This document shows positions 1 to 45,935 of a stretch of 45,935 bases of DNA, piece after piece. Within the stretch, counting starts at the first letter, position 1. Every line of letters begins with the position of its first letter. The notes under the pieces are model-generated. The model was not told where the DNA came from. It did no database searches and worked only from the letters and a program-made list of their open reading frames with translations. The position numbers and the translations under genes are program-made. Source of the stretch: Phycisphaerae bacterium (GTDB taxonomy: Bacteria; Planctomycetota; Phycisphaerae; JAJVII01); the NCBI GenBank assembly GCA_022072085.1, contig JAJVII010000027.1, forward strand, positions 1-45,935, in the 5' to 3' direction.

Positions 1-686
1 ACCCATAGCACGCTGGCGGCCAGGATCGTCCGCGGCCGCGCCCACGCCCGGGGGTAGTGGTGCGCCTCCCATGCCGGGTCGTGGCGGCCGGCCCACATGA
101 TCGGCAGCGACGGGCGCGTCGCCCGGTTGACCACGGTCATGTAGAGGTGAACGATCAGCAGCAGCACCATCAGCCCGGCGGCGCCCAGGTGCAGGTCGCG
201 GACCCACAGCAGGCTCGGCCGCTGCCACAGGAGCAGCCCGCTGGCAAGCAGCGCCACCAGCGTTACCGGCGTCGCCAGCAGTTCGGCCTTCTGCCCGGGG
301 TTGAACCGCCCGACGGGCAGCCGGTTGGCACGCCCGGGGCGCAGCGTGAGCATGAACCACCACCACTTCAGGTCGGTGCTCTCGACGCTCATCGCCCAGT
401 GCATGTTGTGCCAGACCGCCGCCCGCGTGAACATCGCGACGGTCAACATGACGGCCATTCCGAGCAGCCCGACCAGCACGTGATAGCGCGACAGCAGCAC
501 CCGCGCCGCCGGGCCCGGCTGGCCGGCCAGCAGCCACGCACCCGTCAGCAGCAGGAACATCACCGTCGCCGCCTGCACGGTGTGATACAGCCGTTCGCCG
601 CGGCTGTAGCGCGGGCGGGGCGTCGGCGCGCCCGGCGGCTGGTCGGGCGGCGGCGTCGGCGGTTCGTGCATGGGTTCCATACTCAT
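1..686 (-). CDS. Formate-dehydrogenase-type cytochrome b subunit (partial, C-terminus beyond window)
   Basis: About 228 residues are visible and the gene runs off the left edge. After a proline-rich, probably cytoplasmic N-terminus the protein has the entry motif RYSRGERLYHTVQA followed by hydrophobic segments. Histidines fall in membrane contexts (RYHVLVG, VWHNMHW, RDLHLGAAG, LIVHLYM), and the loop RFNPGQK resembles the K/R-x-N-x-GQK loop of FdnI-type cytochromes b. This family binds two b hemes and passes electrons between a periplasmic partner and quinone. The start is chosen at 686 because its ATG overlaps the TGA of the five-heme cytochrome gene (ATGA); a second in-frame ATG lies at 680. 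The tight coupling suggests the two proteins form one membrane electron-transfer module. The catalytic partner is not visible and could lie to the left. Family call is firm, physiological partner unknown. Confidence 0.8.
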   Translation of the reverse strand, partial: MSMEPMHEPPTPPPDQPPGAPTPRPRYSRGERLYHTVQAATVMFLLLTGAWLLAGQPGPAARVLLSRYHVLVGLLGMAVMLTVAMFTRAAVWHNMHWAMSVESTDLKWWWFMLTLRPGRANRLPVGRFNPGQKAELLATPVTLVALLASGLLLWQRPSLLWVRDLHLGAAGLMVLLLIVHLYMTVVNRATRPSLPIMWAGRHDPAWEAHHYPRAWARPRTILAASVLW

Positions 687-2062
687 CTTCGCTTTCGGGC
701 GTCGCGGGAAAATGCCAACAACAGAATCAGGACGACCACCAGCGCCGTCTCGACCCCCGCCGGCGTCGCGGCCCGCAGGTTCGCCCACGCCCAGACGGCC
801 ACCACGTCGTTCCACGCCCCGCGGATCAGCCCGACCGGCGGCGGGTGAAAGCCGGAGTTCCGCTGCCCGCTCCCCGGCGGCTGCTCAGCCGGCGCGGGCG
901 TCGCAGGCGACTCGGCGACCGCCGCGGGCGCCGGCCAGTGGCCCACACGCCGCGTCAGGTCGTCCATGTCCAGCAGCCCGTCCAGCCTCGCCGTCCCGCC
1001 GCCGAGCGTCGCGACCGTCTGGCCGTCCCGGCCGATCCGCTGCGCCGACAGCCGCACCTGATCGACGCGCCGCTCCGGCTGGAGCGTCAGCTCGACCTCG
1101 CGCCGCTCGCCGGGCGCCAGCGCGGTGTTCAGGTCCGCGAGGAACGCCTGCCGCCCTTCGCAGACGACCGTCCCGTCGGCGTCCTCCAGCCGGGCGATCA
1201 GGTCCATCTCGCGATGGCCGAACGACCCGGTCGGCACGCTGTGCATCGCCCGGACGTTGGCGACCGCGACGACCAGGTGCAGGCCGGCCTCGTCGGCCGA
1301 CGCACGCAGCAGTTCGACGCCGATCGCCCCGTCGATCAGTCGCGGGTCGGTCGCACTGAAGATGTGCGTGCGGCCGCGGTAGGCCGGGTGCAGCGTGTTG
1401 AACGGCGGGTCGTCGGTCTGCCGCCGCGTCACCTCGGCCATGTGGCATTCCTGGCAGGTCGGCTTGGCGGGGATGGCCGCGCCCTTGATCCCCGCGTCGG
1501 CCAATTCGCCCGCCTGCACCGCCGTTGGCGGGGCGTCGTCGGCCAAACGGAACGGCCGCCGCGGCGTCGGCGCCGCCAGCCACTCGGCGTAGGTCGACTC
1601 GTGGCAGCGCCCGCACATCGCCGAGTCGCGGTAGAACTTCGTCTGCGGCTGGACGGGGTGCAGGTCGAACGCGGGGTTGGGCCCGGCCATCCGGCAGTCG
1701 GTGGTGAAGTGGCAGCTCATGCAGTTGACGCCCTGCTCGCGGCGGTCGGGCCGGGCGGCGATCGGCCCGTCGGCCAGCACCGACAGCGGCGCGTGGCAGC
1801 GGACGCAGCGGTCCGGTGCGTGGGTGGCCAGCTCGGCCTGGAACGGCGCGTTGCTGAACGCCCGGGCGTGCGGCGAGTCGGCCCATTCGCCGTGGATCGC
1901 CGCGTGGCAGTCGGCGCAGCCCTCGGGGTCCATGCGCTGCGGGCCGTCGGCCACGACGTCCATGCGCAAGTTGCTGCATCCCGGCAGCGCCGAGACGACC
2001 GACGCAACGGCCGTCGCGACGACGGCCGTGCTCAGCATGACCCACAATGGCTTCACCGTCAC
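683..2062 (-). CDS. Five-heme membrane-anchored cytochrome c (c554-like)
   Basis: The 459-residue protein has five CxxCH heme-binding motifs starting at about C49, C86, C114, C150 and C203. The first is followed by HGEWADSPHARAF, a spacing typical of cytochrome c554/c-prime-like multiheme proteins. An N-terminal hydrophobic segment ends in LPGC (C29), which could be a lipobox, so the protein may be a lipoprotein or have an uncleaved anchor. After the heme half comes a beta-rich region (about 230-350), a proline-rich linker, and a C-terminal membrane helix followed by a basic tail (DARKRR). It overlaps the aminotransferase gene upstream and the cytochrome b gene downstream by ATGA junctions. 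It probably shuttles electrons to or from the cytochrome b on the periplasmic face. The substrate is unknown. Confidence 0.85.
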   Translation of the reverse strand: MTVKPLWVMLSTAVVATAVASVVSALPGCSNLRMDVVADGPQRMDPEGCADCHAAIHGEWADSPHARAFSNAPFQAELATHAPDRCVRCHAPLSVLADGPIAARPDRREQGVNCMSCHFTTDCRMAGPNPAFDLHPVQPQTKFYRDSAMCGRCHESTYAEWLAAPTPRRPFRLADDAPPTAVQAGELADAGIKGAAIPAKPTCQECHMAEVTRRQTDDPPFNTLHPAYRGRTHIFSATDPRLIDGAIGVELLRASADEAGLHLVVAVANVRAMHSVPTGSFGHREMDLIARLEDADGTVVCEGRQAFLADLNTALAPGERREVELTLQPERRVDQVRLSAQRIGRDGQTVATLGGGTARLDGLLDMDDLTRRVGHWPAPAAVAESPATPAPAEQPPGSGQRNSGFHPPPVGLIRGAWNDVVAVWAWANLRAATPAGVETALVVVLILLLAFSRDARKRR

Positions 2063-3318
2063 AGCTCGCTCAACACCCGGTCCAGCGCGTCGGCGGCGTC
2101 AGCCAACTCCGACCACTCGACCACCAGCGGCGGCATGAACGTCAGCACGTTGCGCCCGACGCCCGTCTTGCCGATCAGGAACCCGGCGTCCTTCATCCGT
2201 TCGAGCACGAAATCCGCCGCGCTGGAAAAGTGGACCAGGTCCACTTTCTCCACTTTCTCCGGATTCAGTTCCACGCCGATCATCAGGCCGCGGCCGCGAA
2301 CGTCGCGGATGATCTCGTGGCGGGCCTGCAACTCGCCCAGCCGGTCCCGCAGCGTGCCGCCGAACTCGGCCGCCCGGGCGCCCAGGCCGTTCCTCTCGTG
2401 ATACTCCAGCGTCGCCAGCGCCGCGGCCGCGCTCACCGGGTTGCCGCCCAGCGTGCTGGCGCCCGGGCGCGTGTAGCCGGCGGCGATCGCGTCGGACGTC
2501 ACGAACGCGGAGATCGGGAACCCGTTGCCCAGCGCCTTGGCCAGGCAGACGATGTCCGGCAGCACGCCCTCGTGCTCGACGGCCAGGAACTTCCCCGTCC
2601 GGTTCATGCCCGTCTGCACCTCGTCGGCGATCCACAGGGCCCCGGCGGCGTCGCACTCGGCCCGCACCGCGGCGAAGAACCCCGGCGGAGGCACGACGAC
2701 GCCCCCGTTGCCGTGGATCGGCTCGGCGATCACCGCGGCGATCCGCTCGCCCTCGGCCGCGAACAGCTCGCGCAGCCCGCCGACGTCGCCCATCGCCACG
2801 AACCGTATGTCCGGGTCGGGCAGCGGGTCGGTCCGCCACATCTCGATGCCCGTCGCGTTCATTGCCCACCGCGTCCGGCCGTGCAGCCCGTCGCGCAGCG
2901 CCACGACCAGCGGCCGCCGCGTGTGCAGCCGCGCCAGCAGCAGGGCCCCCTCGGTCGCTTCGCTGCCGGTGCAGGCGAAGAAACTCCGCCGCAGGCCGCC
3001 CGGCATGGCCGCGGCCAGCCGCTCGGCCAGCCGCACGATCGGCTCGGTCAGGTAGATCGTGCAGGTGTGCTGGAGCGTGTTGATCTGCTCGATCGCCGCC
3101 GCGTTGATTTTGGCGTTGCAGTGCCCCGCGTTCATCACGGTGACGCCGCTGTAGCAGTCGAGATATCGCCGCCCCTGGTGGTCGAACAGGTGGGCCCCCT
3201 GGCCGCGCACGATCTGCGGCGGATCCCGGTAGAAGTGATACACGCAGGGGATCATGTACTCGCCCTTCAGCGCGACGATGCCCCGCGGCCCGAGATGTTC
3301 GCCCGTCGTGGTAATCAT
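2059..3318 (-). CDS. Class III PLP-dependent aminotransferase
   Basis: A 419-residue fold-type I enzyme, the usual length for the family. The N-terminus reads like AGXT2/ornithine-type members (VRGQGAHLFDHQGRRYLDCY). The cofactor region is clear: SEATEGALLLAR near 119-130, the aspartate of WIADEVQTGMNRTG (D232) that would contact the pyridine nitrogen, and the Schiff-base lysine K261 in CLAKALGNGFPIS. Class III enzymes move an amino group between an omega- or alpha-amino acid and a keto acid. The resemblance to alanine-glyoxylate aminotransferase 2 is suggestive but the substrate cannot be read from sequence. The stop overlaps the cytochrome c start (ATGA), and the gene follows the U32 peptidase by 12 bases, so it is co-transcribed with both. 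An aminotransferase coupled to membrane cytochromes is an odd pairing. Confidence 0.88.
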   Translation of the reverse strand: MITTTGEHLGPRGIVALKGEYMIPCVYHFYRDPPQIVRGQGAHLFDHQGRRYLDCYSGVTVMNAGHCNAKINAAAIEQINTLQHTCTIYLTEPIVRLAERLAAAMPGGLRRSFFACTGSEATEGALLLARLHTRRPLVVALRDGLHGRTRWAMNATGIEMWRTDPLPDPDIRFVAMGDVGGLRELFAAEGERIAAVIAEPIHGNGGVVVPPPGFFAAVRAECDAAGALWIADEVQTGMNRTGKFLAVEHEGVLPDIVCLAKALGNGFPISAFVTSDAIAAGYTRPGASTLGGNPVSAAAALATLEYHERNGLGARAAEFGGTLRDRLGELQARHEIIRDVRGRGLMIGVELNPEKVEKVDLVHFSSAADFVLERMKDAGFLIGKTGVGRNVLTFMPPLVVEWSELADAADALDRVLSEL

Positions 3319-3330
3319 GTCGTCCTCCGG

Positions 3331-5403
3331 TTACGCCGTCGCGTGCAGCTTGCGCATCAGCCGAACGGTCTTTTCCGACTGTGCGATCCGGCGGCCCAGC
3401 GCCCCGCGGCCCAGCCCCAGCGGGCTGATCGCCGACAGCGCGGCGAACTCGCCCGGCGAGATCGCCCGCGAGCGCCCCGCGGCTGCGTCGTCCAGCCCGC
3501 GGCGATAGAGCCGCGTCACGGCCGCCACGTCGCCGGCCCGCTCGTAATACTGGGCCTCGATCCGCAGCGACGCCACCGCCGCCGACGCGACCTCGCCCAG
3601 CCAGCCCAGCGTGCACAGCTCCCGCGCCATCATGTAGTGGTTGCGGCAGTACTGGTCGGTCACGATCGGCCGGACCTCGCCCGCCCGGTCGCGCAGCGCG
3701 AACCGCACGTGCTGGCAGGGCCCGCGGCAGACGTCCTTGCTGCCGGCCCCGGCGGTGTTCAGAGCGATCACGCAGTGCTCGATCATCATCCCCGTCAGCG
3801 GCCCGTGGCCGATCAGCTCGATCGGCAGCCGGGCGGCGGAGGCGATGGCGGCCACCTCTTCCAGCCCGGCCTCGACGGAGGCCGTTGCTTCAACGTAACC
3901 GAGGTCGGCCAGCAGGTCGGCTGTCCGGGCGTTGAGCACGTTGAACCCGAAGTCGGCCGCCGTCGGCGTGCCCGGCAACTGCTCGTCGACCAGTTCCTTG
4001 ATGCCGTAATGCCCAGCCAGCACACGGCCGACGCCCGTGCCGGCCAGCCGCTCCAGCAGCCAGGCCAGCTCATCCCACTCGCGCTCGGCCGTGATCCGCG
4101 GGGTCCGCAGGACGGCCGTCGCCCCGGCGTCGGGGGCGGCGGCGATCGTCGCGGCCATCGCGTCGACGGTCCAGGGGTCAGGCTTGAGTTGCCAGACCTC
4201 CGACGCCAGGCAGATGCGGTCGGCCCCGGCGTCCAGGGCGGCGCGGGCCGAGGCCAGGTCAGACACGCAGACGGACAACCGGGGGGAATGTCGAATGTCG
4301 AGTGTCGAATGTCGGATGGGCAAGGGAGTGGCAGGCGCCCCCTGTGCGGCGCCCGCGTGCGCTTCGGACGCCGGGGCGTTCACTGTTTCGAGCGTCAGGC
4401 GATCTTCCGGGGCGCCGTCGGCCAGCTTTACGGTTTCACGCTCGCCCGAGGTGTCGAAGAGGGCCGCGCTGGGGGTCGCGCCCAGGGCGGTCAGGCTGCT
4501 CAGCTCGCGCAGCCGGCGCTGGTGCAGCCGCTCCAGGTCGGTCACACGGGTGAAGTACGTCGGCGGGGAGGCGAAGTAATCGTCGATGGCCGACCGGTAG
4601 AGCGAGACGACGTGGTGCAGGTAGGCGGCGTCGCGCATGCGGCCCTCGATCTTGAAACTGCGGATGCCGGCCCGCACGAGGTGCGGCAGCTTGCGCAGCA
4701 GGGCGAGATCCTTGATCGAGAGCAGGAAGCCCTCGCGGACCTGGCCGACGACTTCGCCGCCGCCCTCGCCGAGCGTCACCAGGTCGTAGTCCCAGCGGCA
4801 GGGCTTCATGCACTCGCCGCGGTTGGCGCTCTTGCCCAGGCCGATGCCGCTGGCGTTGCACTGCCCGCTCTGAGCGACGCACATGTCGCCGTGGACGAAG
4901 TATTCCACCTCCACACCGGCCGACGCCAGCGCCGCCGCCTCGCGGACGTCGATGTCGCGGCTGGTGATGACGCGCGTGACGCCCAGCCCGCGCAGCACGC
5001 GGGCCATCGCGGGGCAGTGGACGTTGAGCATCGTCGAGGCGTGGGCCGGCAGGCTCAGCCCCTCCTCGCGGATCAGGGCCAGGGCGGCCAGGTCGGTCAC
5101 GATGGCCGCGTCCACGCCGACGCCGTCGAGGAACCGCAGGAAGTCGCGGACCGGTTCGACCTCCTCGTCGCCCAGCAGGTTGTTCACGGTGACGTAGAGC
5201 TTGCGGCCGCGCCCGTGCAGCAGCTCGACGGCCTGCGCGATCTGCTCGCGCGTGAAGTGGAAGTCGCCGCGGTGCATCCGCATGTTCCACTGCTTGGCGC
5301 CCAGGTAGACCGCGTCGGCCCCGGCCTCGACGACGGCCAACAGCGCCTCCCACCGCCCGGCCGGCGCCAGCAGTTCGGGCGGATTGTCAAACCGATTGCT
5401 CAT
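3331..5403 (-). CDS. Peptidase U32 family protein with repeat-derived linker
   Basis: The 690-residue protein opens with PPELLAPAGRWEALLAVVEAG and GADAVYLGAKQWNMR, the standard TIM-barrel start of U32 proteins. It has the family cysteine cluster (CVAQSGQCNASG, then SANRGECMKPCRW at about 205-220) and a C-terminal half with a second cysteine-bearing region (CRGPCQHVRF, YCRNHYMM). Characterised relatives include RlhA, which hydroxylates 23S rRNA, and UbiU/V, which hydroxylate ubiquinone precursors without oxygen. The name peptidase is historical and no protease activity is claimed here. Residues of about 345-375, between the two halves, are low complexity and include IRHSTLDIRHS, encoded by a short repeated DNA motif (see separate entry). 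It is the first gene of the set running to the left edge. Its start lies 31 bases from repeat island A. Confidence 0.85.
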   Translation of the reverse strand: MSNRFDNPPELLAPAGRWEALLAVVEAGADAVYLGAKQWNMRMHRGDFHFTREQIAQAVELLHGRGRKLYVTVNNLLGDEEVEPVRDFLRFLDGVGVDAAIVTDLAALALIREEGLSLPAHASTMLNVHCPAMARVLRGLGVTRVITSRDIDVREAAALASAGVEVEYFVHGDMCVAQSGQCNASGIGLGKSANRGECMKPCRWDYDLVTLGEGGGEVVGQVREGFLLSIKDLALLRKLPHLVRAGIRSFKIEGRMRDAAYLHHVVSLYRSAIDDYFASPPTYFTRVTDLERLHQRRLRELSSLTALGATPSAALFDTSGERETVKLADGAPEDRLTLETVNAPASEAHAGAAQGAPATPLPIRHSTLDIRHSPRLSVCVSDLASARAALDAGADRICLASEVWQLKPDPWTVDAMAATIAAAPDAGATAVLRTPRITAEREWDELAWLLERLAGTGVGRVLAGHYGIKELVDEQLPGTPTAADFGFNVLNARTADLLADLGYVEATASVEAGLEEVAAIASAARLPIELIGHGPLTGMMIEHCVIALNTAGAGSKDVCRGPCQHVRFALRDRAGEVRPIVTDQYCRNHYMMARELCTLGWLGEVASAAVASLRIEAQYYERAGDVAAVTRLYRRGLDDAAAGRSRAISPGEFAALSAISPLGLGRGALGRRIAQSEKTVRLMRKLHATA
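4287..4317 (-). repeat. In-frame microrepeat inside the U32 gene
   Basis: The motif (C)GACA(T/C)TC is iterated about four times on the minus strand with a period near 7-8. It encodes the IRHSTLDIRHS stretch of the U32 protein. The same style of array (GCACTC iterations) lies at 11533-11571 and 11870-11890 in a non-coding island. It keeps the reading frame and falls in the linker between two conserved halves of the protein, where an insertion would be tolerated. Confidence 0.6.
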
Positions 5404-5434
5404 CGCACATCTCCTTGCAGCGTCCAGAGGTTGC

Positions 5435-5836
5435 TCACCACAGAGGCACGGAGATCACGGAGAAGAGAAGTCATCCGCAGATTACGCAGATTCGGGGTTG
5501 GAGCAGGACACGACGAAGACGAACCGCGAATGGACGCAAATGAACGCGAATGGCGCGGGAACCGGGATTGGATTTCTCTTTTCATTCGTGTCCATTCGCG
5601 TGAATTCGCGGTTCTCCTGTCTTTCCGTCTGTCCCTTGCGCGGGACGGTGAAGCGGGCTCCGACGGGGGATCGCCCGCATCAGAGATGCAGGGCGAAACG
5701 GGCGCCGTGTTATCCTGCCCTCTCCGCAATCTGCGCAATCTGTGTAATCTGCGGATGGCCTTCTCTTTCTCTTCTCTTTTCTTCCCCCTCTTTTCTCTTC
5801 TTTCCCTCTCTGTGTCCTCCGTGCCTCTGTGGTGGA
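5435..5836. repeat. Nested mirror repeat island A
   Basis: This fills the gap between the U32 gene and the MqnD-like gene. Reading inwards from the left there is an outer module (CACCACAGAGGCACGGAG, from 5436), a middle module with ATTACGCAG-type steps of period 9 (5473-5492), and an inner module of GAATGGACGC-type steps of period 10 (5525-5553). From the centre outwards the same three modules return as reverse complements: inner at about 5580-5612, middle at 5724-5756, outer at about 5806-5835. About 100 bases of other sequence separate the right inner and middle modules. The whole could form a long imperfect hairpin. No credible gene lies inside. Confidence 0.85.
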
Positions 5837-5846
5837 TCCTCTTCCG

Positions 5847-6728
5847 CTATTCCACGATCTCGAAATCATCCAGGCCCGCGGTCAGGCCCAGTCGCTGCGT
5901 CTCGGCGAACAGCAACCCCATCGCCTCGCGGACGTCGTCGGGCAGACGCAGCGTGTCCTCGTTGGCGAACATCTCCACATGGCTCTTCGCGCAGCCGCGC
6001 CCGAAACCGGCGGCGAAAACCATTGCTTCGTCGTGATGCGACCGGGCATAGAGCAGCGAGCGGCGGATCGCGTCGGCGATGGCCGACGGGTCGGCCACCC
6101 GGCGGTGCACCAGGTTCAACCCGACCGGCAGCGGCAGCCCGGTCGACTCGCACCAGGCCTGGCCCAGGTCGGCCACCTTCACCAGGCCCTTGCGGTCGAA
6201 GGCCAGCAGTTCCTCGTGGATCATCACGCCGGCGTCTACTTGCCCGGCGGCCACCGCGTCGGCGATCCGGTCGTAGGGCATCTGCACGAATTCGGCGCCC
6301 GGGCAGAACTTGACTGCCAGGAACCCGCCGGTGGTCTGCACGCCGGCGACGGCCACCCGCTTGCCGGCCAGGTCCCCGAGCCGGCACGCCTGCCGGGCAG
6401 CCAGCACCGGCCCGTAGCCGCGCCCGACGCTGGTCCCCGCCGACAGCACGCGGTAGCGGGCGGCCAGCAGGGGGTAGACAGCCGATGAGACGGCCGTCAC
6501 GTCATGCCTCTCGGCCATCGCGGCGTGGTTGAGCGCGATGATGTGGTTGCGGCTGAACCGGAATCGCAGCTGCGGGACCGTCAGCCGTTCGTGCTCCAGG
6601 GCCCAGTAGCAGTAAGCGTCGTCGCTGTCGGGCGTGTAGGCGACCGAGAGCGTCGCCGCTTCGGTCCCGATGCCGGGCCGCGGTTTCTGGGAAGTCTGCT
6701 GTCGAGTCATGTCCATTGCCTCCGGCAC
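5847..6728 (-). CDS. MqnD-like protein (1,4-dihydroxy-6-naphthoate synthase family)
   Basis: The 293-residue protein has the periplasmic-binding-protein-like fold of MqnA/MqnD. Visible motifs are YTPDSDDAYCYWAL near 31-44, which corresponds to the SPCPNDTF-type substrate segment, GYGPVLAARQ, and GVMIHEELLAF with H171, matching the IHE motif that carries the catalytic histidine of MqnD. MqnD converts cyclic dehypoxanthinyl futalosine to 1,4-dihydroxy-6-naphthoate in the alternative menaquinone pathway. No other futalosine-pathway gene is visible here. The gene lies between repeat islands A and B, so its operon membership is uncertain. In-frame ATGs near the N-terminus (residues 5 and 7) are alternative starts. 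Family membership is clear; strict MqnD function is likely but not certain because the first motif deviates from the usual form. Confidence 0.75.
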   Translation of the reverse strand: MPEAMDMTRQQTSQKPRPGIGTEAATLSVAYTPDSDDAYCYWALEHERLTVPQLRFRFSRNHIIALNHAAMAERHDVTAVSSAVYPLLAARYRVLSAGTSVGRGYGPVLAARQACRLGDLAGKRVAVAGVQTTGGFLAVKFCPGAEFVQMPYDRIADAVAAGQVDAGVMIHEELLAFDRKGLVKVADLGQAWCESTGLPLPVGLNLVHRRVADPSAIADAIRRSLLYARSHHDEAMVFAAGFGRGCAKSHVEMFANEDTLRLPDDVREAMGLLFAETQRLGLTAGLDDFEIVE

Positions 6729-6748
6729 GTGATCGGGGTCGCGCGGGC

Positions 6749-7011
6749 GAAGAAGTTCATCCGCGGATTACGCAGATTGCGCAGATTCAGGATTGGACGG
6801 GAGCAAGACGAAGACGAACCACGAATGGACGCGAATGAACGCGCATGACGGGGGAAACGGGATGGAATTCTCTCTTTCATTCGTGTCCATTCGCGTGAAT
6901 TCGCGGTTCTCCTGTCCTTCTATTCGCTCAAATCTGCGTAATCCGCGTAATCTGCGGATGGCTTTCTCTTCTCTTCTCTTCTCCGTGCCCTCTGTGCCTC
7001 TGTGGTGAATC
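6749..7011. repeat. Nested mirror repeat island B
   Basis: Same family as island A but without the left outer module. It has a left middle module (CCGCGGATTACGCAGATT, from 6760), a left inner module (CACGAATGGACGCGAATG, from about 6821), a short centre, and then right inner (about 6878-6913), right middle (about 6930-6960) and right outer (about 6985-7010) modules as reverse complements. The right end stops 8 bases from the stop codon of the acyl-activating enzyme gene and the left end begins 20 bases from the MqnD-like start, so the island fills the gap. Confidence 0.85.
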
Positions 7012-7019
7012 TTCAGCGT

Positions 7020-8099
7020 TCAGTAGATCCCCTCGCCGCCGCGCGGTTCGCGCTGCGGGGCGGGGCGGGGGTTCAGCAGGCCCGGCGAGACGAAGCCCGC
7101 GTCGGCCCAGTCGGCAGGCGGGTCGGCCAGGTCGGCCACGTCGCGCTCGACCATGTTCAGCACCATGAAGCCCGGGTCGACGCGGCAGAACCGCACGCGG
7201 CCGCCCTGGCCGCCTTGGCTCGGCGGCGTGAGCGCGAAGCGGAGCCGGTCGCCTTGCGGGAAGTAAGCCGGCGTCCGCCCCGGCGCGACGCAAAGCTCCA
7301 GGGCGCAGCCGAACAGCGTGTTGCCGTAGCCCGACAGGTGAACGGCCCGCGGGAACAGTTCGCCCTGGAAGCGGGCCAGCGTCTGTGGCGTCAGGGCCGT
7401 GCCGCCGTAGTGAACGCCGCGGATCGCCTGCCGCTGCTGCTCGCTCATCGCGTCAGCCAGCGCCGCCAGCGTCGGCGGCGTGGCGAACAGGACGGTGACC
7501 TCCTGCTGGCTGATGACGGCCATCGCCTGCTCGACGACATGGGCCAGGTAGCGGCGTCGGCCCATCGAGCCGTCGGCCATGCGGCGGAACCAGCGCGGGT
7601 CGAAGTCGATCGCGAAGATGCCCGGGGCGCCCATGCGGCGGGCCAGCACGTCCGCGGCTCGGCCGATGACGTGCGGGCCGGTGGGCCCGACGAACAGCCA
7701 GCCCCCCCCGCGCGGGAAGCCGACCCGCTCGGCGACGGCGAGGAAGGGGTCGATGAAGGCGGCCTCGAAATCCTCGGGCAGGTAGCAGGTCGTCGTCGGC
7801 AGACCTGTCGCGCCGCCGGTCTGCACGACCAGCCAGCTCGCCCGCCGGGCGTGCAGCGGGACCGGGACGAAGTCCTCCAGCACCCGTTCGCGCAGCGCCG
7901 CGGCGTCCATCGGCGGCAGCGCGAACAGGTCGCTCCAGGTGCGGGCGTCGGCCAGCCGCAGGCCGTGGCGGCGCTCGAACTCACGCCAGTATGGCGAGCC
8001 GAGCTGCGGGTCGGTGTGCAGCGCCAGCAGATCGCGGACGCGCGGCGAGAGGGCGTCGGCGGCGCGGACGGCGGCGATGTCGTGCTGGGCGGTGGTCAT
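7020..8099 (-). CDS. Acyl/aryl-adenylating enzyme, PaaK/LuxE-like
   Basis: The 359-residue protein resembles the N-terminal domain of the ANL superfamily in its phenylacetate-CoA ligase/acyl-protein synthetase branch. VVQTGGATGLPTTTCY (91-106) is the glycine- and threonine-rich phosphate loop. GVHYGGTALTP and VHLSGYGNTLFG correspond to the A4/A5 region that binds adenine and the acyl group. It is shorter than PaaK (about 430) and close to LuxE-type synthetases (about 370), and no clear C-terminal catalytic-lysine subdomain is seen. It presumably activates a carboxylic acid as an acyl-adenylate for transfer to a protein or CoA thiol. Its start overlaps the stop of the RND exporter gene (ATGA), so it is translationally coupled to it. 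Substrate unknown; an acyl chain for the reductase of the same cluster is a reasonable inference. Confidence 0.72.
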   Translation of the reverse strand: MTTAQHDIAAVRAADALSPRVRDLLALHTDPQLGSPYWREFERRHGLRLADARTWSDLFALPPMDAAALRERVLEDFVPVPLHARRASWLVVQTGGATGLPTTTCYLPEDFEAAFIDPFLAVAERVGFPRGGGWLFVGPTGPHVIGRAADVLARRMGAPGIFAIDFDPRWFRRMADGSMGRRRYLAHVVEQAMAVISQQEVTVLFATPPTLAALADAMSEQQRQAIRGVHYGGTALTPQTLARFQGELFPRAVHLSGYGNTLFGCALELCVAPGRTPAYFPQGDRLRFALTPPSQGGQGGRVRFCRVDPGFMVLNMVERDVADLADPPADWADAGFVSPGLLNPRPAPQREPRGGEGIY

Positions 8100-10168
8100 G
8101 CGACGCCTCCTCGACGGGTCAGCAGCAGGCCGGCGGGCAGGAAGAGCAGATCGGCCAGCCAGGCGGCGGCCAGTCCGCCGGCCAGGAAGACCCCGAACAG
8201 CGCCGTCGGGCGGAATGGCGCGACGGCGAACAGGGCGAACGCGGCGGCGGTGGCCAGGGCGGTGACGGTCATGGGGCGGGCCGTTTCGCGCCAGGCGTGG
8301 CGCACGGCGGCCCGGTCCCCGCCGCGGCGGCGGTAGCGGACCAGGAAGTGGATCGTCCCGTCCACCGCCAGGCCCAGCAGCAGCGAGCCGATCATCGCCG
8401 TCGCGACGTCCAGCCGCACCGAAAGCGCGGCCATCGCCCCGAAGCAGGCGATGACGGGCAGGGCGTTGGCCAGCACGGCGACGACGGCGGCGACAACGCT
8501 CCGCGCCAGGACCGCGAGGATGGCCGCGAACAGCAGGGCCGTCGCCGCCAGCCCGCGCAGCAGGCCTCGAAAGATGTGCTCCTGGCCGGCCAGGATGACC
8601 GGCACGGCGCCGGTGAGTTCAGCCGCGGCGCCCAGCGCGGCGGCCCTTTCGCGGGCGGCGTCGGCCAGTGCGTCCAGTTCGCCGGCGCGGCTGGAGTCGA
8701 TGCGGCCGAGGATGGCCCGCTGACCGGCGGCGCCGTCGCGCGGCAGCAGAAGCTCGGTGCGGCGGACCAGGTCGCTGCGGTCCTCCGCGAGCCAACGCTG
8801 GAGCGCGGCCCAGGGCTCGTCGCGGCCGGTGACGATGAGGACGAACGGCGTCATGCCGGTCAGCCGCGATTCGAGGAATCGGTAGTCGCGGTGCAGGCGG
8901 TCGCGCGGCGAAAGGTAACTCAACGGGTCGTTCATGCTGTGCAGCCGCAGCAGGGCGGCCGTTCCGGCGGCGGCGACCAGTGCGAACGCGACGACGATGG
9001 CTGCGGGCCTGGCGGCGATCAGACGCCACAGCGGCGCGACCCAGCCCGCGCGGCCGCGCGGGTTCGTCCGCCGTCGTCCGCCGCCGACGCCCAGCAGCGC
9101 CGCCAGCGACGGGCAGACCAGCAGGTTGATCGCCCATGCCAACACAATGCCGGCGCCAGCGACCAGGCCGAAGCGAATCACCGGCGGCGAGTCGGCCAGC
9201 GCCAGGCTGAGCGTGCCGATCAGCGTCGTCGCGGCCGCCAGCGTGCCCGGCCAGAAGACACGCCGCACGCAGGCGACGCGGGCGGCCCGCTCCAGCCGCC
9301 CGCCGCGGCCGCGGTCCTGCATGACCGCCACCACGTGCACCGCCAGCGACATCGCCAGCACGAACACCAGCGGCGGGATGATATTGAGGATCAGGTTACC
9401 AGCCACGCCGGCTGCCACTTGCAGGCCCACGGCTCCCAGCGTGGCAGCCGAGCACACCAGCAGCACGGCCGCCGTTGCCCGCCACGAACGCAGCAGCACC
9501 AGCAGCACCGCCACGCCGCACAGCGCGACCGCGGGCAGGACCAGCCGCAGGCTGCGGTTGGAGGCTTCGGTGATCGCGGCGTTGGCGACGGGCGGCCCGC
9601 CCCAGTGGATGCCCTCGGGCGGCGCGAAGGCGTCAGCTTCGCTTTGCACGCGGTCGAGCATCGCCGGGAAGTCGCTGCGCTGCGACGGATTCAGCCGGGC
9701 GGCCACCGCCAGCGTCCGGCCGTCGGGGCTGACCATGTTGCCCACCACGCGCGGCAGGCGCATGCGGATGGCGGCTTGCTCCATCATGTCCGCGGGCGAG
9801 AACACCTGCTGCACTTCGGGCCGGCGGCGGAGGAGGTCGGCCAGTCTGCCGGCCCGGGCCAACTCGGCCGGGTCGTCAGGCTGCGGAACGGGCCAGGCGG
9901 CGACGATGTAGTCGTCCGTGCCGTAACGGCGCTCCAGGGCCTGGTAGTGCTCGGCCATCGGGCCGCCGGCCTTCATCCAGAACGAGAGCGAGTTGTCGGT
10001 GCGATAGCCGCGGGCCGCGACGACGGCCGCGACGACCGACGCCGCGAGCGTCGCCGCCGCGACGATCCGGCGCCGCCGCAGGGGCCCGGCGATCAGCAGG
10101 GTCGCCAGCCCGCGGCGCGTGCGGCGCCGGTGGCCGGTCGCGTCATGTTGTGAAGCGTCTTGCGTCAT
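8096..10168 (-). CDS. RND superfamily (MMPL-type) exporter
   Basis: The 690-residue protein has two homologous halves. Each has one membrane helix, a large periplasmic loop and then a block of five helices; TM1 lies near 35-55, TM2-6 near 208-355, TM7 near 390-410 and TM8-12 near 530-685. The second block contains GLAVDGTIHFLVRYRR, where RND proteins of the MMPL/HpnN/SSD class have the GxxxDyxiy-type helix involved in proton coupling. MMPL and HpnN relatives move lipids such as mycolates or hopanoids to the outer membrane. The gene starts 4 bases after the phosphatase-like gene and overlaps the adenylating enzyme gene, so it is in the middle of one operon. It probably exports the lipid product of the cluster; the cargo is inferred only from neighbours. 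Confidence 0.85.
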   Translation of the reverse strand: MTQDASQHDATGHRRRTRRGLATLLIAGPLRRRRIVAAATLAASVVAAVVAARGYRTDNSLSFWMKAGGPMAEHYQALERRYGTDDYIVAAWPVPQPDDPAELARAGRLADLLRRRPEVQQVFSPADMMEQAAIRMRLPRVVGNMVSPDGRTLAVAARLNPSQRSDFPAMLDRVQSEADAFAPPEGIHWGGPPVANAAITEASNRSLRLVLPAVALCGVAVLLVLLRSWRATAAVLLVCSAATLGAVGLQVAAGVAGNLILNIIPPLVFVLAMSLAVHVVAVMQDRGRGGRLERAARVACVRRVFWPGTLAAATTLIGTLSLALADSPPVIRFGLVAGAGIVLAWAINLLVCPSLAALLGVGGGRRRTNPRGRAGWVAPLWRLIAARPAAIVVAFALVAAAGTAALLRLHSMNDPLSYLSPRDRLHRDYRFLESRLTGMTPFVLIVTGRDEPWAALQRWLAEDRSDLVRRTELLLPRDGAAGQRAILGRIDSSRAGELDALADAARERAAALGAAAELTGAVPVILAGQEHIFRGLLRGLAATALLFAAILAVLARSVVAAVVAVLANALPVIACFGAMAALSVRLDVATAMIGSLLLGLAVDGTIHFLVRYRRRGGDRAAVRHAWRETARPMTVTALATAAAFALFAVAPFRPTALFGVFLAGGLAAAWLADLLFLPAGLLLTRRGGVA

Positions 10169-10172
10169 CGCG

Positions 10173-10763
10173 TCATCCGCGCCGTCCGCCTTCAGCCGTC
10201 CGCACCGGCGGCTGCGGCAGTCGGCGGTAAGGCCGGTAGTCGCCCAGGAACTGCCGCACCGGCGGCTCGGGCGGGCTGCCGGCGATCCGCGTCAATTCCG
10301 CCATTGCCTTGTCCGCGGACCAACTCTGGACATACATCCGATAGAGGGCCGTCAGCTCGCCGCCGAAGGCGCTGTCGCCCGGGCTGTGCACCAGCACCGG
10401 CCGATTGTCCGGGTCGGCGACGATCTGCATGAACCGGTCGGCCAACTCGCCCGTCAGGCCGGCCTCGTGCATCGCCAGGGGGATGATGCGGATGCCCAAC
10501 CGCTCGGCCTGGTCGAGGTTGGGGCTCTTCCAGCCGCTCTCGGACGCGCCCGGCGGCGTAAGCAGGACGACGGTGCGGATGTGGTAATCGTTGCGCACGC
10601 GCCGCCAGTCCAGGTCGCCCGGCTGCCAGCAGGCGTAGAGCGTATCTTCCTCGACGTCGTAGATCGCCGGGGCTGTCCGGTATTGCCGCCACGCCCCGAA
10701 CCCGATCGCCGCCACGAACGCCGCCGCCAAGCCGGCCAGCAGTCTGCCTCTGGCGTGTTTCAT
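10173..10763 (-). CDS. Tyrosine/dual-specificity phosphatase fold, predicted inactive
   Basis: This is a 196-residue protein with an N-terminal membrane anchor or signal (about 7-24) and a cysteine-phosphatase-like domain: RTVVLLTPPG, IRIIPLAMHE, then RPVLVHSPGDSAFGGELTALYRM. The last segment aligns with the PTP loop PVLVHCxxGxxRTGxxxALYRM. The catalytic cysteine is Ser127 (codon AGC), the loop glycine is replaced and the phosphate-binding arginine is Phe. All other framework positions, including the following YRM helix, are kept, so it reads as a maintained pseudoenzyme rather than decay. The start at 10763 overlaps the hydrolase stop (ATGA). It may bind a phosphorylated or anionic ligand, or act as a regulatory or scaffold protein on the periplasmic side. 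Confidence 0.75.
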   Translation of the reverse strand: MKHARGRLLAGLAAAFVAAIGFGAWRQYRTAPAIYDVEEDTLYACWQPGDLDWRRVRNDYHIRTVVLLTPPGASESGWKSPNLDQAERLGIRIIPLAMHEAGLTGELADRFMQIVADPDNRPVLVHSPGDSAFGGELTALYRMYVQSWSADKAMAELTRIAGSPPEPPVRQFLGDYRPYRRLPQPPVRTAEGGRRG

Positions 10764-11521
10764 GTCCAGTCCTCCCGCATCCCTCCGTCCAGGAACTCCA
10801 CCGCTGCGCGGGCCACCTGCGCCTGGCGGCCCTTGAAGAAGTGATCCGCCCCGGCGAACCAGAGCGTCGTCATGCCTGCCGATGCCGCCGCGAAATCGCG
10901 GTAGCGGTCCGCCGGCGTCGCGAAGTCGTTGTCCGAGCAGATCAGCAGCCGCCGGTGATCCGAGCGGGCCAGGCCGGCGAAGTCGTGCGTCGCCAGCGTC
11001 GGGCAGACGGCCACCGCCGCTGCCAGGTCGTGGCCGTTCAGCGAGCCGCCGTTGCGGCACTGGGCCAGGTCACGCAGCCGCTCGCTGAGCAGGTAGGCCC
11101 CGAAGCTGTAGCCGATCCCCGCTCGCGGCAGGTCGCCCAGCTCGGCAGCCAGGAAGTCGTCGGCTGCCGCCACGTCGGCCAGCTTCTCCAGGTCGTCCGG
11201 CGCGTGGCCGGTCGCCAGAAACGCGCTCATGCGGTCGGCCAGCTCGCCCGGCGGCGGGGCGCCGTCGCTGGCGCCGTTGCCGCGATAGTCGAACCGAAGG
11301 GCCGCCCAGCCGCCCGCCGGCAGACCAGCCGCCAGCGCCGCGACGACGTTGTTGCTCATCTGCCCGCCCATGAAGGGGTGGGGGTTGGCGATCCAGGCCA
11401 CGCCGCGGACCTCGCCGTTGGCCGGGTAACTCAGCTCCCCGGCCAACGTGAGCCCGTCAGCCGTCGCGAAACGGACGCCCTCGGCGAAGACGTCGCAGGA
11501 TGTCGTGTCGGCAGAGGTCAT
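10760..11521 (-). CDS. Alpha/beta hydrolase
   Basis: A 253-residue single-domain hydrolase. The nucleophile elbow is GYSFGAYL (G-x-S-x-G), the oxyanion/early strand region is WIANPHPFMGGQMSNNVV, the acidic residue is probably in LLICSDNDFATP, and the catalytic histidine is in WFAGADHFFKG. This is the dienelactone/KANL3-like branch that often acts as an esterase or thioesterase. The start at 11521 is the only sensible one because everything upstream in frame is repeat island D. It is coupled by ATGA to the phosphatase-like gene. In context it may release an acyl group from a thioester carrier or trim the lipid product. Fold is confident, substrate is not. Confidence 0.82.
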   Translation of the reverse strand: MTSADTTSCDVFAEGVRFATADGLTLAGELSYPANGEVRGVAWIANPHPFMGGQMSNNVVAALAAGLPAGGWAALRFDYRGNGASDGAPPPGELADRMSAFLATGHAPDDLEKLADVAAADDFLAAELGDLPRAGIGYSFGAYLLSERLRDLAQCRNGGSLNGHDLAAAVAVCPTLATHDFAGLARSDHRRLLICSDNDFATPADRYRDFAAASAGMTTLWFAGADHFFKGRQAQVARAAVEFLDGGMREDWT

Positions 11522-11532
11522 CGGTTCGTTCC

Positions 11533-11890
11533 ACACTCGGCACTCAGCACTCAGCACTCGGCACTCCTCCGGAGAGGGGGACCGGTCCCCTTTTCGCGAA
11601 GACGCGAAAAGCGGACCAGTCCCCTTCAGAGCGGACAGTCCCCGGTTGCACTCTTCTCCCTCTCCCTCGCACGCGAGGGAGAGGGCCGGGGTGAGGGTGT
11701 CTTCATTCCGCACTCGCAACTCGAAACTTGAAACTCGTCACTCGGCACTCCTCCGGAGAGGGGGACCGGTCCCCTTTTCGCGAAGACGCGAAAAGCGGAC
11801 CAGTCCCCGGTTGCACTCTTCTCCCTCTCCCTCGCACGCGAGGGAGAGGGCCGGGGTGAGGGTGTCCTCATTCCGCACTCCGCACTCAGC
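11533..11890. repeat. Repeat island D: duplicated 128-bp hairpin-rich unit
   Basis: Copy 1 is 11555-11701 and copy 2 is 11739-11866. The two are identical by eye over 128 bases except that copy 1 has 19 extra bases at 11625-11643, themselves a partial echo of the preceding segment. Each unit contains three palindromes: GGGGGACCGGTCCCC, TTTTCGCGAAGACGCGAAAA, and CTCTCCCTCGC paired with GCGAGGGAGAG. The units are flanked and separated by arrays of CACTCNG/GCACTC steps of period about 7. The island occupies the whole gap between the reductase and hydrolase genes. Confidence 0.9.
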
Positions 11891-11916
11891 GCTCGCTCCG
11901 TTGGAGAGGGCCGGGC

Positions 11917-13485
11917 CTACCGGACCGAGGCGTAATGCTCGCTCTCCAACTGCTCGACCGTCGTGGGGCACTCGTTCATGAACTGCTGGAATATCATCGC
12001 CAGCTTGAGCGCCAGCTCCATGTCGCCGTCGATGCTCACCCGGTCGTCCAGGAACGCCGCCTGCGGGCTGCGCTGCCCGTCGATCACTTCGCCCAGCGTG
12101 CGGCCGTCCAGCCGATAGAGCACGTCAGGCGGCGCGCCTCGGCCACCGGCGAGAACGCCGGTCAGTCGGCCTGCGTCGAAGCTCAGGTCCCACCGCCCGC
12201 CGCCGCTGCCGGTGATCTCGAAGCCCATCGTCACGGTCATCGCGGCCACGCGGGCGACGATCGAATCGGGCATCCGCCGGGGCAGAAAGCCCTCGAAGTA
12301 ACGTCGCGGGAATCCGTCGTCGGTGGCGTCGGGGGCGTCGTTGGCAGCCGGACGGGCGGCCGGTCGCCGGCCCCACTGCCGCGAGCGGGCGTAGTCGATC
12401 AGGCGGCTGAGATAGGCCTCGTCCAGCGTCGGCGGCGTCAGGCCCAGCCGGGCGATCAGGCCGCCCGTCGCGCCCAGCGTGAACAGCGGCCCGGGCCCGA
12501 AGTACTGGCGGAGCTGGTCGACCTGACCGTCAAAGACCCGCTGCCAGACGTTCTGCGGGTCGGGGGACGGGGTGCCCGGCTCGTCGGCGATGCAACCGAC
12601 GTCCATCTCCAGCGCCCGGTTGGTCCAGTCGCGAAGTTGAAGCACGGTCGGCGGGGCAGGGTGTAGGATCGGCCAGACGCCGTCGGCGCAGGCCGGGTCG
12701 TTCACGATTGCGGCCATCAGCGTCGCGGCCCAGTCCAGCGGCACGACGGCCGGCGTGTAGGCGACGCGCCCGGGCAGCACCAGCGGCAGCCGGATCGGCG
12801 CGGGACGGCCCTGCGACCGCCACCGCGACCGCATCGTGTCCAGCGTCCGCAGTACGCGGTAGAGCCCGGTGAAGCCGTGGACGGCGCCGTCGCTCCACCG
12901 CCCGACGACGATGCCGGGCCGATGGATCGTGACGACGGCGCTGGTGCGGGCGGCGAACTGGCGGACGAGTTGTTCGCCCTGCCATTTGCTCTTCTCGTAG
13001 GCGTTGGTGAACAGGTGCGGCCGACGGGCGTCGTCCGGGTCCACCGTGCCCGTGACCCGTCCGGCGACGTAGGCGGTCGAAACATGATGCACGTGGGCGA
13101 TGCCGTAGCGCTCCGCGAGTGAGAGCACGCGCGCGGTCCCCTGGACGTTGGTCGCGAAGGGCTCGCCGTCGGCGGTCGGGTCGAACTGCGTGCTGCCGGC
13201 GACGTGCAGCAGCGTCGAGACGCCGGCCAGGGCGGCGTCGGCCTGGGCACGGTCCATCCCCAGGTCGGCGACGGCCAGGTCCGCGGGGACCGCCCGGGCG
13301 TCGGCGCCGGCGAGGTCCTCGTCGGCCAGAAAGTCGGCCAGCCGCTGGTCGGCGGTGCGGGAGTCGGCCGGGCGGATGAGCAGGCGCAGCCGCCGTCCCG
13401 CGCGCAGCAGGCGTGCACAGAGTTCGCGCCCGACGATGCCCAGCCCGCCGGTGGCCAGCAGGACGTCTTGCTGTGATGAATTCAT
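11917..13485 (-). CDS. Extended SDR / fatty-acyl-reductase-like protein with SCP2-like C-terminus
   Basis: A 522-residue two-domain protein. Residues 1-330 form a Rossmann domain of the NAD_binding_4 (thioester reductase/male sterility) type: LLATGGLGIVG (TGxxGxxG, T12-G19), HVAGSTQFDP, HHVSTAYVAG (S136) and the YxxxK pair Y163/K167 in NAYEKSKWQGEQ. Such enzymes reduce acyl thioesters to aldehyde or alcohol. Residues of about 405-522 (FEGFLPRRMPDS, RWDLSFDAGRLTG, VLYRLDGRTLGEVIDGQ, AFLDDRVSIDGDMELALKLA) have the pattern of a sterol-carrier-protein-2 lipid-binding domain. The start at 13485 has GGGAG about 11 bases upstream and immediately precedes the Rossmann fold. It is the first gene of the probable lipid operon. 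Confidence 0.8.
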   Translation of the reverse strand: MNSSQQDVLLATGGLGIVGRELCARLLRAGRRLRLLIRPADSRTADQRLADFLADEDLAGADARAVPADLAVADLGMDRAQADAALAGVSTLLHVAGSTQFDPTADGEPFATNVQGTARVLSLAERYGIAHVHHVSTAYVAGRVTGTVDPDDARRPHLFTNAYEKSKWQGEQLVRQFAARTSAVVTIHRPGIVVGRWSDGAVHGFTGLYRVLRTLDTMRSRWRSQGRPAPIRLPLVLPGRVAYTPAVVPLDWAATLMAAIVNDPACADGVWPILHPAPPTVLQLRDWTNRALEMDVGCIADEPGTPSPDPQNVWQRVFDGQVDQLRQYFGPGPLFTLGATGGLIARLGLTPPTLDEAYLSRLIDYARSRQWGRRPAARPAANDAPDATDDGFPRRYFEGFLPRRMPDSIVARVAAMTVTMGFEITGSGGGRWDLSFDAGRLTGVLAGGRGAPPDVLYRLDGRTLGEVIDGQRSPQAAFLDDRVSIDGDMELALKLAMIFQQFMNECPTTVEQLESEHYASVR

Positions 13486-13603
13486 GCGGTTCCGACTCCC
13501 TGGCGCAGGCGGCTCGGCGGTGCAGGGGCCTGATAGTGCAAACGGCGTGCCAGAACGCCCAGTGCGGCGGACGAGGCCGAAAAGGGGCCTGTGGCGTGAA
13601 GAA

Positions 13604-13621
13604 ATTGCACCGCTTTGCAAT
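13604..13621 (-). promoter_or_regulatory. Candidate operator upstream of the reductase operon
   Basis: Perfect inverted repeat ATTGCA-N6-TGCAAT, 120 bases upstream of the reductase start and just outside repeat island C. It is the only AT-leaning stretch in this gap. A transcription-factor site is an inference; no matching regulator is identified. Confidence 0.35.
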
Positions 13622-13640
13622 ATCTGCACAGGCGGATAGG

Positions 13641-13918
13641 ATTCACCACAGAGGCACAGAGAAGAGAGGAGAAGAGGATTTATCCGCAGATTACGCAGAT
13701 GGCGCAGATTTGTGCGAAGAGCAGAACGGGAGAACCGCGAATGGACGCGAATGGACACGAATGGGAAAGAGAAAGATTTCTGATTTCTGATTCTTGATTT
13801 CAGATTTCGGATTCCTCATTCGCGTCGATTCGCGGTTCGCTCTTCTTCTCTTTGGTGAACTCTGCGTAATCTGCGTAATCTGCGGACGACCTCTCTTCTA
13901 CGGACCTCGGTGGTGAAT
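13641..13918. repeat. Nested mirror repeat island C
   Basis: The most complete small copy of the family. Left outer ATTCACCACAGAGGCAC (13641), left middle ATCCGCAGATTACGCAGAT (from 13682), left inner GAATGGACGC/GAATGGACAC/GAATGG (about 13739-13764), an AT-rich centre with TTTCTGATT-like steps (13775-13813), then right inner (about 13816-13838), right middle (about 13859-13885) and right outer (about 13899-13918) as reverse complements. It stops 3 bases before the ATG of the sensor kinase gene. Confidence 0.85.
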
Positions 13919-13921
13919 CGC

Positions 13922-15454
<1,533 letters not shown>

Positions 15455-15461
15455 GTCACTC

Positions 15462-16946
15462 TCACTGCCCGTCGGGCTGCGTGGCCGGGGCGTTGGTCTG
15501 CTGCTGTTGCTGCTGCTCCTTGATCTGCTGCATGCGGGCGTTCACTTCGTCCATCTTCATATCCTTGCGGCCGGTGGCCTTCTGCATCGCATCCAGCGCG
15601 GCGGCGGCCTCGGGGGCGGACATCGGGGCGTTGAGTTCCTCTGTTGTGAGCGTGCGGCCCTCCTGTGCGGCGGCGGCCTGCCGCTGGGCCTGGATCTCCT
15701 GGACCACCTTGAACAGCGCCTCATCCACCGCGAACAGCGTCGAGGCCGGGCTGAACTCCGCCCCGCAGGCCGACGCCCCGCCCATGACGCTGATGCCCAT
15801 GTCGGACTTCACGCGAAAAAAGCCGTGGCCGGGGTTGACGTTGTGGACCTCGCCGGCGCCCAGGACCTTGCTCCACAGCTCGCGGCCGCTGGTCGCGTCG
15901 GTGACGGTGACGCGGTTGGCCGCGTAGTAGGAGAAGACCCACAGCTCGCCGGGCGTGGTGAGCAGGAAGTCGGTCTCGATGCCCGTGCCCTCGCCGCCGA
16001 CGCCGAAGTGGTGCTCGGCGTAGCCCGCGCCGTAGTGCTTGTAGGGGGCGACCAGCACGGAGATGTCCACGTCGCTGGTCACCTTGACGTGGTTGCCCGC
16101 GAGGGTGAGCGTGTAAACGCCTCCCTTGGGCACAACGCCCGACCAGAGGTCCTTGCCGCTGTCGATGTCGGTCACGGTGGCCTTGGCGTCGGTGTAGTAG
16201 CTGATGAGGTTCAGGTCGTTCTTGCCCTCGGTGATCTTGCCGACGTAGGTGCGGAACAGCCGCCCGGCGCCGCGGCCCTCAGCCGCCGGCACGAAATACC
16301 CCTCGTCGTAGTAGACCTGGGCGGAGATGGCCGGCCGGTCGGCGCGGAACTCCAGCACGTGGCTGCGCAGCGGCGCCAGGGCCTCGCCGACGATCTCGTG
16401 AAAGGCGCCGGCCTTCAGCTTGCCCTTGTGGACCAGCTTGTCGGCGGTCAGGTCGGTGATCGTGACCTCGCAGTCCTCCCACGCCCAGGCGATGACGCGG
16501 CAGTCGGGCGAGTGCGACGCGCTGGAGGGCAACTGGCCGAACAGCGTGTCGGAGCGAAAGCTGCCATTCTGGTCGCGCAGCCAGTAGCCGACAACCGCGC
16601 AGGCCGACGGCGTGCCGACCAGGATGCTCGCCTTCTTGTTGGCGACGAAGCTGAAGACGCCGCGGCCGGTGGGCACGTGGATGGTCTGGCGGCGGTCGAC
16701 CTTGCCGGAGTAGACCGTGCCGCCGCGCTCCATCGAGATGATGCGCACCAGCGTGTCGTTCTCGAAGCCGTGGATGATGGCCTCGGTCGCGGTGTAGAAG
16801 TACGTCGTGTAGAGCTTCTGCCCGGCGAAGGCCTCCAGCGTGGTCGGCGCGACGGCCTGCGGCTGGGTGGTCGGCGCGGGAGCGTCGGCCCCCGAAGCCG
16901 GCAGGCAGAGCAGCAGCGACAGGAGCAGGGCGGCGGCGGTCCTCAT
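15462..16946 (-). CDS. Secreted beta-rich protein, three internal repeats
   Basis: A 494-residue protein with a signal peptide (LLLSLLLCLPASGAD). The body resembles IgGFc-binding/adhesin-like beta-sandwich proteins and contains repeated blocks of the form xVTxTDxxSGKxLWxxxLxxGxxx: VTITDLTADKLVHKGKLKAG, ATVTDIDSGKDLWSGVVPKG and VTVTDATSGRELWSKVLGAG, each followed by a strand pair ending in (D)ISV. A Q-rich, probably helical tail follows (KEQQQQQQT). The start has GGGGAA upstream and gives a clean signal peptide. It lies on the opposite strand between the sensor kinase and its probable response regulator, ending 7 bases from the kinase stop. A surface or periplasmic role is likely; the function is not known. 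Confidence 0.7.
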   Translation of the reverse strand: MRTAAALLLSLLLCLPASGADAPAPTTQPQAVAPTTLEAFAGQKLYTTYFYTATEAIIHGFENDTLVRIISMERGGTVYSGKVDRRQTIHVPTGRGVFSFVANKKASILVGTPSACAVVGYWLRDQNGSFRSDTLFGQLPSSASHSPDCRVIAWAWEDCEVTITDLTADKLVHKGKLKAGAFHEIVGEALAPLRSHVLEFRADRPAISAQVYYDEGYFVPAAEGRGAGRLFRTYVGKITEGKNDLNLISYYTDAKATVTDIDSGKDLWSGVVPKGGVYTLTLAGNHVKVTSDVDISVLVAPYKHYGAGYAEHHFGVGGEGTGIETDFLLTTPGELWVFSYYAANRVTVTDATSGRELWSKVLGAGEVHNVNPGHGFFRVKSDMGISVMGGASACGAEFSPASTLFAVDEALFKVVQEIQAQRQAAAAQEGRTLTTEELNAPMSAPEAAAALDAMQKATGRKDMKMDEVNARMQQIKEQQQQQQTNAPATQPDGQ

Positions 16947-17105
16947 GGCGTTCCCCTTGGCGATTGGGTGCGTTCGAGCGGGCGACCGCGCGCCCGCCAT
17001 ACCCGGTTGGACGCCCGCCCGGCCCCGCGGGTTCCCGGCCGGCGGAGGGAAGGGGCCAGGGCTCGCCGTCGCCATCGGGCGGCGGAGCGGCTAAGATGTC
17101 AGGCC

Positions 17106-18491
17106 ATGAGCGACACCCGCGACGACAGGCTGAGGGTGCTGGTGCTGGACGACGAGCCGACGCTCCGCACGCTGCTGGGCGACGAGCTGGCGGCCATGGG
17201 CCACGCGACGACCACCGCCGCCACCGCCGGCGAGGCCTTCGCCGCCATCGAGAAGGCCGCCTTCGACGTCGCCCTCATCGACCTGAACCTGCCCGACCAG
17301 GACGGCATGGAGGTCTTCCGCCGGCTCCGCGCCCAGCCCGGCGGCGCCCGGACCGAGGTCATCATCCTCACCGGCCACGGCACGATGGCCAGCGCCATCC
17401 AGGCCATCCGGCTGGGGGCGTTCGACTACCTCATCAAGCCGTGCAGCCTGCGCGAACTCCAGGTGCTGCTGGCCGAGATCCGCCGCCGCAAGCGCCGACC
17501 GGCCGCCTCGAGGCGCAGCCGTGCGGACCTCGGCCGACTCGTCGGCGACGCCGAGCCGATCCGCCGCGTCCGCGAGTTGATCGCCCGGGTTGCGCCGGCT
17601 GACTCCACCGTGCTGATCGTCGGGCCCACCGGCAGCGGCAAGGAATTGGTGGCCGAGCTGATCCACGCCAACAGTCGCCGGGCCGACCGGCCCTTTGTCG
17701 CGGTCAACGCGACGACCCTGCCGGCGCACCTGGCCGACAGCGAGCTGTTCGGCCACGTCCGCGGCGCGTTCACCGGCGCCGACCGCGACCACTCGGGCCT
17801 GATCGCGACGGCCGACGGCGGAACGCTGTTCCTCGACGAGATCGGCGACCTGCCGCCCGAGCTTCAGGGCAAGCTGCTGCGGTTCCTCGAGAGCGGCGAG
17901 ATCCGCGCGGTCGGTTCGACCCAGCCGCGCCGGGCCGACGTGCGGGTGATCGCGGCGACGCACCGCGACCTGTCGGCGGCGATCGCGCGCGGCACGTTCC
18001 GCGAGGACCTGTTCTATCGGCTGAACCAGTTGCAGATCGAGACCGCGCCGCTGTCGGCGATGCCCGAGTCGATCGTCGCGCTGGCTGAGCAGTTCCTGGA
18101 GCGAGCCAACGCGTCGGACGAGGGCCCGCCGCGGCGGTTCGCCCCGGCGACGCTGGAGACGATGGCCGGCTACAGTTGGCCGGGCAACGTGCGCGAGCTG
18201 ATCAACGCGGTCGGCCGGGCGCGGATCATGGCGTCGGGCGCGGAGATCCGGCCGGGCGACCTGCCCGAGCAGGTCCGCCGCGGCGCGGGCGGCGAGTCGA
18301 CCGGCCCGCGAGCCACAGCCGACGCGGGCTCGCCCGCGCTGCCGTCGCTGGCCGAGGTCGAGCGCGAGCACATCCGCCGCGTGCTGGCGGCCTGCGAGGG
18401 CAACAAGACCGCGGCAGCCCGGACGCTGGGCATCAGCCTGCGGACGCTCTACTACAAGCTGGCCGAGATGAAAGAGGAACAGGACGCATGA
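17106..18491 (+). CDS. Sigma54-dependent NtrC-family response regulator
   Basis: A 461-residue protein with three domains. The receiver domain (about 10-125) has the phosphorylation site D59 in LIDLNLPDQDG and the conserved lysine in YLIKPCS. The AAA+ domain has Walker A VGPTGSGKE, the sigma54-contacting GAFTGA loop in HVRGAFTGADRD, Walker B GGTLFLDEIGDLP and the arginine-finger region. The C-terminal Fis-type helix-turn-helix is ACEGNKTAAARTLGISLRT. It would activate sigma54 promoters when phosphorylated, most likely by the kinase at 13922. The start was set at the ATG directly before the receiver domain. The stop overlaps the next gene (ATGA), coupling it to a small membrane protein. Confidence 0.93.
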   Translation: MSDTRDDRLRVLVLDDEPTLRTLLGDELAAMGHATTTAATAGEAFAAIEKAAFDVALIDLNLPDQDGMEVFRRLRAQPGGARTEVIILTGHGTMASAIQAIRLGAFDYLIKPCSLRELQVLLAEIRRRKRRPAASRRSRADLGRLVGDAEPIRRVRELIARVAPADSTVLIVGPTGSGKELVAELIHANSRRADRPFVAVNATTLPAHLADSELFGHVRGAFTGADRDHSGLIATADGGTLFLDEIGDLPPELQGKLLRFLESGEIRAVGSTQPRRADVRVIAATHRDLSAAIARGTFREDLFYRLNQLQIETAPLSAMPESIVALAEQFLERANASDEGPPRRFAPATLETMAGYSWPGNVRELINAVGRARIMASGAEIRPGDLPEQVRRGAGGESTGPRATADAGSPALPSLAEVEREHIRRVLAACEGNKTAAARTLGISLRTLYYKLAEMKEEQDA

Positions 18492-19111
18492 ACGAGCCGC
18501 TGCCGTCGCCGGGCGCCCGCACGCTGCACCTGCTGTCGCTGGGCCTGCTGCTGGGCGTGGCCGTCGGCGTCATCCTCTGCGTGGTGACAACGTTCGTCGG
18601 GGCGATGTCCGGGCTGGAGGGCGTCGCCCGGCAGGCCGCGCGCCTGCACGCCGGCTTCTACACCGGCCAGATGTTCGTCGTGCTCGACCGCGTGGGGATG
18701 GTCCTGCTGGGGGCAGCCTGGCTGACGGGCGGGTGGACGTGGTCGACCAATCGCCCGGGGCGCGGGTCGCTCGCGTTCCGCGTGGCGCTGCTGGTGCTGG
18801 TGAGCCTGTCGATGGGGGTGCTGGCGTTCTACCTGACGCCGCGGATCGTGGGCCTGCTGGCTGAGGCGACGCCGGCCCCGGACGATGCGGCCCGTCTGGC
18901 GATGGACCGGCTGCACCCTCTGGCGACGGGCCTGTGGTATTTCAACCTCATTTCGCTGCTGGTTCTCTTTCTGGGCGAGGGCCTCAGCCGCCCGGTTCCC
19001 GGCGGCGCCTCAGCCAACCCGGAGGTCCCGCCGGCGCCCGGGCCGATCAGCCCCAACGCGAGCGGAGAGCTGTCGAGTCTGCCCCCGGGTTCTGCCGATA
19101 AGCAGAGATGA
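18488..19111 (+). CDS. DUF4149/TMEM205-like four-helix membrane protein
   Basis: A 207-residue protein with four predicted membrane helices (about 14-40, 63-82, 97-116 and 140-160) and a proline-rich cytoplasmic or periplasmic tail. The final helix begins with MDRLHPLATGLWYFNLISLL, resembling the F-x-x-L-H-x-x-S-x-x-x-N-L signature of DUF4149 proteins; FVVLDRVGMVLLGAAW before helix 2 also fits. The role of the family is not established. Its ATG overlaps the stop of the NtrC-type regulator, so it may be part of the same signalling unit. Confidence 0.6.
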   Translation: MNEPLPSPGARTLHLLSLGLLLGVAVGVILCVVTTFVGAMSGLEGVARQAARLHAGFYTGQMFVVLDRVGMVLLGAAWLTGGWTWSTNRPGRGSLAFRVALLVLVSLSMGVLAFYLTPRIVGLLAEATPAPDDAARLAMDRLHPLATGLWYFNLISLLVLFLGEGLSRPVPGGASANPEVPPAPGPISPNASGELSSLPPGSADKQR

Positions 19112-19492
19112 CCGCTGACGGGTCGTAGCGGCCGTGGCATCCTTGATGCGGCGATGGGCCGGCCCGCTGGGCGCATTCGGCCGGCGTACACAACGGCGGC
19201 GCCGAAGCGCGTCTTCTCGGAAATCTGGACTTCCATGAGAGACCAACAACGGGCATAGTCCGGTCCAGCCGGCTTGTCGAGCCGACCACCCGGCAGCCGA
19301 ATCTTCATCTTCTGAAGCTGCCCAATCCCGGCAGGTCCGGGCGGGTCTCCGCCGGGTCACCATCGCCGGCGACGCTGGGGCTGCTGGTGCTGTGCGGCGT
19401 GGGTCTGATGGGCGGCGCCTTCCGCCGCCGAATCGCAGAACCCTTGGCCGTTGACATGCGGAGCCGGACGGATCCGCTATCGCGACTTGTCG
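19112..19492. other. Gap with no confident gene; possible degraded PEP-CTERM-like tail
   Basis: No complete gene is supported. On the plus strand at 19357-19431 the frame reads SPSPATLGLLVLCGVGLMGG and then AFRRR, which has the pattern of a PEP-CTERM sorting tail (P-x-A-T, hydrophobic helix, arginines). It has no upstream start in frame with a recognisable domain and no prompt stop after the arginines, so at best it is a remnant. Confidence 0.3.
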
Positions 19493-20650
19493 TCATCGGG
19501 CCGGTGATGACAGGGCGGGGCGGATCATGCCTCCGGCCAGATCGGCTGGCGTGTTCGCGTCGGCCCAGGCATCTGCCAGACTCGGCGGCGGGGGGATGAC
19601 CCGGGCTTTCGGGTGCTCGCTCACCCGCCGCAAGGCTGACCGGCCGCGCCTGGCCAGTTCCTCGATGATCGGGCGGGCGCGGAAATCGTAGTGAGCCAGC
19701 AGTGGCTCGACGTGACCGTCGGCCGCCTGCGGCACGGTGGCCCAGACCCCCGGCTCCCGCGTCGACAGCAGCCACTCCACGGCCGATGGCGAAAGGTCCG
19801 GGTGATCGCAGGCCACGACCAGCCAGGACGACCGCGGAGCCCAGCGCATCGCCGCCAGCACGCCGGCCATGGGCCCCGCCACTCCCGGTGCGTCGGGCAG
19901 CCGCGGCAGATGTGCGTGCGACTGCGGCAGGTCGCCCCGGCCGACAATGACCACCTCACACGCCAGCGGCCGGAGGACATCAACGGTGCGGGCCAGCCAA
20001 GTCCTCCCGTCCCGCTCGATCAGGTGCTTCGGCCGACCCATTCGAGAGCTTTGCCCGCCGATCAGCACGCACGCCCGGACCGGAGCGGCCAACCAACGCC
20101 GCCTCAGCCAATCATCCAGCAGGCACAGCAGGGCTGCCGGCCGATCCGTATCGCGAGCCAACGTCGCAATGACGCCGCTCACGCCGATCGGCGGCGGGTC
20201 GCCTTCCGGACCGACCAGCCAGACCTTCTCGATGGGCGTGCCCTTGTGGCCTTCGACGAGAACCAGGTCGTGGCGATCGCAAAGTTCGACGAGCGCGGCG
20301 TGAAGGGGCGGCGATCCGTCTGAATGCGAGCGAAGAACCTGCTGGCCGGGCCCCTGGAGCAGAACGTCCGCCCCTGCGCGGAAGAAGCGGTCGCTGTCCT
20401 TGCCCGCGCGATCGATGTCGATGCCGTGGGCGTCGTGCTTGACGACAGTCACGCGCAGGCCGCGGACGCGAAGGGCGGGCAGGACGGCTTCTATCAGCGT
20501 GGTCTTGCCGGCGCCGCTGAATCCGCAGACGCCCAGGACCGGGAGGTCATCCAGCATCGCTCGTTTCCTTTGCGGGGACCGTGACAGGCTCGGCTGCGGG
20601 TTGGCCGCTGTCTCATGGCCAGTGTCGGGCCCCAGGCCATCGAGGATCAT
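19493..20650 (-). CDS. MobB-MobA fusion, molybdopterin guanine dinucleotide synthesis
   Basis: A 385-residue fusion. The N-terminal half is MobB: GVCGFSGAGKTTLIEAVLPA (P-loop), VTVVKHDAHGIDIDRAGKDS and LVEGHKGTPIEKV. The C-terminal half is MobA, the guanylyltransferase that attaches GMP to molybdopterin: VLIGGQSSRMGRPKHLI, VIVGRGDLP, GVAGPMAGVLAAMRWA and WLVVACDHPDLSP. It would supply the bis-MGD cofactor to the molybdoenzyme of the same operon. The start at 20650 has an excellent GGAGG 7 bases upstream, overlapping the end of moaA; an alternative at 20557 (MLDDLPVLGV) also has GGAAA upstream and would remove 31 uncharacteristic residues. It is the last gene of the operon. Confidence 0.88.
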   Translation of the reverse strand: MILDGLGPDTGHETAANPQPSLSRSPQRKRAMLDDLPVLGVCGFSGAGKTTLIEAVLPALRVRGLRVTVVKHDAHGIDIDRAGKDSDRFFRAGADVLLQGPGQQVLRSHSDGSPPLHAALVELCDRHDLVLVEGHKGTPIEKVWLVGPEGDPPPIGVSGVIATLARDTDRPAALLCLLDDWLRRRWLAAPVRACVLIGGQSSRMGRPKHLIERDGRTWLARTVDVLRPLACEVVIVGRGDLPQSHAHLPRLPDAPGVAGPMAGVLAAMRWAPRSSWLVVACDHPDLSPSAVEWLLSTREPGVWATVPQAADGHVEPLLAHYDFRARPIIEELARRGRSALRRVSEHPKARVIPPPPSLADAWADANTPADLAGGMIRPALSSPAR

Positions 20651-20652
20651 GG

Positions 20653-21627
20653 TCAGCCTCCGATCTGTGTCATGATGCCAGGCCCTGCCGACGCGTGGAC
20701 GGGGGCCTTGGCGGCCATGGCCCTGGACAGCAGTTCATCGAGCAAGTCGCCGTCGAAGCGTGGGCGAAGGGAGGCCAGCAGCGAGCCGGCCGGTGGGCCC
20801 ATCAGGCACGGCTGGATCGTTCCGCTGCTGCCGATGCGAAGCCGATCGCACATGGCGCAGAATGGACAACTCATGGCGGCGATCAGGCCTACGGTGGCCG
20901 AGCGACCGTCGTCGAGCACGACGCGGAACCGCCGGGCGGACTCGCTGCCTCGTGCCAGCGCGTGCCATGAGACGACGGCGGGCGCCAGCCGGCGGCGAAT
21001 CTCGTCGGCGGCGACGTGGCACCGCGACCAACGGGCGGCCTGCGGCCCCATGGGCATCAGCTCGATGAACCGAATCTCGACATCGCGGTCGGCGGCGAAA
21101 CGCAGCAGGCGGCACAAGTCCTGCCGCGGCTGGTGCGGCTGATCCATGACAACGGTGTTGATCTTGAGCGGCGAGAGGCCTGCGGCGATGGCCGCGTCGA
21201 TGCCCGCGGCCACACGCGCGACGCCGTCCATGCCGGTCACCTGGCGGAATTGGGCGCGGTCCAGGGAGTCGAGGCTGACGTTGACGCGCCGCAGCCCGGC
21301 GCGGGCGTAGGCCTGCGCCTGCGAGGCAAGCGTCAGGCCGTGGGTCGTCATGGCCAGATCGGCCAGCCCCAGCCCCGCCAGCCGCCGGATGACGGACAGG
21401 AGTTCCGGCCGTGACGTCGGGTCGCCGCCGGTCAGCCGGACCTTGCGCAGTCCATGACGAGTGACGAGGTGGCCGACAAGCAGCTCGATTTCGTCGGCTG
21501 TCAGCAGGGGGCCGCCGGCCGGGCGGGCGTGGCCGACCGGTCGACAATAGACGCACCGCATCGGGCAGTCCGGCGTCAGCGAGAGCCGAAGGTAGCGGAC
21601 GATCCGGCCTGTTGCATCGGCGAGCAT
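20653..21627 (-). CDS. moaA: GTP 3',8-cyclase MoaA
   Basis: A 324-residue radical SAM enzyme, the usual length. The N-terminal cluster motif is CPMRCVYC (C21, C25, C28), followed by VRLTGGDPTSRPEL, which fits the SAM and GTP region. The second cluster is given by the three C-terminal cysteines in CPFCAMCDRLR and GTIQPCL. The protein ends in the conserved Gly-Gly needed for activity. It catalyses the first step of molybdopterin synthesis, converting GTP to 3',8-cyclo-GTP. The start shares a base with the TorD-like stop (TGATG). Within this window the partner MoaC and the MoaD/E and MoeA genes are absent, so they must be elsewhere. Confidence 0.93.
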   Translation of the reverse strand: MLADATGRIVRYLRLSLTPDCPMRCVYCRPVGHARPAGGPLLTADEIELLVGHLVTRHGLRKVRLTGGDPTSRPELLSVIRRLAGLGLADLAMTTHGLTLASQAQAYARAGLRRVNVSLDSLDRAQFRQVTGMDGVARVAAGIDAAIAAGLSPLKINTVVMDQPHQPRQDLCRLLRFAADRDVEIRFIELMPMGPQAARWSRCHVAADEIRRRLAPAVVSWHALARGSESARRFRVVLDDGRSATVGLIAAMSCPFCAMCDRLRIGSSGTIQPCLMGPPAGSLLASLRPRFDGDLLDELLSRAMAAKAPVHASAGPGIMTQIGG

Positions 21628-22313
21628 CAGGCGCGCTCCTCAAGGCGGGCGATCATCCCCTCGGTCAGTTCGAGGTCCTGGGCGGTGGCGGCGGCGGCCA
21701 GTTGCAGCAGCGCGACGTAGACGGGCGGCTGGTTCTTCTCGGCCGCCCGGGCGGCCGCCAGGGGCGTCCACCGCCCGACGTGCCGGGCGAGGAAGTCACG
21801 GCGGGCGAACAGCACGGACGCGTCGTCGTTGCGCGGCCCGGCCGACTCGTCCGCATCCGGCGACGCGCCCCGGGCGAGCAGCTCATCCAGCCGCGCCAGG
21901 AACGCCAGCTCGTTGAGCAGGTGATCGGGCGGCTGGCCGTTGCCCGGCGCGGTGACCACGCCAAAGCGGCGATAGATGAGCACGTGCTCATGGATGATCC
22001 GCGGCGGCGGCTCGGTGCGGTGGTAGTGGCTGGCCAGCAGCACGACCGGCGGCGCGGGCAGACCGACCTCGAAGGCGGCGATGTAGCGGGCCTCGTGGTC
22101 GGCGTAGCCGGCAGGGAACAGTTCGCCGGTCGGGGGGGAAACGGCGAACTGCGTGCACAGGTTCGTCAGCGCGACAGCGAATTCCGGATCGACCAGCCAT
22201 TGATGCTGCGGGTGCGTGGGCTGGTCCAGGGCGTCGATCAGAAATCGGTAGACCGAAGATCGAGCGTCGGCCAGCGCCGGAATGTCCGCCGGATTGATCA
22301 GCGTGGCTTTCAT
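21627..22313 (-). CDS. TorD/DmsD/NarJ-family molybdoenzyme chaperone
   Basis: A 228-residue, mostly helical protein. The family signatures are YADHEARYIAAFEVG, ASHYHRTEPP, and EHVLIYRRFGV followed by PPDHLLNELAFLARL, matching the (E)PxDHLxxELxFL pattern of TorD-like chaperones. These cytoplasmic proteins bind the Tat signal or the apo-form of molybdoenzyme catalytic subunits and hold them until cofactor insertion. Here the client is almost surely the alpha subunit at 24256. It overlaps the gamma subunit gene (ATGA) and the moaA gene (TGATG). A low-complexity insert (about residues 150-165) precedes the last helices. Confidence 0.88.
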   Translation of the reverse strand: MKATLINPADIPALADARSSVYRFLIDALDQPTHPQHQWLVDPEFAVALTNLCTQFAVSPPTGELFPAGYADHEARYIAAFEVGLPAPPVVLLASHYHRTEPPPRIIHEHVLIYRRFGVVTAPGNGQPPDHLLNELAFLARLDELLARGASPDADESAGPRNDDASVLFARRDFLARHVGRWTPLAAARAAEKNQPPVYVALLQLAAAATAQDLELTEGMIARLEERA

Positions 22314-23161
22314 TGGCTCAGCATATACCAGATGGAGAAGAACTTCAGCCCGTCCCGATCCTGGCCGGCCCCGTCCCAGACGGCGAAAGCCAATGGATAG
22401 CCGGCCGGCTGATTGGGCAGTTGCAGTGTCAGTCGCCAGTGGCCGTCGGCGTACACGGCGCGGTGGGCCAGCACGAAGCCGGAAACGGGCTGGGGCGTGG
22501 CTCGGCCGGCCGCCGACATCAGTGCGGCGCCGTGGGCTGCGTGCCAGGCATAGAGACTGACGGAGTTCTCGGCGTCGCCCATCATCAGCGAGGGGAAGGC
22601 CGGCCTGGTCCAGTCATCCGGCACCATGACGGCTGCGGCGTCGGCGAAGGTGGCCGTGGCCGCGGTCGGGCGATGGTAGAGCCGTGCGGGGTCGCCGCCC
22701 TCGCCGGTCTTGGCCGGGGGCGGCTGAGGGGCGTCGCGGGTGGCGTCGGTCCAGTCGAGGAGGAGGTAGAGCCGATCAGCCGAACGGATTGCGCGGACCG
22801 TGAGATGGGGGATCGGCCGCTGCCATGCCGGCTGCTCGGTGCCGTAGATGCGCGGCGACCTGTTGAGCAGGATGTCGGTGGGCGTCGCGCGGACCCAGAG
22901 GTCAGCCGCAGGGTCCAGCAGCGTCTCGGGCAGGTCCGACACCTCGGCCGTGCGAATCCTCAGGTTGGCCGCCGGCGGCAGCGTGTGCGCGGGCGGCGGG
23001 TTGCTCTTTCCGGGGGAAGACGAGTCGATGGCAGGGCCCGGGACCGGCGGAGCAAGGCGGTCGGCCGGTCGCGTCTGGGCTACGGCCAGTGCCGCCAGCG
23101 CGGCGACGGCAAGCGGAATCGAGTACCGCAGAAGGGGCGGGATGCAGCGAATCCGGTTCAT
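22310..23161 (-). CDS. Heme-b gamma subunit of the molybdoenzyme (ethylbenzene-dehydrogenase-like)
   Basis: A 283-residue secreted protein with a Sec-type signal (LLRYSIPLAVAALAALAVAQ). The fold is that of the EB_dh heme-binding family: ADLWVRATPTDILLN, LTVRAIRSADRLYLLLDWTD, AAAVMVPDDW and FPSLMMGDAENSVSLYAWHA. The methionine of the last motif is the probable axial heme ligand, as in EbdC, where heme b is held by Met and Lys. In SerC, ClrC, DdhC and EbdC this subunit connects the Fe-S subunit to a c-type cytochrome. That fits this operon, which encodes a cytochrome c and no NarI-like membrane subunit. The gene overlaps its neighbours at both ends by ATGA. Confidence 0.85.
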   Translation of the reverse strand: MNRIRCIPPLLRYSIPLAVAALAALAVAQTRPADRLAPPVPGPAIDSSSPGKSNPPPAHTLPPAANLRIRTAEVSDLPETLLDPAADLWVRATPTDILLNRSPRIYGTEQPAWQRPIPHLTVRAIRSADRLYLLLDWTDATRDAPQPPPAKTGEGGDPARLYHRPTAATATFADAAAVMVPDDWTRPAFPSLMMGDAENSVSLYAWHAAHGAALMSAAGRATPQPVSGFVLAHRAVYADGHWRLTLQLPNQPAGYPLAFAVWDGAGQDRDGLKFFSIWYMLSQ

Positions 23162-24234
23162 TTGTTCAGCCCTCCGATCTGAACGAGCTGCTGGGGTGGG
23201 CTGTTCTGGAAGGGGTCCAGGCCCTTCGATTTCGTGTTCACGAGGCGGTAGCGGACGTCGGCGTCCCGCCCGATGAGCAGATCGAGAATCTCGCTTCGGC
23301 CGCCGGCCTGCACGGTGCGCAGCTCAGCCTCCAGGCGGGTCATCACGTCGACCACGCCGGGGCCGAAGAGATACTTCAGATAGTCCATCGGGATCCGCGG
23401 ATCGTCGATGATGCTGCGTCCGGCGCCGTAATTCCCGCGGCGCGGCGGGTTGAAGGGCGGCACATAGTAGACGTTCGGGCCTGTGCCGCGCTCCGGGAAC
23501 AGCCCCAGCGCGACCTTGTGCGTGAGCACCAGCTTGTGCACGGGCGACTCGGCGTCATCCAGGATGCCCACGAATCGCAGCCGTCCCGGGCACTGGGAGG
23601 CGCAGGCGTTCACCTTGCCCTTCTCGACGCGCGGATAGCAGAAGATGCACTTCTGGCTGACGCCGAGCTGCTCGTTGAAGTAGATCTTCTTGTAGGGGCA
23701 CGCGGCGATGCAGTGCCGGTAGCCGCGGCAGCGCGTCTGGTCGATCAGGACAATGCCGTCCTCCCTGCGCTTGTAGATGGCCTTTCGCGTGCAGGCCTCC
23801 AGGCAGGCCGGGTGAGTGCAATGGTTGCAGATCCGGGGCAGGTAGAAGAAGTGCGGCTCGCCGCGGTCGGCGCCGCCCTGGTCCTCGTCCCAGTTGGGTC
23901 CCCAGTCGAGCCTGGGGTCGTTCGGCTGGACGGTCCGCTTGCCGCCCTTGAAGAGGCGGTCCTCGTAGTTGTATTCCCAGGCCTTGCCGTAGTCGTCGGC
24001 CTCGGGCAGCGGCGAGGGCGTCAGCCGGCCGTGACGGTCGAACCCGCCGGCGGCGGGCTTGAGGGTGTCGAAGTTGCGCGGGTAGCCGGCGCCGGGCCGG
24101 GTCTCCACGTTGTTCCAGTACATGTAGGCCATGCCGTCGTGGTCGGTCCACTGCTTCTTGCAGGCGATGGTGCAGGTCTGGCAGCCGAGACACTTGTTCA
24201 GGTCCATGACCATGGCGTATTGATGATCGGACAT
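23158..24234 (-). CDS. Four-cluster iron-sulfur beta subunit (NarH/Nxr/SerB-like)
   Basis: A 358-residue electron-transfer protein. It has four cysteine groups: CLGCQTCTIACKKQW (C15-C25), CNHCTHPACLEACTRKAIY, CRGYRHCIAACPYKKIY and CIFCYPRVEKG with CASQCPGRLRFVG. In the third group a tyrosine stands where a cysteine would complete a [4Fe-4S] site, which in NarH-type subunits (Trp there) gives a [3Fe-4S] cluster. MYWNNVETRPGAGYPRNF is typical of NarH/Nxr/type II relatives. It has no signal peptide and would be carried through the Tat system with the alpha subunit. It sits 21 bases after alpha and overlaps gamma. It carries electrons between the Mo site and heme b of gamma. Confidence 0.92.
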   Translation of the reverse strand: MSDHQYAMVMDLNKCLGCQTCTIACKKQWTDHDGMAYMYWNNVETRPGAGYPRNFDTLKPAAGGFDRHGRLTPSPLPEADDYGKAWEYNYEDRLFKGGKRTVQPNDPRLDWGPNWDEDQGGADRGEPHFFYLPRICNHCTHPACLEACTRKAIYKRREDGIVLIDQTRCRGYRHCIAACPYKKIYFNEQLGVSQKCIFCYPRVEKGKVNACASQCPGRLRFVGILDDAESPVHKLVLTHKVALGLFPERGTGPNVYYVPPFNPPRRGNYGAGRSIIDDPRIPMDYLKYLFGPGVVDVMTRLEAELRTVQAGGRSEILDLLIGRDADVRYRLVNTKSKGLDPFQNSPPQQLVQIGGLNK

Positions 24235-24255
24235 TGCGGTTCTCCTGCCGGCGGC

Positions 24256-27228
24256 CTACGCCGGGCGATTGGGCGGCTCGCCTTTGAATTTCTCGATCTG
24301 CACGCGGATGTCCCGGTTGTTTCCGGTCGGGCCCCAGTAGTTCAGGCGGAAGTTGACGTGGCCGTACCCGCCGACGAGCTGCGTCGGCTTGATCTTGATG
24401 TACGTCAGGCTCTGCCAGCCGCCCTCACCAAAGCCGAGATACTTCTCCCAGCCGTGATACATGGTGATGCGCCCCGGCCGTTCCCCCGGCAGCACCTTGC
24501 AGATGCAGACGGTTGCCCCGATCTGGTTGAAGATGCGGACCCAGTCGCCGTCGGCGATGCTGCGGGCCCGGGCGTCGTCCGGGCTGATGTAGACCACCGG
24601 CACGCCACGCTGGAGCCGCAGCAGGTAGCGGTTGTCGCGCCAGGTCGAGTGGATGCTCCATCGGCCGTGCGGCGTGTTCCAGTAGAGCGGATATCGCGCG
24701 TCGTCCTCGGGCACGGGGTCGCGGTGGCCGGGCAGCGCCTCGGCCAGGGCCAGGAACCAGTCGTGGTCGACGTAGAATTGCTGCCGCCCGACCAGCGTCC
24801 GCCACGGCTTCTTGTCCACGACATGATGCTTGTAGGGCGTGTAGGCCACGCCTGGCTCGATGTCGCTGGTCCAGGCGTGCGGGTCGGTCTTCTTGAATCG
24901 CTGCGGGCGCTGGCGGATCAGATCGTAGGTCATGCCCTCGGTCTCGGGCGAATCGGCCATCAGCGCGTTGCAGGCGGCCACGTCGTCGGCCAGCTGGCCG
25001 TTGTCGGACCAGTCGTCGTAGAGCCGGGTGAAGTCACGCGTCCAGCCCAGCCCGCCGATCGACTTGCCCTCGTCCTTGAAGGGCGTCAGTCCGCGTTTGG
25101 CGGCCAGCTCGGCCATCTTCTTCGCCAGCGCCGCGAAGATCTGCCAGTCGCTCCTGCTGTCGAACTGCGGCGGCAGGGCCGCGCCGAACGGGTGCATGTA
25201 GCTGTGGCAATCGGTGCTGTTCAGGTCGGCCTTCTCGTAGTAGCTGGCGGCGGGCAGGACCACGTCGCTGAACAGGGCCGTGGTGTCCATGCGGTAGTTG
25301 ATGTCCACGATCAGGTCGAGCTGCTTGAACAGCGTGTCGAAGATCATCTCGTTGCCCTTGGCCTGGTTCAGGTAGTTGGCACGCCAGATGATCATGGCCC
25401 GCGGTTTGCGCGGCGGGTCTTTCAGGTCGGGAACCTTGGCCGGGTCGGACCAATCGTTCTTCGGCCACAGCGGCATCCAGCCCGCGCCGACCGACTCGCG
25501 AATCCACTGCTCGATAGGCTTGCCGCCGTACGGGTGCGGATCGCGGTTGGCTGAGTGGATGTACGTCCACAGCGTCGTGTTCTGCCAGCGCTGCTTGGCC
25601 CCGCCGCGGGGGAAGGAGAGCTTCTTGAAGCCGGCCTCAGGCCAGATCCTCTCCTGGCCCACGTAGTGATTGAATCCGCCGCCGTTGACGCCGACGTTGC
25701 CGGTCAGGGCGGCCAGCAGGATCATCGCCCGGTTGATCGCGTCGTTGTGGAACCAGTGGTTCGTGCCCGCGCCGTGGATGATCATGGCCGGCTTGCGTGT
25801 GCCCAGGTCGCGGGCCATCGCCTCGATCTCCGTCGCTCCCAGGCCGGTCACGTCAGCCACGCGGTCCAGCGGGTAGTCGGCCAGTTCCTTCTTCAACAGC
25901 TCGAAGACCGTGGTCACTTCGACCCGCAGGCCATCCTTCAGACGGATAGGCCAGCGTCCTTCCAGGGCGACGTCCAGACCGTCCAGTCGGATGTTGCCGC
26001 CCTCGGCGCGGACCGGCCGGGCGGCGCCGCCCGGCTCGTCGGCAGGGGCGGGGAAGACGCCGGCTGGCGGGGCGACCGCACGGCCGTTGCTCTTGCTCAG
26101 GCCCATGCAGCCGGGCGCGGGCACGGCCCGGGCGGTGCGGCGGTCCCACAGGTAAAAGACCTCGCCGTCGCCGTCCGCGGCCAGGTCCGACGCCCGCAGC
26201 AGCTTGCCGTTGTCGGCCCGCACCAGCAGCGGCATGTCGGTCTGTTCGGTGACGTACGGCCGGTCGATCCAGTTGTGTTCCAGGAGTTGCCGGGCGACGC
26301 CCATGGCCAGCATCGCGTCGGTCCCCGGGGCGATGGGCAGGTACTGGTCGGCGTGGATGCTGGAGGCGTTGTAGTCAGGGCTGATGATGCAGATCTTTGC
26401 GCCGTTGTAGCGTGCCTCGTAGGCGAAGTGCGCGTCGGGAATGCGCGTGGCCGAGATATTCGAACCCCAGCAGATGATGTATTTCGCGTTGAACCAGTCG
26501 GCGCACTCGCAGGCCTCGGTCTGCACGCCCCAGGTGATGGGCTCGCCCGGCGGCAGGTCGCAGTACCAGTCGTAGAAGCTCAGGAACACCCCCCCGACGA
26601 AGTGGCACAGGCGGGCGCCGGCGGCGAAGCTGATCGGGCTCATGGCCGGGATGACCGAGAAGAAGTTGTTGGTGTCGGGGCCGAAGTTGTAGATGTTGTC
26701 CAGCAGCTTGTCGGCGACATACTCCAGCGCCTCGTCCCAGGTGACCTTCTCCCACAGCCCCGTGCCGCGGTCCACCGGGTTGCCCGACCGCAGGCCCTTG
26801 CGCATCAGCGGATACTTCACCCTCTGGGCGCCGTACACATACTCCACGAAGCAGGCCCCCTTGTTGCAGCCGCGGGGGTTGTAGTCGGGCAGGTCGCTGT
26901 TGATTCGCGGGTAGTCGGCTGCCTGCTCCTCGCGGAGCATCACGCCGTCTTTCACGTAGACCATCCACGAGCAGGACCCCGTGCAGTTGGCCGAGTGCGT
27001 CGACCGGGTCACGCTGTCCCAGGCGAATTGGCCGCGGTAAAGGTCCTCCCAGCGCCGGTAGGGGTAGCGGCTCATCGGATCGAATTCCGCCGGGGCCAGC
27101 TTGGCCGGACCGGGCGCCCCGCCCTTGCCGCGGCATCCCCCCAGCAGACCCAGCGCCGCCGCCCCGGTTCCGCCCAGCAGACCCAGGAAGCCCCGCCGTG
27201 AAATGGTCTTGTCCTTGTGTTTACTCAT
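24256..27228 (-). CDS. Periplasmic molybdopterin oxidoreductase alpha subunit, NarG/Nxr-like
   Basis: A 990-residue catalytic subunit. The N-terminus has a Tat motif (SRRGFLGLLGG) and then LGLLGGC with C32 in a lipobox-like setting, so it may be a Tat lipoprotein. The FS0 cluster ligands follow the NarG pattern: H78, C82, C86 (HSANCTGSCSW) and C121. SFYDWYCDLPPGEP places D220 where NarG has its Mo-ligating Asp, and TWGVQTEACECADWFNAKYI and PDAHFAYEARYNGAKI follow as in NarG and Nxr. At 990 residues it is shorter than NarG (about 1240) and close to periplasmic type II enzymes (selenate, chlorate, perchlorate reductases). Reduction of nitrate or an oxyanion, or oxidation of nitrite, are all possible. 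A GAGGT site lies 8 bases before the ATG. Confidence 0.9.
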   Translation of the reverse strand: MSKHKDKTISRRGFLGLLGGTGAAALGLLGGCRGKGGAPGPAKLAPAEFDPMSRYPYRRWEDLYRGQFAWDSVTRSTHSANCTGSCSWMVYVKDGVMLREEQAADYPRINSDLPDYNPRGCNKGACFVEYVYGAQRVKYPLMRKGLRSGNPVDRGTGLWEKVTWDEALEYVADKLLDNIYNFGPDTNNFFSVIPAMSPISFAAGARLCHFVGGVFLSFYDWYCDLPPGEPITWGVQTEACECADWFNAKYIICWGSNISATRIPDAHFAYEARYNGAKICIISPDYNASSIHADQYLPIAPGTDAMLAMGVARQLLEHNWIDRPYVTEQTDMPLLVRADNGKLLRASDLAADGDGEVFYLWDRRTARAVPAPGCMGLSKSNGRAVAPPAGVFPAPADEPGGAARPVRAEGGNIRLDGLDVALEGRWPIRLKDGLRVEVTTVFELLKKELADYPLDRVADVTGLGATEIEAMARDLGTRKPAMIIHGAGTNHWFHNDAINRAMILLAALTGNVGVNGGGFNHYVGQERIWPEAGFKKLSFPRGGAKQRWQNTTLWTYIHSANRDPHPYGGKPIEQWIRESVGAGWMPLWPKNDWSDPAKVPDLKDPPRKPRAMIIWRANYLNQAKGNEMIFDTLFKQLDLIVDINYRMDTTALFSDVVLPAASYYEKADLNSTDCHSYMHPFGAALPPQFDSRSDWQIFAALAKKMAELAAKRGLTPFKDEGKSIGGLGWTRDFTRLYDDWSDNGQLADDVAACNALMADSPETEGMTYDLIRQRPQRFKKTDPHAWTSDIEPGVAYTPYKHHVVDKKPWRTLVGRQQFYVDHDWFLALAEALPGHRDPVPEDDARYPLYWNTPHGRWSIHSTWRDNRYLLRLQRGVPVVYISPDDARARSIADGDWVRIFNQIGATVCICKVLPGERPGRITMYHGWEKYLGFGEGGWQSLTYIKIKPTQLVGGYGHVNFRLNYWGPTGNNRDIRVQIEKFKGEPPNRPA

Positions 27229-27262
27229 CGCGTGACCTCGATTCCTGACGCCAGTCGTCCTG

Positions 27263-28756
27263 TCATTTTCCCTTGAGCGCCAGCGTCCGCAGCCAGGCCA
27301 GCAGGTCGCGGACCTCCGCGTCGGTCAGCCCGGCCGTCCCAGGCCGTTGGAAGGCCGGCATGGCCGTGTCGGCACGCCCGTTGACGATCGTCGCGGCGAT
27401 CAGTTCGTCCGAAGCGGCCCGCTGGAAGCTCGGATTGGACAGGGCCGGCCCCAGCCCGCCTTCTCCCGCCTGCCCGTGGCAGGCCGAGCAAAGCTGGGCG
27501 AAGAGCTGTCCCCCGCGGGCCGAATCTCCGCCGGCCAGCGGCGTCGGCGCCGGCCGGAGCGTCTGGACGGGGCCGCCGTCGCCGGCCTTGAGGTAGTTCA
27601 CCAGGGCGTCGACTTGCGCGTCGGTCAGGCCGCCGGTCTGGGCGTTCCACCCAGGCATCAGCGTTCCGGGCCGGCCGTCCAGGATCTGGCGGCGAAGGTA
27701 GGTCTCGTCGGCCATTGCCCGCAGGCCCGGCCCGCGCACGGCCGGCATGAACCGCTCGAAGAACTTGTCGTAGCTGCCGTAGGTCCCCTCTCCGTGACAT
27801 CTCATGCAGTAGTTGGCAAACAGCGTCGCGCCGTCGGTCGTTCGCTGGTGCAGCCGGCGGTCCCAGCCGGTGACCAGGTCGCCGGCCACGTAGGTCTGCG
27901 GCAGGTCGCGGTCCTGGAGGCTGAGCATGTAGACGGTGAGGGCCTCGGTCTGCCGGGCCGTCAGGTGCGGCGGAGGCATCCGGCTGCCGGGAACGACGGC
28001 CTGCGGATCGGCGAAGTGCTGGACGAGCCAGTTGGCCAGCGTCGGCTCGCCGACGACGTCGGCCATCGGCTGGGTGTGCCGGGTCTTGAGCCCCTCGTTG
28101 TCCAGCGCCGGCCCAAGCTGGCCGCCGACGCCGTGCAGCCTGTGACAGCTTTGACAGCCCAGATCCTCGAAGAGCCGCCGGCCCAGGGCCAGCTTCGGGG
28201 CATGCTCGGCCATGAGCGGCGAGCCGGCGTCGTGGCAGATGCCGCAACTGGACTGAGTCAGTCCGGGCGGCAGCACCGGGTAGTCCCAGTGGGCGTCGAC
28301 GGCCTTGGCTTCGTGGAAGTTGGTGGCCGCCCCCTGACCGCGGTGGCAGATGGTGCAGCCGTAGTCGCCAACGGGATGGTTGGCCAGGTAGTCGCCCGGG
28401 TGGGCGGCGTAGGGCTGCTTGGCGCCGGCCATCGCGGGGTTGTCGATGCCCAGGTGGCAACTCACGCAGCGGTCGGTGGTGCCAAACTGGGGCAGGTCGA
28501 CCTGGCGGAGCTCAAAGGCGACGGCGTCGCCCAGCTCGCGCTGCCTCGGGTCGTCGCTGGCCTGGAGCATCTGCCGATAGGTCCGCTGGTGCCACCGCCA
28601 TTCCGAGAGGAAGTTCTCCCGAACCATGGCCAGGACCAGCATTGCCAGCGTCGCGGCCGACGCCAGCAGCAGCACGATCTTGGCGGCTCGGCCGGACGGT
28701 GCTTCGCCGGGGTCGCGGGGATCGGGTCTGTTTGACTCGCTCATGGGTTCATCCAT
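27263..28756 (-). CDS. Six-heme membrane-anchored cytochrome c
   Basis: A 497-residue protein with one N-terminal membrane helix ([20 protein letters not shown]) and six CxxCH motifs: CVSCH, CTICH, CGICH, CQSCH, CMRCH and CSACH. The first three lie in a multiheme-type region, while the last three belong to class I cytochrome c domains (for example [14 protein letters not shown] with a later [23 protein letters not shown] with [22 protein letters not shown] with AMPAF, each with a methionine that can act as sixth ligand). It follows cytochrome b with a TGATG overlap, so it is the cytochrome c1-like partner of the bc-type complex. It probably hands electrons to the gamma subunit of the molybdoenzyme. 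A shorter start at 28744 is also possible. Confidence 0.9.
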
Positions 28757-30414
28757 CAATGGGCCGGCCAGTCGCCGGGGCTCCAGTAGAAATGCCAGTT
28801 CGGCCCGCGATTGACGGTGCCGATCCAGGTCAGCACGACGAAGCCGGCCAGGATGCAGGTGAACAGGGCGATCGCCGCCAGCCGGGTCGATCGCGTGCGC
28901 CGATAGATCCACAGGGACCAGGCGGCGTACAGCGCCGCCAGCACCGTGGCGGGGTTGACGAAGATGATCAGCAGTTGCGGCGGGTTGGCCAGCCACGGCT
29001 CCATGGCCGTCCCCCGGCCCCACCCGCGGATCCAGCCCAAACGGATGGCCAGCGCCTCGATGCCGACGACCAGCAGCGTGCCGACGATCAGCGAGCGGAC
29101 GAAGACGCGTCGTCCGTGCGGCCGGGGCACAAACCACCGGCCCGCGGGCTCGGTCTTGCGATCGAGGAACGGAATCAGCGCCAGCCCCAGCACGACCAGG
29201 CCCGGCAGCAGCAGGCCGCCCATGAAGGCCGAGTAGCTGACCAGCTCCTGCACGCCCAGGAAGTACCACGGCGCCTTGGCCGGGTTCTCGGGGATCTGCG
29301 GATTTGCGATCTCCTTGAGCGGCGCGTCGGCCAGCAGCGACAGCAGCATGCAGATCGCCAGGACGGTCATGGCGACGGCCATTTCCGCTCGCAGCGCCCG
29401 AGGCCAGGAGGGGGCTGTGTTCTCCGGTCCCTTGCCGACCGGCGGCGTGCGGCCGCGGACCAGGGCCATCAGGCCGTAGGTCTTTTTCGGGCCCGGCTCG
29501 AAGACTGTTGCGGTCGGGTTGGCCCGGCCCGGATGCGGCAGCAGGCCCTCGGCGCGGAGCTGGGCGTCGCTCGGCCGGGCCAGGCCGCCGTCCTTGCGGA
29601 TCCGCCAGAAGTGGATGCCCATCAGCCCGACCAGCGCCAGCGGCAGCACCATGACGTGCAGCAGATAGAAGCGCGTCAGGGCCGGCTGGCCGACGTAGTC
29701 CGCCCCCAGCAGCAGGTGCCGCAGGAAGCCGCCGGGGTCGAAATGCTGCGTGACGCCCAGCGCGTCGGTCAGCTCGCGTGGCGAGCCGGCGATGTTCGAG
29801 CCGATGGTCGCCGCCCAGTAGGCCAACTGGTCCCACGGCAGCAGGTAGCCCGTGAAACTGAGCCCCAGGGTGACGGCCAGCAGCGCCAGGCCGATCAGCC
29901 AGTTGAACTCCCGCGGTCGGCGGTAGGCCCCGGTGAAGAACACCCGCACCGCGTGCAGCAGCGCGGCGATGACCATGATGTGCGCGCTCCAGCGGTGCAG
30001 GTTGCGGATGAACCGCCCGGTGGGCACGGTGTAGTGGATGTCCTTGATCGACTGGTAGGCCAGCGCGGTGCTGGGCGTGTAGTAGATCATCAGCAGCACG
30101 CCGGTGACGGCTGCGACGACGAACGACGCCGCCGCGGCGATGCCCAGCCCGGCCGTCGTCCAGAACCGCAGGCTGTAAAGGTGCGTGCGCGTCGAGTGAA
30201 TGTGCAGGAAGAGATTGGCGAAGACCTTCAGCGCCCGGCCGCGGCCGGTCCGCGCCCGGCCGCTGCGGAAGGTGGCTTGGCGGAAGTTCGGCCACAACCG
30301 CCGCAGCCCGCCGGTGAGAGTTTCCTCCTCTCGGCCGTCGGGCTGCGGGACGCCGGTGGTTTCCTGCTCCAGATCGGCGCCCACGCTCGGGATGTCCTGC
30401 TGCTGCGGGTTCAT
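28756..30414 (-). CDS. Cytochrome b of a Rieske/cytochrome b (bc-type) complex
   Basis: A 552-residue cytochrome b, longer than the usual 400-430 and including both b6-like and subunit-IV-like parts. The heme-binding histidines are in [20 protein letters not shown] and in [38 protein letters not shown] is the conserved Q-site helix. The quinol-site motif appears as [12 protein letters not shown], where PEWYF is usual, so the glutamate is replaced by Pro/Ala context. The N-terminus has about 80 hydrophilic residues and the C-terminus two or three extra helices. Together with the Rieske protein and multiheme cytochrome it forms a quinol:cytochrome c oxidoreductase. A 15-base gap separates it from the Rieske gene. 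Confidence 0.92.
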
Positions 30415-30429
30415 GCGTTTCTCCGGGCG

Positions 30430-30933
30430 CTAACCCAACTGAAATCGCGTGCCGGTCGGCACCATCTTGTCGGTGTGCACGACGATCTGCCCGTCGGGCG
30501 CCAGGCTCATCCGGAACCAGGGCAGGGGCGATCCGGCCGGTCCCTGCGTCACTCGCCCGTCGGGGCCGAACCGGCTGCCGTGGCACGGGCAGGCGAAGCC
30601 GTCGCCCGTGGCCGCGACAATGCAGCCGAGATGCGTGCAAACGGCCGAGATCGCCGCGAACCCGTTCTCGTCGTGCAGGATGAACAGGTTCCGTGCGCCG
30701 ATGCGGACCGGGTCGGGGCTGACGGGGAAGTTGCCGGGCGGGCCAAGCTTCAGGTCGGCCGACCGGCCCGGCATGACGCCGGGCTTGGGCATGCGGGCGA
30801 CGCCGATCGCGGCGAAAGTCAGCGTGCCGGTCGTCACCCAGAAGGCGGTGCGGGAAAGAAAGTCCCGCCGGTCGGGGTCGATGGGACAGGCCCGGCCGGT
30901 CTCGGCCGCATCGCCCTGTTTCTGTTCGCTCAT
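30430..30933 (-). CDS. Rieske [2Fe-2S] protein
   Basis: A 167-residue protein. [22 protein letters not shown] is a Tat-type N-terminal anchor. The two cluster boxes are CTHLGC (C99, H101, C104) and CPCHGSRF (C115, C117, H118), with the inner cysteines available for the usual disulfide. It is the high-potential electron acceptor from quinol in the bc-type complex. The start is set at 30933 because the ATG overlaps the TGA of the flavoprotein gene and gives the Tat signal; extension upstream would add residues from within that gene. Confidence 0.94.
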
Positions 30934-32855
30934 TGCCAGGTCTCCGAAAAGGCGAATCGCTCCATGGTGATCGCCCCGGTCGGGCAGCGGTCGGCGCAAT
31001 TGGCGCAGCGGATGCAGAGCGTCTCGTCCTTGATGATGGCCGAGTGCTCAGCCGGGTCGGCCTCGTCGCTCAGGCAGGCGTCGACAAGGCGGCCGATGTC
31101 CGCGTTGGTCGCGACCAGTTCCTCGGCCCCGACCAGCTTCAGGCACAGCGTCGGGCAGACGTCCGCGCATCCGCCGCACAGCACGCACTTCTCGCCGTCG
31201 AAGATCGTGTTCACGCCGCAGTCAAGGCAGCGACCCGCCTCGCAACGGGCGGAGGCCTCGTCGTAGCCTGACTCCACCAGCGCCCCCGGATGCCGCAGCC
31301 GGTCCTGCACCGACGAAGTCGGGATGGCCACCCGCGTCCGGCCCTCGTAGCCCTTTTCCCGTTGGTAGCCGTCGATCCGGCGGTGCAGCTCAATCGCCTC
31401 GCTGCCGATCGCTTGACCGGTGAGGTGGCTGTAGACCGAGCGGGCCGCCTGCTTGCCGCTGGCGATCGCGTCGATCATCAGCCGCGTGCCGTGGGCAGCG
31501 TCGCCGGCGACGAACACGCCGGCCGCCGTGGTGGCAAGCGTGGCCGGGTCGATCTTCACCAGCCCGCGATCGGTCAGCTCGATGCCGCTGGCGGCCGCGT
31601 CGATGAAGCTGAAGTCCGCCGCCTGCCCGACAGACAGGATCACCGTGTCGGCCTCGATGACGGTCTTGCGCTGCGGGTCGAACTGCGGCGCGAATCGGCG
31701 GGCTTCGTCGAAGACGCGGCTGACGTGCTGAAACTCGACGCCGGACACGCGCCCGTCGGCGTCGCGGAGAATCTGCACCGGGCCCAGGCTGTTGTGCCGC
31801 ACGATGCCTTCCTCGTCGCCCTCGTGGACCTCGACGTCGTCGGCCGGCATCTCGTCCCGGCTTTCCAGGCAGGCCAGGTGGACCTCCCCGACGGTCGGCT
31901 GGCGGACGGCCGACCGGGCCGCGTCGAAGTACGTCTGACGAAGGCTGGTGCGAGCGACGTCGTAGGCGACGTTGCCGCCGCCGATGACCACGACGCGCCG
32001 GCCAAGCCTGATCGGCCTGGCCAGCGCGACGTCGCGCAGGAAGTCCACGCCGCCCAGCACGCCCGGCCCGTCCGTCCCCGGAAGCCGCAGTCCGCGCGAC
32101 CGCTTGGCGCCGACCGCGATGACCACTGCGTCGAACTGCTCGCGAAGCTCGGCCAGCGTGATGTCCTTGCCCACCTCGACGCCGCAACGGATCTCGACGC
32201 CCAGCGCCTCGATGACGGCCACCTCCGCGCGGATCAGGTCGCGCGGCAGGCGATACTCCGGCACCCCCAGGAAGAGCATGCCGGCCGGCACGGACTCAGC
32301 CTCGAAGATCACCGGCTGCATGCCCATCAGCGCCAGGTCGTGCCCGCAGGCCAGCCCGGCTGGGCCCGAGCCGATGATCGCCACGCGGTGCGGCCGGCCC
32401 TGACCGTCCGGGCGGCGGAGCCGGCCGCCGCGGATGGCGCCCAGCAACTGGCCGATTTCGTCGATCGCGTCGCAGACACCCGAGCGGGCGGCGAGCACCT
32501 GTTGTTCAACGAAGCCGTCGATGCCCAGTTCGCCCAGCAGCTCCTCCGGGCCGAACCGCGCCGCGGCGAAGCCCTTCAACGCTCGAATCGCGATCGGCTG
32601 GTCGTAGTCGCCGCGCCGGCAGGCTGCCTCGCACGGCGCCCCGCAGACCCGGCCGCAGATGCTGGCCAGCGGATTGGGGCCGCGGGCGATCAGATAGGCC
32701 CTCCGATAATCCCCGGCCGCGATGGCTCTCACGTAGCCGCGGGCGTCCGTGTGGACCGGGCAGGCGTCCTGACAACAGATCTGCCGCCGCCAGTAGTCCA
32801 CGTCGGCGAGTTCCACGTGGTAACGCTGATCGGGCTGTTGGTCCGGTTCGTTCAT
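30930..32855 (-). CDS. GltD-like FAD/NAD(P) oxidoreductase with N- and C-terminal Fe-S domains
   Basis: A 641-residue protein. The N-terminal cysteine domain ([24 protein letters not shown]) is that of the glutamate synthase small subunit. Two dinucleotide motifs follow: [18 protein letters not shown] for FAD and [16 protein letters not shown] for NAD(P). [11 protein letters not shown] is the second FAD motif. The C-terminus adds CxxC pairs (CLDCG) and two ferredoxin-type clusters ([24 protein letters not shown]). It is soluble and cytoplasmic. Being first in an operon with Rieske and cytochrome b, it may join NAD(P)H or ferredoxin to the quinone pool at the bc complex, as proposed for the bc-type complexes of anammox planctomycetes. 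An upstream TTG start at 32885 is less likely. Confidence 0.85.
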
Positions 32856-32888
32856 GCTGCCACTTGAGAAGAGCGGAGCGGCCAACTT

Positions 32889-32918
32889 ATCACATAATCA
32901 CATGTGCATATCGTGTGA
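32889..32918 (-). promoter_or_regulatory. Candidate control region of the respiratory operon
   Basis: An AT-rich 84-base gap before the flavoprotein gene. It holds a direct repeat ATCACATA/ATCACATG (32889-32904), the palindrome CACATGTG (32899-32906) and outer half-sites TCACA...TGTGA (32890-32918). These could bind a CRP/FNR-type or Rrf2-type regulator; the Rrf2 gene is immediately upstream. No convincing -35/-10 pair was identified. Confidence 0.35.
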
Positions 32919-32939
32919 GTTCGCAAATGAAACAGTCTT

Positions 32940-33344
32940 TCATCTGCGGGCGGTCGGCCGAACCAGGTCGGCCACCGTTATTCGTTCGGTCATCATCTCG
33001 TAGATCGTCTTGATCTGCTTCCAGTAGCTGTGCAGGGCGCAGGGGTCATCGTCGCCGCAGCGGTCACTGCCGAGGATGCAGTCGCGGGGCGTCTCGGAGC
33101 CCTCGAAGGGCCCGACCACTGCACCGATGCGTATTTCGCCAGGTTTCTTGGCCAATTCAAAGCCGCCGCCCCAGCCCTTCTGGCTGTCCAGCACCCCCTG
33201 GCGGCACAACTGCATCAGGATTTTCGACAGGTAGTTGGCCGGGACGTCCAGTTCCTCGGCAATCTGGCGGCCCCCCTTGCGCTGGCCGGACTCAGCCAGC
33301 AGCAGGACGGCACGCAGGGCGTACTCCGCAGACTGTGAGAACAT
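32940..33344 (-). CDS. Rrf2-family Fe-S transcriptional regulator
   Basis: A 134-residue winged-helix regulator. The N-terminus MFSQSAEYALRAVLLLAES and the recognition region VPANYLSKILMQLCRQG are typical of Rrf2, followed by the wing GWGGGFELAKKPGEI. Three cysteines, C89, C96 and C102 (DCILGSDRCGDDDPC), are spaced as in NsrR/IscR-type members that bind an Fe-S cluster and sense nitric oxide, oxygen or Fe-S status. It reads in the same direction as the respiratory operon, 84 bases upstream of it, and probably controls it. Nitric oxide or redox sensing would fit a nitrogen-oxide-related enzyme, but the ligand is inferred. Confidence 0.88.
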   Translation of the reverse strand: MFSQSAEYALRAVLLLAESGQRKGGRQIAEELDVPANYLSKILMQLCRQGVLDSQKGWGGGFELAKKPGEIRIGAVVGPFEGSETPRDCILGSDRCGDDDPCALHSYWKQIKTIYEMMTERITVADLVRPTARR

Positions 33345-33363
33345 GGCTGAACCGTCCTTTCAT

Positions 33364-33398
33364 CGGATATGACTATCCGTTGAGTCTGGCGGTGTCAA
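33364..33398 (-). promoter_or_regulatory. Promoter and inverted-repeat operator of the Rrf2 gene
   Basis: On the minus strand TTGACA (33398-33393) is a perfect -35 match. An inverted repeat CGGATA-GTCA-TATCCG (33379-33364) lies 13 bases further on, across the expected -10 position and 20 bases before the ATG. This placement suggests autorepression by the Rrf2 protein. The -35 sits inside the remnant recombinase frame. Confidence 0.45.
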
Positions 33399-33570
33399 GT
33401 GAAAAACCCGGGGACAGGAAACGGGCCGGGTCGTCGGTGACCCGGCGGCAATACTCGAAGGACCTGAAGGCAAGTTCGCCGGATTCCACCTTGCTCGACT
33501 GATGGGTCAGGTAGTGGTTGGCCACGTCCTTGACCGTCACGCCCCCCGCCGGTAGAGTCGAAAAGGCAGG
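33373..33570 (-). pseudogene. Remnant of a tyrosine recombinase/integrase N-terminal domain
   Basis: The minus-strand frame ending at a TAG (33375-33373) reads GVTVKDVANHYLTHQSSKVE followed by SGELAFRSFEYCRRVTDD, which resembles the SAM-like core-binding domain of phage-type integrases from planctomycetes (TVxDLxxxFLxxKxxKVxxGELSxRSxxDYxR). No start codon, no catalytic R-H-R-Y domain and no plausible full-length frame remain. A tRNA gene lies 180 bases away, the kind of site such enzymes use. Confidence 0.55.
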
Positions 33571-33752
33571 TCTGCGGCCGGCGTGGCCCGGCTTGCGGAC
33601 CTGCCGAACGTGCCCGCAGACCCGGCATCCGCTTGCACCACTGCTTGCACTGACACCGTGCGAACGGGTGCGCAGCGGTGCAAGTCGATTCCACGGGTTC
33701 GCTCCAGAAAGATGGCGTAATTGTTGGTTTCTTGTGGTTCTTTCGTGCCTTT

Positions 33753-33825
33753 GCGCCGGTAGCTCAGTGGATAGAGCAGCGGATTTCTAATCCGCGGGTC
33801 GCTGGTTCGATCCCAGCCCGGCGTG
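33753..33825 (+). tRNA. tRNA-Arg (anticodon TCT)
   Basis: The cloverleaf folds fully. The acceptor stem GCGCCGG pairs with CCGGCGT (G-U at the end), the D arm is GCTC/GAGC, the anticodon stem GCGGA/TCCGC encloses loop TTTCTAA with anticodon TCT, and the T arm GCTGG-TTCGATC-CCAGC is standard. The 3' CCA is not encoded. It reads AGA codons, which are rare in GC-rich genomes. Confidence 0.96.
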
Positions 33826-34085
33826 TTAGCCAGAGCGACTGCAAGGCAAGAGCCTTCCATCTGCCGGTCCGCCCCTCTCCATCCCGAATCCGGGCCCTTT
33901 GCGGCCCAACGCGATCCCGTACGCACATGAGATAGCTTCTAAAGTAGGCCCCCCTGCCGGTCGAAGCAGGAATGGTGTCTCTGAGCGGGGTCAACCCTCG
34001 GGAAGCGGGCGCATTGGGCACGGGGCCTGTGGGGCCTCGACGCGTCCGTCCTTGAAGAACAGCCTGTTACGGTGAGGAGGCCGGC

Positions 34086-34718
34086 ATGAGGCGGACGCTG
34101 TCGATCGCGATAACGGTCAGCGTGATTGCTCTGGGTTTCTGGGCGGAGTCGGCCCGCGCCCAATCGCACGGCGATCTCGGCTGTGCCAACTGCCACGTTC
34201 CGCACAACGCGCTCAGCGCCGGCGATCCCAACTCCTCCGGCCCGCTGTGGAAGCCGGAAGTCAGCGGCGATCCCGTGGTCGGGGCCGCCTACTTCACCCT
34301 GTACAGCAGCCCCACGTTCGACGCCCTGGGCACCGACATCGGCCAGCCGGACGGCGCCAGCAAGTTCTGCCTCGGATGCCACGACGGCACCTACGGCAGC
34401 GTAACCGCCGAGCACACCTTCGGCGACGGCCAGTCCATGACCCTGGCCGGGTCGCATCCGATCAGCTTCACCTACAGCAGTTCCCTGGCCAGCAGCCCCA
34501 ATCTGAAGACTCCCGGCTCGCTGCGCGACCCAGTGACTTCGCCGTCGGGCCTGACCTCCGGCGGCACCATCGCCTCCGACCTGCTGGACGGCAACGGCAA
34601 GATGCAGTGCACGAGTTGTCACGACATCCACAGCCACGGAATCGGCCCCAACCACCTGCGCTACGACTACGAGAGCGACGGCGGGGTGACGATGTGCCGG
34701 ACCTGCCACAACAAGTGA
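34086..34718 (+). CDS. Four-heme periplasmic cytochrome c
   Basis: A 210-residue protein with a signal peptide (ITVSVIALGFWAESARAQ) and four CxxCH motifs: CANCH near residue 33, CLGCH near 98, CTSCH near 179 and CRTCH at the C-terminus. Histidines in HVPHNAL and GSHPISF could be distal ligands. The heme-free middle is Ser/Thr/Gly-rich. A strong GGAGG lies 9 bases before the ATG. It is not linked to the respiratory operon in strand, but could act as a soluble electron carrier for it. It stands alone between the tRNA and a secreted propeller protein and is probably monocistronic, with a hairpin downstream. Confidence 0.85.
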   Translation: MRRTLSIAITVSVIALGFWAESARAQSHGDLGCANCHVPHNALSAGDPNSSGPLWKPEVSGDPVVGAAYFTLYSSPTFDALGTDIGQPDGASKFCLGCHDGTYGSVTAEHTFGDGQSMTLAGSHPISFTYSSSLASSPNLKTPGSLRDPVTSPSGLTSGGTIASDLLDGNGKMQCTSCHDIHSHGIGPNHLRYDYESDGGVTMCRTCHNK

Positions 34719-35095
34719 CCGGCCCGCCCGCCGCCTGGCAGCCGCGACTGCAATCCGAGTTCCAGACAACGCAATCCCGCAGCGCCTCGCACCCCGGTGC
34801 GGGGCGTTGCCATTTCATGCCGGCCGCCCGCCGCGGCCACGCGTCGCGGGGCCCGGAGGCCTCGTGCAGGCGATCCCGGCCGGCAGGCCGTCGCCCGCCT
34901 CGTCATTGCATTTGCCCGCAACCGGGTGGGGCGTGCGCTGTTGAAAAACCAGCGGCTTTTCGTGCAGGCGCAGCCGAAGGCGGCTGGACTTGCATGAAGG
35001 CTTTCCAACGGTGCAGGCAGCGCGCTATATTTGCAGTGGGCGGCAGGGCCGCGACTGGCTGGCATTGCGGCGTCCACTGACATGGAGAAGCGAGC
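34719..35095. other. Non-coding gap after the four-heme cytochrome
   Basis: No credible gene was found on either strand. The only structure seen is the hairpin at 34783-34806 near the left side. The leader of the next gene has GGAG 9 bases before its GTG. Confidence 0.5.
34783..34812 (+). terminator. Probable hairpin terminator of the four-heme cytochrome gene
   Basis: CGCCTCGCACC and GGTGCGGGGCG pair over 11 positions with one G-U pair, 64 bases after the stop. The following bases (TTGCCATTT) are only weakly T-rich, so termination efficiency is uncertain. Confidence 0.45.
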
Positions 35096-38008
35096 GTGAG
35101 ACGACGATTCAGTCTTTCAGCGGTCCTGGCGGCGGTCCTGCTCCAGGCGGTTCCCGCGCTGGCGGCGGACGTGGACGAGTTCAGGGTCAAACGCGAGAAC
35201 GTGTTCGAGTTCGTCTCCGGGCCGCAGGTCACCCGCGACGGCGACCGGGTCACCATCGCGTTCGAGAGCAAGGGGTTCTGCGACGTCACCATCGCGATCG
35301 AGGACGCGGACGGCCGGATCATCCGGCACCTGGTCAGCGGCGTGCTGGGGCCCAAGGCGCCGCCGCCGCTGGCGAAGGACACCAGGAAGCAGGCCGTCGT
35401 CTGGGACGGCAAGAACGACAAGGGGGCCTACGTCGACGACAAGGACGCGTACACCGTCCGCGTCAGCCTGGGGCTGGAGCCGCGTTTTGAGCGGACGCTC
35501 TACTGGTCGCCGTACAAGCGGATCTCGCAGGCCGCCCCGCTGATGGCCGCCAACGACGAGGGCGTCGTCGTCTGCGAGGGGGCCGGCGTGGACTCGGTCC
35601 GCATGTACGACCACGAGGGCAATTACCTGCGGACGATCTACCCGTTCCCGGCCGACAAGCTGGCCGAGGTGAAGGGGCTGGACCTGCGGGACTTCCCCCA
35701 GGGCGTGCGCTATCCGTGGAAGCAGAGCCTCTACCAGCAGACGCTGCTGACCTCGGGCGACAACTGCAACTACGACGACCAGATGGGCCGTCACGGCCGC
35801 GCGGCGACCGGGATCACGCTGCACGGGCGCGACCTGGTGCTGGCCGGCATCAAGATGAACCGGCTGCGCACGGACGGCACGACGGGCGGGCGCGACCTGC
35901 TGGGCGGCAAGAGCAGCTTTGCGATCCGCCGCATGTCCACGATGCTGGGCCGGGTGGACTTCGACGCGTCGCCCAGCAGCGTGGCGGTCTCGCCGGACGG
36001 CAAGTGGGTCTACCTGACCGGCTTCGCCTACCGGTATCCGTACAACTTCGACACGATGCACGGCGTGGCCCGGATGCCGCTGGAGGGCCGCGAGGACGCG
36101 AAGATCTTCGCCGGAAAGGTCGAGATCGCCGACGGCTACGCCAGCGGGTTCGGCTCGGGCCCGGGGCAGTTCAGGAATGCCACCTCGGTCGACTGCGACG
36201 CGCAGGGCCGGGTCTACGTGGGCGATTTCATGAACGACCGCGTGCAGGTGTTCGACCCGGACGGGAAGTTCCTCAAGGAGTTCAAGGCCGACCGGCCGGC
36301 CGTGGTGAAGGTGAACCGCAAGAACGGGGAGATATGGATCTTCTCGTGGATCGTGCCGTCGCGGCTGTATGAAGGCGCCAAGCGGCAGGGGCAGGTGCCG
36401 GCGCAGCTGGTGCGGTACAAGTCGTTCGACGACCCGCGCGAAATCTCCCGCCAGCCGATGCCGCTGGAGGGCATGCGGGTCCACTACGGCACCTACATCG
36501 GCATCCCGTCGCCGCTGTGGTTCAGTGCGGAGGTGGACTTCCAGACCGACCCGGTGACGATCTGGCTGGGGGCCGAGTGCCGCAACAACGCCGAGGCCGG
36601 CGTGGCCGGCGGCAACGGCGGCATGCGGACGCCGTGGGAGTCCGCGGGCCTGTGGCTGCTGCGCGAGCAGGAGGGCAAGTGGAAGGCGATCCGGAGTTTC
36701 GGCGCCCTGGCGGCCAAGGCGGTCGTGCGGGCCAAGCCGCCGTATAACGCGATCCAGCGTCTGGAGGTGAACCCCGTCAACGGCCGACTTTACGTCGGCG
36801 AAGCCGACAGCGGGCCGACGGTCAAGTCGAGCAACGACCTGCTGGAGATCGACCCGGAAACCGGGCGGATCAAGGTCATCGAGCTGCCGTTCAGCGCGAT
36901 GGAATACGTCTTCGACCGCGACGGCAACATCTACCTGCGGAACACCGACCTGATCGCCCGCTACGACAAGTCGTTCCGCGAGATTCCCTTCGACTACGGC
37001 GAGGAGCGGGTGAAGGTCGGCGAGATCGGCGCCGGCGGGGTCCGCACGGCCGACCTGGTCGGGGCCCTGGCGATGCCCTCCAAGTCGCCGGTCTGCTTCC
37101 ACCAGGGCGGGTTCAACGTAAACGCCCGTGGCGACATCGTCGCCTCCTGCGCCTATCGCTTCGTCGGGCTCAGCGGCACGGACGACATGGGGCGCTACAA
37201 GATCAACACGGGCCCGGCCGCCGACCACGGCGGCAAGGCCTACGAGCCCCAGAGCTATCCCGGACGCATCTCGAATTCCACGACGCCCTGCATTCACATC
37301 TGGGACCGGCACGGCAAGATCCTGCACGAGGACGCCGTGCCCGGCGTCGCCCAGGTGGATGGGGTGGCCATCGACGAGCAGGACAACATTTACTTCATGC
37401 ACACGCCCTCGCGGATGCTCGACGGCAAGCCCTACCTCAACGAGATGTCTGAGACGCTGACCAAGGTTGCGCCCGGCAAGGCCAAGGTGATCTCGACTCA
37501 CCCGAGCGCCCCCGTGCCGCTGCCGGCCGAGAGCCACCCCGAGCGCCGGATGGACCTGTTCGCCGGCGGCGTCGGCCGCGGCTGGGTCGAGGGCGCCGAC
37601 TGGATGTACGGCGGCGTGGGGTACGCGGGTTTCAACACCTCCCGCGCCGGCGGCGGGTGTGCCTGCTGGTTCTCTCGCTTCTGCCTGGACTACTACGCCC
37701 GCTCCATCGTCCCCGAGCCGCAGATCTTCAGCGTCGCCGTGGTCGACTCGGCCGGCAACCTGATCACGCGGATCGGCCGGCCGGGCAATGCGGACGATGG
37801 CGTGCCGCTGGTCGCCAGCCCCGATCTCAAGTCGCCCAACCCGCTGGGCGGCGACGAGGTGGCGCTGTTCTACGCCTGCTACGTCGGCACGCACACGGAC
37901 CGCCGCATCTTCATATCCGACGTCGGCAACGGCCGAATCCTGAGCGTGAAAGTGAACTACCATGCCGAGCGGCGCGTCCCGCTCAAGGGCGTGCCGGACC
38001 AGCGGTGA
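35096..38008 (+). CDS. Secreted NHL/beta-propeller protein with FlgD-Ig-like domain
   Basis: A 970-residue protein with signal peptide (AVLAAVLLQAVPALAAD). Residues of about 45-130 resemble a FlgD-type Ig fold (VTIAIEDADGRIIRHLVSG, QAVVWDGKNDKGAYV). The rest is built from propeller blades with motifs such as VAVSPDGKWVYLTG, GRVYVGDFMNDRVQVFDPDG, VNGRLYVGEADSG, FDRDGNIYLRN and VDGVAIDEQDNIYFM. Planctomycetes have many such proteins near sulfatases. The start is a GTG at 35096 with GGAG upstream and a clean signal peptide. Probably periplasmic or surface-attached; substrate binding or carbohydrate-related catalysis is possible but no active site is visible. Confidence 0.8.
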   Translation: MRRRFSLSAVLAAVLLQAVPALAADVDEFRVKRENVFEFVSGPQVTRDGDRVTIAFESKGFCDVTIAIEDADGRIIRHLVSGVLGPKAPPPLAKDTRKQAVVWDGKNDKGAYVDDKDAYTVRVSLGLEPRFERTLYWSPYKRISQAAPLMAANDEGVVVCEGAGVDSVRMYDHEGNYLRTIYPFPADKLAEVKGLDLRDFPQGVRYPWKQSLYQQTLLTSGDNCNYDDQMGRHGRAATGITLHGRDLVLAGIKMNRLRTDGTTGGRDLLGGKSSFAIRRMSTMLGRVDFDASPSSVAVSPDGKWVYLTGFAYRYPYNFDTMHGVARMPLEGREDAKIFAGKVEIADGYASGFGSGPGQFRNATSVDCDAQGRVYVGDFMNDRVQVFDPDGKFLKEFKADRPAVVKVNRKNGEIWIFSWIVPSRLYEGAKRQGQVPAQLVRYKSFDDPREISRQPMPLEGMRVHYGTYIGIPSPLWFSAEVDFQTDPVTIWLGAECRNNAEAGVAGGNGGMRTPWESAGLWLLREQEGKWKAIRSFGALAAKAVVRAKPPYNAIQRLEVNPVNGRLYVGEADSGPTVKSSNDLLEIDPETGRIKVIELPFSAMEYVFDRDGNIYLRNTDLIARYDKSFREIPFDYGEERVKVGEIGAGGVRTADLVGALAMPSKSPVCFHQGGFNVNARGDIVASCAYRFVGLSGTDDMGRYKINTGPAADHGGKAYEPQSYPGRISNSTTPCIHIWDRHGKILHEDAVPGVAQVDGVAIDEQDNIYFMHTPSRMLDGKPYLNEMSETLTKVAPGKAKVISTHPSAPVPLPAESHPERRMDLFAGGVGRGWVEGADWMYGGVGYAGFNTSRAGGGCACWFSRFCLDYYARSIVPEPQIFSVAVVDSAGNLITRIGRPGNADDGVPLVASPDLKSPNPLGGDEVALFYACYVGTHTDRRIFISDVGNGRILSVKVNYHAERRVPLKGVPDQR

Positions 38009-38074
38009 TCGGCGAACGCCCGCCGAACGGTCGATCGGTCGCCGGCGGTGGGTCTGCATTCGAAGGAGCAGGGC

Positions 38075-40453
38075 ATGAAGGCGTGTCTCTTCCTGGCTGC
38101 GGTGCTGTCATCGGCGGCGGCGACATGGGCCGACGGCGCGGCGCCGGCCGCCAACGAATGGACGCAGGTCTCCGACGGCGACCTCGGGCCGGGCTTCTCG
38201 CCGGGCCTGGTCTGGTCAGCCGACCTCAAGCGGTTCGTCTTCTTCTGCGGCGCGATCAGCCATTCGTTCACCGGCGAGCGGCCCTATGACGTGTTGAGCC
38301 TCGACCCGGCTGACAAGGCCTGGCGGAACGAACTGCCCGCGGGCGCCGAGGATCGCGGCGGGCCGACCGGCAACGTGAAGGACCCCGGGTTCAAGAGCCC
38401 GTTCTACGCCTTCGGCGACGACGCCAAACTCGCCCGGCCGAACCGCCGGCACCTGTGCATGTGGTACCAGTACGCGATCGCCCCGTGGGACGGCAAGGTC
38501 TACATGCTCATCTGCGGCCGCGTGCTCTGCTACGATCCGCGGCAGCGCACGTGGAAGGAGACCGGCGCCCCGGCCGGTCCGATGCTCCTTTCGGGCTCCC
38601 ACCGCGCCGGCCTGAGCTGGTCGGCCTTGTGCGCCGATCCGGTGAACAGGGAAATTTTGCTGTTCGGCGGGTGCGGGCTGGTGACGACGCCCGACGGCTC
38701 GCCGGGCACGTGGGTCTACTCCCCAGAGGCCAACGCGTGGCGCAGGCTCGATCTGAAAGCCGAGCCGCCGCCGCGGGCGCTGTCGCCGATGGCGTTCGAT
38801 CCGGCGACCCGCAAGATCGTCCTGTTCGGCGGCGACGGGCTCGACCGGCTCTACGCCGACACGTGGGCTTACGACTGCGCGACGCGCACCTGGGAACAGC
38901 GCAAGCCGGCGCTGAGCCCCTCGCCGCGGTTCGGTCACGCGCTGCTGCGGCCGGCGACCGGCGGCGGGATCGTCCTGCTCGGCGGCAAGGGCTACCGGTC
39001 GTCGACCGATTACTGCGCGACGCTCTATCGCCCGCTGCCGTTCGAGGTCTGGACCTACGACGTGGCGGCCGACCGGTGGCGCCTGGTCCGGCACTACGAG
39101 AAGGATGGGCCGGCTGACTACGTCAATCGCGGCGGCGCGGACAGCGCGGCCGTCGCGGCGGTCGACGACGCCGACACGGTCGTCTGGATCGGCCCGGGGA
39201 CGGCCAAAGGCAGCGCACACAGCGCCTGGCGCTGCCGGCTGGACGCGTCCAGGCCGGACGAGGAGGGCTCGGCCAAGCATGGCGTCAAGCCCGGCACGAT
39301 CGAGTATCGCACCGGCCCGTTCGACCCGGAGTGGTATGCCAGGGACCTGCCCGCGCCCGACCCGGCGGCGGCCGAGGCGGCGCTCGCGAACCTCAAGCCC
39401 AACACGTGGACCGCGCCCAAGTGCCCGCGCTGGCCCGCGAACCGACAGGGCGGCGGATGGAGCACGGCGACGCTGGACAGCGACCGCGATCAGATCCTCC
39501 AGATGGGCGGCGGGCACAGTTCCTATTTCGGCAACGACGTGACGCACTACGACATCCGCACCGGGCGCTGGAGCATCGCCTGCCGTCCGCAGTTCGCGCT
39601 GGAATACAACTACGACCTCAACGGCCCGGGGCTGTGGGCCTTCAACGGCGCCCCGTGGGGCAACCACAACTACCATGCCTACGCCTACGATCCGACGATC
39701 CGCCGCATCGTCTATATCAAGGGCGACATGACGCTGCTCTACGACCCGGTCACGCGGACCTGGCCGTTCGAGGAGAAGTTCGGCAAGCTGCCCTTCTACA
39801 CGAGCAAGTACGTCAACTACCTGGTTACCACGCCCGGCGGGGTCATCTGCTGGACGCAATACGCCTACGGCTCGGCGAAGACCGGCCTCTGGCGTCTGGA
39901 AGGCGGGAAGGCCTGGAAGGAACTCAAGCTCTCGGGTGACCCGCTGCCGCCGGCGGTCTGCGACGGCTCGACGATCACCTACGACTCCAAACGCGACCGC
40001 CTGCTATTCACCACCACCGCCGGCAAGGACAAGCCGCACGGCCAGGTCTGGTCGGCCGACCTGAAGACCGGGCAGGTCAAGGCGCTCGATCCGGCGGGCA
40101 TGAATGCGATCACGGGCAGCCGCTTCGCGCGCGAATCGGCCTACCTGCCCGGGTGCGACCTGGTGATGTTCGGCTTCCTGCTGGCCGGCGAAAACGGCGT
40201 CGTCGTGCCGTTCTACGACTGCGACAAGAACCGCTGGCTGACGGCGGCCATGCCGGGCGCCGATTTCATCAACGGCAAGCGGAAGGCCGAGCCGGGCTCG
40301 AGCGTGGACCTCGGCCTGGTCTACGACCCCAAGCGCGACCTGGTCTGGGGCGTGCTCTGCGGGCTGCGGGGGGAGGGCGCCCTCCAGGTGGTGAAAGTCG
40401 ACGCTGCCACATTGAACGCCGGGCCGCTGGCCGACGCGCCGGCGGGCCCGTAG
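38075..40453 (+). CDS. Secreted Kelch-type beta-propeller protein
   Basis: A 792-residue protein with signal peptide (LFLAAVLSSAAATWADG). It has two sets of Kelch-like blades. Set one includes REILLFGGCGLVTTPDGSPG, RKIVLFGGDGLDRLYADTWA and FGHALLRPATGGGIVLLGG, with the paired glycines and spaced Tyr/Trp of Kelch repeats. Set two begins near ATLDSDRDQILQMGGGHSSY and continues with PTIRRIVYIKGDMTLLYDP. The ATG at 38075 follows AAGGAG by 7 bases, 66 bases after the NHL protein stop, suggesting co-transcription. No galactose-oxidase copper ligands were identified. The role is unknown, likely glycan binding. It converges on the sulfatase gene with only 10 bases between. Confidence 0.8.
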   Translation: MKACLFLAAVLSSAAATWADGAAPAANEWTQVSDGDLGPGFSPGLVWSADLKRFVFFCGAISHSFTGERPYDVLSLDPADKAWRNELPAGAEDRGGPTGNVKDPGFKSPFYAFGDDAKLARPNRRHLCMWYQYAIAPWDGKVYMLICGRVLCYDPRQRTWKETGAPAGPMLLSGSHRAGLSWSALCADPVNREILLFGGCGLVTTPDGSPGTWVYSPEANAWRRLDLKAEPPPRALSPMAFDPATRKIVLFGGDGLDRLYADTWAYDCATRTWEQRKPALSPSPRFGHALLRPATGGGIVLLGGKGYRSSTDYCATLYRPLPFEVWTYDVAADRWRLVRHYEKDGPADYVNRGGADSAAVAAVDDADTVVWIGPGTAKGSAHSAWRCRLDASRPDEEGSAKHGVKPGTIEYRTGPFDPEWYARDLPAPDPAAAEAALANLKPNTWTAPKCPRWPANRQGGGWSTATLDSDRDQILQMGGGHSSYFGNDVTHYDIRTGRWSIACRPQFALEYNYDLNGPGLWAFNGAPWGNHNYHAYAYDPTIRRIVYIKGDMTLLYDPVTRTWPFEEKFGKLPFYTSKYVNYLVTTPGGVICWTQYAYGSAKTGLWRLEGGKAWKELKLSGDPLPPAVCDGSTITYDSKRDRLLFTTTAGKDKPHGQVWSADLKTGQVKALDPAGMNAITGSRFARESAYLPGCDLVMFGFLLAGENGVVVPFYDCDKNRWLTAAMPGADFINGKRKAEPGSSVDLGLVYDPKRDLVWGVLCGLRGEGALQVVKVDAATLNAGPLADAPAGP

Positions 40454-40463
40454 CGGCGCCGCG

Positions 40464-41813
40464 TCAGGACTTCGCGTCTTTGCCCAGATCGCCGATCGGC
40501 CTGAAGTGCTCGGCCATCTCCTTCCACTTGGCCTCGGACAGGGCCTTCAGTTCGGCGACGAGTTTCGGGTTGTCCTTGGCGACGTCCTTCTTCTCCTGCT
40601 CGGGCGTGGAGAGGTCGTAGAGCCGGTCGTCTTTCCAGACACCGCTGTATTTCCACTTGCCCCGCCGCACGGGCTTGAAGTTCTTGTTGTCGTAGAAGAA
40701 CCCGCACTCGGCGTAGGGCGAAGCCGCGCCCGGCTCGGCCCGCAGCAGCGGCAGGATGTCCTTGCCGTCGATCACGCGGTCGTCGGGCAGCTTCGCCCCG
40801 GCCAGGGCGGCGAAGGTGACGTAGAAGTCCATCGCGGAAGCGACCTCGGAGCAGGTCTTGCCCGCGGGGATCGTGCCCGGCCAGCGCATCACGCAGGGCA
40901 CGCGCTGACCGCCCTCGGTCGACTTGAACTTGCCGCCGATCCACGGCAGCGCCGACCCGCCGTCCTTGCCTTTCTCCAGCCACGGGCCGTTGTCCGACGT
41001 GAAGATCACCAGCGTGTGCTCGTCGAGCTTGAGTTCCTTGAGCGTCTTGAGAATCTCGCCGGTGCTCCAGTCGACCTCCTCGCACGCGTCGCCGTACAGG
41101 CCTCGCTTGGACTTGCCGCGGAATTTCTCCGACGCGGCCAGCGGGACGTGCGGCATGGCGTGCGGCAGGTAGAGGAAGAAGGGCCTGTCCTTGTTGGCCC
41201 GGATGAACTTGACGGCCTCGTCGGTGTATCGCTGGGTCAGCAGCGACTGGTCGGGCTTGGGCTCGACGACCTCCAGGCCGCGGTAGAGCGGCGTCTTCGC
41301 GTAGTCGTTGGAGGCGATCAGGCCGAAGTAGGAATCGAACCCGCGGCTGGTGGGCATGTAGACCTTGTGCGGCCCGCCCACGTGCCACTTGCCGACGCAC
41401 GCGGTCGCATAGCCCTGCTTCTTGAGCAGGTCGGCGATGGTGATTTCGCCGGGATTGAGCCCGCGCGAGATGCCCGGGTAGAGGGCCCCGAAGTCGAACC
41501 CGATCCGCGCCGGATAGCACCCCGTCAGCAGCGCCGCCCGCGACGGCGAACAGACCGATGCCGCCACGTAGAAGTCGGAGAACTTCATCCCCTCGGCCGC
41601 CATCCGGTCGATGCAGGGCGTCTTGATCAGCGGCGAGCCGAAGCAGCCGAGGTCCTCCCAGCCCTGGTCGTCGGTGAAGATGATGACGAAGTTCGGCCTG
41701 CGTTTCGGCCCCTCGTCGGCGGCGAGCAGGCGCGGCAGAAGGTCCAGCGCGCCGGCTGCCCCCGCGGCCCCGGCCGCCATGCTGCGGATGAACTGCCTCC
41801 TGGAGATCGACAT
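40464..41813 (-). CDS. Tat-exported arylsulfatase-type sulfatase
   Basis: A 449-residue sulfatase (alkaline phosphatase superfamily). SRRQFIRSMAAGAAGAAGAL is a Tat signal. The metal site starts with NFVIIFTDDQGWEDLG (D48, D49). The key cysteine C88 in CSPSRAALLTG fits the C-x-P-S-R motif that is oxidised to formylglycine. GKWHVGG, LPHAMPHVPL and FTSDNGPWLEKGKDGG supply further metal and substrate residues. It hydrolyses sulfate esters in the periplasm, perhaps on sulfated polysaccharide; the exact substrate is unknown. AAGGAGAG lies 8 bases before the ATG. It is divergent from the PQQ-propeller gene across 152 bases. It needs a formylglycine-generating or anSME enzyme encoded elsewhere. Confidence 0.93.
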   Translation of the reverse strand: MSISRRQFIRSMAAGAAGAAGALDLLPRLLAADEGPKRRPNFVIIFTDDQGWEDLGCFGSPLIKTPCIDRMAAEGMKFSDFYVAASVCSPSRAALLTGCYPARIGFDFGALYPGISRGLNPGEITIADLLKKQGYATACVGKWHVGGPHKVYMPTSRGFDSYFGLIASNDYAKTPLYRGLEVVEPKPDQSLLTQRYTDEAVKFIRANKDRPFFLYLPHAMPHVPLAASEKFRGKSKRGLYGDACEEVDWSTGEILKTLKELKLDEHTLVIFTSDNGPWLEKGKDGGSALPWIGGKFKSTEGGQRVPCVMRWPGTIPAGKTCSEVASAMDFYVTFAALAGAKLPDDRVIDGKDILPLLRAEPGAASPYAECGFFYDNKNFKPVRRGKWKYSGVWKDDRLYDLSTPEQEKKDVAKDNPKLVAELKALSEAKWKEMAEHFRPIGDLGKDAKS

Positions 41814-41965
41814 CCGGCGACTCTCCTTTCTCGATTGGGTCGTCGAACAGTATAACCCCGCCGCCGGGCAGTCGGGGTGGAACGTCTGGAATGCGGGCAC
41901 AATCGGTTGTAGGAGGGCCGGTCATTCGATATTCTCAAGGGTCGCAGCTTGCGAAAGGCGGACTC

Positions 41966-44848
41966 ATGAGAGCGTGCAGACTGGTTCCACTGACGGTTGT
42001 GTTGCTCTGCGCCGCCACGGCCCCGGCGGCACAGGAAGGCCCGTCGTCGGCCGAACTGGCTGCGAAGGCGGCCGGTCGCGACCGCGGGTTCTGCCTGGTG
42101 GTCGGCGAAACGGACGGTCGGCTGACCGCGGCGCTGGCCTCGGGGGGCGGCTTCTACGTGCAGGGCTGCACGCGCGACGCCGCCGCCGTCGATCCGGCCC
42201 GGCGGGCGCTGGCCGACGCCGGCGTCGCGGCGCGGGCGTCGATCGTTCTGCGTGAGGCCGACTTCCTCCCCTATGCCGACAACCTGATCAACCTCGTCGT
42301 CTGCCCCGACTTCAAGGCCGCGGGCGTGCCGATCGCCGAGGTGGTCCGCGTGCTGGCGCCCGACGGCGTGGCCGTGCTGGGCAACGCCGCGGGCGTCGAC
42401 GCTGACCTGGCCGCCGCCGGCGTGAAGGAGCACGCCGCGCTGCCGCAGCCGGGCTGGGTGCGGCTGGTCAAGCCGGTCGATCCGGGCCTGGGCGTCTGGA
42501 CGCAACTCAAGGGCGGCAGCGATCAGAGCTACGTCAGCGACGACACCGTTGTCGCGCCCTGGAAGGAAATCCGCTGGATCGGCGACCCGCGCTGGGGCTC
42601 GCTCTACATGAGCTACGCGGGCCTGGTGACGGCTGGCGGGCGCGTCTACTACAAGGAGAACCGCGCCGCTGACGGCGGCAACGAATGGCAGCTCGTCGCC
42701 CGCGACGCCTGGAACGGCTGTGAGCTGTGGCGCGTCCGGTCGGGGTCGATCTGGTTCAAGACCTACGACTACACCGACGAGACGCTGACGTGCGACGACC
42801 AGTGCGTCTTCCTGGTCGAGGACAAGACGCTGACGGCCCGCGACGGCCGGACCGGCAAGGTCCAGGCGACCTACGACCCCGGCTTCCAGCCGAAGGTGGT
42901 CACCTCCTGCGGCAAGGTGCTGGTCGCCAGCACGACCAGCCGCTGCACGGCGCTGGACAAGATCAGCGGCAAGGTTCTCTGGGGCCGCGCGTGCGACAGC
43001 CATCCCGCGTCGGCCGACGGCAAGGCCTGGGTCGCCGCCGCCGGTCAGCTCGAGGCCGTCGAACTGGACAGCGGCAAGTCGCTCTGGAAACGCCCCGTCG
43101 AGGGCCTGCCCGAGAAGCCGTCCATGACGATGAGCCTGACGGTGATGCACAAGGCCGGCGTGGTCTACGTCGTCTCGGCGGAACGCTGGAAGCCGATCGG
43201 CCAGGTCGCGGCGCTGGACGCAAAGGACGGCAAGCTGCTCTGGAAACGCGACGGCAGATTCTCCCACGGCGTGCTTCCCTTCGAGCACGAGGTCTGGTGT
43301 CTGTCGCGCGACCCGAAGAACAAGGAAGACAACATGGCCGCCCTGGTGCTCGACAGCCGCACGGGCGAGCCGGGCAGGCAGTTCAAGATCAAGGGCACAG
43401 TGATGGCCAAATGCTGGGGCGCCCGGGCAACGACCCAGTGCATCCTCTACAGCAACGGCTGGTACGTCAACCGCAGCAGCGGCGACGGGCTGAGCAACCC
43501 CGCGACGCGATCGCCGTGCGGGCTGGGCCAGTATCCGGCCAACGGCCTGACCTACTACATGCCGCACCACTGCGACTGCAAGGTGACGCTCCGCGGCTTC
43601 CTTGCGTTGAGCGGTCCGGGCGAACGCCGGTGGTTCGCCGACGAGCAGGAGACCGGCTCGCCGCGGCTGTTCACGTCGGCCGGGCAGGCCCCGGCGGCCA
43701 AGGCCGAGCCGTCCGACTGGCCGACCTATCGCGCCGACATCCGGCGGTCCGATTCGACCTCGGCGGCGCTGCCGGAGAAGCTCGCGCTGCTCTGGTCGCA
43801 GCAGATCGGCGCGACGCCGCTGACGCAGGCGACGGCCGCCGGGGGCCTGATCTACACGGCCGAGCCGGCCAGCCGCCGCGTCTTCGCCCGCGATGCGGCC
43901 ACGGGCGAGGCCCGCTGGTCGTTCGTCGCCGACGGACGCGTGAACCATCCGCCGACGCTGGACAAGGGCCTGTGCCTCTTCGGCACCGGCGCCGGGTCGG
44001 TCTACTGCCTGGACGCCGCAACCGGCCGTGAACTGTGGCGGCTCCGTGCGGCGCCGGTGCAGAAGTTCATCGGCGTCGAAGGCCAGTTCGACTCTCCCTG
44101 GCCGGTCGCCGGCAGCGTGCTGGTCGTCGACGGCGTGGCGTACCTGAGCGCCGGGCGATCCTCCAGCCAGTCCGGCGGACTGTGGCTGCTGGCGGTCGAA
44201 GCGGCGACGGGCAAGGTGAAGTGGCGCGTGCGCGGCGGCGGCAGCGGCGACATGTTCGTCTCCGACGGCAAGTCGCTGCGGCACACGGGCGTGTTCTACA
44301 ACCCGGCCGACGGCAGCCGTCTGCCCGGGGGCAAGGAGATTCCCGGCATCCTCTACTGCACGCGGTACCTCAATTCCGTATCGGTCGTCGACTACATGGC
44401 CACCGTCGAGCCGTCGCTCTCCTACAAGAAGCACATCGAACTGACCGACGGTCGGATCAAGGGCGACTGCATCGCGTTCAACGACAAGACCTCCGTGGCC
44501 GGCTGGCGATACACGCCCGGCACCCCCGGCTGGAACGACAAGAGCAAGACGAACAAGTATTTCATGTACGCGGCCGGTCAGGCCTCATGGAACGTCTTCG
44601 ACACCAGGCAGCACATCATGGGCATCGTGCTGACCGAGCAACGGGCCTACGTCGCCGGTCGCCCGACTTCCTACAATCCGCGCGACCGGTCCGAGTTGTG
44701 GGTCGTCTCGCTGGCCGACGGCAAGTCGCTCCAGGTTCTGCCGCTGGAGGGCGTGCCCACGTACGACGGCCTGTCGGCCGCCGGCGGGCGGCTGTACCTC
44801 GCGACCGAGGACGGCCGGCTCTGCTGCTTCGGTCCCGGCCGCGACTGA
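41966..44848 (+). CDS. Methyltransferase-like domain fused to PQQ-type beta-propeller, secreted
   Basis: A 960-residue protein with signal peptide (LVPLTVVLLCAATAPAAQ). Residues of about 35-170 have a class I SAM-methyltransferase-like outline (FCLVVGETDGRLTAALASG, then ADFLPYADNLINLVVCPDF and EVVRVLAPDGVAVLG), but the usual glycine-rich motif I is degenerate. The rest is a propeller with PQQ-type blades: TARDGRTGKVQATYDP, ALDKISGKVLWGRA, ALDAKDGKLLWKRDG, ARDAATGEARWSFVADG, CLDAATGRELWRLRA and AVEAATGKVKWRVRG. Being exported, the methyltransferase-like part is unlikely to meet SAM and may be a binding domain. No calcium/PQQ dehydrogenase active site was found. AAAGGCGG lies just upstream of the start. 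Confidence 0.8.
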   Translation: MRACRLVPLTVVLLCAATAPAAQEGPSSAELAAKAAGRDRGFCLVVGETDGRLTAALASGGGFYVQGCTRDAAAVDPARRALADAGVAARASIVLREADFLPYADNLINLVVCPDFKAAGVPIAEVVRVLAPDGVAVLGNAAGVDADLAAAGVKEHAALPQPGWVRLVKPVDPGLGVWTQLKGGSDQSYVSDDTVVAPWKEIRWIGDPRWGSLYMSYAGLVTAGGRVYYKENRAADGGNEWQLVARDAWNGCELWRVRSGSIWFKTYDYTDETLTCDDQCVFLVEDKTLTARDGRTGKVQATYDPGFQPKVVTSCGKVLVASTTSRCTALDKISGKVLWGRACDSHPASADGKAWVAAAGQLEAVELDSGKSLWKRPVEGLPEKPSMTMSLTVMHKAGVVYVVSAERWKPIGQVAALDAKDGKLLWKRDGRFSHGVLPFEHEVWCLSRDPKNKEDNMAALVLDSRTGEPGRQFKIKGTVMAKCWGARATTQCILYSNGWYVNRSSGDGLSNPATRSPCGLGQYPANGLTYYMPHHCDCKVTLRGFLALSGPGERRWFADEQETGSPRLFTSAGQAPAAKAEPSDWPTYRADIRRSDSTSAALPEKLALLWSQQIGATPLTQATAAGGLIYTAEPASRRVFARDAATGEARWSFVADGRVNHPPTLDKGLCLFGTGAGSVYCLDAATGRELWRLRAAPVQKFIGVEGQFDSPWPVAGSVLVVDGVAYLSAGRSSSQSGGLWLLAVEAATGKVKWRVRGGGSGDMFVSDGKSLRHTGVFYNPADGSRLPGGKEIPGILYCTRYLNSVSVVDYMATVEPSLSYKKHIELTDGRIKGDCIAFNDKTSVAGWRYTPGTPGWNDKSKTNKYFMYAAGQASWNVFDTRQHIMGIVLTEQRAYVAGRPTSYNPRDRSELWVVSLADGKSLQVLPLEGVPTYDGLSAAGGRLYLATEDGRLCCFGPGRD

Positions 44849-44884
44849 ATCTCCGAGCGGCGCATGCTGCTGGTGCGACTTGCC

Positions 44885-45912
44885 TCACACAGGAGACCGG
44901 ACACTCACAGTTTCTTTCCGAGCGCTGCTGCCGCACGACGCCTGGCCCCGGGCGGGGCGGAGAAGAAAAGGGGTCACGAGTGCTCTGTTCAAAAGAGCGT
45001 GTAGGAGCAAGGCGAGGATCATGAGGTTGAGGGTGATGACCTTGAGCTGGATTTCGCGGTCGATGGCGTGGCGGGTGCGGGCGTGGACGCGGCTGTCCAG
45101 CAGCCGCTTGAGCATCGAGAAGACGCTTTCGATCTGCCACCGCTGGCCATAGAACTCGGCTGGGAAATGCTTGGCCATGACGCTTCGGTAGAACCCGTTG
45201 GGCATGTGGTCAGGGCGATGAGCCGGCCGCCCGCGGATCGGCGGGATGATGCCGATGACGCCCAGTTGCTTGTAGAGGAAGGCGTGGTGATGTTCGGCAT
45301 CGTAGCCGGCGTCGGCCAGCAACGCCTTGAACCGATGGCGGCGGCGAGCCCGTCGGGCGAGGCGATGGAATTCGAGGTCGTCGGGCTTGGGCCCGCGGTC
45401 GACCACGACGGCCAGGATCAGGTGGCTGGCCAGGTCGCAGACGGCTGAGAGCTTGGGATATCGGTGATATGGCCGGCCGCAGCGTTGGCCGAAGTAGCGT
45501 GAGGCGTGGTCGCTGTCGTAGCCGGTGGAGTCGGCGGCGACGGCCTGGCTGTCCTGGTGGATCAGACCGGCGCGGCGGGCGTCGGCGATGGTGGCGTCCA
45601 GGAGGCGGTCAGCGCCCCCTTTTTTAGCAACCGCTTCTCGGCCTCGTGCAACGTACGGTAGCAGGGGACCTTCTTGAGGCCCAGTTCGACGCGAAGTTCG
45701 CTCCAGCGTTTGAGCCAGGTGACCACGCCGCGGTAGTCCAGTTTGAAGAACTGACGCAGCGTGAGCATGGCGAACAGTTGGGGCTGGGTGAAGTCGTGGC
45801 GGCTCTTGGGGCAGGAATAGTCGGCCAGGGCCTCCTTGCCCGCCCCCAACGCCGCTCGCGCCAACGCGATGGGGTCTTTGGTCGTCCGTGACATGTTCCC
45901 TATATCGGCCAT
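44885..45912 (-). CDS. Transposase made by -1 frameshift (two overlapping frames)
   Basis: The first frame (45912-45562, 116 residues; alternative start 45894 with AGGGAAC upstream) has the helical N-terminal domain (SRHDFTQPQLFAMLTLRQFF, GVVTWLKRWSELR, CYRTLHEAEKRLLKK) and ends soon after the slip site. The second, in the -1 frame, continues GGADRLLDATIADARRAG and holds the DDE catalytic domain: AADSTGYDSDHAS (first D), LLADAGYDAEHHH (second D) and YGQRWQIESVFSMLKRLLDS (E, with the Y-x2-R-x3-E-x6-K signature of IS4/IS5 transposases). The fused protein is about the family's usual length. The second frame has no stop inside the element and continues through the terminal repeat for 31 codons of flanking DNA. 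It may be intact and active. Confidence 0.85.
44981..44993 (+). repeat. IS left terminal inverted repeat
   Basis: TGCTCTGTTCAAA, the reverse complement of 45923-45935 without mismatch. Confidence 0.9.
45619..45625 (-). other. Programmed -1 ribosomal frameshift heptamer
   Basis: On the minus strand the codons CTA AAA AAG contain A AAA AAG in exactly the phase needed for tandem -1 slippage, after which reading continues GGG GGC GCT in the catalytic frame. This is the classical insertion-sequence slip site. A purine-rich GAGGCCGAG lies 13-20 bases upstream and could act as a Shine-Dalgarno-like stimulator. Confidence 0.85.
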
Positions 45913-45922
45913 TCATCGGTGA

Positions 45923-45935
45923 TTTGAACAGAGCA
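45923..45935 (-). repeat. IS right terminal inverted repeat
   Basis: Perfect complement of the left repeat; last 13 bases of the window. Confidence 0.9.

Follow-up and report, generated by a model that had tools for sequence, protein, structure and literature searches.

Intergenic islands of nested inverted tandem arrays are dispersed mosaic hairpin elements in a Phycisphaerae genome

Among the described repeats closest to those analysed here, REPs are palindromes of 20 to 40 bp that carry a GTAG or CGTC tag (PMC3733652, PMC6006769), and the BOX elements of Streptococcus are linear assemblies of the form boxA-boxB(n)-boxC that lie between genes, mostly outside promoter regions (PMC3049150). 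We analysed three repeat islands in a window of 45.9 kb, i.e., the whole of contig C27 in a fragmented genome of 72 contigs and 5.49 Mb. They are built from the module words O (CACAGAGGCACAGAG), M (CGCAGATTACGCAGAT) and I (CGCGAATGGACGCGAATG), arranged in short arrays of 2 to 3 units apiece. The consensus sequences of the three words have neither the GTAG/CGTC tag nor the size of a REP, and the boxA-boxB(n)-boxC architecture was not found. The units run head to tail without unique spacers, and none of the nearest genes is a cas gene according to Pfam; an earlier note on this DNA had separated the islands from CRISPR. An Rfam search of the window returned nothing but a tRNA, with no known RNA family at the islands, and no match to the repeats was found in plasmid and phage collections. 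Open-access text searched for the words yielded no relevant paper and no published description of the family (subscription literature was outside the scope of this search).

Three islands and a genome-wide family

Island A (5435-5836) has the order O M I / I M O, with O+ at 5437-5453, M+ at 5474-5493, I+ at 5523-5552, a centre, and then I- at 5581-5612, M- at 5720-5755 and O- at 5817-5833. Its M-I spacers are unequal (approximately 30 bp on the left and 105 bp on the right), and an asymmetric insert of approximately 105 bp occupies 5613-5717, between the right I and M arms. Island B (6749-7011) consists of M+ (6760-6788), I+ (6818-6847), I- (6878-6907), M- (6932-6959) and O- (6990-7006), and its left O arm is missing. 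Island C (13641-13918) comprises O+ (13645-13661), M+ (13683-13710), I+ (13735-13763), I- (13817-13836), M- (13860-13887) and a degenerate O- (approximately 13901-13918); its centre (13775-13814) consists of 7-bp tandem units of the GATTTCT type, reported by TRF at 13775-13813. The order O-M-I followed by its inverse, which the earlier note had given for all three islands, is therefore complete in island A, lacks the left O in island B and ends in a degenerate right O in island C. That note was correct about the lost outer arm in B and the insert in A; its description of the islands as nested mirror repeats holds for the nesting and for the location of the modules, but not for the word mirror, since the repeats are inverted. 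Heptamer arrays of 4.7 copies each also occur elsewhere in the window, at 4286-4318 (GAATGTC) and 11534-11566 (CACTCAG).

With up to 3 mismatches, all of the 12 M and 11 I matches in the window (overlapping ones included) fall inside islands A to C, against chance expectations of 0.15 and 0.10 in Markov-1 simulations. The 13-mer pattern for O (up to 2 mismatches) is less specific, with 5 window matches versus 1.15 expected, one of them outside the islands. Searching the entire genome with up to 3 mismatches gave 98+109 matches for M, 64+61 for I and 58+61 for O, compared to 11+14, 1+0 and 8+11, respectively, for reversed-pattern controls. Modules were then tagged in 18-kb stretches around the matches (1.04 Mb in total), so that the sampled loci are all centred on islands.

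The genome contains about 60 islands. In two-armed islands, the direct arm comes first and the inverted one to its right, and O lies outside M and M outside I with hardly any exception. This supports one family of three strictly nested modules, and the scatter of modules without symmetry that would have refuted the earlier note was not found in this genome. Two loci depart from the order: L059, where M encloses an array that resembles O but was read as a separate word, N, and L033:10841, where O+ is paired with M-. The module sets seen are O, M or I alone, MI and OMI, and a further word, A (CACGAAGG), takes the place of I inside M or O (L030, L052, L028). These subsets and swaps bear out the proposal that modules are gained and lost separately. 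Between the stacked inverted modules lie purine-rich linkers, GAAGAG in the left half and CTCTTC in the right, and the conservation profiles show element edges running into degenerate purine tracts.

Some O arms contain small elements with ends CAGG(A/G)TTTTTCATAAT (L053:8813-8990 and L063:8540-8690), a number of which bear a P hairpin (CGCTGAGGCGCAGAGG). Contigs C49, C57, C39, C41, C24, C23, C64 and C69 break at such CAGG(A/G)TTTTTCATAAT/O sites (L032, L034, L039, L040, L041, L046, L036 and L038). Because so many contigs break at these elements within O, a multi-copy insertion sequence probably targets O; we identified no transposase for the elements.

M (one mismatch) is present in 74 of 294 genomes of the same phylum, with a reversed control near zero, and its distribution is patchy even within a class; one genome of the same class but a different family, G185, has 211 matches. 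The nearest relatives that were searched, one of the same family (G294) among them, have essentially no I. Among 392 genomes, the joint pattern of M followed by I was found 19 times in this genome and in 3 others, and the reverse order was not found. Named genomes with M followed by I belong to Verrucomicrobia (including Udaeobacter), Lentisphaerae and Planctomycetota, in a search that selected for this order. At a locus in a relative (L138), I precedes M. Since in G185 either of M and O can enclose the other, the fixed nesting order is a property of this genome and not a universal rule. In viral contigs, the M plus I pattern had no match; the O word alone gave 46 stretches, and the O hairpins there read O+O- 39 times and O-O+ 3 times, with I inside O in two. 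Such words are probably common in environmental genomes. In a near-complete relative, a site between pilin-type genes (L139:8000-16600, or G127:C1:3053000-3061600) is densely packed with hairpin words of many families, among them ACAGGATTTACAAGATT, CATGAAG and a REP-like GTAGGTC..CTAC.

Placement behind gene ends

Islands A and B sit between genes of a single minus-strand run, as the earlier note had supposed for each of the three when it suggested transcription between genes of the same operon. A peptidase U32 family gene (3331-5403, minus strand) is the downstream neighbour of island A, and a menaquinone biosynthesis protein gene (PF02621; 5847-6716, minus strand) separates A from B, with island A approximately 10 bp behind its stop. 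The stop codon of the next gene (7020-8099, minus strand), which has a weak AMP-binding match, abuts island B. Island C, by contrast with that note, lies between divergent genes, which is atypical of the family: an NAD-binding/epimerase-type gene (11917-13485, minus strand) on the left and a histidine kinase gene (13910-15454, plus strand) on the right. The histidine kinase gene begins right at the island edge (13910-13923), a 5' position that few islands share; the ATG at 13923 makes a more plausible start codon than the GTG at 13910 that was called.

Based on our own codon-usage gene caller (86% coding), the islands are intergenic, with a gene overlap above 30 bp in only 1 of 53. They occupy 33 tandem, 17 convergent and 3 divergent contexts, as compared to 273, 48 and 115 for background gaps of at least 100 bp; for convergent versus divergent gaps alone, 17:3 against 48:115 gives p = 2e-6. 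In tandem gaps, the stop upstream is nearer than the start downstream for 28 of 33 islands (p = 7e-5). Once edges are taken from the conservation profiles, an element lies within 10 bp of 31 of 67 gene 3' ends versus 2 of 33 downstream starts. There was no sign that islands replace native spacer in convergent gaps, where the leftover length does not differ from the background (p = 0.25). The islands of G185 are distributed similarly (11 of 15 tandem, 3 convergent and 1 divergent).

Copied elements or paired RNAs

When folded as single strands, islands A, B and C are far more stable than their shuffles (z = -10.5, -7.4 and -13.9). The likeness of arms was 0.34 within islands versus 0.41 between islands for O-O, and 0.43 versus 0.45 for M-I. 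Selection for pairing, or copying of one arm into the other, would make the arms within an island the most alike; as this is not seen, neither is favoured. Taken whole, islands align strongly as copies in just one of the two orientations, forward or reverse (e.g., 159 versus 93 and 158 versus 46), and island B is a copy of L057:9024 in reverse orientation (alignment score 151 reverse versus 99 forward). Unrepeated spacers are common to different islands in both orientations. The alignments make them copies of masters with unequal arms, inserted either way round. The 40 closest pairs reuse islands, so that their counts are not independent. At 310 paired positions a one-sided change turned a Watson-Crick pair into a mismatch or the reverse; at 19, both sides changed and a different Watson-Crick pair resulted. 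These 19 compensatory changes are part of 49 double changes involving a Watson-Crick pair, about the share due to chance, which would be roughly one third. The transcribed strand has 107 G-U and 98 A-C mismatches, with no bias towards G-U. Given the lack of arm co-evolution, of a compensatory excess and of a G-U bias, the islands are mosaic hairpin elements in dispersed copies rather than RNA hairpins under selection for pairing, and their strong folding is inherited from the palindromic design. A comparison of empty and occupied sites via the gene at 5847-6716 found orthologues at 33-41% identity with neighbours that do not match, i.e., relatives that are too distant.

These results bear directly on the functional long hairpin RNA that the earlier note had envisaged. 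Functional 3' RNA hairpins, acting as terminators in both directions, as RNase III substrates or as stabilisers of mRNA 3' ends and kept for their fold, would account for the strong folding, for the position flush with stops and the avoidance of divergent gaps, and for the same 3' bias in G185; in addition, the region of islands A and B (5350-7050) has four weak intrinsic-terminator matches versus 1.3 in shuffles. The covariation data above speak against this explanation, as do the lack of proper U-tract ends and the absence of the family from similar genomes, and the 3' bias is equally well explained by insertion without selection for pairing. We therefore consider it unlikely that the islands are maintained as RNAs. 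It is very unlikely that the modules are tandem sites for a nucleoid or regulatory protein, inverted for DNA looping: periods of 9 to 10 bp are near a helical turn and the words are sharply conserved across distant genomes, but the islands are at 3' ends instead of promoters, the distribution is patchy even within a class, and many forms lack one or two modules. Arrays of 2 to 3 units with periods of 8 to 10 and a variable unit number would suit palindromes made in place by replication slippage and template switching at hairpins, with one arm copied into the other. This origin is disfavoured and highly improbable, given that arm copying predicts the closest likeness within islands and that non-repetitive spacers are common to islands in both orientations.

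Instead, we think it rather probable that the islands are non-autonomous, hairpin-shaped mobile repeats that have been assembled into mosaics. Each element is a stem of stacked inverted modules with purine-rich linkers between them; new hairpins may insert close to the tip of existing hairpins, or the linkers may serve as points where inner cassettes are exchanged, and either route would yield nesting without selection for pairing. The position behind stops would stem from target preference or from the removal of damaging insertions, and some copies may since act as bidirectional 3' ends.

Outer layers, a RAYT-like gene and described repeats

An nhmmer profile of O-only elements aligns also across islands with an M/I core inside O, so that the outer sequence is common to both forms, and O can stand alone or enclose inner layers. 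Further out than O, some islands have the layers T (ATTGAATCCTGCAAGAGAAATA) and T2 (CGCGCTCCCTGACGGTCGCGGCTA), which exceed the 99% random level on 19 and 7 of 65 O arms, respectively (0.65 expected for each). T2 was found on none of 49 arms with M or I outermost, and no clear T2 layer is present in the window's own islands. The locus at L028:12351-12577 has a symmetrical T2-T-O-O-T-T2 arrangement.

The same T2 sequence flanks, as an inverted repeat, a 200-residue Y1_Tnp gene on contig C6 of this genome (L226:3592-4194, approximately 6591-7193 of G000:C6), with HVH and YVRRNP motifs in its sequence. The best model for its product is the NCBIfam REP-associated tyrosine transposase (E 2.8e-13), at 50 bits and thus below the cut-off of 80. 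The T2-flanked unit as a whole lies between hairpin arms of the N word (AACGCAGAGGGGCAGAG) and follows a gene stop. As T2 is outermost on some O elements and flanks this RAYT-like gene, which O, M and I themselves do not, the O class may have been mobilised by a RAYT/TIRYT-type HUH single-strand transposase, a step that we propose with less certainty. Nothing was found that links M or I to a transposase, and no parent element was found for them. The RAYT-like genes checked in the M-rich G185 are not flanked by M, and across 20 genomes RAYT and module presence did not correlate, Y1_Tnp genes being equally common without modules. Two other Y1_Tnp genes in this genome (L224:3620-4420 on G000:C54 and L225:3890-4500 on G000:C1) are flanked by different short inverted repeats (AAAGTGGACCAGGTCCACTTT; CCGCGAGCGGAAGCTCGCGG), some of which recur elsewhere in the genome.

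As a tentative and rather speculative extension, the words O, M, I, A, N and P might form one superfamily of hairpin-building DNA words, with units of 8 to 10 bp that begin roughly with C-R-C-R-R-A, that are passed between phyla and hierarchically stacked, with RAYT-type repeats outermost, making up a modular mobile class with an undescribed assembly grammar. The analysis links abundant and apparently unnamed intergenic words to a mobile mosaic architecture, and shows a composite repeat layered in near-constant order. The RAYT-like protein on C6 and T2 provide a concrete candidate pair of enzyme and substrate for how the repeats spread. A word of caution also follows for strong intergenic hairpin folds, which need not be functional RNAs.

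The earlier note had held that the islands are not simple REPs or MITEs. Their anatomy is indeed more complex, but the dispersed, orientation-free copies, and a REP-like outer layer on some, bring them closer to both than was supposed. Like MITEs and mosaic TIMEs, they are short, non-autonomous inverted-repeat DNA with many dispersed copies in either orientation, and they form mosaics (PMC2229807, PMC4133298); they differ in having several independent inverted layers, and neither a target-site duplication nor a parent transposon is established. With BOX they share modularity, tandem inner units, module gain and loss, and an intergenic position mostly outside promoter regions (PMC3049150), yet form a symmetrical palindromic nest instead of a linear A-B-C order; BOX is described from streptococci and is not known to be related to them in sequence. 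The resemblance to REP/REPIN-RAYT and TIRtron/TIRYT systems lies in intergenic, palindromic, non-coding repeats of high copy number in inverted pairs, with T2 here flanking a RAYT-like HUH gene (PMC3733652, PMC6006769). Compared to REPs, the islands have stems of 100 to 400 bp with up to five stacked words, and the RAYT-type layer is present on only some of them.
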